64,000 nucleotides of DNA from Rosistilla carotiformis (GTDB lineage: Bacteria; Planctomycetota; Planctomycetia; Pirellulales; Pirellulaceae). This document shows positions 1 to 64,000 of this stretch, piece by piece. The stretch is from positions 4,526,001-4,590,000 of the forward strand of contig NZ_CP036348.1 of assembly GCF_007753095.1 (NCBI RefSeq), read 5' to 3'. Position 1 is the first letter of the stretch; every line of letters starts with the position of its first letter. The notes under the pieces were generated by a model. It ran no database searches. It was not told where the DNA came from and was given only the letters and a program-made list of their open reading frames with translations. The translations under genes were made by a program, and so were the position numbers.

Positions 1-1236
1 TGGAGAGATCCGGCACCCGACGGCGGACCGCCAAACAACTGGATCAGCGACTTCGGTGGCTCGTCTTGGGAATGGGATGCAAGCACCGGCCAGTATTACC
101 TCCACGCATTCCTGACGTCGCAACCCGACATCAATTGGCGCGAACCCCAGGTTCGTGAAGCGATGATGGCGGTGCTGAGATTTTGGCTCGACCGAGGTGT
201 CGACGGATTTCGAATCGACGTGCTGTGGCACATCATCAAAGCGGCAACCCTGCCCGACAATCCGATCAACGCCGACTGGACGCCCGACCGCACACAGCGC
301 GATCGGCTAATCCAGCTCCATTCGACCGACCAGCCCGAAGCGCATGCGATCTCTGCCGATTTCCGCGCGCTGGCCGATAGCTACGGCGACCGCGTCCTGA
401 TCGGTGAGATCTGTCTGCCCAATGATCGCCTGGCTCGATGGTATGGCACGGCAAATCGCCCGCAAGTGCATATGCCGTTCAACTTCCAGCTGATCGAAAG
501 CGTCTGGGACGCCGCAGTGATCCGACAGTCGATCGCCGACTATGAGGCCTCGTTGCCGGAATTCGGTTGGCCCAACTGGGTGATCGGAAGTCACGACGCG
601 GCCCGCATTGCCGCGCGAGTCGGCGACGCGCAGGCTCGTGTTGCCGCAATGCTTCTGTTGACTCTTCGTGGCACGCCGACGTTGTACCAGGGGGACGAAA
701 TTGGGATCGGCAAGGTGACGATCCCGCCCGATCGCGTGCGCGATCCACAAGGACTGCGTCAGCCTGGCCTGGGGCTCGGACGCGATCGTTCGCGCACTCC
801 GATGCCGTGGGACGGATCGACCCACGCTGGCTTCAGCACGCTGGATCCCTGGCTGCCGCTCAACGAAGACTGGCCAACTCGAAACGTCGCAGCGCAAGAT
901 CGGGACGCCGATTCCCTCCTATCGCTCTACCGATCTCTGTTGGCGCTGCGGCGCTCCCACGACGCACTCGCAATCGGTGAGATCACCCTTGTCGACGCAG
1001 CCGAGGACGTGCTCGCCTACCAGCGGCGACATGCGGGCGAGTCCTTGCTGATCGTGCTGAACCTGGGTGGCAAGACGCGTCCTCTGATGTTGCCGACCAA
1101 GACTTGTGTCGCCGAAGTTCTTGCCTCGACACTTCTGCCATCCACTGCGAGTCGATCGCATCGGGCGTTTCGCTCGGTGGACAACGTGCTCGCCCCTGAC
1201 GAAGGCCTCGTCTTGCGACTGAAAGAGAAACACTGA
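1..1236 (+). CDS. GH13 alpha-glucosidase / alpha-amylase-family hydrolase, 5' truncated
   Basis: The frame is open from the first base, so the N-terminus lies outside the window and 411 residues remain. GH13 landmarks are visible. GVDGFRIDV carries the catalytic nucleophile Asp (codon 217-219). LIGEI carries the acid/base Glu (406-408). SHD near 589-597 stands where most members have NHD and supplies the transition-state Asp. TLYQGDEIG follows, and then a C-terminal beta domain ending in RLKEKH. The pattern fits oligo-1,6-glucosidase/alpha-glucosidase-type members that release glucose from short alpha-glucans or sucrose-like sugars; the exact substrate cannot be read from the sequence. A GT4 glycosyltransferase starts 2 bp after the stop codon, so the two are probably cotranscribed in a sugar or glucan metabolism unit. 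Confidence 0.9.
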   Translation, partial: WRDPAPDGGPPNNWISDFGGSSWEWDASTGQYYLHAFLTSQPDINWREPQVREAMMAVLRFWLDRGVDGFRIDVLWHIIKAATLPDNPINADWTPDRTQRDRLIQLHSTDQPEAHAISADFRALADSYGDRVLIGEICLPNDRLARWYGTANRPQVHMPFNFQLIESVWDAAVIRQSIADYEASLPEFGWPNWVIGSHDAARIAARVGDAQARVAAMLLLTLRGTPTLYQGDEIGIGKVTIPPDRVRDPQGLRQPGLGLGRDRSRTPMPWDGSTHAGFSTLDPWLPLNEDWPTRNVAAQDRDADSLLSLYRSLLALRRSHDALAIGEITLVDAAEDVLAYQRRHAGESLLIVLNLGGKTRPLMLPTKTCVAEVLASTLLPSTASRSHRAFRSVDNVLAPDEGLVLRLKEKH

Positions 1237-1237
1237 T

Positions 1238-2248
1238 ATGCGTGTTGCGATGTTGGCTCCGATTGCTTGGCGGACGCCGCCAAGAAACTACGGCCCCTGG
1301 GAACTTGTCACCAGCATGCTGACCGAGGCACTGGTCGAGCGTGGCGTCGACGTGACGTTGTTTGCCACCCTCGATAGCATGACGACGGGGACGCTCGATG
1401 GCGTCGTGCCAGCGCCGTATGGCGACGATTCGTCGATCGATGCCAAGGTCTGGGAATTCCGCCACCTTGCCTACCTCTTCGAACAGGCCGACCAATTTGA
1501 TCTGATTCACAACCAAGCGGATTTTCCCGCCCACGCGTTTTCGCGGTTGATCGACACGCCGATCGTGACGACGATCCACGGATTCTCGTCCAATCGCATT
1601 CTGCCAATGTATGTGGAATACCAAGACATTGTCCATTTTGTCGCGATCAGCGACGCCGACCGCTGTGCCGATCTGCGCTATGCGGCGACGATCCATCACG
1701 GAATTCCTATCGACGATTTTCCGTTGAATCTAACGGGTAGCGACGATCTGCTTTTCTTTGGACGCATCCATCCCGACAAGGGGGCTGCCGAGGCGATCGC
1801 TGCTGCGCGGGCGAGCGGCCGCCAGCTCCACATGTATGGGATCGTGCAGGATACCGACTACTATGATCGCGAAGTTCGACCAGCCGAAGATGGCGTAACG
1901 ATTACCTATCACGGCGTTGTCGGAGGGGAACAGCGGCTGCATGCTCTTGGGTCCGCCCGCGCGCTTTTGCATCTGATCAATTTCGATGAGCCATTCGGGC
2001 TTTCGGTTGTCGAAGCGATGGCTTGCGGCACGCCCGTTATCGCATCGCGGCGTGGATCGATGCCCGAACTGATTCAGCATGGCGTGACTGGCTTTCTCGT
2101 CGACAACCTTACCGAAGCGAATCAGGCAATCGAGCGTATCGGCGAGATCGATCGGCGAACCGTCCGCAACGCCGTAGCGGACCGATTTAGCATTGATCGC
2201 ATGGCAGACGCCTACTTGGCCCTCTATCAGCGTATCCTTGGAGCCTAG
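1238..2248 (+). CDS. GT4-family glycosyltransferase
   Basis: A 336-residue GT-B fold retaining glycosyltransferase. The N-terminus MRVAMLAPIAWRTPP is followed by a short Gly-containing NYGPWE segment typical of donor-binding loops in GT4. The C-terminal half carries FFGRIHPDKG and then EPFGLSVVEAMACGTPVIA, the E-x7-E motif region that contacts the nucleotide-sugar. The length is slightly short for the family but both Rossmann halves are present. It begins 2 bp after the upstream GH13 stop, which suggests translational coupling. Donor and acceptor are unknown. It converges with atpG across a 61-bp gap in which I see no clear terminator hairpin. Confidence 0.9.
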   Translation: MRVAMLAPIAWRTPPRNYGPWELVTSMLTEALVERGVDVTLFATLDSMTTGTLDGVVPAPYGDDSSIDAKVWEFRHLAYLFEQADQFDLIHNQADFPAHAFSRLIDTPIVTTIHGFSSNRILPMYVEYQDIVHFVAISDADRCADLRYAATIHHGIPIDDFPLNLTGSDDLLFFGRIHPDKGAAEAIAAARASGRQLHMYGIVQDTDYYDREVRPAEDGVTITYHGVVGGEQRLHALGSARALLHLINFDEPFGLSVVEAMACGTPVIASRRGSMPELIQHGVTGFLVDNLTEANQAIERIGEIDRRTVRNAVADRFSIDRMADAYLALYQRILGA

Positions 2249-2309
2249 CGCGCAGGCCGTCCTGACATTTCAGCTCCCCTATCGAAACCCGTCGACATTG
2301 ATCTGGCGT

Positions 2310-3194
2310 TCAGTTCCCCAACGCCTCAAAACCGGAAACGACGTCGAAGAGTTCCTCGTCGATGCTGCTTTGTCGCTGGCGATGATATGTGGAGTTGAGC
2401 GTCGAAAGCAGTTCGTCAATATTCTTGTCGGCGCGTTGCATCGCATCCAATCGGCTGGCGTTCTCGCTAGCCAAGGACTCCGCACACGCGCGAAACAGCG
2501 AGACAAATAGATATTCGCCCGTCAGTTTGCGCATCGTTTGGATATCGTTCCCCAATACTTCGGGCGGACTTTTGGTTGGCCAAGCGATCTCGCTGCGCTG
2601 ACGACGCCACGCATTGTCCAGCGGCAGAAGCCGTTGGCTGACCGGTTCGTAGAGTGAACCCGTGGTAGGGCGATTGTGAAATAAGTAGAGCTGGGTGCCA
2701 GGATTTTGACGCGTACGTGCTTCGTATTCGATCAGAATTTGGCCGACCAAAGGCGCGATCGCTCGCACCGTGTTGGGAACGTTGAATCGGCCGACCGAAT
2801 CGGCATCCGCATCGTTCAGCCGCGAATGGACGCGTTCTCCCACCGCCCACAGTATCGGCTTGCCAGGCAAATCTGCCAGAGTTTGCAACGCTTCGTCCGC
2901 AATGATCGTGTTGAATTGACCGACGAGTCCCTGGTCGGTCCCGAAGACGATCGCTGCCGCTTTGTCCGAACCGGTGTTCGGTAGCGCAGCAGATGAAACG
3001 CCGGCGGCCTTAGCAGCTCGAATACAGACACCCAAACCAAGTTCCACGGTGCGGCTGTAATCGAAGAGCGCGCGGACTGAGTTTTCATATTGCGTGATGT
3101 TGGAAGCGGCCATCGCTTTCATCGTCCGCACCACCGATTGCAAGTCGGTCGCTCCACCGATCTGTCGCTTCAACAACGCTATCGATTGGCTCAC
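2310..3194 (-). CDS. atpG: N-type ATPase gamma subunit
   Basis: Central rotor-shaft subunit of the F1-like head, 294 residues. It has the conserved N-terminal helix ([26 protein letters not shown]) and a C-terminal helix ([12 protein letters not shown]-like) that would form the coiled-coil shaft. It is the last gene of the operon. Its GTG start overlaps the atpA stop by 4 bp (GTGA), so translation is probably coupled. Gamma as the last gene, with no separate delta gene and with epsilon directly after beta, is the hallmark gene order of N-ATPases rather than of housekeeping F1Fo operons. Confidence 0.95.
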
Positions 3195-4759
3195 GAATCG
3201 ACTCCTTTGCTTGGCGTTCGCTGCGAATCGGATGGTTGGAATGGCTGCAACGCCTCGCGGGCAATCTTCAAAATCTCGGCACGATCAAGATCGCTGAGCG
3301 AATCCGCGGTAAGCAGACGATCTTGAATCGCGGTCGGAATTTTTACAGCGGCCTCGCGGACCGCGGTTTCCGCGTCGGGCATTTGGTCGAGCGGAATCGC
3401 ATCGAACAGACAATCCGTCAGCGTCAATAACACCGTCACCTGCGCAGCGACCGAGACAGGCGAGTGTTCCGCCTGCTTCAAACAGGCACGGATGCGTTGA
3501 CCATGTTGGATCACTTGGCGCGTCGATTCGTCGACGCGCGCTCCAAACTTTGAAAACGTTTCCAGCTCTTCAAACTGAGCATACGCCAATTTGAGATCAC
3601 CTGCGACCGCGCGATACGCCGCCCGTTGCGCCTTGCCGCCGACACGCGACACCGATTTGCCAACGTCGACCGCGGGTAAGATGCCCAACTCAAACAACGA
3701 CGGTGAAAGATAGATCTGTCCGTCGGTAATCGAGATCAAATTGGTCGGAATGTAGGCGGAGATGTCTTGCGCCTCGGTCTCGATGATCGGAAGCGCGGTC
3801 AGCGAGCCACCGCCAAGATCGGCACGCAGATGAGTCGAACGTTCCAACAAACGCGCGTGCAGGTAGAAGATGTCACCGGGAAACGCTTCGCGACCGGGCG
3901 GGCGTCGCAGCAGCAATGACAACTCGCGATAGGCACGGGCGTGGTGCGTCAGATCGTCGTAGACAATCAACACATCACGGCCCTGTTCCATGAAATACTC
4001 CGCGATGGTTGTCGCCGCGTACGGTGCGACATAAGCAACGCCGGGCGGGTCGTTCCCTTCGGCAACGACGACGACCGAATAGTCCATCGCACCTTTTTCC
4101 TTCAACGTTGCCACGACTTTGGCAACCGTCGATGCACGTTGACCGATCGCGCAGTAGACGCAGACGACGTCTTGATTGCGTTGGTTCAGAATCGTATCGA
4201 TCGCGATCGCTGTCTTCCCCGTTTGCCGATCTCCCAAAATCAATTCACGCTGCCCACGCCCGATCGGGATCATTGCATCGACGACCTTCAACCCGGTTTG
4301 AAGCGGCACCGTGACAGGATCGCGATCCATGATCGAGGTTGCCGGCCGTTCGATCGGTTTTCGCTGACTGCAGACGACCGGCGCCCGGCCATCGAGCGGG
4401 CGGCCTAGCGGGTCGATCACCCGGCCCAGCAAACTGTCCCCCACCGCGACGTCCATCACGCGTCCCGTTCGGCGAACTTCGCCGCCCGAACGAAGCGTGG
4501 CGTAATCCCCCAACAACACCACACCAATTTCATCGGCGTCCACGTTGAACGCGATGCCCAGTGTGCCGTTGTCGAAGGTCACCATTTCGTCATACCCAAT
4601 CCCCGGCAATCCGGTGACTTGAGCGATCCCCGTCGACACGCTCGCAAGCGTTCCAATCTCGTGTGGCAGCAACGACGGTTCAAAGGCTTGACGACCGCGA
4701 GCAATCCGATCGAACGCCCTTTCAAAGGTGACATGCATCAGGTCATCGGGCGCGTTCAT
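3191..4759 (-). CDS. atpA: N-type ATPase alpha subunit
   Basis: Non-catalytic nucleotide-binding subunit of the F1 head, 522 residues. Walker A is [11 protein letters not shown], with [16 protein letters not shown] and the Walker B region [34 protein letters not shown] (shown here only as landmarks). The [19 protein letters not shown] beta-barrel signature and SRVGGKAQ are also present. The N-terminus ([16 protein letters not shown]) is shorter than the usual delta-binding N-terminus of housekeeping alpha subunits. That fits a complex without a stand-alone delta subunit. The start overlaps the atpF stop by 4 bp (ATGA) and the stop overlaps atpG by 4 bp. Confidence 0.96.
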
Positions 4760-5544
4760 TGAGCGACTCCCGCTTCCGCATCCGCCGCAACGTTGTCGAG
4801 CAATTCGCCCACGCTTGATTCCAGCGATGTCAGATAGTCACCAATACTCCACGCGATCCGTTGCCCGCCCACTGTCAGTTCGATTCCACTGGTAATCGCA
4901 GGATCCGTTTCGAAACCAACGGGCAGTTCCGCCGCAAAGACTTCGTCAATTGAACTTCGGATCGCGTCGTGTTGCTGCGACGACAACGGCATCGCACTTC
5001 GCACCCTTGCGGGGGCGGAATCGGAGACTTTGCATTGACGAACGGTTTGCTTCACGTCGTCGTCGAGATCACGCAGTCGGGCAAGAAACACATCGCACAT
5101 CCGACTTTCAAGATCGTTGTCCGCCAAATCCGACAACGCGTGACGTGCGATCGCAAACACTTCGGCTTGCGTTCGACGGGAGATCTCGGCTTGCAAACTT
5201 GTCAGCTCGCGTTGCAATGATTCCTGACGTTTGGCTCGCAACGCGTCTGCCTCGGTTCGCGCCTCGTCAAGCATCTGTTGCCGGCTGGCCTTCACTTCGT
5301 CGGTTGCCTTGCTGAGCAATTCGTTCCGCTGCCGATCGAACTCTGCATTCTTCGAATGGAACTCGTCCCGTTCCCGCTCGGCTTCCCGCGTTTTCGCATC
5401 CGCATCAGCCAGTTCGTCCGCGATCCGTTGCTCCCGCTGATCGATCGCATCCAAGATCGGTTTGTAGAGAAAACGCTTCAACAGCCAAACCAAGACCAGG
5501 AAATTGGCAGTCTGCGCACCGACGGTAAACCAATCGATCAGCAT
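4756..5544 (-). CDS. atpF: N-type ATPase b subunit with delta-like C-terminal extension
   Basis: Peripheral-stalk subunit, 262 residues, about 100 longer than a typical b subunit. One N-terminal membrane helix (residues about 5-25, [20 protein letters not shown]) leads into a long charged coiled coil (about 35-135). A globular C-terminal part (about 175-262) contains [22 protein letters not shown], which resembles the C-terminal domain of delta/OSCP. No atpH is found in the operon, so this extension probably provides the missing link to the head. This is the known arrangement in N-ATPases. The start lies 3 bp after the atpE stop. Confidence 0.93.
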
Positions 5545-5547
5545 CGT

Positions 5548-5829
5548 CTATTTCCCCGCCACTTGTTCGATGGCGTAGTTCCAAAACGGGTTGGCGAAAA
5601 TCAGGATCATCGACACAACAAAGCAATAGATCGCAGTGGATTCGATCATTGCCAAGCCGACAAACAGGGTCCGCGTGATCGTTGGCGAGGCATCGGGTTG
5701 CTGCGCGATCGATGTGAGCGCCGTTGCGACCGCCTTGCCTTCGGCGAGCGCTGGCCCCATCGTGCCGAAACCGGTCGTAATTCCCGCGAGGATGATCGAG
5801 ATGATCGCAATCCAAGTTGTGTTATCCAT
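5548..5829 (-). CDS. atpE: N-type ATPase c subunit (rotor ring) with two-carboxylate ion site
   Basis: A 93-residue hairpin of two membrane helices that forms the ion-translocating rotor ring. Helix 1 has G-T-M-G-P-A-L-A-E with Pro26 and Glu30. Helix 2 has I-E-S-T-A-I-Y with Glu63, Ser64, Thr65 and Tyr68. Numbered against the Ilyobacter tartaricus c subunit (offset 2) these match P28, Q32, E65, S66, T67 and Y70, so the full Na+-type ligand set is present except that Gln is replaced by Glu. That gives two carboxylates per site, as in other N-ATPases. Na+ binding is therefore suggested but not certain, because a two-carboxylate ring from Burkholderia was reported to be proton-specific. It is followed 3 bp later by atpF. 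Confidence 0.95.
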   Translation of the reverse strand: MDNTTWIAIISIILAGITTGFGTMGPALAEGKAVATALTSIAQQPDASPTITRTLFVGLAMIESTAIYCFVVSMILIFANPFWNYAIEQVAGK

Positions 5830-5851
5830 ATTCCTTCCTTTCAGTCGCTGT

Positions 5852-6562
5852 TCATGATTTGATTGTTTCTGTTTCTGGTTCCGGATCGATCTTTGTCTCG
5901 CGAACGCGTGTCGCCGCAGCGATATAAACCGCAGCCAAGATGCTGAAGATGTAAGCCTGGACCATCCCGGTCAGCAGCCCCAGCAGAGTCATCACGACCG
6001 GGAACAGGAACGGTGTGATCGAAAGAAGAATCCCGATGATCATCGCCCCACTCATCATGTTGCCAAACAGACGGATCGCGAGCGCCAGCGTCCGCGAAAT
6101 TTCGCTGATCAGATTAAAGGGCAGCATGATGAACGTCGGTTCGAGATACGACTTCAAGTAGCCGGCAATTCCTTGGTCTTCGATTCCAAACAGCGGCACG
6201 GCGACAAACACACACAGTGCAAGTGCACAGGTGGTCGACAGGGATCCCGTGGGCGGTTCGTAGAATGGCAGGATCGTGAAGAGACTCGCGGTGGCGACAA
6301 ACAGGAACAGCGTTCCGATAAAGCCCAGATATTTCCGAGGCTCGCGAAGTCCAATGCTTTGAATTTGCTGGACGATACCGGTCACGACGATCTCCAGCAG
6401 GTTTTGCCAGCGACTGCGTTCATGATTCGTCGACAACTTGCGAGTGATCCGCAACGACCCGACGGTAAGCACGATCATGATCGCCCACGTGAAGACAATC
6501 GTGGCGTTCAGTTTGATAAAACCTGCCTGCCAAAAGATCCACTCATCGGGTGTGAGACGCAT
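5852..6562 (-). CDS. atpB: N-type ATPase a subunit
   Basis: Membrane stator subunit, 236 residues, with five to six hydrophobic segments. It forms the ion half-channels against the c ring. The essential stator Arg lies in LALAIRLFGNMMSG, near residue 165, followed by the last helix pair FLFPVVMTLLGLLTGMVQAYIFSILAAVYIAAA (landmarks). The start codon lies inside the end of atpR with a 20-bp overlap, and atpE starts 22 bp downstream. Length and motifs are normal for the family. Confidence 0.95.
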   Translation of the reverse strand: MRLTPDEWIFWQAGFIKLNATIVFTWAIMIVLTVGSLRITRKLSTNHERSRWQNLLEIVVTGIVQQIQSIGLREPRKYLGFIGTLFLFVATASLFTILPFYEPPTGSLSTTCALALCVFVAVPLFGIEDQGIAGYLKSYLEPTFIMLPFNLISEISRTLALAIRLFGNMMSGAMIIGILLSITPFLFPVVMTLLGLLTGMVQAYIFSILAAVYIAAATRVRETKIDPEPETETIKS

Positions 6563-6866
6563 AATCGGCCTCCTTCGTTAGCGGGGATCGCGGCGTTTCC
6601 GGGGTTCGCAAAACGCGTGTCACGATCACTCGAGCGATCAAGAAGCCAGACAGACAGATTAACAACCGCTGCCAATTTCCGTTCGCGACAAAATAGAACC
6701 CGAGCAGGGTGATTGCCATTCTCGAGACATGGCTGATCAGAAACCAAGCCACAGGACGATCCGACGTCAAACCTTTGCGCACGGTCCACCACAACCCGCC
6801 GAAGAAAATTCCGCCGAGGGCCAAGCCTGCGATAAAAGGGACGCCCGTGTTCAGTAATTCATTCAT
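6543..6866 (-). CDS. atpR: N-type ATPase accessory subunit AtpR
   Basis: A 107-residue membrane protein with three hydrophobic segments. It begins MNELLNTGVPFIAGLALGG and continues with FFGGLWWTVRKGL, the signature of the AtpR family, which occurs only in N-ATPase operons. It is proposed in the literature to act in assembly or ion specificity of the c ring; its exact job is not established. I chose the ATG at 6866 because it aligns with the family N-terminus (MNELL) and gives a short overlap with the preceding gene; an in-frame ATG at 6875 is possible. It overlaps atpB by 20 bp. Confidence 0.88.
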   Translation of the reverse strand: MNELLNTGVPFIAGLALGGIFFGGLWWTVRKGLTSDRPVAWFLISHVSRMAITLLGFYFVANGNWQRLLICLSGFLIARVIVTRVLRTPETPRSPLTKEADYASHTR

Positions 6867-7207
6867 CGTGATCATCTTTCTCTTCGTGCATCGCCTTGTC
6901 TTCTTTGGAGACCCACATCCACGCGTTGAAACAACCGAGCAACAGTCCCGCCACCAATAACATCAACGTCCACGACTGGTCGCGAGGGAATCGCCGGTCG
7001 AGCCAGATGCCCAGGACGGTCCCCAACAGCGTCGGCACCACAACCGACCAACCGACAAGGCCCATCATTCCGAGCCCGAACCACAGGCCGGAGTCTTGGT
7101 GTCGCATCACCTTCATTTTTCGCTTCGCTTTGGTCTCCACTTGATCAGCGAACTTCGACGCCGGGGCACTTGGATGCTTGCGCAGTGGCGGATCGGGTTC
7201 GGGGGTT

Positions 7208-7215
<8 letters not shown>
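6859..7215 (-). CDS. atpQ: N-type ATPase accessory subunit AtpQ (AtpI/AtpZ-like)
   Basis: A 118-residue protein with a polar N-terminal tail rich in Lys and two membrane helices (LWFGLGMMGLVGWSVVVPTLLGTVLGIWLD and WTLMLLVAGLLLGCFNAWMWV, landmarks). The Gly-rich first helix is typical of AtpZ/AtpI-like small proteins that occupy this place between epsilon and AtpR in N-ATPase operons, probably as an assembly factor. I chose the ATG at 7215 (MNETPEP), which overlaps the atpC stop by 8 bp. The longer frame to 7242 would run well into atpC and adds nothing family-like. Confidence 0.87.
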
Positions 7216-9513
<2,298 letters not shown>

Positions 9514-10968
9514 TCAGGATCCTTTGACTCCGTTTGCGATGCGATTGCCAATCTCTTCGTCCACGTTTCGCCAGTAGGTGAACGCACGTTCGAGTACCGG
9601 ATCGGTAACGCCCGCCTTCAGATGGCCAACCACATTGGAAACCAATCGATCGCGCGATGCGTCATCCATCACCTCTCGAACGAGCGTGCCAGCCTGACTA
9701 AAGTCATCGTCGTCCTTTCGCAGCGTATAGGCCGCGCGGGTAAACTCGCCGTCGGCAGCCCAGGTTGTATCCTCGGGATAGCGCTCGCAATCCGCCGCCG
9801 GACCACCTTTCGAGTTCGGTGCGTAAACCGGATCGGAGACGTTTTGCGTTCGACCTTGTCCATCCTTGCTGTAGCTGAACACCGGACATTGCGGAGCGTT
9901 GACCGGAATCTGTTTGTAGTTCACGCCGAGTCGATGCCGGTGGGCATCGGCGTAAGCAAACATGCGGCCAAGCAACATTTTGTCTGGGCTGATACCGATC
10001 CCCGGCACAAGGTTGTTTGGCTCGAATGCCGCCTGCTCGATCTCCGTATGAAAGTCGGTCGGATTGCGGTTCAAGGTCAGACGACCGACTTCGTGAAGCG
10101 GATAGTCGTCGTGCGGCCAAACTTTGGTCAAATCGAAAGGGTTCAGCCGATAGGTCTTGGCCTCCTCGAACGGCATGATCTGCATCTTCAGTGTCCAACT
10201 CGGATACTCTCCTCGCTTGATGGCGTCAAACAGATCGCGTCGGTGATAATCGCCATCGGCTCCTGCCAAGCGATCGGCTTCGTCTTGGGTGAGAAAGTCG
10301 ACTCCTTGGTCGGTCTTGAAATGATACTTGACCCAGTAGCGTTCTCCGGAAGCGTTGACCCACATGTAGGTGTGGCTGGAGTAGCCGTTCATGTTTCGCC
10401 AGGTCTTGGGAATTCCGCGATCGCCCATCAACCATGTGACTTGATGAGCCGACTCGGGCGACAATGACCAGAAATCCCATTGCATATCGTGGTCGCGCAG
10501 ACCGTTGTCAGCGCGTCGCTTTTGCGACCGGATGAAGTGCTGGAACTTCATCGGATCGCGAAGGAAGAAGACGGGCGTGTTGTTCCCGACCATGTCGTAA
10601 TTGCCTTCGCTGGTGTAGAACTTCACCGAAAAGCCGCGCGGGTCACGCCAGGTGTCGGGGCTCCCACGTTCGCCGGCCACGGTGGAGAACCGAATCAACG
10701 TGTCGGTCTTCGTCCCCGGTTGGAACACAGCCGCCTTGGTGTAGGCACTGACATCGTGGGTCACTTCAAAATGCCCAAACGCCCCGGAACCTTTCGCGTG
10801 CGGTTGTCGTTCGGGAATGCGTTCACGATTGAAGTTGGCCATCTGCTCGATCAAATAATGGTCGTGCAGCAAAATCGGGCCATTGGGTCCGACAGTCAAC
10901 GAGTGCTCGTCGCTTGCGACGGGGCAGCCCGCATCCGTTGTCGTCGGCTTCGAGTCGTGCTTGTTCAT
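9514..10968 (-). CDS. katA: Monofunctional haem catalase
   Basis: A 484-residue small-subunit catalase that breaks down hydrogen peroxide. The distal His is in [15 protein letters not shown] (His57). [20 protein letters not shown] is the conserved proximal loop, [13 protein letters not shown] holds the catalytic Asn, and [14 protein letters not shown] holds the Tyr that ligates haem iron. No signal peptide is visible, so it is probably cytoplasmic. I chose the ATG at 10968 (MNKHDSKPT), which has AAAGGA about 10 bases upstream; longer in-frame starts add a non-conserved basic stretch. It is a single gene with no obvious operon partners. Confidence 0.97.
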
Positions 10969-11423
10969 CCTGAGAGTCCTTTGTTTTGGGAGTACTATCG
11001 CGCGACCGATCCGCCGGCCGGAGCTGCGTGAACGAACCAATACAAGTCACTGACTTCGTGGATCAGGTCGCGAGTCCCACAGCACGGAACTCGTGACATG
11101 ATCCACCACTCATTGCAGCACCTATTGTTCCGCTGGTTGTATTGACTGATCCAATCTATCACACCTTCATCCGCTTCGGGCGAGTTGCCGCAACGGCTAT
11201 CTCGGATTACCGCGTCATTTGCGTTCGACGTCGCGCTCGCCAGGACCGATGCGATGGAAGAACGCCAATAGAACCATGCCAGTGAACGGACGGCGAGCGA
11301 TGTAGATTCGTATTTGTGATGTCGTCCACCACGATGGACCACATCGCCCCCAGGGATAACGACGGCAAAGATTTCCAGCACCGCGCAGCGGAGACCGTCA
11401 AGCCGAACGTGTTTCAGCCGCGG
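10969..11423. other. Intergenic region, catalase promoter side
   Basis: These 455 bases separate the SLC13 permease gene from katA; both lie on the minus strand, so the region should contain the katA promoter and the end of the permease transcript. I found no consensus promoter, no T-tract terminator, no tRNA and no protein-like frame. Several open frames up to about 128 codons have no recognisable composition. Confidence 0.45.
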
Positions 11424-13268
11424 TCATGGGCTAAACGGAAAAAGCAACGGCACAATGGCGATTGTCGCGATGAGAATCAGCAGTTGAAGCGGGATGCCTA
11501 CTCTTAAGAAGTCTCCGAATCGATAGCTCCCTGCACCAGCGACCAAAGCGTTAATCGGCGATGCAACGGGCGTGGAAAATGCCGTCGACGCCGCTAACGC
11601 GACACCCATCAGCAATGGATAGGGCGAGACGTCAAGCTGCGCGGCAAGTTCGAGTGCAAGCGGTGCGATCAGGACACTGGTCGCGGTATTAGAGATCGCT
11701 TGACTTAGAACCGAGGTCACCACGAAGAGCAACAACAGAAGTATCCACGGACTCGTCAGGCCAGGGCTCTCCACAATCGCGTCCACCACCAAATCGAATG
11801 CCCCGGTCTTATCGAGCGCGGTCGCCAGCGGCATGACGGACGCAATCAGCACAATGCTCTGCCAGTTGATGCTCTGGTAAGCATTCGTTCCACGAAACGC
11901 TCCAGCAATCACCATCAAAGTCGCAGCCACGAGCACGGCGGTTACGTTTTCCGAGAGTCCGGTACTCATCGCAATCAGCATTCCAACCAGTATGCCGATG
12001 ACCCAGTAGGCAACCGGCTTGAGCGGCGCGTCTCCTTCTTCGGCTTGCTCGCTGACCAGCAAAACATCGTTTCGCGATTTCCCAAGTCGCTTCAACGCGC
12101 TCGCATTGGCCGCGACCAGCAACGTATCACCAGGATGCAGCGGCGTGTCCGATGTCCGAGTGCTGACAGGTTGGTTTCCTTTGCGTAGCGCCAGCACCAC
12201 CGCCCCATACACACGAAAGAAATCCAAATCCCGTACGGTCCGGGCGACAAATTTCGAACGCGGCGGAATGATGAGTTCAGCTAGATGGACGACCTTTGGC
12301 AAGCTCGCCGACGTGGTCACCATCTCGACCTGCCCTTCGCGGATCAGTTTCGCAATGGCTTCCTCGTTCGCCGACTTAATGAATAGCGTATCGCCAACAT
12401 GTAAAAGCGTTTCAGGAGAGCATTTGCGTACAGTCGCCGACCGCACACGGGATCGAAACTTATCGGGCGTGGAAACGGCCAGCACGTTGACATGAAAGGT
12501 GCTACGGAGGCCAAGTTCGCGAAGCGTGCGCTCGGCGAAGTTCGATCCGCGTGGGATACGGATTTCGCAAATTTGTCCGTCGACGCCATAACTGTGAATG
12601 AGTTCCGGACGTGACACGAGACCTTGATTTCGGCCAGCGACTGCGGGAGTGGTCGCTTGCGCTGGCAGCAAACGCGTGCCCAGGGTACACATAAAAACAA
12701 TGCCGAGAGCCAGCATCAGAAGTCCGGCAGGGGCAAATGAAAAGAATTGAAAGGTCTCCAGTCCCGCGCCCCGTAGCTCCTGATTGACGACCATGTTGGG
12801 CGGTGTACCGATCAGCGTCAGCATGCCTCCCAGCGAAGCGGCAAACGCCAAAGGGATCAGCAACTTGGACGGCGAAACTTCGGCGCCGCGACAGAGACTC
12901 AGGACAACCGGCAACATCACCGCGACGGTCCCGGTCGAACTGAGAAATGCCGAAAGCAACGCGCTGGCGAGCATCACGGCGACCGTTAGCCGGGTCGTGG
13001 AAGTACCGCCAAGTCGCCCTAACCACCTGCCCGCGACATCGGCGACGCCAGACTCCAGGATCGCTCCCCCCACCACGAAAAGTCCCGCGATCATTAAGAC
13101 CAGCGAGTTTGAAAATCCCGCGGTTGCTTCCGCTGGTGAGAGGATGCCCGTGAGCAGAAGCGTCAACATCGAAACAAATGCAACCAAGTCCATCCGGAAA
13201 CAGTCAAGCACGAATGCAATGATCGTCGCCAGCAGAATACACGTCACTATCCAGATGTCAGTAGTCAT
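11424..13268 (-). CDS. SLC13/DASS-family permease with two RCK-C domains
   Basis: A 614-residue anion symporter of the cytoplasmic membrane. Two membrane blocks flank a soluble middle part. The first block (about residues 1-200) contains LSSTGTVAVMLPV and the second (about 410-614) contains SNTATSVLIAPLAL. These are the paired Ser-Asn-Thr-type sodium/substrate motifs. The middle has two TrkA-C/RCK-C regulatory domains (about 215-310 and 320-400), each with a GDTLxxxxN/A core. Family members carry sulfate, dicarboxylates or other anions with Na+. The substrate is not readable, but a sulfate role would fit the nearby sulfatase; that is only inference. Confidence 0.9.
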   Translation of the reverse strand: MTTDIWIVTCILLATIIAFVLDCFRMDLVAFVSMLTLLLTGILSPAEATAGFSNSLVLMIAGLFVVGGAILESGVADVAGRWLGRLGGTSTTRLTVAVMLASALLSAFLSSTGTVAVMLPVVLSLCRGAEVSPSKLLIPLAFAASLGGMLTLIGTPPNMVVNQELRGAGLETFQFFSFAPAGLLMLALGIVFMCTLGTRLLPAQATTPAVAGRNQGLVSRPELIHSYGVDGQICEIRIPRGSNFAERTLRELGLRSTFHVNVLAVSTPDKFRSRVRSATVRKCSPETLLHVGDTLFIKSANEEAIAKLIREGQVEMVTTSASLPKVVHLAELIIPPRSKFVARTVRDLDFFRVYGAVVLALRKGNQPVSTRTSDTPLHPGDTLLVAANASALKRLGKSRNDVLLVSEQAEEGDAPLKPVAYWVIGILVGMLIAMSTGLSENVTAVLVAATLMVIAGAFRGTNAYQSINWQSIVLIASVMPLATALDKTGAFDLVVDAIVESPGLTSPWILLLLLFVVTSVLSQAISNTATSVLIAPLALELAAQLDVSPYPLLMGVALAASTAFSTPVASPINALVAGAGSYRFGDFLRVGIPLQLLILIATIAIVPLLFPFSP

Positions 13269-13869
13269 CTGAAGAGATTAACGCCCTGGATCGAATTGCG
13301 TAAGAGCAAGCCAGAGAACCAAACAATATGCGGCACTTATCCGCAAAGCTGGTCGACGTCATCTGTCGCAAAGAAGCGTACCATGACTGCACTGGAGATG
13401 CCGATGCATTCTACGCGTTTGCGTTTCATCACCTGCCATCATATGCAACCGCCCGGTGAACAGAGCGGTCGACCGCTGGTCGAACGTCGCACGGACTGGA
13501 GAGTTAGCGTGGACGTCTTGGTGCCCGGTGAGCGATGACGAAACGTACCATCCCAGATGAGGTGCAGTAAGAAAACCGCGCGATGTGGATTGCGTGATAG
13601 GGAGCGTGTGGGTGAATGGAATCGCCTGCATTTGGACATGCTCCAATTGCCGCCGGGAATTGACTTGTCAAATCCAAGAGAAGACACTTTGGACGGGAAC
13701 GGAGTTCGATTCGTTGCCACCAAGGGATCAGCGTTCGGTTTGCCGGCCGTGGTCTCTTGTTTTTATAGGTGCAAACCTCGCCACCAAGAGTGGCAGGCCG
13801 CGCGATTGAAACCAGTGCCACTGACCGACAGTCCGTACGGCATCCGCCATTCCATTGAGAGGATTCAAC
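13269..13869. other. Divergent intergenic region, SLC13 permease / sulfatase
   Basis: About 600 bases between two divergent genes, expected to hold both promoters. A 14-bp perfect palindrome, AGCGGTCGACCGCT, sits at 13464-13477, and TTGACttGTCAA (13660-13671) is a second small inverted repeat whose first half resembles a -35 box. No -10 of good quality follows either. The open frames are not protein-like, and no RNA gene was seen. Confidence 0.4.
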
Positions 13870-15729
13870 ATGATCCAGTTCCCTGCCACGTCGACGCGTG
13901 TTTCTGGAACGTCCGGTTGCCGCCGAACATTCCCACGTCGTTTGCTACACCGAATGACGACACTCGTTGTTCCGACGCTTGCAGCCCTGTTCGCACAAAC
14001 CCTTTTCATGTCGTCACTTCGGGCCCAGTCAAGCGACCGACCCAACGTGCTTGTCATCCTGACCGATGATCAGGGATGGGGCGATCTAAGCGTCAACGGC
14101 AACACCAACTTAAGCACTCCCAACATCGACAGCTTGGCCCGCGATGGGGCCAGCTTCGATCGCTTCTACGTCTGCCCTGTCTGCTCGCCGACACGCGCTG
14201 AATTTTTGACGGGGCGATACCACGCGCGAAGCGGAGTCTACAGCACATCGGCCGGCGGCGAGCGAATGAATCTCGACGAGCGGACGATCGCGGAGACCTT
14301 CCGCGACGGAGGCTACGCGACCGGAGCGTTTGGGAAATGGCACAACGGGATGCAGTATCCCTATCATCCCAACGGCCGCGGATTCGATGAGTATTACGGT
14401 TTTTGCAGCGGTCACTGGGGCGATTACTTCAGCCCGCCGTTGGACCATAACGGACTGATCGTTCAAGGCGACGGCTTCTGCATCGACGACTTCACCAACA
14501 AAGCGATCGCGTTCATGGAGTCGAACGTGAAGCAGAACAAACCGTTTTTCACCTATGTGCCGTTCAACACGCCGCACGCCCCGATGCAGGTTCCCGATCC
14601 GTATTGGGATCGCTTCAAAGACAAGCCGCTGGCGATGCGGCACCGCGATCCGCAAAAGGAGGATATCGATTTCACCCGCGCCGCGTTGGCGATGTGCGAA
14701 AACATCGACGACAATGTCGGCCGCATGTTGGCCAAGCTGGATCAGTGGAAGATCGCCGACAATACGATCGTGATCTACTTCTGCGATAACGGCCCCAATA
14801 GCTGGCGTTGGAACGAAGGGATGAAAGGGCGTAAGGGAGCGACCGATGAAGGAGGCGTTCGCTCACCGCTGTTTATCCGCTGGCCCAAAAACATTCCAGC
14901 GGGGAAACAAGTTACGGAAATCGCCGCGGCGATCGATCTCTTGCCGACGCTGGCCGAATTGACCGGGCAGAAGGTGGGCGGTTCGAAGCCGTTGGACGGA
15001 CGTTCGCTCGCACCGCTGCTGACCCGCGACGACGCCGACTGGCCCGATCGCAAGATCGTCTCGCATTGGAAGAACCGAGTCAGCGTTCGCAATCAACGCT
15101 TCCGATTGGACAATCGCGGAGAGTTGTTCGAGATCGCGACCGATCCGGAGCAACGCGTTAACGTTGCAGAGAAGTTCCCCGAAGTCGTGTCGGAGCTTAC
15201 AGCGGCCGCCGAATCCTATCAAACCAATGTCGCCGCCGGATACGACGACGACCGACGCCCCTTCCCGATCGGGCACGCGGATTATCGGTACACGCAAGTC
15301 CCCGCCCGCGATGCGATCTACAACGGGAAGATAGTGCGATCCAATCGCTTTCCGAACTGTTCGTACCTAACGAACTGGACCCGCACCGAAGAATTCATCT
15401 CTTGGGATGCAACCGTTGGCGCCAGCGGCATCTACGAAGTGCAACTGCATTACACCTGCCCCGCCGAAGATATCGGATCGACGATCGAACTGTCCTTTGG
15501 CGACAGCAAATTGACTTGCAAGTTGACCGAAGCCCACGATCCACCGCTGCGAGGCTCCGAGAACGACCGCGTCAAACGCCCCGAATCGTACGTCAAAGAT
15601 TTTAAAGTCGTCACGCTGGGGCGGATCGAATTAGCCGAGGGTCCCGGCCAATTGAAATTGAAGGCGTTGGAGATCCCCGGCGATCAAGTGATGGATTTCC
15701 GGCTGCTCTTCTTCACCAAGATTCAATGA
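13870..15729 (+). CDS. Secreted arylsulfatase with C-terminal beta-domain
   Basis: A 619-residue formylglycine-dependent sulfatase that hydrolyses sulfate esters, in planctomycetes usually of algal polysaccharides. The maturation motif is C-S-P-T-R (Cys105), followed by LTGRY. The metal-binding LTDDQGWGD (Asp66, Asp67) and FGKWHNG are present. A basic N-terminus and a hydrophobic stretch (about 30-50) form a signal peptide. The last 130 residues or so form an extra beta-rich domain with [13 protein letters not shown], probably carbohydrate-binding or structural. I chose the ATG at 13870 because GAGAGGA lies 6-7 bases upstream. It converges on the DUF4175 gene. A formylglycine-generating enzyme is not in the window. 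Confidence 0.95.
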
Positions 15730-15734
15730 TCGCC

Positions 15735-15756
15735 GCCGCGAGATTTCCAACGCGGC
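15735..15756. terminator. Hairpin between convergent genes, no T tract
   Basis: GCCGCG at 15735-15740 pairs with CGCGGC at 15751-15756 across a 10-base loop. It lies 6 bp after the sulfatase stop and before the stop of the opposite-strand gene. There is no poly-T run on either side, so it is only a possible terminator or transcript-end stabiliser. Confidence 0.3.
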
Positions 15757-15783
15757 AATGCGATTGAATCGGCTAGTTGCCGT

Positions 15784-18700
15784 TTATTTACGAGACCGTT
15801 CGGCGATCACCTTGAAGTACGCTTTGATTTGATCGCTGTACTGGCTCGCAAATTCACTGCGATTTCCGGCAGTTGCGTTCTCCACGTTTTGTTCACGCAA
15901 CTTGCCCCAGTCGCTGCCGCTGCGATCGACCTTACCAGCCGCGAGGGCTTGATCGGACATCTGATCCAGTTCAGCCCCTTCTCCTTCGGCAACGGCCGCT
16001 TCGCCAGGAGGTGTCGGCGGACCTGAAGGTTGTTGGTTTTCGGAGCGGCGTTTCGACATCGCCGCGGCCTGGTTGGCCGCCATTTCGGCGATGCTAGGCA
16101 ACGCCGCACTCGGCGTCGACGTGGGTTGGCCCGACTGACCCGAAGGCTCCGATTGGTTGGCGGCTGCCGCAATCGCTCGATCGAGATCGTCTAACATCTC
16201 CGCCAAACGTTGGCCTCGGGCTGCCGTGGATTCATTCGGCCGGGACGCTGTTGGCGATTGGCCCCCTTGGCCAGCAGGCGGACTTGCCGACGCGGTCGCC
16301 TCTCCGCTGGGTGAACCCGCCGCTGATGCAGGCTCATCATTCGCCGGGGAATCGCCCGTCGGTGATGCGGGCGGCGGGTTGCCCGATTCTCCCGCGGGCG
16401 CCTTGGCCGATGCGGTTTGACCGGCAGGCGGTTGACCTGTGGGAGAAGCTTCGTTGGCTTGATTCCCGTTCGACGGATCGGCAGGATCGTTAGCGGGTGT
16501 CGCCGCGGATTCCGCTGTCGAGGGATTCGTTTCCGAAGGGCTCGCGTCCGATCGTTGTTCAGCCGCCGCTTTGGCAGCCTGTGATTGAGCCAACATGTCG
16601 GCAACGCCTTCGGCTTGCTCGCCGATCGCGTCCCGCGCCTGCTGGATCGCTTCGGCAGCTTGCGCCGCCGGCGTGGCCGCATCTCCCTCGGGTTTGTCTT
16701 CTCCCTTGCGAGCTTTTTCCGCTGCCTGAGCCGCCTTATTCTCTGCCGCAGCGATCTGGTTCTCCGCCACTTTCGCGACCTCTTGAGCCGCTTTGTCCAA
16801 CTTCGCCGCCGTCGCCGGGGATTGATTCATTCGTTTTTCGTGGCGTGCTGCCCGCGCTAGGTCTTCCGATGCGACCTGGACGTCCTCACCAAGACTCTCT
16901 TGCTTTCGCTGAGCCGCTTCCAGTTCGGGAACCGTCGAGGCCAATTGCTTGTCATCGATCGCACTATCAGCGACCGCTTCCATCTTTTGGGCCATCTGCT
17001 CGATCATCTCAGCCGACTTTTCCGCGACCCGCTGCGCCAACTGCGCCGCCGGATTGGCCGCATCGAATTTTCCCAAATCCATCTTTTCCATCTGCTGCTT
17101 GCTTTCGCTGGCCGCCTTTTTACGCTGCTTGGCATCTTCGCTTAATTGCTTCTCCGCCTCAGCGACTTTCCGTGTCTCTTCCACGCGTCGTCGCGTGTTT
17201 TCGGCATTCTCTTGATGCCATTGGCTATCGGGATATTTTTTCGCCTCCTGCTCGGCCGTGGCCGCTTCGCGTTCTTGATTGCGGAGATTCGCTTCGGCGC
17301 TACGAATGCGTTGGTCCGCCTGACGCTGATAATTATCGGCGTGCTGTTCCGCCTGACGTGCTTCCTGAACCATCCGGGTTTTCAATTGTTTCGCATCGTT
17401 CTCGGCATCGCGTTTCATTCGATCCTTTTGTTTCTGATCGGAAACCTCGTCGTCGGCCGCTTGCTTCGCTTCCTGTGAGACCTGCTTGACCGATTCCATC
17501 GCCTCTTGAAGCTTCTTGTTCACATCAGCAGCCGCCTGTTGCATCTCGCTCAACAGGTTGTTCTCCGAAAGTTGTCGCGCCTCGTTGGCTGCGGATTGCA
17601 GTTGTTCGCGAGCCTGGTTCGCCTTCTCGGCGGTCTTCGGCTGATCGGCCCGCTTCGCTTGATTATTGGCCACCGCAAGCATCCGATCGGCCACCGCCGC
17701 GGCTTCGCGAGCGACCTGTTGCAGGTCTTGCTGCAGCTTTTGTTTCTCCGCTCGAATCGTGGGATCGGATCGCTCCAACGCCCGCCGCGTTTCATCCTCT
17801 TGCTGTTTCGCAAAGTCCAACGCCTGCAGTGCTTGCGCCGTCGCTTCGGCCGCGATATCCGACAGCGCCGCCTGCATCTCGGGGCTCTTCTGAAGCTCTC
17901 GCTCCAATTGAGCCAACAACTTTTCCTGTTCGGATTCAGCCCGTTCAGCGATGTCACTCAACCGCTCCAACCGCGCGTACTCCTTCGCCAACTCGCGTCC
18001 GTTGGGCAATTCGGTTTCTGCCTGCCGAAGCGCTTCACGACTCTCGGCGACATCCTCTCCCGCGTCCAGTTTTTCAAAATGCTCGCCGACCTGATCTAAG
18101 GCGTCGGCCAGTTGTTCCTGTTGTTTCGCGGCTTCCTGCAACGCTTCGGCTTGCTTGCTGGCAGCGGGGGATTCCGCAGCGGCCTGCAATTCCTGAGCAC
18201 TCTTTTCCGCCGGCTGTTGGATCATGCCGATGCTGTCGTCGGCGTCGCGAGCGCGCTGGCGACCTTCCTCTTCCATCAGGTCTTGGTTGCTGGCGTCTTC
18301 GGCAAGCGCCGCCAACAACGCCTGCAGCTCCTCGGTCAAACTCTGTTGCTCCTCCTGCAACGCCTCCAATTTTTCCTGACGCGCCGCCTCGGTCGCTGCT
18401 TTTTCGGCGGCCTGTTCTGCGGCGGCTTCGGCCGATTTTTCCTCCGCCTTGGGTTGCTGTTCCGCCTTATCCGCTTCCGCTTTGGCTTCTTCCGCTAAGG
18501 CCGCCGTTTCTTCTTCCAGCTGGCGAGCCTTGTCGGCGAGCGTTTCGGCCAACTGAGGAATGCTTGGGATCAGGTCGGCGATCCGTTTCCGAGCGTCGGC
18601 CATGATCGGCGCGATCTCGACAATCCGTTCTTGGAAGCGATTGACCATCGTTTCGACACCGGTGGCCGCCGAGACGACTTCACGCCGCCAACGCCGCATC

Positions 18701-21669
18701 GTGATCATTTGTCCGGCTTTGTCGAGCGGTCCGCCCCAGCGTAGTTCGTTGATGCGATGGACCACTTCGTCGGGATACCGCGCGGATTTTGCATCGGCCG
18801 CGGCGATTTCAATCTCTTTCGAAATCCCGTCCCACAAGCGAGGCCCTTCGATTCGCGAAGCGAAGGACTGCGAATCCCATCGCTCTTCAGCTAACAACTT
18901 TCCGGCCAACGGTTGCGCCGCGGCAATCCGATGTCCCGCCTCCAGTTGGCGAAACGCATCGCGGATGATCCGCATGTGTTCCAGTGTCTGTTGGGTTTCA
19001 GTTTCCGAAGCCGCTGCGTCCCATTGCGTAAAGACATGGTCGATCGCCCGCTGCAGCAGACTCAAATCGGCCACCATGCTGGGCAACGGATCGGGACGCA
19101 ATTCGTTCGCCTTGCGACGGTCGGCGACTTGATCGCGCATCGAAGCCAACCGCCAATCGAAGGCATCGCGTTGCAGTCGATTGGCTTCGGTGGCAACGGC
19201 AACGTCGTCGGAGTCTTTCGCAACCAGCAACTTTTCCTGCGTCTGGGCGAGTTCCTGCGCTTCGCGGATGGTCAGGTCGATCGGATCGGCCAGAGACCGC
19301 GTCCGTTGGGCCAGGTCACGCCGCGCATTGCCCAGATGTTCGGGAAGGCTGCCGTCAGCCATCGATTGACTCAAACGACTGTGAAGTTCCTGCGCAAACT
19401 GTTCGGTCACACGTTGCAACGGACCGTGATCGTCCGCATTATCCAACGCCAATTGCATCTGTTCTCGGAACCGAGCGACCATCTCTTGGACGCCGCGATA
19501 GGTCCGTTCGGTCGATTGACGGATCCGTGGAGCATGTTCTTCCATCAAGTCTTCTAACGCGTGAACGTAGTTGATGGCAACCTGTTGATGACGGCGAAGT
19601 CGCGTTTCGGAGAACCGATCGCCCGAATCGATGAGCGCTTGCTGCAGTTGATAGATACCGTCGAGATCGATCGCCACGCCGGCCATCAAATCATGCGAGA
19701 CAATCGTGCGAAAGCGATCATCCAACCAACGCGCCGTCTCGCCCGCCTGTTTGAAGTGATGGTGATAGTGTTTGTAACGGTCGGATTTGATCTTGCCATC
19801 GGATTCGACAACGTTCATCACAGGGATAAACGACTTCAATTCCGCAGCCAATTCACGCTGGATTTGAGACAACATCCGCAGGGTCAATTCCAAGTCGTAA
19901 GCGTCCAACCCCGCTGGAATTTTGGGCATCAGCGTCGCCACGACGGCGGCGGCGTCGGCCGTTTCCTGTTCGATTTGGTTCGCAATATCCATTAAGGCGA
20001 CCTGGTCGGCCGGTGAGAGCCGCCGTGTCTCCTGGTTGCGTTTGAAAATCTCTTCGGCGTTGTCCGAACGGGTCGTGACCGCGATCGCCAGCTGGGCAAG
20101 TCGATCGGCCACGAACGCTTTGACCGTCAATGCGTCATGGCGGTTGGCATCGAAGTCATCCGAAGTGATCACAATTTTCAGAGGGACCGATTCGCCGCGT
20201 TGTCCCTTGCGGTCGATCGCAACCATTTTGGTCGAGACCGTATCGCCGCTTTTAACCTTCAACGCCAAGAGATCCATTTCCCAGTTCTTGGTGACCTGCG
20301 CAGCAGGTGTGATCTCAAGCGGCGTGGCGATCCAACGCCCGCCGTTGACCGAGACCATTTGACGCAAGGTATCGAGCGGAAGGTCGTCTTCCGCCATGGC
20401 CATTAGCGGCACGATGTCGTTGGCCGGACGCAGCAGCGTCGTTTCCTGCTGCTGCAGAAAACCAACGCGTGGGATCATATCGGGTTCCGGGCGGATCTCG
20501 TATTTCGGGCTGAACGTGTTTTCGAAACCGGTCTCCTCCGATTCCAGAAGGACCTTAAACACGCCGGCTTGGCGGATCGGAACGGTCGCCGCCAGCAAGC
20601 CATCCTCGCGCCGGATCGCATCGATCGTCCAAAGGTTGTCGGTCCCCAAGGTCTCAATCACCAGTTGAGCTTTCGTGACCGGTTGATCGGTCCCAAGCAA
20701 CAGATCGACTTGCGTTCCTTCCAACGCGATCAGATCGCCGTTGGTCTCGGTGATCGTTTCGTCTTGCAGTTGCGTGTAATCGGGATAGTGATAGATCTTT
20801 TGAAACGCTTCGACACGTGGCCGAGGACGCGATTTCAGCGAGTAGTGCCGCGTGATCGCATCGCCCGCCAGAATTCGGTAATCGACGCGTGGATCGCGAA
20901 CGGTGATGTTGGCCGCAAATCGCCGCTCCCCTTGAGCACGCATCATCTGACGATTCAGTCCGGTCGATTCGCTGTACGATTCCAACGTGACCTCATTGAC
21001 TTCGGGCCCCGACAATTCGACAACGACGCCCACCGTCTCGCCGCGAGGAACGATCTGCGACGCGGGACTCGGTTGCAGCACGCGGACCTTCGTGTTCGAA
21101 ACCCGATCCAGGTTCGCCCCAGGAATCATCGCCCGCGTGATCAATTGCCGAAACGACCAACCCGGCATCGACACCAGGATTCCGAACAGGCACGCGATCG
21201 CAATCGCACCGACCAACCAACGCCCGATTAAACGAACGGGCAACAGGCCGCGGACATCGACACTGCCGATGTTCCTGGCGACTTTGTCTTGCAACAACTG
21301 ACGGAACTGGCTCGATCCGTTCGACGCAGCCTCCTCTTTCGACAGCTCGACCGCCGCCAGAAGATTCTCCCGCAACTCGGGCTCGGCCACTTCAAAACTA
21401 GCCGCTAACGACTCGGGATCTTGCGGTGCGAACCATCGCCGCAGCGAAGTCCACCAAACCAAGCCGATGACGATTGCATAAGTCGCAAGGCTCAGTCCCC
21501 ACCGCGTTCCGCTGGACAGGATCCACATCCAATCGATCACAGCGACCAACGACATCAGAACCAATAGGCTCACGATGCCGACGCAGACGGCGCGAAGGAT
21601 CAGTAAGCGTTTTTGGCGGCTTCCGAATTCCGAAAGCTTCGCCGCGGTTTGTGGGCTCAGATTCGACAT
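15784..21669 (-). CDS. Giant DUF4175-type membrane-anchored coiled-coil protein
   Basis: A 1961-residue protein, the last gene of the moxR operon. Two membrane helices near the N-terminus (about 25-45 and 55-75) and a third near 150-170 precede a beta-rich segment (about 190-420). A long helical part follows; from about 1050 to 1650 it is almost pure Ala/Glu/Gln/Lys coiled coil with DUF4175-like heptads. A Ser/Pro/Ala/Gly-rich disordered stretch follows (about 1690-1880). It ends with a conserved-looking tail (SQYSDQIKAYFKVIAERSRK). The ATG at 21669 has AAGGA eight bases upstream; TTG/GTG codons just before it are alternatives. Similar proteins recur at this operon position in planctomycetes. 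Function is unknown; an envelope-spanning or scaffolding role is my inference. Confidence 0.9.
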   Translation of the reverse strand: MSNLSPQTAAKLSEFGSRQKRLLILRAVCVGIVSLLVLMSLVAVIDWMWILSSGTRWGLSLATYAIVIGLVWWTSLRRWFAPQDPESLAASFEVAEPELRENLLAAVELSKEEAASNGSSQFRQLLQDKVARNIGSVDVRGLLPVRLIGRWLVGAIAIACLFGILVSMPGWSFRQLITRAMIPGANLDRVSNTKVRVLQPSPASQIVPRGETVGVVVELSGPEVNEVTLESYSESTGLNRQMMRAQGERRFAANITVRDPRVDYRILAGDAITRHYSLKSRPRPRVEAFQKIYHYPDYTQLQDETITETNGDLIALEGTQVDLLLGTDQPVTKAQLVIETLGTDNLWTIDAIRREDGLLAATVPIRQAGVFKVLLESEETGFENTFSPKYEIRPEPDMIPRVGFLQQQETTLLRPANDIVPLMAMAEDDLPLDTLRQMVSVNGGRWIATPLEITPAAQVTKNWEMDLLALKVKSGDTVSTKMVAIDRKGQRGESVPLKIVITSDDFDANRHDALTVKAFVADRLAQLAIAVTTRSDNAEEIFKRNQETRRLSPADQVALMDIANQIEQETADAAAVVATLMPKIPAGLDAYDLELTLRMLSQIQRELAAELKSFIPVMNVVESDGKIKSDRYKHYHHHFKQAGETARWLDDRFRTIVSHDLMAGVAIDLDGIYQLQQALIDSGDRFSETRLRRHQQVAINYVHALEDLMEEHAPRIRQSTERTYRGVQEMVARFREQMQLALDNADDHGPLQRVTEQFAQELHSRLSQSMADGSLPEHLGNARRDLAQRTRSLADPIDLTIREAQELAQTQEKLLVAKDSDDVAVATEANRLQRDAFDWRLASMRDQVADRRKANELRPDPLPSMVADLSLLQRAIDHVFTQWDAAASETETQQTLEHMRIIRDAFRQLEAGHRIAAAQPLAGKLLAEERWDSQSFASRIEGPRLWDGISKEIEIAAADAKSARYPDEVVHRINELRWGGPLDKAGQMITMRRWRREVVSAATGVETMVNRFQERIVEIAPIMADARKRIADLIPSIPQLAETLADKARQLEEETAALAEEAKAEADKAEQQPKAEEKSAEAAAEQAAEKAATEAARQEKLEALQEEQQSLTEELQALLAALAEDASNQDLMEEEGRQRARDADDSIGMIQQPAEKSAQELQAAAESPAASKQAEALQEAAKQQEQLADALDQVGEHFEKLDAGEDVAESREALRQAETELPNGRELAKEYARLERLSDIAERAESEQEKLLAQLERELQKSPEMQAALSDIAAEATAQALQALDFAKQQEDETRRALERSDPTIRAEKQKLQQDLQQVAREAAAVADRMLAVANNQAKRADQPKTAEKANQAREQLQSAANEARQLSENNLLSEMQQAAADVNKKLQEAMESVKQVSQEAKQAADDEVSDQKQKDRMKRDAENDAKQLKTRMVQEARQAEQHADNYQRQADQRIRSAEANLRNQEREAATAEQEAKKYPDSQWHQENAENTRRRVEETRKVAEAEKQLSEDAKQRKKAASESKQQMEKMDLGKFDAANPAAQLAQRVAEKSAEMIEQMAQKMEAVADSAIDDKQLASTVPELEAAQRKQESLGEDVQVASEDLARAARHEKRMNQSPATAAKLDKAAQEVAKVAENQIAAAENKAAQAAEKARKGEDKPEGDAATPAAQAAEAIQQARDAIGEQAEGVADMLAQSQAAKAAAEQRSDASPSETNPSTAESAATPANDPADPSNGNQANEASPTGQPPAGQTASAKAPAGESGNPPPASPTGDSPANDEPASAAGSPSGEATASASPPAGQGGQSPTASRPNESTAARGQRLAEMLDDLDRAIAAAANQSEPSGQSGQPTSTPSAALPSIAEMAANQAAAMSKRRSENQQPSGPPTPPGEAAVAEGEGAELDQMSDQALAAGKVDRSGSDWGKLREQNVENATAGNRSEFASQYSDQIKAYFKVIAERSRK

Positions 21670-21696
21670 CACCAAAATCCTTCAGTATCTCTACGA

Positions 21697-24480
21697 CTAC
21701 AACAATCCGCTGCGTTTACGGAGCAGCCATTCGACGCTCAACAGGCCGACGATGGTTAGAAACCACGGCCAGCTTTGCCACAACAAAGTCTCCGACTGGA
21801 CGACTCGACCGGAACTGAGCGGTTGCAACAGTTCGACGATCTGTCCCAGCTGCTCTTCTCGCAGGTACTGGCCCCCGCCGGCGGTCGCCATATCCAACAA
21901 CAACGCTTCGTTGCAGGCAACCTGATCGAGTTCCTTGTTTTGTGGCGCAGCAACCACAAACTGAGTCTTCGCTTCAAAAGCGGATTCGTTGAATCCACTC
22001 GCCCGGATCGTAACTTCATATTCCCCTGGATCCAACGCCGCGGTTTCGGCGGCATAGGTGCCCGGCAGGTTTTCCTCCGGCTGCAAGCTGACCGTGGCAA
22101 CGATCCGCCCTTCGCGCCAAAGGAGTGCATCGACGGTCGCATCGGAAACAAGGTTCCCATCGGGGCCCCGCAATTGCGCACGAACCGGAGCCGATTGGCC
22201 TGCCTGATACCGCGGCGGACCACTATCCAACGCAAGGTATTGATCGCTAACGGCAAACGGTCGCGGCATCACCCACCGAGCGACCTGGTTCCAGAACCGT
22301 TGGTGGATTTGATCGGCCACGCGATACCGCCACCGCCACGTTTCGTCGAAGGCGAAGTAGAGGACGCGGCCACCGCCAAAACTGCGACTGACGATCGCCG
22401 GAAAGACTTCCTTTCCAACAACCGCTTCGGCCAACACTTCCGCTCCCGGCGCCGCTTCGACCGATGCGATGCGATGCGGTGGAGAAAATTGTTCCCAGAA
22501 TTGTTCGTTCTCGCTCCCCGTTCCCTGCATGGCAAAGGCAGGCGTCTGGCTGCCGAGGTCGGTCAATTGCAAGCGGTCGGTTTTCTGAGGCGGTTCGCCC
22601 GAACTCCACGTGACCGGCAACAGCACGCCCAAGGTCTGCGGATCCAGTTGAGAAAGGGCCTTGTGGGCGCCGTCGATAAAGATCATTCCGCCCCCGCGTT
22701 GATCGACGAAGTCGCGCAGCCACGTCGTTTCGGTGGCGTTGAAGACATCCGACGAAACATCGCCGTAGATGATCAGGTCGAATTCGAACAACGCTTGCTT
22801 CGAAGTGGGGAAAGTCCCGTCGAGATCCCCCTTCGGCAATCGATGTTCACCGTTTTCGTTTTCGAGGATGACCGAGCGGATCTCCCAGCCGGAGTCACGT
22901 TCGAACAGGTTCTTCAAATAACGCGTTTCCCAACGGCTGCGGCTGTCGATCAACAGCACCTTTTGCCGCTGGGTGACCGCAGCAAACCGGATCGTTTGTG
23001 CGTTGTTGTTGACTTCCGTTTCGCCATCGGCCGGCACGATCTGAGCCGTCAGTTCCAACGGCATGCTGTGGTGTTCGATCTTGGCGTCGAATCGCTCCGC
23101 CGCCGATTCGACCAACGGTTCCACGGCCAAATCGAAATCAACCCGGCGTTGGGCGACATTTAACGACTTCAGTTCTTCCTGCCACACGACCGTTTCGCCA
23201 TCGCGGATTTGAACGACAAACGGCCGTCCTTCGGGCATCCGATCTTTGATGATCAAAGTACCACGCACGCGATCGGTTTTGTAAACCGTGTCGGGATACT
23301 CGGCGTTCAACATCACGAGGTCGGTCGGTTCGTTGCCGGTGCCAAAGCCAACCGTAAAGACGGCGTTGTGTTGCGACCGCGCGACACCCGCCAGCTGAGA
23401 CGGCGAGGGCCCCGTGTTGTGTTGACCGTCGGAAAACAGAACGGTCGCGGCCCCGATCGATTCCGTCGCACTGTCATCGCCGGTTGCCTCAGCGGTTTCT
23501 AAGATCAACCCGCTCGCCAGATCGGTCTCCATCGCCGAACGCAGATCGTCCCAAGATGTAGGAACTTCAACATCACCACGCGAACTCCAGATCGGCACTT
23601 CCCCCTGGCCGACCAATGCCGCCAGATCGACATGATGATGATCCTTCAGCCGCGCAACGAGGCCGTTTTCACAATCCAACAGCTGCGATTCGATCCGCCG
23701 AATCCGCATCGATTGATCGAACAATTGCAGGCCAGCGAGCGCGGCGTCTCCTTGTGATTGGATCCAATCTTCACAGTAGTCCGCAAACGCATCGCTGTAC
23801 GCTTCTTCAAAACCTTGCAAGCGATTGGCCGCTGCGATCAATTGATCGCGAACCTTGGCCGCTTGTTCGGTGTTTTCGATCGGATCTTTTTCGAGTGACT
23901 TCACTTTTTCCAAGACGTCCACGTCGAACGACTTTTGTAACGCAGCGTGGTCGGCGTCGGATCCTTCGCTGGCATAAGACGTCGCTGCGATGGACGTCGC
24001 GAGATTCGCGGTTTTGTCGGAGAATAGCGATCGGATGGAAGTTGCCCGTTCCTTCGTGATCGCGTCGTTGCCAAGGGCTGCGACCGTGTCGCGTCGCACC
24101 GTCGCGATGCGATTGGAAAGATCGTAGAGTGCGGTATCGAATTGGCCTTGCGGCAGCCAGCCCTGTTCGCGCGCGATCATCAACTTGCGTGGCAGCGGCA
24201 TCTGAGGATCCGATGCGGTCATGCTTTGCGATGTGTCGACCAACAATCGCACGCTCCCCAGCTGGCCGATCTCTTGGCGGTGATGCAGTACCGGACCGGT
24301 AAGACTGACGATCACCATCCAGATCGCCAACGCTCGCAAACAGGGCAACAGCCAACGCAATCGGCCCGGCAGATCGAAGCTCTCGCGACGGTAGTAGGCA
24401 AACGCCATCACCGCGCCGACGACGGCCAATATTAAACCAAGCCAAACGGGCAGATCGCCCACAAATCGTAAACTTGTCAT
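21697..24480 (-). CDS. Membrane protein with VWA and glutamine-amidotransferase-like domains
   Basis: A 927-residue protein. Two N-terminal membrane helices (about 10-28 and 45-65) are followed by a von Willebrand A domain with the MIDAS motif D-T-S-Q-S (VDTSQSMTASD) and a later SDGQHNTGP. A beta-sandwich comes next. A class I amidotransferase-like fold without an obvious catalytic Cys follows (VLLIDSRSRWETRYL, DLIIYGDVSSDVF, GGGMIFIDG), and there is a C-terminal membrane helix near 905-925. The start overlaps the upstream gene stop by 4 bp (ATGA). The domain layout is typical of the second VWA gene of planctomycete MoxR operons. No enzymatic activity is expected; metal-dependent protein binding is the usual VWA role. 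Confidence 0.9.
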   Translation of the reverse strand: MTSLRFVGDLPVWLGLILAVVGAVMAFAYYRRESFDLPGRLRWLLPCLRALAIWMVIVSLTGPVLHHRQEIGQLGSVRLLVDTSQSMTASDPQMPLPRKLMIAREQGWLPQGQFDTALYDLSNRIATVRRDTVAALGNDAITKERATSIRSLFSDKTANLATSIAATSYASEGSDADHAALQKSFDVDVLEKVKSLEKDPIENTEQAAKVRDQLIAAANRLQGFEEAYSDAFADYCEDWIQSQGDAALAGLQLFDQSMRIRRIESQLLDCENGLVARLKDHHHVDLAALVGQGEVPIWSSRGDVEVPTSWDDLRSAMETDLASGLILETAEATGDDSATESIGAATVLFSDGQHNTGPSPSQLAGVARSQHNAVFTVGFGTGNEPTDLVMLNAEYPDTVYKTDRVRGTLIIKDRMPEGRPFVVQIRDGETVVWQEELKSLNVAQRRVDFDLAVEPLVESAAERFDAKIEHHSMPLELTAQIVPADGETEVNNNAQTIRFAAVTQRQKVLLIDSRSRWETRYLKNLFERDSGWEIRSVILENENGEHRLPKGDLDGTFPTSKQALFEFDLIIYGDVSSDVFNATETTWLRDFVDQRGGGMIFIDGAHKALSQLDPQTLGVLLPVTWSSGEPPQKTDRLQLTDLGSQTPAFAMQGTGSENEQFWEQFSPPHRIASVEAAPGAEVLAEAVVGKEVFPAIVSRSFGGGRVLYFAFDETWRWRYRVADQIHQRFWNQVARWVMPRPFAVSDQYLALDSGPPRYQAGQSAPVRAQLRGPDGNLVSDATVDALLWREGRIVATVSLQPEENLPGTYAAETAALDPGEYEVTIRASGFNESAFEAKTQFVVAAPQNKELDQVACNEALLLDMATAGGGQYLREEQLGQIVELLQPLSSGRVVQSETLLWQSWPWFLTIVGLLSVEWLLRKRSGLL

Positions 24481-26699
24481 CCGCGAACTCTTGAAAACCG
24501 TTGTTGGAAAAAGAGTTCTACAAACAGTAGCCCTAACAATCCCAGCAGCGCCCAACGCCAGACTTCACGTCCGTGGCGGCGGCTGGCATCCAATGCGACG
24601 TACGCATCGCCATCGGCGACGACTTCAGCCCCCAACGCGTCAGCAAGTTCCTGCAACCGTTCGTCATCGATCGACGTGAGGTTCGATTCGCTGCGATCGG
24701 TTTCGACGGCAAAGTGGCGTGGCGCGGCGTCGGGCTGCGTTAACGTGTAGACGCCGGGCTGCGTCGTGCCGGGATAACGGATCACCGAACGATGCTCTTC
24801 GACCACCGGACGCAGCGACCGCTGCTTATTGCCGGGCAAAGAGAGGACTTGCGTCGTATCGGCAGCCGACGATTCATACAACGCAACCAAGGTTTCTCCC
24901 GCAGCGAGGTTCGACGCGGGGACGCCTCGCGTGGCGATCGAAGTGACCAATTGTTGGATCAGCGGCAGGTAGACGGGCCGCAATGGAAGGTTGGTCCAAT
25001 CGGCATCGGCCGTGGTCGCACAAGCCAAGACATATCCCTTGCCGACCGGCTTTTCGACGAACAACGGGTCGCCGCTGTCCAACCGAATCAAGACCGATGC
25101 CAACGGATCGTCTTTCGCGTTTGCCGATTTAGCTTTGTTCGATACCGCTTGGATGCGATTGGCCGACGTGTCGGTCGGTTTGCCCAACACATACCACTGG
25201 GCGATGTCGGCTTGCGCCAGTTCGTCGCTGCCCGATTTGCCGCTGTTAAAAATTTGCAACGCGGGGTGATCGAAGTATTGGGCGACGATCCGCGCTCCCG
25301 CATCGCTTTTGTCGACTCCCCCACCGATCCCTTCGATCGGCAACGGGAACAGGCCGCGCTGTTCGTAGAACGTGCGGTTGTACCAATCGACGTTCACGTT
25401 GTTGCCGGCAAAGACGATCAAACCGCCTCCACGTTGGACAAATTCTTGCAGCTTGGACAAGCGTCCGTCGTCGACTTTGGCAACGTTGGCCATGATTACC
25501 ACGCGTGCCCAACGCAACGTGTCGTCATCGACTTCGTTGACGCTGACGATCTTCGTTTCGACAAGATCGGCCAACTGCATCCGCCCCAACGAAAACGGGG
25601 TCAGCGCGACCGACAGGAAGTCGGTTTCCCCACGCATCGGTTCGCGGCTGGGAGCGCCGTCGATCATCAAGACTTCGATGCTGTCGATCACATCGACGAC
25701 CGCGACGTATTGGTTGTCGGTCTTCAGATCGTCCCCCGCGTCGACATCGAACCTCAAGACGTGCGAGCCGGGCTTTTCAAATTTGTGGACGAACAGCGCT
25801 TGGGCCGTCGCATCGCCAGCGACTGCCAATTCCGTAACCCCAACCAAACGATCGTCGACCGCAAATTGAAGTCGGGCTTCAGGAACATCCAGCGAGCCGT
25901 AGTTCTTGATCCGCACGCGGACCTTGAGCTGTTGTCCGACGCCCAGGGCCGTGGTGGAGAGTTCGACGTCGTCGATTGCCAGGTTATCGGTCCGGTCGCC
26001 ACGACGTGGGATCAACGTGATCGATGGCGGAACAGCTTGCCCGGCGATTTGCTCGCGGAACTTGGCGATCTGCGAATCGGTCAACGCATCGACGTCGGCC
26101 TGCTGGAAGTCGCTGATCAAAATCAAATTGCGTCGAGAACTGGCCATCCCGGAAACCAGCGACGCGCCGAGTTCCAATGTTTGCGACAGCGACGTCGCCC
26201 CGCGGCCGGTATCGAGGAAGCTCAGTTGGTCGGTGATCGCTTTGGTATCAAAAACCGGCGTGTCGAACAGCGGTGCCGGGACGCCGCCGGTCACAATCAA
26301 AGAGGTGTCCGACCCTTTACCGATGCTGTCGACAATCCGCTGGGTATCGTTGGTCGCTTCGGCGATACGGGTTCCCGATTCCCCCATCGCATCCATCGAA
26401 TAGCTGTTATCCAACAGGATCACCGTTGACGCGGGAGCATCGCCTGGCAACGATTGCCACTGCGTTAACACCGGGCGTGCCAAACAGAAAGCTAAAAGTG
26501 CCGGGATCGCACAACGAATCAGAAGCAACAACAACTGCTCCAACCGGATTCGCCGGCTGTTGCTGGCGACGACTGAATCCAACAGATGCATCGCGCCCCA
26601 ATCGAGCGTCTTGAATTTGCTGCGGTTGAGTAGATGGATGATCAGAGGGATCGCAAAGGCAGCGATTCCACCTAGCAGGGCGACGTTTAAAAAGCTCAT
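24477..26699 (-). CDS. BatA-type VWA membrane protein
   Basis: A 740-residue protein. It starts [19 protein letters not shown] and continues [21 protein letters not shown], the BatA N-terminal signature with the first membrane helix. A second helix is near 60-80. The VWA domain begins at [19 protein letters not shown] with MIDAS D-N-S-Y-S. A CARDB-like beta domain and an amidotransferase-like segment ([26 protein letters not shown]) follow, then a C-terminal membrane helix ([18 protein letters not shown]). I chose the ATG at 26699, which overlaps the DUF58 stop by 4 bp; the frame extends 71 codons further but only across the DUF58 coding end. Confidence 0.92.
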
Positions 26700-27601
26700 C
26701 GCAGCCGCCTCCTTGTCGCCAGATACGATGCCAACGCTTCGGCGTACGGTTGATCGGTAACGACGGGGACCAAGTCGATACGATTGCGATGGCAGCCGGC
26801 GGTTAAGGCTTCGCGAAACGTCTCCAAATTTTTCAAATAAGCCTTCCGCAGATGCGCCGGATCGATCAGCCGGCGATGGGATTTCTGTTCCAGCGATTGA
26901 AACTGAGTCCACTGTCGGAAGGGAAAATCCAATTCGTCGGGATCCCAGATTTGGAAGATCACGATCTCGTGCTTGGCGTGTCGAAAATGAGCCAACGCCT
27001 TCATCAGTTCGTCGATATTGCCGAACAGATCGGAGATGATCACCAGCAGCCCGCGCCGCGGAATCTTGGGGACCAGTTGATGGAACACGCTGGCCAGTTC
27101 GGTTTCGTGTTCCGCTTTCAGGCCACTCAATTCGTTAACAATCGCTGTCAGATGCGTCGGCTTGGAGCGTGGCGGGATGATCCGTCGGACCGCGTCGTCA
27201 AAATGGATCAGCCCCACAGCATCCTGTTGAGCGAGCATCAGGTGCCCAAGGCAAGCGGCGAGCCGAACGGCGTAGTCGTGTTTGCTGACGCCGCCGGAAC
27301 GGGAACCGCAGTATCCCATCGATCCGCTTTTATCGAGCAGGATGTTGCAGCGAAGGTTCGTCTCCTCCTCGTACTCCCGGATGTACAAGCGATCGGTTTT
27401 GCCAAACAGCTTCCAATCGATCGTGCGGATCTCGTCGCCATGGACGTATTGGCGGTGCTCTTTGAATTCGACGCTGAAGCCTTTGTGAGGCGATTTGTGC
27501 AAGCCATTGCAAAAGCCCTCCATCACCTGCCGCGCCAGTAGCTGCAGGTTGGTCGTCTTCGCAAGGTCTTGCGGCGTCAGAAAATCGGTGAGCTTGGTGA
27601 T
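26696..27601 (-). CDS. DUF58-domain protein, apparent non-canonical ATC start
   Basis: DUF58 family partner of MoxR ATPases. The core reads [38 protein letters not shown] and then a degenerate VWA-like D-K-S-G-S-M-G. The first usual start codons (GTG 27526, ATG 27523) would remove the conserved lead-in helix. In frame upstream the sequence reads [20 protein letters not shown] then LARQV. These are residues that DUF58 proteins normally have, so the true start is probably the ATC at 27601-27599, with AGGA about 10 bases before it and a TAG just upstream at 27616-27614. A CTG at 27580 is another option. The gene lies 16 bp after the moxR stop, so it may be coupled to it. Confidence 0.85.
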
Positions 27602-27617
27602 GGCAGGAGGATCCTAA

Positions 27618-28628
27618 TTACAGCAACTGGGCTTTGGGACGAGGGACGTCGGCCAACAAGCGTTTGACGATATCGGCGACGCTGATCCCTTCGGCTTCGG
27701 CGTTAAACGTCGGCACGATCCGATGCCGCAACACGGGCAGGGCGAGCGCTTCGATATCGTCCAGCGTGACGTGATGCCGGCCGTGTAGCAAAGCTCGCGC
27801 CTTGGATGCGAGCACCAATTGCTGACACGCACGCGGACCGGGGCCCCAATCGACCAATTGACGCACCCACGGCAAACAGCTCTCTTCGCGAGGCCGCACG
27901 CTACGGACGATGTCCAAGACAAAATTGCGAACGTGTTCGGGCAACGGCACCATCCGCACGGTTTGCTGGAAGGCGATGATCTCGTCGCCGGTGACGACCG
28001 GTTCAACCTTGCTGTCGAATTTGCCTGTAGTGCGGTCGATGATCATCGCTTCTTGATCGCGGGTCGGGTATTCGACATTGACCAAGAAAAGGAAGCGGTC
28101 GCGCTGGGCTTCGGGCAGCGGATAGGTACCCTCTTGTTCGATCGGGTTTTGCGTCGCCAGAACGAAGAACGGTTCTTGCAGCTTGTAGGTCGTCCCGCCA
28201 ACGGTGACTTCGTGCTCCTGCATCGCTTCGAGCAACGCCGCTTGGGTCTTCGGTGGCGTGCGGTTGATCTCATCGGCCAACAGCATCTGCGTGAAGATGG
28301 GCCCTTTGTCGAAGACCAGTTCGCGATGGCCGGCATCCGATTCTTGGATGATGTCGGTGCCGGTGATATCGGCGGGCATCAGGTCGGGCGTGAACTGGAT
28401 GCGATGAAACGCCAGGTGCATCGCGTCGGCCAACGAACGGACCATCAAGGTCTTGGCGAGGCCCGGCACCCCTTCCAACAAACAGTGACCACGGGCAAGG
28501 ATCGCGATCAAAATTTGTTCGACCACGGTGTCCTGTCCGACGACGACTCGGCCGACTTGGTCGCGGATCTTTTGACAGGCTTCGACAAGTTGTTCGGCGC
28601 GTTCTGGATCTGAAAAGGTTTCCGACAC
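27618..28628 (-). CDS. moxR: MoxR-family AAA+ ATPase
   Basis: A 336-residue AAA+ ATPase of the MoxR family, which act as chaperones that activate or assemble partner proteins and are usually paired with VWA proteins. Walker A is [14 protein letters not shown], Walker [24 protein letters not shown] (landmarks), and [18 protein letters not shown] contains sensor 1. The C-terminal lid domain includes [10 protein letters not shown]. The start is GTG with GAGGAA about 10 bases upstream. It is the first gene of a tight five-gene operon and lies downstream of a roughly 400-bp non-coding region, which must hold the promoter. Confidence 0.95.
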
Positions 28629-29029
28629 GATAGACGGTTCCTCGGGCTAGGCGTGCGACGGTGGTTCCCTACCAAGGGTGGCATCCGGCTTCGATGCTTC
28701 CTCGCCGCGGCGTGGACAAAACACCACGCCCGCGGCCCCGTGGGGCTTGCTGGGGCATCCTGAACAACATAAACGAGCGGGCCTCGCGATGCACGTTACA
28801 AGCCGCGGGGCACGCCGATTTTCGAGGAATTCTTGCCCCGTAGCGTACGATAGGGCGGTGTTGGCAATCGCTAATGGCGTTGGAGGTCGCGTGGCAGCTA
28901 GCACGCCAAGAATCTTCCGATCGGGCAACTCAGGCAGCAACAAGCCATTGCGGTACGTTATACTCGCTTTTCCATTGCCGCACGCGGCAACATGCCTGAT
29001 CAAACTTCGCAACCTAGGATCGTTCATCG
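28629..29029. other. Divergent intergenic region, moxR operon / PQQ-propeller gene
   Basis: About 400 bases between divergently transcribed units. On the plus strand TATACT at 28959-28964 is a good -10 box candidate for the propeller gene, but the -35 position is poor. There are GC-rich short inverted repeats around 28690-28760. No protein-like frame or RNA gene was recognised. Confidence 0.4.
28959..28964 (+). promoter_or_regulatory. Possible -10 box for the PQQ-propeller gene
   Basis: TATACT matches five of six bases of the sigma-70 -10 consensus and lies about 66 bp before the ATG. No matching -35 hexamer is present at 16-18 bp, so this is a weak call. Confidence 0.3.
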
Positions 29030-30301
29030 ATGAAAAAAATCGTCTGGTCAATTGTTACCGTGTTTGTGGTCGCAAGCAGTGTTGTTGCCGAGGATTGGCC
29101 GCAGTGGCGCGGACAAGCACGCGACGGCAAGAGTTCCGAAACCGGCCTGTTTGGGAACTGGGGTTCCGATGGGCCGCCTGCCGGTTGGACGGCTGAAGGA
29201 CTGGGAGAAGGCTATGCCAGCGTTTCGGTTGTCGACGGAACGATCTATTCCACCGGTAACTTCGAAGACGGACAGGCGGTTGTTGCGATCGACGCTGCCA
29301 GCGGCAAGCGGTTGTGGAAACAAAGCGTTACCAAAACGCAGCCCAAGCATGGTTATGAGGGGAGCCGTTCGACACCGTCGGTCGACGGAGACCGCTTATA
29401 CATCGTCAGCAGCGACGGCGCGATCGTCTGCCTGAACCGTGGCGATGGGTCGATCCGTTGGCAACGCGAATTCAGCGACTGGAAAGGCAAGATGATGAGC
29501 GGCTGGGGATTCAGCGAATCGCCATTGATCGACGGCGACCGCGTCCTCTGCACTCCCGGCGGACCACAGGGTCTTGTCGTGGCGTTGAACAAAAACAGTG
29601 GTGACGAAATCTGGGCTTCCCAGCTGGAGGCTGGCGACGACGATTCCTTGAAAAATGGGGCCGGATACTCGTCGATCATGATCAGCCAAGGTGGCGGAGT
29701 GAAACAATACGTTCAATTGGTCGGTCGAGGATTGGTCGGAATTCGTGCCAGCGACGGAAAACAACTGTGGCTCTATTCGCGTGTCGGCAACAAGACCGCC
29801 AACATCCCGACGCCGTTGATCGATGGCGATTACGTTTTCACCAGCACCGGATACGGAACCGGTTCGGCCCTTTTGAAGTTAACCGCCGATGGATCTGGTG
29901 GCGCGAAGGCCGAGGAGGTTTATTGGTTGGAAGCCAATGAACTGCAGAACAAACATGGCGGGATGATTTTGGTCGATGGCTACATTTATTGCGGCACCGG
30001 AAATGGCAACGGCTTGCCAATCTGCGTCAACATGAAGACGGGCGAAAACGCATGGGGACCCGAACGTGGCGAAGGCAAAGGAGAAACGAGCCTTGTCTAC
30101 GCCGATGGTCACTTGGTGATGCGACGCGATGACGGGACGGTGATCTTGGTGCGTGCGAATCCTAAAAAGATGGATGTCGTTTCATCGTTCAAACCCGAGT
30201 TCCAACAGGGCAAGAGCTGGGCGCATCCGGTGATCAGTGGTGGCCGGTTGTACTTGCGAGAGCAAGACAAGCTGATGAGCTTTGACGTTAGCAAACCCTA
30301 G
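29030..30301 (+). CDS. Secreted PQQ-like beta-propeller protein
   Basis: A 423-residue exported protein with signal peptide MKKIVWSIVTVFVVASSVVA and cleavage before EDWPQWRG. The mature start DWPQWRGxxRDGxS is a very common planctomycete leader for PQQ-like propellers. Repeated blades read G-x-L/I-Y with nearby Ala-Ser-Asp-Gly-Lys-x-L-W patterns (AIDAASGKRLWKQ, CLNRGDGSIRWQ, ASDGKQLWLY), typical of a BamB/PQQ-type propeller. It has no dehydrogenase signature, so it is more likely a binding or scaffold protein than an enzyme. AGGA lies about 12 bases upstream of the ATG. A short hairpin with TCTTTT follows the stop. Confidence 0.88.
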   Translation: MKKIVWSIVTVFVVASSVVAEDWPQWRGQARDGKSSETGLFGNWGSDGPPAGWTAEGLGEGYASVSVVDGTIYSTGNFEDGQAVVAIDAASGKRLWKQSVTKTQPKHGYEGSRSTPSVDGDRLYIVSSDGAIVCLNRGDGSIRWQREFSDWKGKMMSGWGFSESPLIDGDRVLCTPGGPQGLVVALNKNSGDEIWASQLEAGDDDSLKNGAGYSSIMISQGGGVKQYVQLVGRGLVGIRASDGKQLWLYSRVGNKTANIPTPLIDGDYVFTSTGYGTGSALLKLTADGSGGAKAEEVYWLEANELQNKHGGMILVDGYIYCGTGNGNGLPICVNMKTGENAWGPERGEGKGETSLVYADGHLVMRRDDGTVILVRANPKKMDVVSSFKPEFQQGKSWAHPVISGGRLYLREQDKLMSFDVSKP

Positions 30302-30681
30302 TTCGAACGGCTTGTTCGGTCTTTTAGAAGCTGGAAAACGTAGCGGCTCGGAATCGCTTGCGTGTGAGCGCGCGGTCACTTGGTGAAACCAACCCTTCGC
30401 CGATCGCGCCGACGGCCCGGTGCGGCGCCGAGTCGCCAAACGTGGAAGCGAAGCTCGTACGGAAACGATCGAAACAACGCGTTTTGACAGGTTCGACACG
30501 CTTCGCTGGAACGCTTTGCAGCTCAGGAACGGGTTTATCGACCCAAGGGAATGGTGCCCGGCGATTTGCGACAAACGAGAGCGATTCCACGCGCAGACGC
30601 TCATCTGCACGAGTGCCTTCAAAAATCGGATAGAATAGCGGCCGCAATTTCTGTAGAGCGTTCCTAAGCGAAGGTTGGATT
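30302..30681. other. Intergenic region before the FG-GAP/hydrolase gene
   Basis: This 380-base region begins with the weak terminator noted separately and contains several short inverted repeats (for example TTGGTgaaACCAA near 30380-30392). A TAGAAT hexamer at about 30631 could be a -10 box for the downstream gene, without a clear -35. The open frames are compositionally random. Confidence 0.4.
30304..30325 (+). terminator. Weak terminator after the PQQ-propeller gene
   Basis: CGAAC and GTTCG form a 5-bp stem with a GGCTT loop, followed by GTCTTTT. It lies directly after the stop codon. The stem is short, so the call is weak. Confidence 0.35.
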
Positions 30682-33060
30682 ATGAAGAGTTTTCAAACGC
30701 ATTGCGGCGGGTGGAGCGGGCTGGCGGTCGTGTTGATGGCAGCATCGTTTTCGCTTCCCGCGCGTCACGCTTTGACAGACACTCCCTTTCGCGTCCATAC
30801 GCTCAGTTCTGATAGCGAGTTTAGCGCGGCGACGGTGATTGATATCGACGGCGACGGTCGCCCGGATGTGGTCTCCGGGGCGTTTTGGTATCAAGCTCCG
30901 GATTGGGACAGGCACACGCTGCGCGACGTGACGATGATTCGCGGACGCTTTGATGATTATTCCAACTTGGCCATGGACGTCGATGGCGACAACGATTTGG
31001 ATATCATCAGCGTCAATTACCGCAGCAAGAGCTTGTACTGGTGCCGCAATCCTGGGCCGGCTGCCATGCGGGCAAACCCCGATTTGCGTTGGCAACAAAT
31101 AGAGATCGATCGACCAGGCAACAGCGAGACGGGGCGGCTAGTGGATATCGACGGCGATGGGCATTTGGACATTTTGCCCAGCGGAACGAACTTTGCCGCT
31201 TGGTATCGCCTACAGCCGGGGCAAGAAGCGTCATCGCAGGCAGCCACGGATGTCCGTTGGCAACGCTATGATTTGCCTGACGAACTGATCGGGCATGGTA
31301 TCGGAGCGGGCGATGTGAATGGAGACGGGCGAGTCGACGTGGTTGGCCCCAGCGGCTGGGCCCTGGCTCCACCCGATCCACTCACGGGGCGATGGCGTTG
31401 GCAACCCGAATTCAACCTCGCCAACGACTGCGGTTTGCCCATCCTCGTTCATGACGTGGATTCCGATGGTGACGCGGATCTGATCTGGTCGCGAGGCCAC
31501 AACTACGGGATCTACTGGACCGAACAAGTTGGAGAATCAGAATCTTCGTTGCAGGCGACGCCGGGGGTTGATCTCGATGAGGTGGAACCGCTGATCAGCA
31601 GCCGGAAGTGGATAACGCATGCGATTGATACGCGTTGGTCCTGTGCCCACACCCTGGTACTGGCGGACATGGACGGCGATGGAAACGACGACTTGGTCGC
31701 TGGTAAGCGGTTTCTAGGTCACGATGGGAAGGATCCAGGCGAGAGTGATCCGTTGCAAATCGCCTGGTACGGCTTTGATTCCGGCACGCGAACTTGGCAG
31801 AAACATCTCGCGAGCATCGGGGGAACCGTTGCCATTGACTTGGACACGGTCTGCGAGGATCTCGACGGGGATGGGGACGTCGACATCGTGGCCCCAAGTC
31901 GCAGTGGGCTGCATTGGCTGGAGAACAGGAACGCAGAGAAGGAAAAATCCGCCGACATTCCCCGTAAAAAAGTGGTTCCCAAAGGCGATCTGGCAAGTCG
32001 TGAAAGCGGACAGCGGGATGCGATCGCGAAGTCCTCCAACGGAGCGCGTCGAAATCCAGAGGAAGCGTTTGATTTGTTGCAGATCGATGCCGACGGCGGA
32101 GAATCGCAGCGGGCGGAAACGCCTGTCGCATTTGGACCTCGCCGTCAGCAGATCCTTGCCGCGTTTGAATCGATCATCGGCCCTTTGCCCGGACCTCATC
32201 GCCGCCACGATTTGGATGTGCAAGTCTCTAGTGTGGAAACAACCGATAAATACTGGAGGATCAAGGTATCTTTCGCAAGCGACAATGTCAGTCGCGTTCC
32301 GGCGTATCTTCTTATCCCGATGCACATCCAGCAACGGATGCCAGCGATGCTGTGCCTGCATCCCTCCAACGCAAAACTTGGCAAGGCAGAGATTTGTGGG
32401 CTGGGAGGAGAGCCAAGTCGGTTCTATGCGCATGAATTGGCCGAGCGGGGATTCGTATGCCTTACACCTGATTATCCAAATTTCGGGGAATACGAATTTG
32501 ATTTCGCAGCGAATCGTGGAGCGTACCCAAGCGGAACGATCAAAGCGGTATGGGACAACGTGCGGGGACTCGATTTGCTCGAAAGCTTGCCCTGCGTGCA
32601 GCGCGATCGAATTGGCGTTATTGGGCATTCCCAGGGGGGAAGCAGCGCCTTGTTCACCGCGGCGCTCGATGGCCGTGTGCGGGCGGTCGTGACCAGTTGC
32701 GGCTTCACCACATTGCCAGACAACCGCGGCGATTTAAGCGGTTGGACAGACGATCGATCGAAGGCAGACATTGGTGGTTTTCAGAGTGCTGCGGAACTGC
32801 CCTTCGATTTCGCCGAGCTTCTGGCCACCATCGTGCCACGCCCTTTGTTCGTTTCGGCCCCCGTGGGAGACGCGTCTATTGATGTCGCTGGCGTGCGTAA
32901 GTGCGAGGCGAGTTTGAAACCGGTGGTGGAACTGTATCGGCAAAATGAAAAGCCGGGTGATTTGCGTTTCCTCTATCCCGACTGTGGTCGCGAATTCCCC
33001 GAGGCTGTGCGAGAAGAAGCGTACCAATGGCTCCGCGACGTCATGCAAGGCAAGGACTAA
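30682..33060 (+). CDS. FG-GAP/VCBS repeat protein fused to an alpha/beta hydrolase
   Basis: A 792-residue protein with an N-terminal signal peptide (residues about 10-32). The first 430 residues or so carry FG-GAP/VCBS propeller repeats with calcium-binding D-x-D-x-D-G loops: DIDGDGRPDVVSG, DVDGDNDLDIIS, DIDGDGHLDILP, DVNGDGRVDVVGP, DMDGDGNDDLVAG and DLDGDGDVDIVAP. A linker near 435-490 leads to an alpha/beta-hydrolase domain of acetyl-xylan-esterase/dienelactone-hydrolase type. Its nucleophile elbow is IGVIGHSQGGSSALF and the preceding oxyanion-region sequence is MLCLHPSN. The fusion suggests an extracellular esterase targeted by the propeller to a surface or polymer. Substrate unknown. Confidence 0.88.
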   Translation: MKSFQTHCGGWSGLAVVLMAASFSLPARHALTDTPFRVHTLSSDSEFSAATVIDIDGDGRPDVVSGAFWYQAPDWDRHTLRDVTMIRGRFDDYSNLAMDVDGDNDLDIISVNYRSKSLYWCRNPGPAAMRANPDLRWQQIEIDRPGNSETGRLVDIDGDGHLDILPSGTNFAAWYRLQPGQEASSQAATDVRWQRYDLPDELIGHGIGAGDVNGDGRVDVVGPSGWALAPPDPLTGRWRWQPEFNLANDCGLPILVHDVDSDGDADLIWSRGHNYGIYWTEQVGESESSLQATPGVDLDEVEPLISSRKWITHAIDTRWSCAHTLVLADMDGDGNDDLVAGKRFLGHDGKDPGESDPLQIAWYGFDSGTRTWQKHLASIGGTVAIDLDTVCEDLDGDGDVDIVAPSRSGLHWLENRNAEKEKSADIPRKKVVPKGDLASRESGQRDAIAKSSNGARRNPEEAFDLLQIDADGGESQRAETPVAFGPRRQQILAAFESIIGPLPGPHRRHDLDVQVSSVETTDKYWRIKVSFASDNVSRVPAYLLIPMHIQQRMPAMLCLHPSNAKLGKAEICGLGGEPSRFYAHELAERGFVCLTPDYPNFGEYEFDFAANRGAYPSGTIKAVWDNVRGLDLLESLPCVQRDRIGVIGHSQGGSSALFTAALDGRVRAVVTSCGFTTLPDNRGDLSGWTDDRSKADIGGFQSAAELPFDFAELLATIVPRPLFVSAPVGDASIDVAGVRKCEASLKPVVELYRQNEKPGDLRFLYPDCGREFPEAVREEAYQWLRDVMQGKD

Positions 33061-33178
33061 GCCGCGCAAAACCTATCCCATGTCGACCTACCGTCCACAC
33101 GTCAGCGGCAAACCCGCGCGATAAGACCCAAGTGTGAGCGCGATCAAACTCGATTTCCAGCGTGGGCGTAGCATTCGA

Positions 33179-34699
33179 TCAACGCGTCTTCGGCTGCGGC
33201 ACATCTTTGGACTCATCGATCGCCTGCACCACTTTGCCCAACATCCGCGCTTGGATGAATGCGAGGCCAACGAGCCCAACGGCGGTGATGATCGATTTGA
33301 TGAAACCGTCGTACGGCGGGGCCGCAAGGAGCATGAAGTAGGCGAAGAAGAACAGGCCGGAGGAGAAATACATCCCGCCCCACGGTTCCATACACTGTTC
33401 GAACGATTTGATCACGTTTGGAGAATAGATACCGAAGATCGTTTTGTTTTCGAGCATCGCCAGAAGAACGATGGGCATCAGACCCCAGACGCTCAACATC
33501 ACAAAAACGCCCCAGAAGAGCGTCAATGGATCACCGATCATCGATCCGATCAATTGCCCTGGAGCCGAAGCGACGAGCGCGGCGACCAGGACGGACATCC
33601 CTTGCTTCATCGTTCCGCCATCATCGCCGTAGGGCCAGTGCGCTTGATTGGATTCATCCACCGTGGCCCGGTGCATGATGGCTAGATACCGCATCCCCAA
33701 GACACAGCCACACACAGCGATCGCCGCCGCTCCGACCAAGGAGGAAACAGCGATACCGGCCTGATGCGCCATCGACCATGCGATCAAACCCGCACTGCAA
33801 ATACCGCTGACAATTGCCAATTGCATGACGGCGCTGGGATCGGCGAACACCGAAAAGACATCGCGGAACCAACCGGCAACGTCGGGATTCTCATACAGCT
33901 TGTCGAGATCTTCGTCCAGTTGGGTCGATTCGGCGTCGCGGAGCAAATCGGCTGCCGATTTCGAAAACGGTGAGTCTTTGCGTTCGGGGCGATGGACCGA
34001 TTCGCGGAGTTCAAAGGTCGCGGCGTTATCGATCGGAGGATTGTATTTGGGAACCACCTTCGGCGGATCGGGAACGGTGATCGTCGAGGTGCAATCGCCA
34101 CACTTGATCCGCTTGCCCGTATCGCTTGGTTTGGCATAGTGAGCGGATTCGCAAACCGGACAGGGGAAACGGAACTCTGATTCGGGAACCGCCGGTTTCA
34201 CATCGGGAACGACATCGTCAACACCCAACCAATCGTCGATCGATGCGCTTTTGCGGCGCGGCGGTTCGGCCGCCATCGGAATCGAAAACGGGTCAGAATC
34301 CCCTTCGTTTGCCGCATCAAAATCGTCGAACGTATTATCCGCGGGCGGGATCGATTGAGCCAAGTGCTCGAGACCTTCGTTGTCATCGAAGCCATCGAAC
34401 GGCTTCGCATCGGTTGCCGACGGCCGCGGCGTTGGGGAAGCGTTCGCCGCTTTGGGTTTTGCCACCGGCTGCGGCTTGGACACCGGTTTGGCAGCTGGCT
34501 TGACCACCGACTTGGTTCGATCCAGCGGGGCGCTGAGATCGAACCAATCGTCGTCATCACTTGCGGTCGGCATGATCCCCGGCACTTTAAACGTGTTGTT
34601 ACAACGGGGGCAACGGACGCGTGCGCCAGCCATCTGCTGGCCGGCGCGCACGGATGCTTGACATTTAGGACACGTTAAAATCTTGGGGCTGTCGCTCAC
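33179..34699 (-). CDS. Zinc-ribbon, multi-pass membrane protein next to frr
   Basis: A 506-residue protein. It starts with a zinc ribbon (CPKCQASVRAGQQMAGARVRC then PRC), followed by a disordered Pro/Ala/Lys-rich linker (about 50-165). A second zinc ribbon follows (CPVCESAHYAKPSDTGKRIKC then GDC). The C-terminal 250 residues have about five hydrophobic helices, including VMQLAIVSGICSAGLIAWSM and AVSSLVGAAAIAVCGCVLGM. The start is GTG with GAGAGG six bases upstream. It lies 19 bp downstream of frr, so the two are probably cotranscribed. This two-ribbon plus membrane layout is common in planctomycetes; function is unknown. Confidence 0.85.
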   Translation of the reverse strand: MSDSPKILTCPKCQASVRAGQQMAGARVRCPRCNNTFKVPGIMPTASDDDDWFDLSAPLDRTKSVVKPAAKPVSKPQPVAKPKAANASPTPRPSATDAKPFDGFDDNEGLEHLAQSIPPADNTFDDFDAANEGDSDPFSIPMAAEPPRRKSASIDDWLGVDDVVPDVKPAVPESEFRFPCPVCESAHYAKPSDTGKRIKCGDCTSTITVPDPPKVVPKYNPPIDNAATFELRESVHRPERKDSPFSKSAADLLRDAESTQLDEDLDKLYENPDVAGWFRDVFSVFADPSAVMQLAIVSGICSAGLIAWSMAHQAGIAVSSLVGAAAIAVCGCVLGMRYLAIMHRATVDESNQAHWPYGDDGGTMKQGMSVLVAALVASAPGQLIGSMIGDPLTLFWGVFVMLSVWGLMPIVLLAMLENKTIFGIYSPNVIKSFEQCMEPWGGMYFSSGLFFFAYFMLLAAPPYDGFIKSIITAVGLVGLAFIQARMLGKVVQAIDESKDVPQPKTR

Positions 34700-34718
34700 A
34701 GCGACCTCTCAATCGTGA

Positions 34719-35279
34719 TTACCCTTCCATGACTTCGCTTTCGCGTGCCTTGGCTACATCGCCCACCTGACTTTCATACTTCTTGGTCAGGTCTTGAATA
34801 TCCGACTTCACGCGATCGCGATCGTCTTCACTCATCGTCTTTTCTTTTTCTTCGGTATCAGCCGCCTTGTTGGCATCGCGGCGGATGTTGCGGATCGAAA
34901 CCTTCGCTTCTTCGGAAAGTTCTTTGATCCGCGCAACCATCTTTTTACGAACTTCGGTCGACAAAGGGGGAACGTTCAAGCGGATGATATGACCATCGTT
35001 TTGCGGGTTCAGACCGAGGTCGCCCGCCACGATCGCCTTTTCGATCTCTTTGATCGTCGATTGATCGTAGGGCCGAATCACAATCTGTTGTGGTTCGGGA
35101 GTACCAATCGAAGCGAGCTGTTTGAGCGGAGTGTGGGAACCGTAAACCTCTACACGAATCGAATCGACCAGACCAGGCGTTGCGCGACCGGTGCGAATGC
35201 CCGTCAGGCTGTGCTTGAGGTGGGCAACCGCTTTTTCCATGCGTTCTTCGGCATCGAGTTGTATTTCTTCCGCAGACAT
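34719..35279 (-). CDS. frr: Ribosome recycling factor
   Basis: A 186-residue RRF that splits post-termination ribosomes together with EF-G. The conserved helix-hairpin reads HLKHSLTGIRTGRATPGLVD. The domain II core reads YGSHTPLKQLASI then PEPQQIVIRPYDQSTIKEIEKAI, and the C-terminal signature is RLNVPPLSTEVRKKMVARIKE. Length is normal. AAGGAAAGG precedes the ATG. In many bacteria frr follows pyrH and tsf; here pyrH is absent and frr is paired with a zinc-ribbon membrane protein. The upstream region contains the structured element at 35359-35446, which could be part of the frr leader if it is read on the minus strand. Confidence 0.98.
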   Translation of the reverse strand: MSAEEIQLDAEERMEKAVAHLKHSLTGIRTGRATPGLVDSIRVEVYGSHTPLKQLASIGTPEPQQIVIRPYDQSTIKEIEKAIVAGDLGLNPQNDGHIIRLNVPPLSTEVRKKMVARIKELSEEAKVSIRNIRRDANKAADTEEKEKTMSEDDRDRVKSDIQDLTKKYESQVGDVAKARESEVMEG

Positions 35280-35358
35280 CGATCGTTACCTTTCCTTGCG
35301 AACATAATCTTGATTCTTCGATCGTGGCACCGCGCGACGGTGCATCGGATGCCACCGG

Positions 35359-35536
35359 ATCGTGCGAGCTTGAACAGCGTTCTATCTTAGCTGCCCGCCG
35401 TTGCAGCGGGAACTAGTGCGGCGAAAATGCCGTTGGCTCGCACGATTTCAATTGACAGGGTTGGGCGGGCAATCGCCGCCCGACATGGGCAAAATGAAAA
35501 AGCCTCGGTCGCTTGACGCAACCGAGGCTCTTTTTT
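35359..35536 (+). ncRNA. Candidate structured small RNA ending in an intrinsic terminator
   Basis: An 11-bp perfect inverted repeat (35359-35369 with 35436-35446) encloses three hairpins: CAGC/GCTG (35375-35378 with 35390-35393), CCCGC/GCGGG (35394-35398 with 35406-35410) and CGGC/GCCG (35419-35422 with 35429-35432). Together they make a four-way junction. Downstream are GGGCGG/CCGCCC (35463-35468 with 35476-35481) and a 9-bp terminator stem with six T (35501-35536). No protein gene on the plus strand ends here, so a plus-strand transcript would be its own unit. No consensus promoter was found, and the sequence does not match tRNA, SRP RNA or 6S RNA as I know them. On the minus strand the same fold could be an frr leader. 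Confidence 0.4.
35501..35536. terminator. Strong intrinsic terminator, probably bidirectional
   Basis: AGCCTCGGT (35501-35509) and ACCGAGGCT (35521-35529) form a 9-bp stem with an 11-base loop. On the plus strand it is followed by cTTTTTT, and on the minus strand by TTTTTCATTTT. On the minus strand it lies about 80 bases after the Cys-rich protein gene and should end its transcript. On the plus strand it would end the candidate RNA at 35359. Confidence 0.85.
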
Positions 35537-35617
35537 GGATTGGAGGTGTGTATGCGATTCCTATCGGCTCACCAACGGTGTGAGTTTCATAGCCCGCGCG
35601 GCACACTCAATTCCGAT

Positions 35618-36166
35618 TTACATTCCGCAACCGCAAGCTGGTTCGCAACCGCATGCTGGCTCGAAGCCACATACTGGTTCGCAACCGCAAGCTGGTTCGC
35701 AGCAGTTGTTCTTCTTGAAAATCTTGCCGAACAAACCGCTCAGGCAGCACTTCTTCTTAGGAGCACAGCACGAGTCGATTCCGCAAGCTGGTTCGCAACC
35801 GCAAGCTGGTTCGCAGCTGTAGACGGGTTCGCAACCACAAGCTGGTTCGCAACCGCAAGCTGGCTCAAAGCCGCAAGCTGGTTCGCAGCAGTTGTTCTTC
35901 TTGAAAACCTTGCCGAACAGGCCGCTCAGGCAGCACTTCTTCTTAGGGGCACAGCATGGGTCAACGCCACATACTGGCTCGCAACAGACTGGTTCGCAAC
36001 CGCAAGCTGGTTCGAAGCCACATACTGGCTCACACGAATCGCAAGGGCTGTCGCAACAGCTGCTTTTACCGAACAGTTTGTCCAAACAACCAAAGGCTTG
36101 AACGTTGGCGGCACTTGCACTGATGAATGCAACGGCCAGGAAAGCTGGTAGGATCATTCGACGCAT
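35618..36166 (-). CDS. Secreted Cys-rich repeat protein
   Basis: A 182-residue exported protein with signal peptide MRRMILPAFLAVAFISASAA and cleavage near VQA-F. The mature part is about one-quarter cysteine, with E-P-A/V-C-G-C/F repeats and a basic module CCAPKKKCCLSGLFGKVFKK that occurs twice. The two copies lie exactly 62 codons apart, showing a recent in-frame duplication of the 62-residue unit. The high Cys content suggests disulfide cross-linking in a planctomycete proteinaceous cell wall, or metal binding; both are inference. I chose the ATG at 36166, which has GGAGA about seven bases upstream; the longer frame to 36238 adds residues that do not look like a signal sequence. Confidence 0.85.
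   Translation of the reverse strand: MRRMILPAFLAVAFISASAANVQAFGCLDKLFGKSSCCDSPCDSCEPVCGFEPACGCEPVCCEPVCGVDPCCAPKKKCCLSGLFGKVFKKNNCCEPACGFEPACGCEPACGCEPVYSCEPACGCEPACGIDSCCAPKKKCCLSGLFGKIFKKNNCCEPACGCEPVCGFEPACGCEPACGCGM
35691..35956 (-). repeat. Direct DNA repeat within the Cys-rich gene
   Basis: About 75-80 bases at 35691-35770 recur at 35877-35956, offset by 186 bp (62 codons), with only about four differences in the core. It encodes the CCAPKKKCCLSGLFGK module and the flanking cysteines. The near identity suggests recent duplication or ongoing recombination. Many shorter copies of the GCAAGCTGGTTCGCA-type motif surround it. Confidence 0.85.
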
Positions 36167-36467
36167 CGCCGATCTCCATAATTTAAAAGCGAACGTAATC
36201 TTTCTCACCCACGCATGACCACGGTTCAATCCAAACAACGATTCTAAGCGACACTTCTGGAGGGCAGGAGCTGTCTAGTGCCAAATCGTCGAGCGGTTGA
36301 AGACGCTGTCGTGCGTCACACCGCGCGGTGCTTACTGAATGCTATCGTCGACGCGGCAGGGCAATTGATAGCTAAACCGTTCTGCTTTTCTAACCGGCCC
36401 CCCTTTTCCAGTCGGATTCTCTTACCAATAACGATCTTGCGGATTATCCGTCCGTTTTTACCACGAT
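36167..36467. other. Intergenic region upstream of the Cys-rich gene
   Basis: These 301 bases lie between the lipoprotein gene end and the Cys-rich gene start, both on the minus strand. A promoter for the Cys-rich gene is expected, but I see only an A/T-rich stretch around 36180-36200 and no good box pair. No hairpin with a T tract follows the lipoprotein gene. Confidence 0.4.
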
Positions 36468-36962
36468 TCAGAACTGCAGATCGCCTTCATTACTGAGCAA
36501 ACGTTCCGATAGCCCTTCAGACGTCAGTTCGATCCGCACCTCCGGCGTCGGATCGGTCACTTCGATCGAAAGCTCCGACGACGCGAAATCGCTGTAGCGT
36601 TCCGGAACGAGACGTCGGATCGCTGCCCCACCTTGGACCATTTCGCTGGCCGTGATCGAGACCGGGTGGGTGCCCACGACACACCCCTCACCGTCGCGGG
36701 TTTGCAAAGTAAAACGTCCTTCGCGATCGATCGTCCCGTAGGCGACCGGCCCAGAAGCGGGAGCGACCATGATACTGCCCATCGGCAACGGTTCCCCGTC
36801 GATCGTCACGGTGCCAGTTACAGGAACCAACGGTATTCGCGCTTCGCAGCCAAGCAGGGCCGCAAGACACAGCCCAATCGCGATCGTGGCCGTCGTACGA
36901 GGAATGAGCGTCGGCCGCCAAGACGGCGGCCCATCCGGTTGAAAATGCGCATAGCGGTGCAT
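36468..36962 (-). CDS. Planctomycete lipoprotein with transthyretin/carboxypeptidase-regulatory-like domain
   Basis: A 164-residue lipoprotein. A signal peptide ends in the lipobox L-L-G-C (Cys39), followed by ARIPLVPVTGTVTIDGEPLP and then MGSIMVAP. The V-x-G-x-V-x-x-D-G-x-P-L-P pattern is the usual start of the single beta domain in these planctomycete proteins. I chose the ATG at 36962 because it gives a normal lipoprotein signal. It lies about 100 bp downstream of a DUF1559 gene on the same strand, a pairing seen many times in planctomycete genomes; the two probably form one surface-pilus-related unit. Function is unknown. Confidence 0.82.
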   Translation of the reverse strand: MHRYAHFQPDGPPSWRPTLIPRTTATIAIGLCLAALLGCEARIPLVPVTGTVTIDGEPLPMGSIMVAPASGPVAYGTIDREGRFTLQTRDGEGCVVGTHPVSITASEMVQGGAAIRRLVPERYSDFASSELSIEVTDPTPEVRIELTSEGLSERLLSNEGDLQF

Positions 36963-37058
36963 GATAAAGATGCCTGTCCATAGATAGATGCGTGGCGGCA
37001 CGGCGAGAGATCCACGCCGTGGCCGAAACAATGGAAGAAGAACGGACTCGGAAGAAGG

Positions 37059-37979
37059 CTACGGAAGTCGAACGACTTCGCCCCCTTCGCGCGTTGAGAT
37101 TGCACGGTAGACCGTCATGTTGACCGTCTCCGAAATGAATGCGACGTGTCCATCGCAGAAGGTGAACATCGATCCGCCTGGGTGTCGGCTGCCCATGGCA
37201 CCGTTGAGTGTCGATCCATAAATCGTCAACGTGATCGGTCCCGTCCCCGGGGGCGTGTTGATTGGGTTTTCGGTCGATCGCAACGAATCGAGATGCCGGC
37301 CCGCCAAGGTCCAACGGTTCACCGATTCCGGCTTATCCGCGGCCAACACTTCGCCAAACGCAAGCGTCTGAGCCGTACCATCGGTGATGTCCGACATGCT
37401 GTAGGTCGACAGGTAATTGAAGACGCCGGTGTTGCCATGCTTCAACGAAACTTGATCGGTTCCCGATCCAGGACCGCGCCGGCCATGAACGAACACATAA
37501 TTTCCGGTTGCCGTGCCGTTGTAGATCGGGGCGGCGATTTCGCTGGGGCAGACGAAGACCGGCGGCCGCTGCTTCATCGCCGCATCGACCTGGGGCGTGC
37601 GCCAATCGGCGGGGCCTCCCGATGGCTCCAACCCACCCGCTTGGAAGCCGCCAAACTGATCGTAGAGAGTATTCAGTTCCATGAATGGCAGCAGCATCAC
37701 CAATCCGCTGGTCCCCGGCTTATCCATCCATGTTTTCCCAGTACACGGCCCTCCGGTCCAACCATCGCAACTCATCCGCCCCGGCGGAAAGACTTGAAAG
37801 GTGTCGTGGTAATTGTGAAGCGCAATCCCCAACTGCTTCAGATTGTTGGAACACTCCATCCGCCGCGCCGCTTCCCGCGCTGCTTGGACCGCTGGCAGCA
37901 GCAGCCCTACCAAGATTCCGATGATCGCGATCACTACTAGCAATTCCACCAGCGTGAAGCCTTTACTTCGCCTGTTCAT
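37059..37979 (-). CDS. DUF1559 pseudopilin-like protein
   Basis: A 306-residue protein with a type IV-pilin-like leader: short basic MNRRSKG, then FTLVELLVVIAIIGILVGLL and the AREAARRMECSNNLKQLGIALHNYHD motif of DUF1559 (landmark). Prepilin peptidase should cut after Gly7. The C-terminal H-x-G-G-x-x-x-F-C-D-G-H signature is present (HPGGSMFTFCDGHVAFISE). GGGAG precedes the ATG. Planctomycetes carry dozens of such genes; the proteins are thought to be exported by type II/IV-pilus-like machinery. A partner lipoprotein gene follows. Confidence 0.95.
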   Translation of the reverse strand: MNRRSKGFTLVELLVVIAIIGILVGLLLPAVQAAREAARRMECSNNLKQLGIALHNYHDTFQVFPPGRMSCDGWTGGPCTGKTWMDKPGTSGLVMLLPFMELNTLYDQFGGFQAGGLEPSGGPADWRTPQVDAAMKQRPPVFVCPSEIAAPIYNGTATGNYVFVHGRRGPGSGTDQVSLKHGNTGVFNYLSTYSMSDITDGTAQTLAFGEVLAADKPESVNRWTLAGRHLDSLRSTENPINTPPGTGPITLTIYGSTLNGAMGSRHPGGSMFTFCDGHVAFISETVNMTVYRAISTREGGEVVRLP

Positions 37980-38149
37980 AACTGCGCTCCCTAAAGGATT
38001 CCGAATATGAGAATGCCTCTATGGTACCCAAGTCACCCCAAGGGGTCCATAAAGGCCTTCGGTGCGCAATACGCAAATTCTCGCAGCCCCTGCGATGCGT
38101 TGAAGACATCGTCAAAGCGGGTTCGATGTGCGTGATGCCTCCGGCGCGA

Positions 38150-39502
38150 TCAGTTTCCGTCGCGTGCCAGGAAGTCGGGCCAGACGACCTCGTTCAGCTT
38201 TTCGTCAGCCAAATCGATCGTTTCGTTGACGTTCAGGTTCCCTTTGGTGATGTGCGCCCCGTTGAGCGCATAGAATCCGGGAAGCGATGTCACGATCGGC
38301 GGCAGCTTTTGAGAGTAGTCGATTGTGGGAAGGGCCATCACGTATTTGGCCCGGCTGATCTGAAACGCTTGCACCTGATCGCGGCTGAAATGGGGATACA
38401 TCTTTTCTAGCGTCGCGAGAAACCGTTCTTGGATCACCGCGTCGGGTTCCTGCAGTCCCGGATCGCTATCGGGCAAATACTTCGGTAGATAGACCAACGC
38501 CCGCCCGCCAAGCTCCTCGCGGTCGACGATCGTCGACATCTCGATCACCGCCGTCAGCGGAACCCAATCATCGGTGATGTTGGTGACATAATAAGGACTG
38601 ATCGATTCGGTCAGCAGCATCGAAGCGCAAACGACTCCGATGTACTCGACGCCCCGCAAACGATCGTGTTCGTCTTTCGTAAGCTCGGGGCAGTGCTGGC
38701 TGATGATTGGCGAAGGGATCGTGCTAATCACGTTGTCGAACGTTTCGATCCGGCCTTCGCCAAAATCGACGGTTAATCCGCCCGCCTCACACCGGGTGAT
38801 CGATAGAACCCCATGGCTGCTCAACAAACGCACGCCATTGCCGCGCAACGTCTCGACAAACCTGTCGATGATCCGCGCGTAACCGCCCGGGACATACCCA
38901 AACATCTCGGTTTTGATCCCACTGCGACGTGCTTTGTACATCCGCGAGATGTAAGACCAGATGAACGCGGCGGACGCTTTCTGATAGGTCTCCCCCAACT
39001 TGGCCCGCAACAACGGCAGCCAGATCTTTTCAAAGGTCCCACGGCCGCTGAGTCGTTTCAGAAAATCGGCGACGTGAATCTGTTCCAGTCGCCGCCAGTT
39101 GCGCAGCTTGGACGTGTAGAAGATCGTGCCTCCGAGCCGCAGTTTTTCGATCAGCGTCAGCGGTGGGAAGTTCAGGAATTCCCAAGAATTCGACATCGAA
39201 TACAGTCGGCCACCGCTGAAGAAACCGGTCCTGGTCGTCACCCAACGGATCTCGTGTTCCAGATCCAGTTCTTTCAACAGCCCGCGCAAATGCGAATCCG
39301 ACAGCAGCGTCACATGATAGAACCGATCCCAGACGACATCGCCCAATGCCCATGCGGAGGTCAATCCGCCAAAGCTGGGGGCAGCCTCACAAACGCTGAC
39401 CTCTTGGCCGCGCTGCGATAAGCGATGCGCCAGCGTCAACCCCGCCATCCCGCCACCAACGACAAGCCACTTCGATTTTCCAGGAGCGTTCAGGGACATC
39501 AT
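38150..39502 (-). CDS. FAD-dependent oxidoreductase, protoporphyrinogen-oxidase/amine-oxidase-like
   Basis: A 450-residue flavoprotein. The Rossmann dinucleotide motif VVGGGMAGLTLAHRL is followed by an acidic residue (VCEAAPSFGGLTSAW) typical of FAD-binding amine-oxidase and protoporphyrinogen-oxidase-like families. The C-terminus PGFYALNGAHITKGNLNVNET is the second FAD contact. Similar proteins sit in polysaccharide or lipid biosynthesis clusters, so the substrate may be a sugar or polyprenyl compound; this cannot be decided here. I chose the tandem ATG at 39502/39499, which has GAGG directly upstream; the longer frame to 39532 begins with non-conserved residues. Confidence 0.85.
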   Translation of the reverse strand: MMSLNAPGKSKWLVVGGGMAGLTLAHRLSQRGQEVSVCEAAPSFGGLTSAWALGDVVWDRFYHVTLLSDSHLRGLLKELDLEHEIRWVTTRTGFFSGGRLYSMSNSWEFLNFPPLTLIEKLRLGGTIFYTSKLRNWRRLEQIHVADFLKRLSGRGTFEKIWLPLLRAKLGETYQKASAAFIWSYISRMYKARRSGIKTEMFGYVPGGYARIIDRFVETLRGNGVRLLSSHGVLSITRCEAGGLTVDFGEGRIETFDNVISTIPSPIISQHCPELTKDEHDRLRGVEYIGVVCASMLLTESISPYYVTNITDDWVPLTAVIEMSTIVDREELGGRALVYLPKYLPDSDPGLQEPDAVIQERFLATLEKMYPHFSRDQVQAFQISRAKYVMALPTIDYSQKLPPIVTSLPGFYALNGAHITKGNLNVNETIDLADEKLNEVVWPDFLARDGN

Positions 39503-39565
39503 GCCTCGATCCATACAGCCCGCGTGCGCCACGGATGGGGCCGGCGGACGGGCAATCCAATAGGG

Positions 39566-40849
39566 CTAAGGTTTCGCAAGCCGATCGGCCAGATACTTTG
39601 CGGGTTTTGCTCGCAATTCATCGCCATCGCCGGGAAAACCTAACGATGCGGTGAAGAAGACCACCGTCGCGTGTTCGCGTGGATTCAGATAGCCCGCTTC
39701 ACGTAAATCGCCCCCCAACAATTTGATCGAAACGGCAACGGCAATGTCACGGACATGCACCGCGATCGGGTCGCGAGTATCGTCGGGCTGATCGGCACCG
39801 ATCGGCATCCGCCGAGCATCGATCGTCAGCGGTTGCAATCTTGGCAGATCGCTGGGGTCACCATATTTGGCGACCACCAACAACGCTTGTTCCAACGATT
39901 CGCTGTATTTCGGGTCGACGGTCTCTTCGCCTGATAGATCGGTTCCGGTCGCGATAAAATCCGCGATCACTTCCCGCGCCAAATCGACCGCTTCGGGGAT
40001 TCGGTGTTGCAGGGCAAAATACATCGCCTGGGGCTGATACGAAACGCTTGCCCGGCGCATCCAAAAACCAACCAGCTTCTGATAGACCGGAGCCAACATC
40101 GCATCCTTTAATGTCTGGCTGGTGACCTGGCTGTTCATGATCCGCACCAACACGCGTTCCACCCCCGGTGGGATCGGCGCCGATCGATCGCCACAGGTCA
40201 ACAGAAGCGCCACCGCATCGCCGCGTTCGGGGGGCAGAAACTCCAGCATCATCCGACGGACGACCAAGTCGGCTGCTTTGTTCGCCGCCACCATCCGCGG
40301 TCCCGGTCCTTTCTCCAGTTCAACCATCAGTTCGCGGTGGGATCGCGCCGCGTCGACGAACAGTTCTCGCGAGGCTTTGCTGTCGCCGATCAAACGGCGG
40401 GCGTAGTCCCAGCCGTCCATCTCATCGCTGCCCCCGGACAGGAACGCGGTGACAGCCGATTCAAAATCGTTGTTGCTCAATCGCGACATCAGGATCCGAA
40501 TTCGCAACTGGACCTCGGGGTCGGGCGTGTCCGCCGCGGCGGCCAACATGGGAATCACGGGTTCGCCAATTTCGATTAACGCTGCCCCGGCCTCTTCACG
40601 GGTCGCAAACTTCGACGAGGACAAGTCGGCGATCAGTTCGTCGATCCGTTGCCGGTCGGCCGCGGTCAGGACAACCGGCGGCTTGGCAGTGGGTTGGGTC
40701 TCGTTGCCGATTGCATCGTCGGAAGCTTCCGCTGGCGTGGCGGCCGGATTCACCGCGGGCTGAGCGGTGGCGACCGCCGCTGGCAAACAACACAGCACCA
40801 GCAACCATCGATGCAGTGAAAGCGAATGGAAGATTTCGCGAGTATTCAA
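39566..40849 (-). CDS. Secreted HEAT-like repeat protein of unknown function
   Basis: A 427-residue protein with a signal peptide (MNTREIFHSLSLHRWLLVLC then CLPAAVATA). An Ala/Pro-rich linker precedes ADRQRIDELIADLSSSKFATREEAG, a motif typical of planctomycete HEAT-like modules that begin with a Leu-Gly-Ser/Asp-Phe-Ala-Thr-Arg-Glu-type helix pair. The remainder is helical. There is no ATG at the start: TTG at 40849, with GAGG nine bases upstream, is the best choice, and TTG at 40864 is an alternative. It lies 64 bp upstream of the FAD oxidoreductase start and may share its transcript. No enzyme motif is visible. Confidence 0.8.
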   Translation of the reverse strand: MNTREIFHSLSLHRWLLVLCCLPAAVATAQPAVNPAATPAEASDDAIGNETQPTAKPPVVLTAADRQRIDELIADLSSSKFATREEAGAALIEIGEPVIPMLAAAADTPDPEVQLRIRILMSRLSNNDFESAVTAFLSGGSDEMDGWDYARRLIGDSKASRELFVDAARSHRELMVELEKGPGPRMVAANKAADLVVRRMMLEFLPPERGDAVALLLTCGDRSAPIPPGVERVLVRIMNSQVTSQTLKDAMLAPVYQKLVGFWMRRASVSYQPQAMYFALQHRIPEAVDLAREVIADFIATGTDLSGEETVDPKYSESLEQALLVVAKYGDPSDLPRLQPLTIDARRMPIGADQPDDTRDPIAVHVRDIAVAVSIKLLGGDLREAGYLNPREHATVVFFTASLGFPGDGDELRAKPAKYLADRLAKP

Positions 40850-41139
40850 TGAAGCAGGCCTCAATCGGGGGTGCTTTAAATTCGACGGTTTCGAAGGATC
40901 CGATGCACGAACGCTTGGATCCGATGGTGGCCGCGATCACGTCGCCGGTCGCGAGCCACTTCCCAAACTTACGCATTGGACCAACAAAAATCAAAATCCG
41001 GACACAGGGGACGCCCCTTTTGACCGTTCCCCCATGGAGGCCTGGGGTTGGCCAGTGGCAAGCTGCGTCAACTTTACCAGTTAATCTTAGCACGGGAAGC
41101 GTCAGCCGCAGAGATTCGGTAAAGCCGCGACGCGAAGGG

Positions 41140-41168
41140 TTGCCGTCGACCGGGGACGTGGCTAGATT
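41140..41168 (+). promoter_or_regulatory. Possible sigma-70 promoter of the cystathionine gamma-synthase gene
   Basis: TTGCCG (41140-41145) and TAGATT (41163-41168) are separated by exactly 17 bp; each matches four of six consensus bases. Transcription would start near 41175 and give a leader of about 224 bases that contains both the antiterminator segment at 41180 and the terminator at 41278. Confidence 0.4.
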
Positions 41169-41179
41169 GAGAGGGTACA

Positions 41180-41313
41180 GGGATTTGCGGCCGCTTGCAG
41201 CCTTCACTGCTAAACAGCCACTCGAATGCTTGGTAAATCGTTCACGGTTTGCCCCCGATAGCCGTCGAGTTTCGCACAGCCGCATCCCCCTGCATGGGAC
41301 GAGCGGCTTTTTT
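41180..41313 (+). promoter_or_regulatory. Attenuator-like leader with mutually exclusive hairpins
   Basis: GGGATTTGCGGC (41180-41191) can pair with GCCGCATCCC (41279-41288): six bases, a two-base bulge, then four bases. The same GCCGCATCCC segment is the 5' arm of the terminator, where it pairs with GGGAcgaGCGGC (41296-41307). Between them lie CTCGA/TCGAG (41221-41225 with 41265-41269) enclosing GGTAAA/TTTGCC (41232-41237 with 41248-41253). This is the layout of a riboswitch or attenuator expression platform. No known SAM, SAH or cobalamin aptamer core is recognisable. It lies upstream of the enzyme that commits homoserine to methionine synthesis, so a methionine or SAM signal is plausible but unproven. 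Confidence 0.5.
41278..41313 (+). terminator. Intrinsic terminator inside the cystathionine gamma-synthase leader
   Basis: AGCCGC-a-TCCC (41278-41288) pairs with GGGA-cga-GCGGCT (41296-41308) around a seven-base loop and is followed by a run of six T (41308-41313). No plus-strand gene ends nearby (the previous plus-strand gene stops at 33060), and the sequence is T-rich only on the plus side. It therefore acts 85 bp in front of the next gene. Confidence 0.75.
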
Positions 41314-41398
41314 CGTAGACTGATTTTGAGATGCACCGACTGCGGCTTGCCGCTCGCCAGCGGTTCAAAACACGCGTTACGGAAAGCGATACCTCAGC

Positions 41399-42619
41399 AT
41401 GGCTACCGACACAGTGGAACAAAACAGCGCAAAGCAGGAACAGTCGAAACATCAGGGCATGAGCACCAAGAGTGTTCACGCAGGCGAAGACCGGCAAAAA
41501 CCGGGGGACGCGATTGCCGATCCGATCTTCTGTTCATCGACCTTCACATTCCGAACCACCGACGACGTGATCGATTACTGTGAAGGCCGCAGCGACCGCG
41601 AGGAATACGGTCGTTACGGAAACCCCAATGAACGCAGTGTCGAACGCAAGTTGGCGGCGCTCGATTGTGGCGAAGCGGCAATCGTCTACGGCAGCGGGAT
41701 GGCGGCGATCGTCGGCCTGTTGATGGCAAAATTGAACGCCGGCGACGAGATCGTCTTCTTCGATCAATGTTACCACCGCAGCCGCGAATTCTGCAGCAAG
41801 CATCTGGCCCGTTTTGGCGTCGTCACACGGCAAGTGCCGACGGGCGATTACGACGCGATGGAAGCGGCGATCAACGAAAACACGCGGATGCTGGTCAGCG
41901 AATCGCCGACCAACCCTCACTTGACCTGCATCGATCTGGAACAATTCGTGGCGTTGGGCAAGGCGCACGAAGTGGAAACGCTGATCGACGCGACACTGGC
42001 CACTCCGTACAACATCCAACCGCTGGAATATGGCGTCGATTACGTCCTCCATTCGGCGACCAAATATTTGGGTGGGCACAACGACCTGTTGGCGGGCGTG
42101 ATCGTGGGCGGTGCCGAAGCGTTGGAACCGGTTCGCAATTTGCGAGGCATCATGGGTGCGGTGAACTCTCCGCACAACATGTATCTGTTGGAACGTGGAC
42201 TGAAGACCTTCGAACTTCGCATGCAACGGCACAACGCCAACGGTCAAGCGATCGCGGAATTCCTGGAATCGCATCCGCGCGTCGAACGCGTTTATTACCC
42301 CGGTCTGAAGTCGCATCCGACTCACGAGATCGCAGCCCAGACGATGCGTGGCTTCGGTGGCTTGGTGACCTTTACGATCAAGGGCGCCGACATGCGTCAA
42401 ACGGCCAACATCGTCGATGCGGCACGAATTCCGCGGATCGCACCGAGTCTGGGTGGAGTCGAATCGCTGATCGAACAACCGTTGGTCATGAGTTATTACA
42501 AGTGCACGCCAGAGCAGCGGGCATCGTATGGCATCGCCGACAACATGATCCGCATGTCGTGCGGGATCGAAAACACCGAGGATTTGATCGCGGATCTGGA
42601 ACAAGCGCTCCAAGCGTAG
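41399..42619 (+). CDS. metB: Cystathionine gamma-synthase, plant-type PLP enzyme
   Basis: A 406-residue PLP-dependent trans-sulfuration enzyme. The PLP lysine is in LHSATKYLGGHND (Lys222). EYGRYGNPNERSVERKLAAL and SESPTNPHLTCIDLE are family signatures. The segment DQCYHRSREF (Tyr125) replaces the usual LYGGT motif and resembles DCYRKTRIF of plant cystathionine gamma-synthases. The same holds for GVESLIEQPLVMSYY and NSPHNMYLLERGLKT. I therefore favour gamma-synthase over gamma-lyase, although lyase or methionine gamma-lyase activity cannot be excluded by eye. The start may be the ATG at 41399 or 41459 (MSTKSVHAGE, the usual family start). A terminator follows the gene, and an attenuator-like leader precedes it. 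Confidence 0.85.
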   Translation: MATDTVEQNSAKQEQSKHQGMSTKSVHAGEDRQKPGDAIADPIFCSSTFTFRTTDDVIDYCEGRSDREEYGRYGNPNERSVERKLAALDCGEAAIVYGSGMAAIVGLLMAKLNAGDEIVFFDQCYHRSREFCSKHLARFGVVTRQVPTGDYDAMEAAINENTRMLVSESPTNPHLTCIDLEQFVALGKAHEVETLIDATLATPYNIQPLEYGVDYVLHSATKYLGGHNDLLAGVIVGGAEALEPVRNLRGIMGAVNSPHNMYLLERGLKTFELRMQRHNANGQAIAEFLESHPRVERVYYPGLKSHPTHEIAAQTMRGFGGLVTFTIKGADMRQTANIVDAARIPRIAPSLGGVESLIEQPLVMSYYKCTPEQRASYGIADNMIRMSCGIENTEDLIADLEQALQA

Positions 42620-42648
42620 CCACAGCGGCCGATCGAAGTCCAGCAACC

Positions 42649-42679
42649 AAAGGCCAGGCTGCCCCGCCTGGCCTTTTCC
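42649..42679 (+). terminator. Terminator after the cystathionine gamma-synthase gene
   Basis: AAAGGCCAGGC (42649-42659) and GCCTGGCCTTT (42666-42676) form an 11-bp stem with a TGCCCC loop, followed by TTTCC. It separates the gene from glnA, which therefore probably has its own promoter within the next 100 bases, although no consensus boxes are clear there. Confidence 0.8.
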
Positions 42680-42785
42680 ATTTCCATCGAAGTCATTCCG
42701 ACTCCCGACGCGGGGGCAAAGATGCTACAACGATAGGGAAACGAATTCACAACGAGGCAGTTACCTGCATGCCCGGAGCAAACTG

Positions 42786-44210
42786 ATGGCGAGCGTAAAG
42801 ACCCCGCAAGACGTGTTGTCGATGTGTCGACAACACGATGTCAAAGCGGTCGACTTTCGATTTACCGACTTTCTGGGCGTATGGCATCATAAGACGGTTC
42901 CCGTTTCCGAACTCAACGAAGATCTATTCGAAGATGGCACGGGCTTTGATGGATCGAGCCTACACGGCTGGCAATCGGTCCATGAGAGCGACATGCTTTT
43001 GGTACCACAGCCAGAAACCGCGTTCCTGGATCCGTTTAATGATTTGCAGACCTTGAATCTGATCTGCAATGTGCAAGATCCGATCACGGCCGACGCGTAC
43101 CCTCGCGATCCGCGATACATTGCCCGCAAAGCGGCCGGCTACCTCACATCGACCGGAATCGCCGACACCGCGTACATTGGTGCCGAAGCGGAATTTTTTG
43201 TCCTCGACGACGTGCGGTTTGACCTGACGCCACAAGGATCGTTTTACAGCATCGACAGCATCGAAGCCCCCTGGAATCGCGGGCGTCAGGAATCGCCCAA
43301 CCTGGGACACAAGATGCGTTCGCAAGCGGGCTATTTCCCCTGCCCGCCAGCGGATCAATTGTTCGACCTTCGCAACGAAATCATGCAGACATTGATCGAG
43401 ATCGGATTGAATGTCGAGTGCCATCACCATGAAGTGGGCGCGGCCGGTCAATGCGAAATCGATCTGCGGTTCGATCAATTGATCCGCACCGCCGACATGA
43501 TGATGATGTACAAATACGTTGTGAAAAACGTGGCTCGGCGGCACGGAAAAACGGCCACCTTCATGCCCAAACCGATCGCTGGCGAATTCGGCTCGGGGAT
43601 GCACACCCACCTGTCGCTTTGGAAGGACGGAGATCCGTTGTTCGCCGGTTCGGGCTATGCTGGCCTCAGCGATCTCGCGGTCCATGCGATTGGCGGCATC
43701 CTGCACCACGCCCCCGCGTTGCTCGCCTTTACCAATCCGACGACCAACAGTTATCGGCGTTTGCTTCCCGGATACGAGGCTCCCGTCCACTTGGCTTACG
43801 GGCGCCGCAACCGATCGGTCGCCTGCCGGGTGCCGATGTACAGCCCCAACCCCAAGGCGAAGCGGCTCGAATTCCGCTGTCCCGACCCCAGCAGCAATCC
43901 TTACCTCGCGTTCTCCGCGATCGTCATGGCAATGATCGACGGTATCTCCAATCGGATCAGCCCCGGCGAACCGATGGACAAAGATCTGTTCAAGGTCCCC
44001 GCCGACGAATTGGCCGGGCTGCGTACGACGCCGGCTTCGTTGGACGAAGCCTTGCGAGCGCTCGAAGAGGACAATGATTTCTTACGCGTCGGAGACGTCT
44101 TTAGCGAAGATGTGATCAGTAGTTGGATTCGGACGAAGCGTGAGTTGGAGATCCTTCCGACACGCTCGCAACCCACGCCGCTGGAATACTGCCTGTACTT
44201 CGACGTCTAA
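42786..44210 (+). CDS. glnA: Glutamine synthetase type I, adenylylation Tyr replaced by Phe
   Basis: A 474-residue type I glutamine synthetase, close to the 469 residues of E. coli GlnA. Landmarks are FDGSSLHGWQSVHESDM, GAEAEFFV, EVGAAGQCEIDLRF, the ammonium/glutamate loop FGSGMHTHLSLW, LLPGYEAPVHLAYGRRNRS and RLEFRCPDPSSNPYLAF. The region that in E. coli reads MDKNLYDLPPEE (Tyr397, the site of AMP attachment) here reads MDKDLFKVPADEL, with Phe402 (codon 43989-43991). The enzyme is GSI-beta-like in length, but the hydroxyl needed for adenylylation is missing, so it is probably not controlled by GlnE. GGAG lies seven bases before the ATG. Confidence 0.96.
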   Translation: MASVKTPQDVLSMCRQHDVKAVDFRFTDFLGVWHHKTVPVSELNEDLFEDGTGFDGSSLHGWQSVHESDMLLVPQPETAFLDPFNDLQTLNLICNVQDPITADAYPRDPRYIARKAAGYLTSTGIADTAYIGAEAEFFVLDDVRFDLTPQGSFYSIDSIEAPWNRGRQESPNLGHKMRSQAGYFPCPPADQLFDLRNEIMQTLIEIGLNVECHHHEVGAAGQCEIDLRFDQLIRTADMMMMYKYVVKNVARRHGKTATFMPKPIAGEFGSGMHTHLSLWKDGDPLFAGSGYAGLSDLAVHAIGGILHHAPALLAFTNPTTNSYRRLLPGYEAPVHLAYGRRNRSVACRVPMYSPNPKAKRLEFRCPDPSSNPYLAFSAIVMAMIDGISNRISPGEPMDKDLFKVPADELAGLRTTPASLDEALRALEEDNDFLRVGDVFSEDVISSWIRTKRELEILPTRSQPTPLEYCLYFDV

Positions 44211-44271
44211 GTGTTCACACGTCTGTGATGCATGGCGATGCGGTTCCACAAAGGTTGCGGCGATCATTCGC

Positions 44272-47200
44272 TTAGAGCAACCATTGTGCAAAGGCTTCCT
44301 CCAACGGATCGCTCTGGGTCGAAGCCTTTTGCGTAGACTCCGAGTCCGTGGGAGGTGGCGTCCGATCGATCCGCTGCCTCGAAGCGGGACTGCCAAAGTC
44401 GCTGATGCGCTCGACCGAGGATTCCTGCAGACGTGATTCGGTTTCGAGCGTTGCATCTTCGACAATCGCAGAAACGGATACTTGAATCGGCGGCACGTCC
44501 TGCGGAAATTCACCGGAACCTGCGGTTCGCCTGGCGACATAGTTGATCACGCGAAGCGCGTCGATCGGGGTCAATAGCGTGTCGCGGTTGGTATCGTAAA
44601 ACCGCCCCGGAAAATCGGGCCCCAGGTCAACCGCCGAAACCAGCCCCGACAAACCGACCATCAGGTCTTTGCGGTGCAATTGATTCAGAATTTGCAAGAC
44701 GTCAATCGCCGTGACCTCGCCACTGTTGTTGACGTCTAAGTGTTGCAAAGGATTGGTCCAGTCGCCGTATCCGGTAATCCGCAGCGTGACGCCATCGAGG
44801 GTTAACACGTGGAAGAATTCTTCGCCTTCGGATTCGAAACGCGTCACCTTCCAATCCCCTAGGAACGAGGGCGCATCCTTCGGGTCCAATCGCAGGGTCA
44901 ATCGGTTTTCCGACGCCGTCACCTCAGCTATCGCTGCGGCATCCAAAACAATCGCGTCGGAACCTTCGCCAATCATGCTGATGGATTCGACATCTGAAAA
45001 CCATTGCGATTGTGTTCGCAGATCGATCGATTGGTTGTCATCGGGCCAAACAATCGCATCATTGCCATCCCCCGCATTGAAGCCAACGTTCAAGGTGGCC
45101 GATCCCAGATCGCCATAGCTCAGCGTGTCGTCTCCACGCGTCGCATCGACCCGCACTCCCAACAGCAGACTGTGGTCCGCCGAGAATAGAACGCGTTCGT
45201 TCTGCGTGACGACGATCAAGTCTTCGTCGCGATGAATCGACGTCTCTCCCGTTTCCGTCTGGATCCCCACCTGAGCCCCCGCGTCGCCATCGACCAACAT
45301 AACTTGGTAATCTTCGACCTCTCCATCATCCGCCGCTCCGAAACTGGCCAATCCCCCAGCGGAACTGAATCGAAAACGGCCGAAGGTCCGACCAGGATCC
45401 GCACCTGCAGGGATGCTGATCGGAACGATGTTGTCCCCCGCCTGCAGCGTGAGCGACACTGCGATTTGTTCTGCCGGATCGGTCCAATCGTCATCGTGGT
45501 TGAAGTCGATCCACGCATCCAACTTGCCCGCGCCCGACGCGTTCACGCGGAGACTGGAGGTCGATCCAAAGCTTTCCGAAACGACGATGTCCGTCAGAAA
45601 GACAACTCCGTCATCCGCATCGTCGGCGTCTGCATCGTTGCTAGGCCGACCATCGCGTTCCAAGGTGGGTGCGGAGCCTAAGAAGAGGTCGCTGCCAGTA
45701 TGCCGTGCCCCGTTGCTTTGGAGCGTTGTGGGATAGTCGGCGGGCGCGTCGCCGAAATCGATTTCGGGAGGCGGAAGTTCATCATCGAAATTGGTGAGCA
45801 CCACCTCGTTGCCCCTCCCACCATAGGCCTCGTCGTTGGAAACGCTTGGCCCCAATTGAACCGTGACCGTGGTGTCGCCATCCAAGACAGTATCGTCGAC
45901 GCCGCTAACCGTCACCGTCTGCGGGGTCAACGCGTTTGCCGGCGTAAAGGTGATCGACGACTCGCTGACCGACGCTTCGGATGGATCGGACGAAGTGATG
46001 GGGATGACGACGTTCGCAAACGGGATCGTGCTGAGCACAATCGAGATCTCAAACGAGCCTCCCGATTCGCTGGTGGTCGGACTCGCCGGCGCGGCCACCA
46101 GGACCTCTGCGGTATCGTCGTCCAAATTGGTGACTGCGATATCGGGGACGTCGATACTCTGATACTTAGAATCGTCGGTAGACGGTACCGTGACGATCGT
46201 CAACAAAACGTCGCCGTCATCGAAATCGTCGTTCAGACCGGTGACGGTTACCGAAATCGGTTCCGTTCCGTTAGCGGGAGTAAACACGATCGACGAATTG
46301 GAGAGGCTCGCTTCGGACGAATCGCTGACCGACAAGTTTAAAGTGACCGGACTAACCGGAACGGTGTCCAGGGCAACGCGAAACGTCGCGGTCTGGGTGC
46401 CCGATTCGTTGACGACCAAATTCTCCGTACCAACAAGAGAAATGCCCGCAACGTCAACATCGCGGTTGATTCCGGTGACGTCGGCGGCGGCTAACCCGCT
46501 GTAGCCAGCATCGCTGCTGATCGCCGCGTGGGTGATAATCGTAAACGCCGCGTCGTCATCGTCGACCCGATCGGGGCGTCCCGTGACGGTGACGGTTTGC
46601 GGCGTGTTCCAATTGGCGGTGTTAAAGGTCAATGAATTCGCCGAGAGCGTGGCTTCATTGGGATCGGATGAAACCAAGGGAATCGTCACGGTTGCCGTGG
46701 GTTGAGAATCCAACACGACGGTAAAGGTGTCGGTGCCACCGTCTTCGGTCGTCGTGAGCCCCGATGTCTTGGAGAGCCGGATTCCCGTTCCGTCGTCATC
46801 GAGGTTCCGCACCACGACATCGTCGGGATCGATGCCGTGGTAAAACGGATCGTTGCTGACAATCGGCGCCGTAATGATCGAATACTCGGCGTCCCCGTCG
46901 TCGATCAAATCGTTGACGCCCGATACCGTAATCGTTCGTGGCGTGGTGGCGTTAGCGGGAGTCAGCGTGATCTGCTGTGGCGAAACGGTCCCTTCGCTGG
47001 TGTCCGAACTGGAGAGGGCGATCACGACGTCGGCCAACGGCAGCGCCCCCAACGCAATCGTGAAGGTTTGCGATGAGCCATCTTCACGCGTCTGCAGTCC
47101 GGCTACCGGAGTGACGATGACGCTGGGATGATCGACGATCGTACCAAAGGCCATTCCGAATCGATCGTCCCCTGCCACATTGGGATCATCGTCGAGATCG

Positions 47201-48309
47201 ATCAACACCTGTTCGGCGGTCAATGCCGTGTCGATACCATAAGCCGACAACTCACTCCGTTCGTCGTCGGCGCGATCGAGGGTGAAGTTGACGTTGTTAG
47301 AAACCGCAATGGCTTCCAATTCGATACTAAAGACCTCGACATTGGAGATGGGAGACAGAAACGCACCATATTCGGGTGAATCCGCTCCAAACACCGACTC
47401 GGCTACGGCGCGAAGGCCGGTCGATTCCAATGGCCCCGTTCCCCCCAATTCATTAAAAACTTCCGATCCGTCACCACCACTGGGATCGAAGGTGCCCGAG
47501 CGGACGTTCCCGTAAACCACCTTGTCATTCAAGCTGGCGCTGCGGGCGTCGAGGTTGTAATAGAACGCTTCGGGATTGATTGTCTCGGTGGTTTGGTCGG
47601 TGAAAACCGGAATCTCCAACACCTCACCAATTGGCGCTGCCCCGCCTCCGGAAATAACAAGCCCCGACGTATCGACATGGATGTTCGGCGCATCGGCAAA
47701 CTCAAATTCGTCCGCAACAAATCGGATGATGTAATCGAACGGATCCCCCGACCCGACATCCCCATCGGCGTTCCGGGGACTCCGAAGCGCTTCGAACACG
47801 GTTACCGTACCGGCGCCAAAATTCAGACCGTCGGGCCCTTCAATCGCCTCCCGAATGGCAAGTACCGGATTGACCGCCAGACTCGATGCACCAACCAAAG
47901 GGATTGTTGCCGTTCGGCCATTGGAAGAGAGCTGCAAACTGCCACCGATGGCATCGTTTAAGGTCTCGTCGATCGTAAGAATCTGGGTCTCGCTGAGCAC
48001 CGGCCGGTAGGCATGGGCGTTGTCGGCCAAGATATCGGCATAGACGGTAAACGCCCCCATGTGGTTGAAGAAAATCGGTCGCTTGTCGTCGTAAAGCAGC
48101 TCCAGGTCGAATCGATCCCCCACCTCAACGGCGAATTGCCGCGCGTCGTTCAAAATCGATTGACCTTCCTGTGTCACGTCCAGTTTCAGTTCGATCACCG
48201 CGTCGGCATTCAGCAGGCACCGTTCTTCTAGCGGTTCAATCGAGTGCCGACGTCCTATTTTACCTACCGCCTTCCTTCGCTTTGCGCCAGAATCCATCTG
48301 AAACATCAT
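44272..48309 (-). CDS. Giant secreted Calx-beta/dockerin protein with EPLEERCLLN motif
   Basis: A 1345-residue protein. The basic N-terminus contains RRHSIEPLEERCLLNAD, a planctomycete LEPLE-type export motif instead of a classical signal peptide. Residues about 40-390 form a cohesin-like beta region. Four tandem repeats of about 105-115 residues follow (roughly 47120 down to 45780), each with a SSDPSEA-type strand, TPANxxTPQTVTVxGxDD and a final LDDD. A GEVED domain (GEVEDYQVMLVD) comes next, then a dockerin type I pair (DVNNSGEVTAIDVLQILNQL and DTNRDTLLTPIDALRVINYV). It ends DPLEEAFAQWLL, a C-terminal motif common in this class. Probably an extracellular adhesion or matrix protein. Confidence 0.9.
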   Translation of the reverse strand: MMFQMDSGAKRRKAVGKIGRRHSIEPLEERCLLNADAVIELKLDVTQEGQSILNDARQFAVEVGDRFDLELLYDDKRPIFFNHMGAFTVYADILADNAHAYRPVLSETQILTIDETLNDAIGGSLQLSSNGRTATIPLVGASSLAVNPVLAIREAIEGPDGLNFGAGTVTVFEALRSPRNADGDVGSGDPFDYIIRFVADEFEFADAPNIHVDTSGLVISGGGAAPIGEVLEIPVFTDQTTETINPEAFYYNLDARSASLNDKVVYGNVRSGTFDPSGGDGSEVFNELGGTGPLESTGLRAVAESVFGADSPEYGAFLSPISNVEVFSIELEAIAVSNNVNFTLDRADDERSELSAYGIDTALTAEQVLIDLDDDPNVAGDDRFGMAFGTIVDHPSVIVTPVAGLQTREDGSSQTFTIALGALPLADVVIALSSSDTSEGTVSPQQITLTPANATTPRTITVSGVNDLIDDGDAEYSIITAPIVSNDPFYHGIDPDDVVVRNLDDDGTGIRLSKTSGLTTTEDGGTDTFTVVLDSQPTATVTIPLVSSDPNEATLSANSLTFNTANWNTPQTVTVTGRPDRVDDDDAAFTIITHAAISSDAGYSGLAAADVTGINRDVDVAGISLVGTENLVVNESGTQTATFRVALDTVPVSPVTLNLSVSDSSEASLSNSSIVFTPANGTEPISVTVTGLNDDFDDGDVLLTIVTVPSTDDSKYQSIDVPDIAVTNLDDDTAEVLVAAPASPTTSESGGSFEISIVLSTIPFANVVIPITSSDPSEASVSESSITFTPANALTPQTVTVSGVDDTVLDGDTTVTVQLGPSVSNDEAYGGRGNEVVLTNFDDELPPPEIDFGDAPADYPTTLQSNGARHTGSDLFLGSAPTLERDGRPSNDADADDADDGVVFLTDIVVSESFGSTSSLRVNASGAGKLDAWIDFNHDDDWTDPAEQIAVSLTLQAGDNIVPISIPAGADPGRTFGRFRFSSAGGLASFGAADDGEVEDYQVMLVDGDAGAQVGIQTETGETSIHRDEDLIVVTQNERVLFSADHSLLLGVRVDATRGDDTLSYGDLGSATLNVGFNAGDGNDAIVWPDDNQSIDLRTQSQWFSDVESISMIGEGSDAIVLDAAAIAEVTASENRLTLRLDPKDAPSFLGDWKVTRFESEGEEFFHVLTLDGVTLRITGYGDWTNPLQHLDVNNSGEVTAIDVLQILNQLHRKDLMVGLSGLVSAVDLGPDFPGRFYDTNRDTLLTPIDALRVINYVARRTAGSGEFPQDVPPIQVSVSAIVEDATLETESRLQESSVERISDFGSPASRQRIDRTPPPTDSESTQKASTQSDPLEEAFAQWLL

Positions 48310-48853
48310 TGCTTCGCCGCCTTATTGGACATCCACCAACAAACATCCTTCGCTGAACAAAGGCTCAAAATGCTGTTGTCGAGAAACTTGCCTGTGTGAT
48401 TCCCAGTTCCGATTCACAGCCCGCCACGGGAACACCCGATCAGGAGGGCATGAACCGACCGGATAGGTTGCCCTATCTGTTAAAGTCAAACAATTCCCTA
48501 CAACTGTTTGTACCCATTTTTTTTGGAACTTAATCTCAAGACGCAGCAGCGCAACCGAAAACCTTCGGTTCCAACGCGGATGCGTCGAACGTCCTGTCGC
48601 GTGGTTTTAAGGCGGCTTCGAACTGGCAAAGCGTTCCCCAGCTGGGTGCCCAAAATCTCGTCCCCTACCGCGGCCATTCACAAAGCGGTGAGGCCCTAGA
48701 AAAAAATCTTTCCCCAGGCCGCCAGAGCGTTTGTGGTTTCAGATCTGCTGCACACGCGTATAATGGAGATGCCGCGTTACGCGAGTTAATCGCGCACTAC
48801 GGCTACCGTCTGCATGGTTCCACCCCATCGCACCCTCCCCCTCCTGGAATCCG
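48310..48853. other. Divergent intergenic region, giant protein / DUF1592 gene
   Basis: These 544 bases lie between divergent genes. A perfect TATAAT at 48759-48764 is the likely -10 box for the plus-strand cytochrome gene. An eight-T run at 48518-48525 has no good hairpin before it. The short frames are not protein-like. Confidence 0.45.
48759..48764 (+). promoter_or_regulatory. Probable -10 box for the DUF1592 gene
   Basis: TATAAT matches the consensus exactly and lies about 90 bp before the ATG. With a 17-bp spacer the -35 hexamer would be GTTTCA, a weak match. Transcription would start near 48771. Confidence 0.45.
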
Positions 48854-51229
48854 ATGTTTCCTGCACGCCCCGCCATCGCAATCCTGATTACCTGTTGGGC
48901 AGGCCACTGCCTTCGGGCCGAATTACCTCCGACCATCGACACGTTTCTGTCGGCTAACTGCCTCGATTGCCATAATGCCGACACGACCGAAGGCGGACTG
49001 AACCTGCAGTCGTTGCCTGCGGCCGTCGATCGCAGCGACGTGGCGAGTCGCTGGGAACGCATCCTTAGCCGAGTGGAAGCGGGCGAGATGCCTCCGCCCG
49101 AGGATGCCGAAGTCGAAGCGGCGGAAGCTTCTGCGTTTACGAAATCCTTGGGCGATTGGATTCGCCACGAGCAACGGCTGCAATCAAAACAGACCGGTCG
49201 CGTCGCAGCCCGCCAGCTGACGAACCTGCAATTGGAACGATCGCTGCACGATCTGTTGGGAATCGACCTGCCGCTAACGATGGCAATGGCCGACGAACAG
49301 CGCAGCGGAGGTTTCACGAACATTGCCGAAACGCAATCGATCTCGCACTTTCAATTGGAACAGCACCTGCGGATTGTCGACCTCGCGTTGGACGAAGCCT
49401 TTCGTCGCGCGTTGACGCCGCCGGACGAATGGTCCAAACGCATGCCGGCCAAGGAGATCGTTCGAACCAACCCGAAGCGACGGACCCGCGAACCGGAATT
49501 GATCGATGGGCAAGCGGTCACCTGGAGCTCTCGATTGATCTATTACGGTCGACTGCCGGCGACGACTGCGAAACAGGACGGTTGGTATCGGTTCACGCTG
49601 CAGGCATCAGCGCTCAAGACACCCGAAGATCGCACCGGCGTGTGGTGCACGATCCGCAGCGGGCCGGCGGTCAGCAGTGCCCCGTTATTGGCTTGGGTCG
49701 GCGCTTTCGAAGCGACCGACAAACCGAAACAAATCACCGTCGAAGCCTGGCTGAACCGAGGCGAAATGCTGGAGATTCGCCCCGGGGATCTCACCTTGAA
49801 AGGAGCCAACTTTGCCGGTGGGCAAGTGGGGACTGGCGAAGGCGGACCGCAGAATGTGCCGGGCGTGGCGATCGATTGGATCGAAATGGAACGGTTTCAC
49901 CCGCATGCCGACGATGACGAGGTTCGAAAACTGCTGTTTAACGAACATCCCGTCAAATCCCACCGCGATCCCGCCAAAGCGGAAGTGACGCTGGACAACC
50001 CGAAAGAAGATATCGGTCGCCTGTTGGCCTATTTCGCGCGACGTGCTTTCCGTCGCCCCGTCCCCTGGAGCGACGTGGTGCGTTACGTCGATTTGGCGAT
50101 CGAAAAATTGGACGAATCGGGCGATCCAATCGTCGCCTTACGAACCGGCTATCGGGCGCTGCTGTGCTCGCCGCGGTTCCTGTATTTCGAGGAACAACCA
50201 GGCCCGTTGGACGATCACGCGATCGCCGCGCGACTCAGCTACATGTTGCAATCGACGACCCCCGACGAAACCCTGATGAAGCTGGCTGCGGCGGGGAAAC
50301 TGAGGAACCGGCAGGTCCTTTTGCAACAGATCGATCGCCTCTTGGAGGGCCCCGCCGGACAACAATTCGTGCGCGACTTTGCCGATCAATGGCTCGACCT
50401 GCATCTGATCGATTTCACCGAACCGGACCGCCGCCTGTATCCTGGATTTGACGTCATCGTGCAGCAATCGATGCTCGATGAAACGCATCGCTTCCTGGAA
50501 GAGATGTTGCGGGAGGATCTGCCGGTTGGCAACCTGATCGATTCGGAGTTCACGTTTCTGAACAGCCGACTGGCCCACTATTATAAGATCGACGGTGCCA
50601 CCAGCGATAACTTGGAGAAGGTCGCGCTGCAACCGAAGGACCGTCGCGGCGGGCTGCTAACGCATGGATCGATCATGAAAGTGACGGCCAATGGAACGGC
50701 CACCTCCCCCGTGATTCGTGGCGTTTGGATCTCAGAGCGTCTGTTGGGGCAAGAGATTCCGCCACCACCGGAAAGCATTCCGGCGATCGAACCGGACGTG
50801 CGGGGGGCGAAGTCAATTCGAGACCTGTTGGCCAAACATACCTCGGACGCCTCGTGCGCTTCGTGTCATCGCGACATCGACCCACCAGGTTTTGCGTTGG
50901 AAAACTTTGACCCGTCGGGTCGCTGGCGGACCAGTTACGGGAAGCCGCGGGGCAAAAAGAAGTTGCCGCCGATCGACGCCAGCTTTACGATGCCCAACGG
51001 AAAGAAGTTCCAGGATCTACAAAGCTTCCAGGATCTGGTGCTTGAAGATCCGGAACGTTTGGCGGCAAACGTGGTTGATAAACTGGTCGCTTACGGAACC
51101 GGTGGTGAACCGCGTTTTGCCGATCGCGAGGCGGTTGAACAAATTGTCCAACAAACCGCCAGCAGCCAATATGGCTTCCGTTCGCTGATCGAAGCAACCA
51201 TTACCAGCTCCCTGTTTTTAAGCAAATAA
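48854..51229 (+). CDS. DUF1592/PSD-type planctomycete cytochrome protein
   Basis: A 791-residue exported protein with a signal peptide ([20 protein letters not shown] then RA). Soon after comes a c-type haem motif C-L-D-C-H ([20 protein letters not shown]), with GEMPPPED downstream, as in planctomycete cytochrome (PSCyt1) domains. A DUF1587-like segment ([20 protein letters not shown]) and a carbohydrate-binding-like beta part follow, then DUF1595/DUF1592/DUF1588/DUF1585-type modules, including [11 protein letters not shown] and [19 protein letters not shown] second C-A-S-C-H motif occurs in [20 protein letters not shown]. It is followed after 28 bp by a DUF1552 gene. Function is unknown; a periplasmic redox or degradative role is generally assumed. 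Confidence 0.93.
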
Positions 51230-51257
51230 CCGCTCACTGACCCCAAGGCCGATAACG

Positions 51258-52559
51258 ATGTTTCGTTCGATTGAATTTAATTTTCGCAAACGCCTCCCGC
51301 GTCGAACGATGTTGCGTGGCACCGGCGTCTCCTTGGCGATCCCGCACCTGTCGGCGATGCACGCCGCCTTTGCCGATCCCAAGACAAACCAAGGTCCTCC
51401 GAAACGATTCGTCGCGATGACGCTGGGACTTGGCCTGCATGGCCCCAATCTCAATCCCAGCGAAGCGGGGAAGGACTTCAAACCGAGTCGCTACCTGCAA
51501 GCGATCGATGACCTTCGTTCATCCTACACCGTGATTTCGGGCAGCTCGCATCCCGGAGTCGGCGGCGGGCACAAAGCCGAAGCGAGCATCTTGACGGCGC
51601 GGAATGTGGGAGCCAGCGGTGGCGGGCGGAACACGATCTCGTTGGACCAGTACCTGGCAAAACACCTCGGGGGCGAAACGCGGTTCCCCTCATTGGTGCT
51701 CAGCAGCAGCGGCAGCAACAGCCCGTCCTACACCGAAAACGGGGCGATGATCCCGGCTCAGGATCGCCCTTCGCGACTGTTCGATCAATTGTTCGTCGAC
51801 GATTCACCGGCAGCTCGAGACCAACAAGCCCAACGCGTCCGCGAGGGCCGCAGCATCATGGACCTGGTTTCCAGCGATGCCAAACGACTTTCCAAATCGG
51901 TAGGTTCCGCCGACCGTGACCGCCTGGACGCTTATTACACAAGCGTTCGCGATCTCGAACTTCGGATGGCGGCGTCCGAAGAATGGGCGCTAAAGCCGAA
52001 ACCGAAGGTCGATGCGAAACGCCCGGTCGACATCGGCAACGGGAACGATTTCGTCGGTCGGCAACGCCTGATGAGCGACATGATCCGATTGGCCCTGGAA
52101 ACCGATTCGACCCGCTACATCGTCTACCACTTGGGTGGCAGCGGTGGCGTGGTTCCGTTGCCAGGCGTCGAAGAGGGATACCACTCGCTCAGCCACCACG
52201 GACGGGACGAAGAGAAGCTGGAGCAATTGGCCGTGGTGGAAACAGCGATCATCGCCGCCTGGGGCGACTTTTTGCGTTCGCTGGGCCAAACCGATGAACA
52301 GGGGCATTCGCTGCTGGACCAAACGTCGGTATTGCTAACCAGCAACCTGGGGAACGCATCGAACCACAGCAATCAGAACATGCCTGTCCTGTTGGCTGGC
52401 GGAGGCTTCCGTCACGGACAACACTTGGCCTTCGATGATAAAAACAACTACCCGTTGCCCAATCTTTATGTCAGCCTGTTGCAAGACCAAGGGCTGCCGG
52501 TCGATCAATTCGCCAGCGGCACCACGACGATGCGAGGCCTGGAATTCAAGAATACCTAA
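51258..52559 (+). CDS. DUF1552 protein, Tat-type leader
   Basis: A 433-residue protein that always pairs with the DUF1592-type cytochrome gene. The N-terminus [20 protein letters not shown] resembles a twin-arginine signal. The body contains [17 protein letters not shown] and [20 protein letters not shown], and later [13 protein letters not shown] and SHHGRDEEK, typical of DUF1552, which is distantly related to sulfatase-like alkaline-phosphatase folds. AAGG precedes the ATG by eight bases. It is probably exported folded, with a cofactor or metal. The substrate is not known. Confidence 0.92.
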
Positions 52560-52679
52560 ACTGCCCTCCTTCCTCGACAAGGCCTCCGTTGCGTAAACAA
52601 TGGGGTCCAATTCCAGTTGCTCGGTTGACATTTCCCGAGCGAAACCCTAGATTCCGAAAGCTCTTTAGAAGCCCACTTG

Positions 52680-55600
52680 ATGGATTGGTTTCCAATCCCT
52701 TCGGTTGATGCAACTCCCCGTGGCGAAGGGCCCCGCCACACGCCCCATATGAGCCTCCAAGGCATGACTGTTGAAATTGAAGCCATCGCACGCGAAACCG
52801 GGTGCGATGCCGCAAGTTTGAAGATTGCTCTCCCTCTCATTCGCCAAGGCTATTTGCCGCCATTCCTGGCTCGCTATCGCCGGGATGAATTGAGCGGAAT
52901 TTCCGAATCAGCGCTGTGGTTATTGCACGGTGCGGTTTCGCGCGAACAATCGATCGAGGATCGCCGCAGCGAATTGCTGCAATTGGCGGAGCGTTCAACC
53001 TGCGTCGATACTGCGTTGGACAAAGCGATCCGGATGGCCAATTCAGGCCGTCACTTCGATCGTTTGACCCGCCTGATTCGCAATCGCAACAGCGTCTTGG
53101 ACGATGCCTCACGTCTGGCGATCCGTTTGCTGAATCCACAGGAAAACGATTCGGCCGACCTGCAAGCGATCGCCACCGAAGTCCTTGGTAGCGAAGACAA
53201 CAAAGCCACCGCTGCCGTTGGACGCTTGGACGAAGCGCTGCATCGCGAACTGCCCAACAATCAAGAATTGATTGGCGTCGCCACCAGCTGGTTGTTGCGC
53301 AACGCCAAGATCAAGATCGGCAAAGTCTTCGATCCTCACGGCGAATCGGATGATCCAACGCCTGATTCGGGCGATGCAAAACCGAGCCAACCGGGAACCG
53401 CCGGCGCCGAACCGACCGCCACCGAGCCAGCGGCCGAAACGACCGCACCGAGTGAACCGGTTGCCGAAGCCGCCCCCAGCGAAGCACCGGCTCCCACAGA
53501 CGTCGACGCCGTAACCGCCGAAGCGTCCGATCAAGCTGCCGCGCCAGCGACCGAACCGGTGATCGACGCCGCGGCTGAAACCGCGAAAGCGGAAGTCGCC
53601 GAGAACGCTGCGGAAACGGAAGCCGCGGACGATTCGTCCACCGAATCTCCTGAAGCAAGCGAAACGCCGGCCGAGACGACCGACGAGACGCCCGCGTTGG
53701 AAACCTGGTCGAAGGACGCTCCGCCCAAGAAAAAGAAGGGCTCCAAGGGCGAATCGAAGGTCAAGCAACAAGAAGCTGCCAAACGGACCAAGAAAAAGGT
53801 CTCTCCACGTCAACGCCGCCGTCGTTGGCTGGTGGGAGTCTTGGAGGGCTTGGCGAATAAAAAGTTTGCCCCCAACAAATTGTCGGCCTTCCAAATCCTG
53901 ATGCTCGCTCGCGGTTTGCGTTCGAGCGTTGTCGAAGCGTCGTTCGATTACAATCGTGGCGAACTGATGCAACAACTGCAGAAAGCCGCTGCCCGGTTGA
54001 ACCCACACATCTCGGATCGCTTGTCCGCGGCAGTGACCGATGTCGAAGCGGCATTGTGTGCTGCCGCCGAAGAAGCCTTCTGGGATCGCCAGCTCGATTA
54101 CGCCGCAGAACGTTTGGTCGATGTGATCGCCGACAGCTTCCGCGAACTGGTTCTCCGCGAACCCACCTCCGCCCGAGGCTTGATCGCGATCGACGCGGTC
54201 GGTCCACGAACGGCCGCCCTGGCGGTGTTGGATGGTAACGGCAAACTGCTGCACACCGAAGACGTACCCTGCCAGCTGTCGAAGACCATGCGGGAACAGA
54301 TGGTGACCAAGCTGGGCGAGCTGTGCCATCAATTCCATGTCGACAAGATCGTAATCAGCAACGGCCCCGCGCGGCGCAACTGCTTGATCGCGTTGACTGA
54401 ACTGCTGAAGCAAACCCAAACGGGCAGCTTGCACTGGACGCTCGCCGACCGCTCGGGAGCCGACCTGTTCGCTTCGGCTGACGCCATCGACCCGGTGATC
54501 CGACAAACGCCGCGACGCTTCCGCGCCGCCGCATGGATCGGAATGCAGTTGTTGGATCCGATTTCGGCCTACACCAAAATCGACTACCCACGCCTGCGTT
54601 TGGCTTCGTACCAACGCGAACTCGACGAAAACTCGCTGGCCAAGTCGCTGTTGAACGTGATGACCAGCGGAATCGCAGCCAAGGGAGCCGACCTGAATGG
54701 CGACGACATCGGCTGGCTGACTCAATTGCCTGGCGTCACGCGTGACTTTGCCAAGTCCATCGACAGCCGCCGTCGTGAAGAGCTGTTCACATCGCGCGAC
54801 CAATTGACCGAACTGGGCGAACTGTCCGAAACCGACCGCCGCCAAATGGTTCCGTTCCTCCGCGTCTTTGGCGGATCGCAAGCACTCGACGCCACACTGA
54901 TCCATCCCGACGACTACCCGTTGGCGGAGAAACTGTGCAAAGCGGTCGACATTCCGATGCCCGATTCGGCACCTCCTGGCTACGTTGCCCCGAACTACGA
55001 AGTTGTGGAAGTCGCTGAACCCGCGAGCGAAGAATCCGCCCCTGTCGTCGTTATCGGCGACGGCGCAACCACCGAAGAAGCTGCCGATTTCGCGTTGCCC
55101 GAATCGACAACCGAAGGGGAAGCCGCAACCGACGGTGAATCGACACCTGCATCGGAAGAAGCTGCGGCCGAACCAGCCGCTGAATCGGCGGAGACGGTGA
55201 CCGACGAACAACCAGCGGCCGAAGCGACCCCGGAACCCGAAGCGGTTGCCGAGGAAAGCCCCGCCGAACCGGCGGAAGCCAGCGAAGAAGCTGCCTCCGG
55301 CGAGAGCGAAGCGACCGACGAAGCAAGCCCTGCGGAAATCGAAGGCTTCAGCGAACCCAAAGCCGCCGCGACACCGACGGCACCCGCTCCCGAAGCGTTG
55401 CCGATGCCCAAGCATCCACTGCCCGAACGTTCGGCAGTCGACAAGGTGATCAAGGAATGGCAGGTGGGTCGTCACCGCGTCAACCAAATCGTGCACTGGT
55501 TGTGCGAACCCTTCTCGGTACCCAAGGTCGACCTGGCACCGGTCGCTTTGATGCCGCTGATTCCAAAATTGGACAACCTCAAACCGGGCGACTTGGTTTC

Positions 55601-56459
55601 GGGCGTTGTCGTTGGCGTCGCGAAATTTGGCGTCTTCGTAGAACTTGGCCCCGATTGCAGCGGACTGATCCATGTCAGCCGCATGTCGAAAGGCTTTGTC
55701 GAAGACCCTCATGAAGTCGTTCAAGTGGGCGATGTCATCAACGCCTACGTGACAGCGATCGAATCGGGACGCCGACGCGTTGCCCTTTCCGTGATGTCTC
55801 CCGCCGAAGAGCAAGCGGCATCGGAAGCCCGTGCCCGACGCGATGGTGAACGCGGACAACACGATCGCGGTGGCCGAGGCCAGCAACGCGGTGGTGATGC
55901 ACGGCCAGCGGGCAACCGTGGCGGACAAGATCGATCGGCCGGGAACGGACCTTCGCAAGGCAACCGTGGTGGCCAAGGTGGTCGCGGCGGCCAGGGCGAA
56001 CGATCCAATCAAGCCGGACGAGGCGGACCACGTCGCGACGGCGGAGGCCGAGGCGGACGTGATGGCGGTGGCCGCGGAGGGCGTGACGATCGCGGACGCG
56101 GTCGTGGCGGTCGCGACCCGCAACCACGCACCTTCACCGTCACGAGCTCCAAAGAGCCCGAGAAGAAAATCTCCGATTCGATGAAGGCGGGGGAAGAACC
56201 GCTGCGATCGTTTGGTGCGTTGATGCAGTTCTATCAAGAAAAGACGGAACCTGTAAAACCTGAGGTTACGGCTAAGCCGGCTCCTGAGAAGGAAGCCAAC
56301 GCACCGCAGCCTGAAGCAGCGACCCAAGAAAGCGAACCCGCCAAGCCGCAAGAGACTGCGGAAGCGCCTAGCGTTGAACTGCCACGTGCCGAAATCGCGA
56401 ATCAAGATTCCGACGCGGACACCACGGCAAATGCCGATGCGAACAAGGGGAACGGATGA
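52680..56459 (+). CDS. Tex-like S1 RNA-binding protein with acidic inserts and RGG tail
   Basis: A 1259-residue protein. The core follows the Tex transcription-accessory layout: an N-terminal helical domain (IARETGCDAASLKIALPLIR, then PPFLARYRRDE), a YqgF-like domain (GLIAIDAVGPRTAALAVLDG), a helix-hairpin-helix region (NGDDIGWLTQLPGVTRDFAKSI) and an S1 domain (LVSGVVVGVAKFGVFVELG). Tex proteins are normally about 770 residues. Here two Ala/Pro/Glu-rich acidic segments (about 53334-53700 and 55006-55400) are added, a Lys-rich patch (53720-53805), and an RGG/GGR-rich tail (about 55840-56130) after S1. The start is uncertain: ATG 52680, 52749 or 52764, with the last two closer to the family N-terminus. 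The stop overlaps the next gene by 4 bp. Confidence 0.87.
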   Translation: MDWFPIPSVDATPRGEGPRHTPHMSLQGMTVEIEAIARETGCDAASLKIALPLIRQGYLPPFLARYRRDELSGISESALWLLHGAVSREQSIEDRRSELLQLAERSTCVDTALDKAIRMANSGRHFDRLTRLIRNRNSVLDDASRLAIRLLNPQENDSADLQAIATEVLGSEDNKATAAVGRLDEALHRELPNNQELIGVATSWLLRNAKIKIGKVFDPHGESDDPTPDSGDAKPSQPGTAGAEPTATEPAAETTAPSEPVAEAAPSEAPAPTDVDAVTAEASDQAAAPATEPVIDAAAETAKAEVAENAAETEAADDSSTESPEASETPAETTDETPALETWSKDAPPKKKKGSKGESKVKQQEAAKRTKKKVSPRQRRRRWLVGVLEGLANKKFAPNKLSAFQILMLARGLRSSVVEASFDYNRGELMQQLQKAAARLNPHISDRLSAAVTDVEAALCAAAEEAFWDRQLDYAAERLVDVIADSFRELVLREPTSARGLIAIDAVGPRTAALAVLDGNGKLLHTEDVPCQLSKTMREQMVTKLGELCHQFHVDKIVISNGPARRNCLIALTELLKQTQTGSLHWTLADRSGADLFASADAIDPVIRQTPRRFRAAAWIGMQLLDPISAYTKIDYPRLRLASYQRELDENSLAKSLLNVMTSGIAAKGADLNGDDIGWLTQLPGVTRDFAKSIDSRRREELFTSRDQLTELGELSETDRRQMVPFLRVFGGSQALDATLIHPDDYPLAEKLCKAVDIPMPDSAPPGYVAPNYEVVEVAEPASEESAPVVVIGDGATTEEAADFALPESTTEGEAATDGESTPASEEAAAEPAAESAETVTDEQPAAEATPEPEAVAEESPAEPAEASEEAASGESEATDEASPAEIEGFSEPKAAATPTAPAPEALPMPKHPLPERSAVDKVIKEWQVGRHRVNQIVHWLCEPFSVPKVDLAPVALMPLIPKLDNLKPGDLVSGVVVGVAKFGVFVELGPDCSGLIHVSRMSKGFVEDPHEVVQVGDVINAYVTAIESGRRRVALSVMSPAEEQAASEARARRDGERGQHDRGGRGQQRGGDARPAGNRGGQDRSAGNGPSQGNRGGQGGRGGQGERSNQAGRGGPRRDGGGRGGRDGGGRGGRDDRGRGRGGRDPQPRTFTVTSSKEPEKKISDSMKAGEEPLRSFGALMQFYQEKTEPVKPEVTAKPAPEKEANAPQPEAATQESEPAKPQETAEAPSVELPRAEIANQDSDADTTANADANKGNG

Positions 56460-56947
56460 GTAGCGACGATTTCTCGAATCGTCTGGACGCCGCCATTCAA
56501 CGCGGTAGGCAGCGCGGCTTGCAAGAACAAGCCGCTGCCAAGCAGGAAGCGATGAGCGAAGAGGAACTGCGTCGTCTGCACAGTTCCTACCGGCTGGCAC
56601 TTTCGGATCGCATCGAAAAAGCGGTTGCGCAACTGGCCAGCCACTTTCCCGGCTTCCAAACCGAAACGCTTTTCGGCGAGAAGGGTTGGGGGGCCGCATG
56701 CGGTCGCGATGACCTGAGCATGGACCGGGGACGACGCACCAACCGCTTCAGCCGGCTGGAGATGACAATCCGCCCCCTGAACGAATACATGGTTCTGGAA
56801 CTGAAGGGGAAGGGGACCGTTTCGAACAAAGAGGTCTTCAACCGCAGCCACTTCACGGAACTGGCCGAAGCGGATCTCAGCGAATTCGAACGCTTGATCG
56901 ATGCCTGGGTGGTGGAATACGCCGAACGGTTCGCGACCCGCAACTAA
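56456..56947 (+). CDS. Small conserved protein coupled to the Tex-like gene
   Basis: A 163-residue soluble protein with no signal peptide. It begins MSSDDFSNRLDAAIQRGRQR and has a charged helical first third, then a beta-rich part (GRRTNRFSRLEMTIRPLNEY then MVLELKGKGTVSNKEVFNR) and a closing helix (FERLIDAWVVEYAERFATRN). I do not recognise a named family. Its ATG overlaps the stop of the Tex-like gene (ATGA), with AAGGGGAAC upstream, so the two are cotranslated and may act together in RNA or stress-related processes; that link is inference from position only. Confidence 0.85.
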   Translation: MSSDDFSNRLDAAIQRGRQRGLQEQAAAKQEAMSEEELRRLHSSYRLALSDRIEKAVAQLASHFPGFQTETLFGEKGWGAACGRDDLSMDRGRRTNRFSRLEMTIRPLNEYMVLELKGKGTVSNKEVFNRSHFTELAEADLSEFERLIDAWVVEYAERFATRN

Positions 56948-57086
56948 CGTCTCCGCCCAATGAAACTGGCAGCCCGGCGAAACGCTCGCGACTGTGCTTT
57001 GTAGCCGTCGCGATGCCCTTGCAAGACCAGGAGGAGACAGGGAACGAACTGCCGTTGCCTCATCCAGGCCTTCGCTTCATCGATTC

Positions 57087-58370
57087 TTATTCGTCATCGG
57101 CTGGCGGTTTGGGCTCCGCCTGCTGGACTTGCTTCTCCAGTTGCTTCATTCTTTCCATCAACTCCTGGACCTGTTTTCGCAGTCGCACCACTTCGCTGGC
57201 GTCATCGCTGTTCGGAGTGACCACGGGTGGAATCCCTTCCGACGTTGGATTCGAATCCGGAGTCGGGATCTTACGCGGCGCAGGCGTTTCAATCGGCTGG
57301 GGTGCCAAGACAGGTGGCGCCGCGGGCGTTGCGAACGACTCCATCGGTGCTGGGCGAGGAACTTGCCGCGGTGCACGCGGACCGAGGAAACTGTCGATCG
57401 AACGCCCCACATCCTGCAGGATCTCGCCCACATTGGCTCCCGGACGGATCACGATCCCCGGCTGCATCATGCGTTCCTCGACCGTCGACTCCGGCAACGG
57501 CTGCCTCGAACCGCCCAGCGTGATCGCTTTTCGGCGCAGAACACGATCTTGGTAGTACCCGATTTCAACCGAATCGCCGGCCCGAGCCGACCGCATGTAT
57601 TCGGTCAGCTCGCGTGCGCCGTACATCACTTGGCCATCGATCGAAACGATCGTATCGCCAGGGCGGATGCCGATCGATTCCGCTGGCGAACTCGCAGCGA
57701 CAGCGACCACGCGGGCACCACGCAGGGCTGGCGCACCGCTGAGATTCGGAGACGAGTCTTCGACAGTTACTCCCAAAGCGGCGCGTCCCTGTTCCATCGG
57801 GGGATTCCGCGTTTCGCTGGCTCCGCGATCGGGAACCGCATCGACCGCGGGTGGGGGCGCGTCGGACATTGTGCTGCGGAGTTCAAAAAACTGTCCCGAC
57901 CGGGAGACTTCAATCGAGACAGGATCGCCCGCTTGCAATGCGCTGAGGGCCGAAGCGACATCTTCGATCGTCGTCGTTTGCTGGTCGTTCAGCTTCGTCA
58001 AGACATCCCCCTTCAGAAGCCCGGCTTGCGCCGCTGGCGAGAGCTCGCGAACGCTAAGCACGGTCAGACCGGTCCGATCGGCGCGTTCTTCGGCAACGAT
58101 CCCCAAAGAAGGTCGATCTCGGGGAGCGACAGCATCGGCACCTGGATTCGGATCTTGCCCGGGCAACAAATAAGGTTCAGGCAACGCGGCCGATTTCGCT
58201 CGCGGCTTGGTTGCCGGCGGCACAGCCGCGGGTGTTTCGCCAATCACGACCGGGTCGGCAGGCGTCGGTGCGGGGAGCTGTTGACCGAAGGCGGGGCTGA
58301 CGACCAAAACGGTCACCAACGGAAGCTCGCAGGTAACAAAAAACGCCGACTTTACGAAACGCCTGAACAT
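57087..58370 (-). CDS. Secreted double-PDZ protein without a protease domain
   Basis: A 427-residue exported protein (signal peptide residues about 1-28, ending VSPAFGQ). Two PDZ domains are visible. The first is around 88-165 (PSLGIVAEE, SPAAQAGLLKGDVLTKLNDQ); the second is around 195-285 (AALGVTVEDSS, SPAESIGIRPGDTIVSIDGQ). A Pro/Ala-rich stretch leads to a C-terminal coiled coil (SEVVRLRKQVQELMERMKQL then EKQVQQ). There is no trypsin-like His-Asp-Ser domain, so unlike HtrA/DegP it is not a protease. It may bind C-termini of envelope proteins and oligomerise by the coiled coil. GGGAGG lies eight bases upstream of the ATG. Confidence 0.87.
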   Translation of the reverse strand: MFRRFVKSAFFVTCELPLVTVLVVSPAFGQQLPAPTPADPVVIGETPAAVPPATKPRAKSAALPEPYLLPGQDPNPGADAVAPRDRPSLGIVAEERADRTGLTVLSVRELSPAAQAGLLKGDVLTKLNDQQTTTIEDVASALSALQAGDPVSIEVSRSGQFFELRSTMSDAPPPAVDAVPDRGASETRNPPMEQGRAALGVTVEDSSPNLSGAPALRGARVVAVAASSPAESIGIRPGDTIVSIDGQVMYGARELTEYMRSARAGDSVEIGYYQDRVLRRKAITLGGSRQPLPESTVEERMMQPGIVIRPGANVGEILQDVGRSIDSFLGPRAPRQVPRPAPMESFATPAAPPVLAPQPIETPAPRKIPTPDSNPTSEGIPPVVTPNSDDASEVVRLRKQVQELMERMKQLEKQVQQAEPKPPADDE

Positions 58371-58563
58371 CGGAGACCTCCCTCTGATCGATTTGAATTG
58401 GAACGACTACATTGTAGCGGAAAGGCGGGCATCCACCGCAAGCGATATCCTGCAGCCAGGGCGATGCAACTTTCGCGAATCGACGGATCGCTGACCTCAC
58501 AATCAAACGCACAACGCCCCTGCCGTTGACGAATCACCTGACGGCCAATCGGAGAATAGACGA

Positions 58564-59520
58564 TTGAACGACCTAACCATCCGGCCCCCTCGGCCCACTG
58601 AATCGAGCCAAATTGTCGCGTTGCTGACAACTGGCGAATCCGAGATGCGACGACACTTGATCACGTCGTCGGTTGCCGGCGCCCTGAAGAACCCCGATGC
58701 CAAAACAGTCTGCCTCGTTGTGGAGCAGCAAGACACGCTGCAAGCCGCGGCGATTGCATCGGCGTTGCCTGGGGGAACGGGAGTGATTGTCGGCCTGCGG
58801 GTTCGCGACGACGAATCCGGCAACTCGACATCACTCGACCGACAAGCGATCGCCCGCCGATTGTTCGAACGTCTACGCGAGTACCTGCAATCTCTGGACG
58901 TTTGCTTTGTTCAGGCGACCTGCGATATCAAGGAACCACCGACGGAACTCATCGCCGCGGGGATGCAACATCTTGCCGACCTGCAATACCTTTCGGCCGA
59001 AGCGGCAGCGATGACCGATACACCGTCGCCGCAGTTGACATTTATCGATGCGACTGCAATTTCCGAGAGCGAACTCGAAGAATTGACCCGCCAAACCTAC
59101 ATCGATACGCGAGACTGCCCCTCGATGAATCAATACCGCAGCGCCGCAGAAACGCTTGCCTCGTATCGCGCGATGCCGCAACACGATCCGTCGGCATGGC
59201 GAATCGCCCAACTCGACGGCGTCTCTATCGGCTGCGTCCTGACCCTGCCGTTTGTCGATTCGAGCGCGTTGGAACTGACCTACATGGGCATCGTACCCAG
59301 CGCCCGTGGACACCGATGGGGCGCATCGCTGGTTGCCGAAGCAGGCCGGATCGCAAGGCAACGTGCGCTTCAGACCGTCAACCTGGGCGTTGACCGAAAC
59401 AACGATCCCGCCCAAAGCGTCTACGAAAGATTCGGCTTTACCGCATTCTTCGGCGAAGCGGTGTGGGGTCGCAGAATCGACCAAGATCTTCCACCGTCGG
59501 ACACTCAGCCCGAGTCCTAA
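58564..59520 (+). CDS. GNAT-family acetyltransferase, TTG start
   Basis: A 318-residue protein with a C-terminal GNAT domain. LTYMGIVPSARGHRWGASLV is the acetyl-CoA-binding motif A (V-x-x-x-x-R-x-x-G-x-G/A), followed by NLGVDRNNDPAQSVYERFGF. An N-terminal segment (about 1-140) looks like a second, degenerate GNAT half, as in tandem-GNAT proteins of the mycothiol-synthase type. The start is TTG with GGAGAA about eight bases upstream; no ATG lies at a suitable position. The acyl acceptor is unknown. It lies 193 bp from the divergent PDZ gene and converges on the foldase gene. Confidence 0.87.
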   Translation: MNDLTIRPPRPTESSQIVALLTTGESEMRRHLITSSVAGALKNPDAKTVCLVVEQQDTLQAAAIASALPGGTGVIVGLRVRDDESGNSTSLDRQAIARRLFERLREYLQSLDVCFVQATCDIKEPPTELIAAGMQHLADLQYLSAEAAAMTDTPSPQLTFIDATAISESELEELTRQTYIDTRDCPSMNQYRSAAETLASYRAMPQHDPSAWRIAQLDGVSIGCVLTLPFVDSSALELTYMGIVPSARGHRWGASLVAEAGRIARQRALQTVNLGVDRNNDPAQSVYERFGFTAFFGEAVWGRRIDQDLPPSDTQPES

Positions 59521-59556
59521 TCAGCGACCGACGAAGCATCGGCCGCTGGGTTCAAT

Positions 59557-59578
59557 CCGTCGCCGCGAATGGCGACGG
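59557..59578. terminator. 8-bp hairpin between convergent genes
   Basis: CCGTCGCC (59557-59564) pairs with GGCGACGG (59571-59578) across a GCGAAT loop. It lies between the stop codons of the GNAT and foldase genes and could end both transcripts, but neither strand has a T tract. Confidence 0.4.
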
Positions 59579-59589
59579 GCTATCGGTGG

Positions 59590-61404
59590 CTAGCGTTTTT
59601 CAGCCGATGGCGTGGCAGCCAAACGGCCGTCTTGCGTCGTGCCTGCCAAGTAGTTGTCGATCTGACTTGCGTTCTTCAGTTCGTCGAACTTTTCGGCCAT
59701 CGCAACCCGCGTCTTCTTTTCCGTTAAATCGCGAACCAATTGCTCACGGATTTGATCGTCCATGTCCGCAACGATTGGATTGGTGCGGCCCTGACAACGC
59801 ATGATGATGTAACGATCACCTGTCGCTACGATTCCGCTCAACTCACCCGGTTGCAAACGGAACGCTTCGTCTTCAACCGCTGGTTGACCGCCGTGGCGGC
59901 GGATCGGTGGCACGCGTCCCAGATTGCTTTGCGAAACCGGTTCGATCGAATACTGTTCGGCCAACTGACCAAAGAACTCTTCGGTCGGATTGGCTCGGGC
60001 CATGTCCCAAACCTGTTGAGCACTCTTTTGGTCCGACAAGACGATCGCCAAAACTTCAACGCGTTCGCCAAAGTTTGACTGGAAGCCCTTTCGCAGGTCT
60101 TCATCGCTGATCTTGACGCTCGCCTGAACCATCTTCTTCAACGCGACCGATGGCCAAACGGCATCTTGGACATAAAGTTCTTCGCTGACGCCCTGTTCAC
60201 TGGTAACACTGGCCAACCATTTCTGAACGTCCGGCTTGCCGTCGGCAGTGACCATTCCGTAGCTCTCGGCAGCACGGGCAACCTCAGCCGTCAATTCTTC
60301 CTGAGTGACCTGCAGGTTCTGCTTCTTCAACTCTTGCTCCAGCAGCGTGCGATTGATTTCGCCGTCCAGAACCTCGAGACCGTGACGCTTGAGCGTTTCA
60401 GCAATCACTTGCGCCAAAGTCAGCTGTTGACCGTTGATCAACGCGGCCGCACCGGGATATTGTTTCCTCAGTTCAGGGTTTGCCAAAACGTTCACGACCT
60501 GAGCTTGTTGCTGCAGCTTCTGGAACAACTCCGTTCCCGAGACGCGCATCTTTTGGTCGCGGATCCGATCGGTGATTTGTTGGCGGATCGCAGCGATCTG
60601 CTGCGCCGGTGGATGCATCGCGGGCAAGTGCTTCACGCATTGCAACATGATCCATTGATCGGCGATTTGAAACGGAGCGGAGATTTCGTTTGGCTTCAAT
60701 GAAAACGCGACCTCTTCAAACTTGGGATCGCTGGTATGCCGATGAACGGGAGGGATCATACCTCGCACGCTTGCACTGGCTTCGTCTTCACTGAAGTCTT
60801 TGGCCAATTGACCGAACTGCGATGGATCGGCAGTCGAACGAGCATGCAATTGCTCGGCGACCTGCTGCTTACCCACCATGATCATCCGACACTTGACCGA
60901 TTCACCGTACTGAGCGGCGAACGCTTGATTGAATTCTTCCGCACTCACCTCAGTCTCTTTAGCGACCAAGGTCTGCAGGGCGATCATCGGCCAAACGATA
61001 TCGCGACGATACTCTGACGGGGAGATCTTGCGTTCCTGTTGCAACATCTGAAGATAGCGATCGACCGACAAACCAAACTTGGCCGCGATCCGACCGATTT
61101 CCTCTTCGACGTCTTTGTTGGTGATCGTGATGTTGTTCTGCTTGCAGGCCTGCAGGATCAGATACTTATTAACCATGCTTTCGAGCACGTCTTCGCCGTG
61201 ACGACGCAGGGCTTCGTCCCCCAATGCCTTCCGCGACAACGACGTACCGTTGACTACCGCAACGACCTCGTTTTGCGTTGGCGCGGGAGCGGCTTGTTGC
61301 GCGGTGGCGAGTTGGGCGACCGACAGCGCGATCGCGAAAGTCGATGTAAAAACCAAGCCGCGGGCCGCGGCAAGGCGATGTGTTTTTGTTTTCAGGGTCG
61401 TCAT
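59590..61404 (-). CDS. Exported peptidyl-prolyl isomerase/foldase, internally duplicated
   Basis: A 604-residue SurA/PrsA-like chaperone. Its signal peptide (residues about 10-36) ends ATAQQA. The protein consists of two similar halves. Each has a SurA-N-type helical part (EVVAVVNGTSLSRKALGDEA then LRRHGEDVLESMVNK; ALINGQQLTLAQVIAETLKR then HGLEVLDGEINRTL) followed by a parvulin-like rotamase domain (FGQLAKDFSEDEASASVRGM then IPPVHRH; FFGQLAEQYSIEPVSQSNLG then RVPPIRRHGG). It should help fold exported proteins in the periplasm. I chose the ATG at 61404 because AAGGAG lies eight bases upstream; longer frames add a non-signal tail. Confidence 0.9.
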   Translation of the reverse strand: MTTLKTKTHRLAAARGLVFTSTFAIALSVAQLATAQQAAPAPTQNEVVAVVNGTSLSRKALGDEALRRHGEDVLESMVNKYLILQACKQNNITITNKDVEEEIGRIAAKFGLSVDRYLQMLQQERKISPSEYRRDIVWPMIALQTLVAKETEVSAEEFNQAFAAQYGESVKCRMIMVGKQQVAEQLHARSTADPSQFGQLAKDFSEDEASASVRGMIPPVHRHTSDPKFEEVAFSLKPNEISAPFQIADQWIMLQCVKHLPAMHPPAQQIAAIRQQITDRIRDQKMRVSGTELFQKLQQQAQVVNVLANPELRKQYPGAAALINGQQLTLAQVIAETLKRHGLEVLDGEINRTLLEQELKKQNLQVTQEELTAEVARAAESYGMVTADGKPDVQKWLASVTSEQGVSEELYVQDAVWPSVALKKMVQASVKISDEDLRKGFQSNFGERVEVLAIVLSDQKSAQQVWDMARANPTEEFFGQLAEQYSIEPVSQSNLGRVPPIRRHGGQPAVEDEAFRLQPGELSGIVATGDRYIIMRCQGRTNPIVADMDDQIREQLVRDLTEKKTRVAMAEKFDELKNASQIDNYLAGTTQDGRLAATPSAEKR

Positions 61405-61705
61405 CCGGCCTCTCCTTAAACCATCGAGCGACATTGAATCGAATCCATTCGTTCGGCTGAACACAAGCTCGGACTGCTCAGGCGACAGGAACAGAGTAGA
61501 AAAATTTTCCGTTTTGGCTCAAGACCAACTTCGAAAAAGTCGACAGCGTCTGTCGCTGGGATTCGGTGTCGGAAAAAAAGAGGCGGAGTGGCGAAGTTCC
61601 ATCTGGACACGCAACCCGTTGGACCGCTACCGTCCAGGTCGTTGCCAGGCTCTCGAAGTATGGCCTGACTTGCTCGATCTAAATCTTGCCAAAGGGAATT
61701 AGGCA

Positions 61706-61957
61706 ATGGTCAACGTAAACTTTTTTGATTGGATGCGTCAGGGTGTGAAGCAATCGGTACTGCTGGGCGTCAGCGATGCGATTGAAACGATGGGCACCCC
61801 TGCCGAAACCGAAACGATGGATCCCGATATCCTCGCGTTCCTGCGAGCCGACGGCGATTCGGAAACAAAACGCGTGGGTGCCCGCCCTCAACGTGGCGGT
61901 GCTCGCAAACGTCTGGGCAAATCGTTGAACGATCTGGACTCCGCAAAGACGGCTTAA
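61706..61957 (+). CDS. Small conserved protein of unknown function (83 aa)
   Basis: An 83-residue protein, MVNVNFFDWMRQGVKQSVLL followed by GVSDAIETMG, then an acidic middle and a basic RGGARKRLGKSLNDLD tail. AAAGGGAATTAGG precedes the ATG. The amphipathic N-terminus and charge separation suggest a real gene. No family is recognised. It is divergent from the foldase gene, with about 300 bp between start codons. Confidence 0.75.
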   Translation: MVNVNFFDWMRQGVKQSVLLGVSDAIETMGTPAETETMDPDILAFLRADGDSETKRVGARPQRGGARKRLGKSLNDLDSAKTA

Positions 61958-62043
61958 GTTCAGCCTCCGCCCTACCACAACCCGTCGTGGCGTGCTGGCG
62001 ACGCGCCGCGTACTGGGTACAAGATCGGTCGCCATCGCGTTGG

Positions 62044-63258
62044 CTAAACGATCTTACCGGTCGATCCGCCCGCTGCTAAAGCCATTTCGACCACGTGGAT
62101 CAATCGATCGAGATCCTCGTCGTTGTTGTAGACATGCACGCTGGCTCGAACCCCGCCTCCGCGACAACTGAGCACCACGTCGTGCTGCAATCCGATGCCG
62201 CGCACTTCGGCGGGGGAGACGCCTGGCACATCAAACACCACGATGCTGCTGCGATGCGGCTCCTGCCAAGGGTTTAAAACGGTTGCTCCCGCCTTTTGCA
62301 ACCGGTCGATCAAGGTTTCGGCCGTCCGAAGCACTCTCTGGGCGATCGCTTCGGGACCATGAACCTCGATGACTTTCCAAAACATCGCGGCGCTCTCAGC
62401 CAACGACAGCAGCCCCACCATGTTGGCCGATCCCGCTTCGAAACGCGAAGCCTCCGGTCGTAGGTCCAATCGCGCGTTCCCGAAGTCGGCTGCGTTACGG
62501 ACGCTATGCCAACCGACATGCGTGCATCGCAAAGTGTCGATATGCTCGCGGCGGATGTATGCGAACCCAGCCCCTTCGGGCCCCAGCATCCATTTATGGC
62601 CGTCGGCTGCCAAAAAATCGATCGGTGTCCGTGAGACATCGATCGGATAGATCCCCATCCCTTGAATGGCGTCCACAAATAGCAGCGCCCCGCGCGAATG
62701 CACCAATTCCGCCAGCTGATCTAGATCGACGCGATAGCCCGACGCATATCCGACCCAACTGATCGCAACGATGCGGGTGCGGGAATCGATTTGCGCTGCG
62801 ATTTGGTCCAGACAGACTTCACCGCCGGGGCATTCGATACTGCGAACTTCCACCCCTTTGGATTGTTGGTTGTCCCAGGGCAACCGATTCGACGGAAATT
62901 CCCCGGCGAACGTGACAACATTGTCCCCCGATTTCCAAGGAAACCCTTCGGCGACCAAGTTGACGCCGTGGGAAGTGTTGGGAATCATGGCAATCTCCGC
63001 GGGCGAGGCTCCGATCCAACGGGCGACCCCGCTGCGGAACGACTCCACCCCTTTGGACCATTGCGGCCACAACGTTGTAGCGGTGTGAGCGGCTTCATCG
63101 GCGAAGGCGACCATCCGCGTTTGAGCCGGGGCCGACAAGGGAGCGACCGCGGCATGGTCAAAATAAGCCCAACGCAACGTGATTGGCATTTGGGAACGCC
63201 ACCATTGCCAAGGGTCGCTTTGAAGTGAAATATCGGTGGATTGCGGTTGGTCTGACAT
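62044..63258 (-). CDS. Class V aminotransferase / cysteine-desulfurase-like PLP enzyme
   Basis: A 404-residue fold-type I PLP enzyme. The Schiff-base lysine is in ADGHKWMLGPEGAGFAYI, with ALLFVDAIQGMGIYPIDV (PLP-binding Asp) and MIPNTSHGVNLVAEG before it. The pattern is that of the isopenicillin-N-epimerase/CsdA branch. A cysteine residue in the mobile active-site loop, as needed for desulfurase activity, is not clear, so the reaction is uncertain (transaminase, desulfurase or epimerase). No SUF or ISC genes are nearby. Confidence 0.9.
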   Translation of the reverse strand: MSDQPQSTDISLQSDPWQWWRSQMPITLRWAYFDHAAVAPLSAPAQTRMVAFADEAAHTATTLWPQWSKGVESFRSGVARWIGASPAEIAMIPNTSHGVNLVAEGFPWKSGDNVVTFAGEFPSNRLPWDNQQSKGVEVRSIECPGGEVCLDQIAAQIDSRTRIVAISWVGYASGYRVDLDQLAELVHSRGALLFVDAIQGMGIYPIDVSRTPIDFLAADGHKWMLGPEGAGFAYIRREHIDTLRCTHVGWHSVRNAADFGNARLDLRPEASRFEAGSANMVGLLSLAESAAMFWKVIEVHGPEAIAQRVLRTAETLIDRLQKAGATVLNPWQEPHRSSIVVFDVPGVSPAEVRGIGLQHDVVLSCRGGGVRASVHVYNNDEDLDRLIHVVEMALAAGGSTGKIV

Positions 63259-63405
63259 GCATAATCACTAAAATACGAGCCACCTACAGAACGAACAAAG
63301 ATTCGTGCCATTCGGCTTGGGTGAAACACTTTTCTTTAACTATACTGATGCACTTGGCTTTCCAACATGCACGTCAGTCCCGAGATAATAAGCCGAGGAT
63401 CGTTG

Positions 63406-63609
63406 ATGCCCAAGGCACTTTGCCTAATCAGCCTTGTGGTGGCTGCTCTGTTATTCATCCTATTCGCCGCCGATTTCGGAATGAGCATGGCGGGTATGGA
63501 CGATGTTGCGCCCTTTCAAGGGGCCAGCATGATGATGGACATCGCCTTTTTGATACTCAGCATCACCCTGGGCGTGCTCAGCTGGATGACGTTCCGCGAG
63601 CAGGTCTGA
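63406..63609 (+). CDS. Small two-helix membrane protein (67 aa)
   Basis: A 67-residue protein starting MPKALCLISLVVAALLFILF, with a second hydrophobic helix MMMDIAFLILSITLGVLSWM. GAGGA lies seven bases before the ATG at 63406; a longer frame to 63367 is less likely. It resembles small planctomycete membrane proteins of unknown function. A terminator hairpin follows at 63654. Confidence 0.72.
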   Translation: MPKALCLISLVVAALLFILFAADFGMSMAGMDDVAPFQGASMMMDIAFLILSITLGVLSWMTFREQV

Positions 63610-63653
63610 CGGGCCCCGGTCGTGCGGGCCAATTGTGCCCGACCCAAAAAATG

Positions 63654-63687
63654 AAAGAGGACCGAAGCATATGCTCCGGCCCTCTTT
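63654..63687. terminator. Long hairpin terminator between convergent genes
   Basis: AAAGAGG (63654-63660) pairs with CCTCTTT (63681-63687); CCG/CGG and AGCAT/ATGCT continue the stem inward with two mismatches. On the minus strand it is followed by CATTTTTT, so it should end the Cys-rich gene transcript. On the plus strand TTTGCGTTTCTT is weaker. Confidence 0.75.
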
Positions 63688-63726
63688 GCGTTTCTTCAGC
63701 AGACCCTTTGCGGGCTGATCAGCTTC

Positions 63727-64000
63727 TTAGCATCCGCAGCCGCTGTCGCAGCAAGATGGTGCTGGGCAGCAAACTTGAACTGGAACTTGCTTGCAGATCG
63801 TTCGTGGAACGCAGCGAGTGACAGTGTAAGGTTCGCAAACCTTTTCGCACTTAGGAACGCAGATCGTCTTGGTGTAGCATTCCTTCTGCATCGTGGTGCA
63901 GCATACAGTGCGAGTTCGGCACTCAGGAACCATTTTGCACACTTTGTAGGTGCAGGTCTTGGTGCGTGGTTCGCAAACCATGCGGCAAACGGTGTAGTTG
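63727..64000 (-). CDS. YTV-type cysteine-rich cell-wall-like protein, 5' truncated
   Basis: The C-terminal 90 residues or so of a protein that runs off the window; the frame is open to base 64000. It contains regular C-x3-C and Y-T-V-type repeats: NYTVCRMVCEPRTKTCTYKV, CKMVPECRTRTVCC, EKVCEPYTVTRCVP and RTICKQVPVQVCC, ending CCDSGCGC. This is the YTV motif described for Rhodopirellula baltica cell-wall proteins. Cys is about 25%, so disulfide cross-linking is likely. The N-terminal signal peptide should lie upstream, outside the window. A bidirectional hairpin terminator follows at 63654-63687. Confidence 0.88.
   Translation of the reverse strand, partial: NYTVCRMVCEPRTKTCTYKVCKMVPECRTRTVCCTTMQKECYTKTICVPKCEKVCEPYTVTRCVPRTICKQVPVQVCCPAPSCCDSGCGC

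Follow-up and report, generated by a model that had tools for sequence, protein, structure and literature searches.

The closest described counterparts of the leader reported here are the SAM-II riboswitch (metA motif, RF00521; Corbino 2005, PMC1273637) and the SAM-V riboswitch (RF01826; PMC6061858). SAM-II, described in alpha-proteobacteria, a few other proteobacteria and Bacteroides, is an H-type pseudoknot with the core motifs GAUUUG, GCUUGCAGCC and GCUAAAGA; it is associated with methionine genes, with a promoter just before P1 and a terminator downstream, so that the aptamer stands at the 5′ end of the transcript (PMC1273637). The crystal structure of SAM-V shows in which way the ligand is held: U47, held by U8, forms a pair with the adenine of SAM, the U20:A48.U9 triple lies opposite the sulfonium, U19:A49.U10 is the triple next to it and A50 holds the amino acid end (PMC6061858). 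The same superfamily includes the SAM-II long loops family (RF01726). In plants, SAM also feeds back on cystathionine gamma-synthase (CGS): Arabidopsis CGS1 is controlled by the MTO1 nascent peptide and ribosome stalling, that is, with the same enzyme type and the same effector as considered below and yet with no RNA aptamer (PMC8137854).

A literature search found no SAM-II-type switch described in Planctomycetes. The listing of Weinberg 2010 includes a 'Rhodopirellula-1' motif from Proteobacteria and Planctomycetes, and the element described here may be identical with that motif. The element lies in Rosistilla carotiformis (genome size 7.4 Mb), within a window, the whole stretch of DNA analysed, of 64,000 nucleotides (contig NZ_CP036348.1, positions 4,526,001 to 4,590,000). 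Very probably it is a minimal member of the SAM-II/SAM-V superfamily whose P1 has only 3 bp, and works as an OFF riboswitch that senses SAM and attenuates transcription. The computed support consists of sequence conservation, covariation in P1, the position of the promoter, the association with one type of gene and the complementarity between terminator and aptamer. The features of the locus are collected in Table 1.

Table 1. Features of the leader and of the downstream gene (positions in the window)
Feature	Position	Strand	Basis or remark
-35 element TTGCCG	41140-41145	+	4/6 match to TTGACA; 17-nt spacer
-10 element TAGATT	41163-41168	+	predicted transcription start ~41174-41177
Predicted antiterminator strand, CAGGG and UGCGGC, overlapping P1, L1 and P2b	41178-41191	+	minimum free energy (MFE) pairing with 41279-41292
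SAM-II-type aptamer core, short-P1 variant	41179-41219	+	41 nt nearly invariant in relatives; covariance model R1 63.8 bits
P1 5′ strand AGG, pairs with CCU 41201-41203	41179-41181	+	outer pair covaries
L1 GAUUUGC, third strand	41182-41188	+	U41184-41186 equivalent to SAM-V U8-U10; UUU invariant; contact roles from PMC6061858
P2b 5′ strand GGC, pairs with GCC 41217-41219	41189-41191	+	invariant within the order; other pairs at the equivalent place in both G022 SAM-II copies
UU and P2a 5′ strand GCAG; GCAG pairs with CUGC 41207-41210	41195-41200	+	UU equivalent to SAM-V U19 U20; alignment, contact roles from PMC6061858
P1 3′ strand CCU	41201-41203	+	outer-pair covariation
P2a 3′ strand CUGC	41207-41210	+	alignment of relatives
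UAAA, predicted to contact the ligand	41211-41214	+	equivalent to SAM-V U47 A48 A49 A50; invariant in 139/139 leaders; PMC6061858
P2b 3′ strand GCC	41217-41219	+	alignment of relatives
Variable hairpin between aptamer and terminator	41232-41253	+	predicted fold; hairpin not conserved in relatives
Intrinsic terminator, 5′ arm AGCCGCATCCC competing with the antiterminator	41278-41313	+	predicted fold
Predicted regulated gene, PLP enzyme of CGS type	41399-42619	+	PF01053, 431 bits; ATG at 41399

The core and its distribution in Pirellulales

The gene that follows the leader had been called a plant-type CGS by an earlier reading of the sequence alone. In this respect, tobacco CGS (1qgn/1i41) is indeed the best PDB match of the product, with 348 bits against the 305 bits of methionine gamma-lyase, whereas in an NCBIfam search no equivalog cut-off was reached, so that no confident enzyme name can be added. 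Downstream, a terminator-like hairpin (42656-42674) is found 3′ of the CGS gene, ahead of a GlnA-type glutamine synthetase gene (42786-44210).

When the leader was compared by blastn with 60 relatives, the only matches outside the genus covered some 42 nt (query positions 60-101). They came from about 50 genomes, spread over many families of Pirellulales, had 82-98% identity and lay near the orthologous gene. The conserved block reads as a pseudoknot, with P1 NGG:CCN, L1 GAUUUG, P2b GGC:GCC, P2a GCAG:CUGC and a joining UAAA, arranged in the order P1 5′, GAUUUG, P2b 5′, UU, P2a 5′, P1 3′, a short loop, P2a 3′, UAAA and P2b 3′; the consensus of the 49-row alignment is NGGGAUUUGYGGCCGCUUGCAGCCN-(variable)-CUGCUAAAGWGCC. 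A covariance model, R1, built from Pirellulales cores only, matches 158 of 296 Pirellulales genomes. Its single match in the genome of R. carotiformis is the core of Table 1, neither R1 nor RF00521 finding any further copy there. In a pattern scan of GTDB genomes, fetched independently, at least 119 loci carry the core; among the 119 listed, 112 have the CGS-type gene downstream on the same strand (median distance 208 nt), and the remaining 7 are followed by a contig end within 370 nt. Some lineages have the CGS gene without the core; in three such genomes (G041, G043 and G023) a search for a diverged element found none.

One short-P1 element was observed in a metagenome-assembled genome labelled Oligoflexus (L189, 6328-6374, minus strand). 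Its P1 is AAG:CUU and it precedes a more diverged CGS homologue; its presence there is due either to transfer outside Planctomycetes or to mis-binning.

Pairing of the pseudoknot and the predicted ligand

Taken as a whole, the 259-nt leader folds no better than shuffled sequences (z = +0.63); folding energy alone therefore proves nothing, and relatives are needed. Specifically, the outer pair of P1 is able to form in 114 of 139 leaders, compared with 66±5 after shuffling (0 of 2000 shuffles reach 114), and is unpaired in the other 25. The pair is A-U in 72 leaders, U-A in 24 and C-G in 14, namely the kind of compensatory change in relatives on which the sequence-only reading had made its proposal depend. 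The next position outwards (-4:+3) and slid controls do not pair above chance in the same 139 leaders, and P1 is accordingly taken to be 3 bp long. On well-supported branches of the CGS gene tree, changes in P1 are on average about 5 concordant and 0 discordant (median p 0.06), so that the demonstrably independent events are modest in number. P2a and P2b pair in all leaders but one and are nearly invariant within the order, and no covariation appears in them because the sequences do not vary there. In the wider family, P1 and P2b differ in sequence yet stay complementary, both in elements of another planctomycete family (f86) and in the two copies of genome G022, discussed below. The stretch between the P2a strands ranges from 4 to 36 nt, and the connection between P1 and P2 is mostly 2-5 nt beyond P1. 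As a separate observation, the P1-P2a stretch is expanded in relatives of family f13 (G048, G463, G472, G489 and G495). A hairpin in this connection is found only in the lineage of G048, at the place of SAM-V P3, which in G048 it resembles.

The same variability bears on another reading, in which translation of a leader peptide encoded by the conserved block would control the terminator. Some leaders do contain short frames (..FAAACSLHC*, for example). Nevertheless, frame and stop shift between relatives, as the variable loop changes by non-multiples of three, no start codon is consistent, conservation is at the nucleotide level and P1 covaries; peptide-mediated attenuation is thus hardly credible here.

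As to the ligand, the core has nearly all the nucleotides for which a contact with SAM is reported. Assigned by their position in the motif, the equivalents of SAM-V U8-U10, U19-U20 and U47-A50 are invariant, UAAA in all 139 leaders and the rest in the 49-row alignment. The earlier proposal of a methionine- or SAM-related signal can be narrowed on this basis, with SAM as the likely ligand, judged from the equivalents of the SAM-V contacts. A riboswitch of the same fold could in principle bind something else (SAH, methionine, homocysteine or another adenosyl compound): the 3-bp P1, the 4-bp P2a and a C in place of A at the A18 position could accompany an altered specificity, and a CGS-type gene would suit several signals. 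We regard a ligand other than SAM as very unlikely, as the invariant positions include both U residues that turn their O4 atoms towards the sulfonium, and the Rfam consensus of SAM-II likewise has C at the A18 position.

Promoter, terminator and the proposed switch

The position of the aptamer in the transcript is indicated by a conserved sigma-70-like promoter. Upstream of the leaders, predicted promoters score on average 7.8 of 12, compared with 4.4 in shuffles, the TTG of the -35 element is found in 101 of the best-scoring upstream regions, and in most well-scoring leaders 12-14 nt separate the end of the -10 element from GATTTG. With its promoter TTGCCG-17-TAGATT, the window element would stand at the very 5′ end of its transcript, and a transcription start downstream of 41313, named by the earlier reading as an outcome contrary to its proposal, is not what the promoter predicts. 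That reading was also right that there is no plus-strand gene upstream to be terminated, the nearest being a HEAT-like ORF on the minus strand (39566-40864).

The terminator, whose end lies 85 nt before the ATG, pairs AGCCGC (41278-41283) with GCGGCU (41303-41308) around an inner TCCC/GGGA, ends in a T-run (41308-41313) and folds at -16.1 kcal/mol. A simple terminator scan did not pick it up, probably because of its internal loop. The alternative pairing that had been suggested for its 5′ arm, with the region 41180-41191, proves to be the ligand-free MFE structure of the leader (-46.6 kcal/mol). In this antiterminator form, CAGGG (41178-41182) pairs with CCCUG (41288-41292) and UGCGGC (41186-41191) with GCCGCA (41279-41284).

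Relatives show that this is a general property of the leaders. A terminator lies between aptamer and gene in 83 of 143 unique leaders, and GCCGC is found in the 5′ arm of 72 of these 83 terminators compared with 10 of 197 control terminators, taken from elsewhere in the same loci, although such counts partly reflect shared ancestry. Moreover, in 67 of the 72 the GCCGC is followed by a purine, which can pair with U. As GCCGC(R) is complementary to (U)GYGGC of the aptamer, which spans L1 and P2b, aptamer and terminator arm are mutually exclusive, and the enrichment suggests that the antiterminator is under selection. The leader of this methionine-pathway gene thus bears out the attenuator logic first read from the single sequence. 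A second arrangement is found in about a dozen leaders (Rhodopirellula, Rubripirellula and others), which lack a terminator and have the start codon 0-15 nt after the aptamer; this suggests translational control. By the criteria used, 46 of 142 leaders belong to neither group, lacking both a clear terminator and a start codon close by.

The same data allow two further readings to be weighed. The first is an independent small RNA ending at 41313, which would account for the presence of both a promoter and a terminator and for the distance from terminator to gene, which reaches 190 nt in some leaders. It is made highly improbable by the synteny with CGS, invariable among the loci listed, by the leaders in which no terminator occurs and the start codon is within 15 nt of the core, and by the terminator arms complementary to the core. 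The second, a DNA-level binding site for a methionine or SAM repressor, would agree with very high conservation beside a promoter; its probability appears negligible, since the core lies downstream of the promoter, its internal spacing varies (4-36 nt), and a DNA site needs neither pairing covariation nor complementarity to a terminator.

In summary, the case for the attenuating riboswitch rests on the conservation of the core, the covariation of one base pair and the terminator arms constrained to match the aptamer. In the proposed mechanism, transcription would begin some 3-5 nt before P1. At low SAM, the CAGGG..UGCGGC segment in the 5′ half of the aptamer would pair with the 5′ arm of the terminator, and RNA polymerase would read through into the CGS gene. 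At high SAM, the ligand would intercalate in the major-groove triplex of P2 (U41184-41186 as third strand, UU 41195-41196 and UAAA 41211-41214), and the pseudoknot would be locked; the antiterminator strand being removed, the terminator would form, transcription would stop near 41313 and CGS would be switched off. This OFF direction is likely in view of the mutual exclusion of aptamer and terminator arm and of the SAM-II precedent.

A short-P1 relative of SAM-II and SAM-V

The sequence-only reading had recognised no known SAM core and had thought of an undescribed class. This part of it falls, as GAUUUG, CUUGC and GCUAAA make up the ligand-binding core of SAM-II/SAM-V, combined with a 3-bp P1. 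In an alignment, the Rfam SAM-II consensus and the core share GAUUUG, GCUUGCAgCC and GCUAAAgA. Of the SAM-II features, the ligand-binding core (GAUUU / UUGC / GCUAAA) shows little or no variation among the leaders examined, and the H-type pseudoknot of P1 and P2, the promoter just before P1 and the terminator before the ORF are all present. By contrast, the P1 of about 6 bp of the Rfam model is absent, pairing stopping after 3 bp; the 3′ strands of P1 and P2 are more shortly connected, P2a is a 4-bp Watson-Crick helix and the occurrence is in Pirellulales. With SAM-V the variant has in common a short P1 (4 bp in SAM-V), a short outer P2 helix and the same ligand-contact residues, and its form abutting the start codon resembles the translational platform of SAM-V. 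It differs in its mostly terminator-based platform, its longer P2a, its GC-rich sequence and, outside the G048-like lineage, the absence of the P3 stem-loop; the window aptamer lies 180 nt from the start codon, unlike the outer P2 helix of SAM-V, which lies over the Shine-Dalgarno sequence. Finally, its loops are short compared with those of SAM-II long loops.

In an Rfam scan, RF00521, RF01726 and RF01826 give no match to the window element at E up to 5, the core being missed because P1 has only 3 bp. The sole Rfam match of the window, BcKCsr2, is below threshold (E 0.094) and was rejected as a chance match. Several cores are overlapped, on the strand complementary to the aptamer, by matches of ssnA (RF03031), which at E 0.3-5.7 fall well short of the gathering score and are taken as a chance similarity common to homologues. 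RF00521 scores 16-20.5 bits in relatives, below its gathering score of 36. Searched over whole genomes, its best match in G013 is the CGS leader (20.5 bits), and subthreshold matches also fall on the leaders of G031, G057 and G059; as the leader is 70 nt in genomes of several Mb, the choice of the G013, G031 and G057 leaders is far from chance.

The gathering score of SAM-II is reached only by the bridging element L104 (36.3 bits) and by L081 (39.5 bits). The former is from a set of four genomes of one genus in family f86, found with R1, whose elements (L103/L104 among them) have a P1 of 5-6 bp (for example CGUGG:CCACG); L103/L104 score 26-27 bits with RF01726, under its gathering score of 44. 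Homologues of the L104 type, with a full P1, bridge the short-P1 element and SAM-II. The bridge is one of RNA, since the ORF after the L103/L104 elements (genomes of f86/g175; about 170 aa, uncharacterised, at best a weak TPR match) gave nothing informative in a Pfam search and has no evident methionine link. The other, in G022 (L081, G022:C5), is a canonical SAM-II (1501-1573) with a second, SAM-II-like copy 130 nt further on (~1640-1700) that has its own P1, GUCGCC:GGGCGAC. Downstream of the pair is a small, uncharacterised ORF that neighbours a dxs-like gene; the two copies are likely a tandem SAM-II arrangement in a planctomycete. On the minus strand of the same locus (1461-1617), Rfam RF02424 (Bp2_287 'sRNA') matches the antisense of the SAM-II riboswitch with an alignable core, and the family RF02424 may in fact be a SAM-II riboswitch for which the wrong strand was annotated.

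Taken together, the element is classified in the SAM-II/SAM-V superfamily as a new variant with a short P1. It is kept outside RF00521 because P1 length and score fail, and it is not regarded as a class with a new ligand. It is unlikely, in our judgement, to form a separate class that arose in Pirellulales from the need for the 5′ half of the aptamer to double as antiterminator strand, its trimmed P1 and extended P2a having altered the kinetics or the choice of ligand (a response, for instance, to SAM together with another adenosyl metabolite).

Classified as a short-P1 variant, the element extends SAM-II-type regulation to a whole planctomycete order where Rfam recognises hardly any of it; with an Rfam model of its own, it would be annotated in hundreds of genomes. 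The tolerance of the pseudoknot for a 3-bp P1, suggested by these leaders, points to a very small SAM aptamer of 41 nt. In addition, one aptamer serves two expression platforms within one order, a terminator or an adjacent start codon, which opens platform switching to study. The gene predicted to be regulated in this way is a plant-type CGS; in plants, SAM likewise exerts feedback on the corresponding enzyme, there by an unrelated nascent-peptide arrest.
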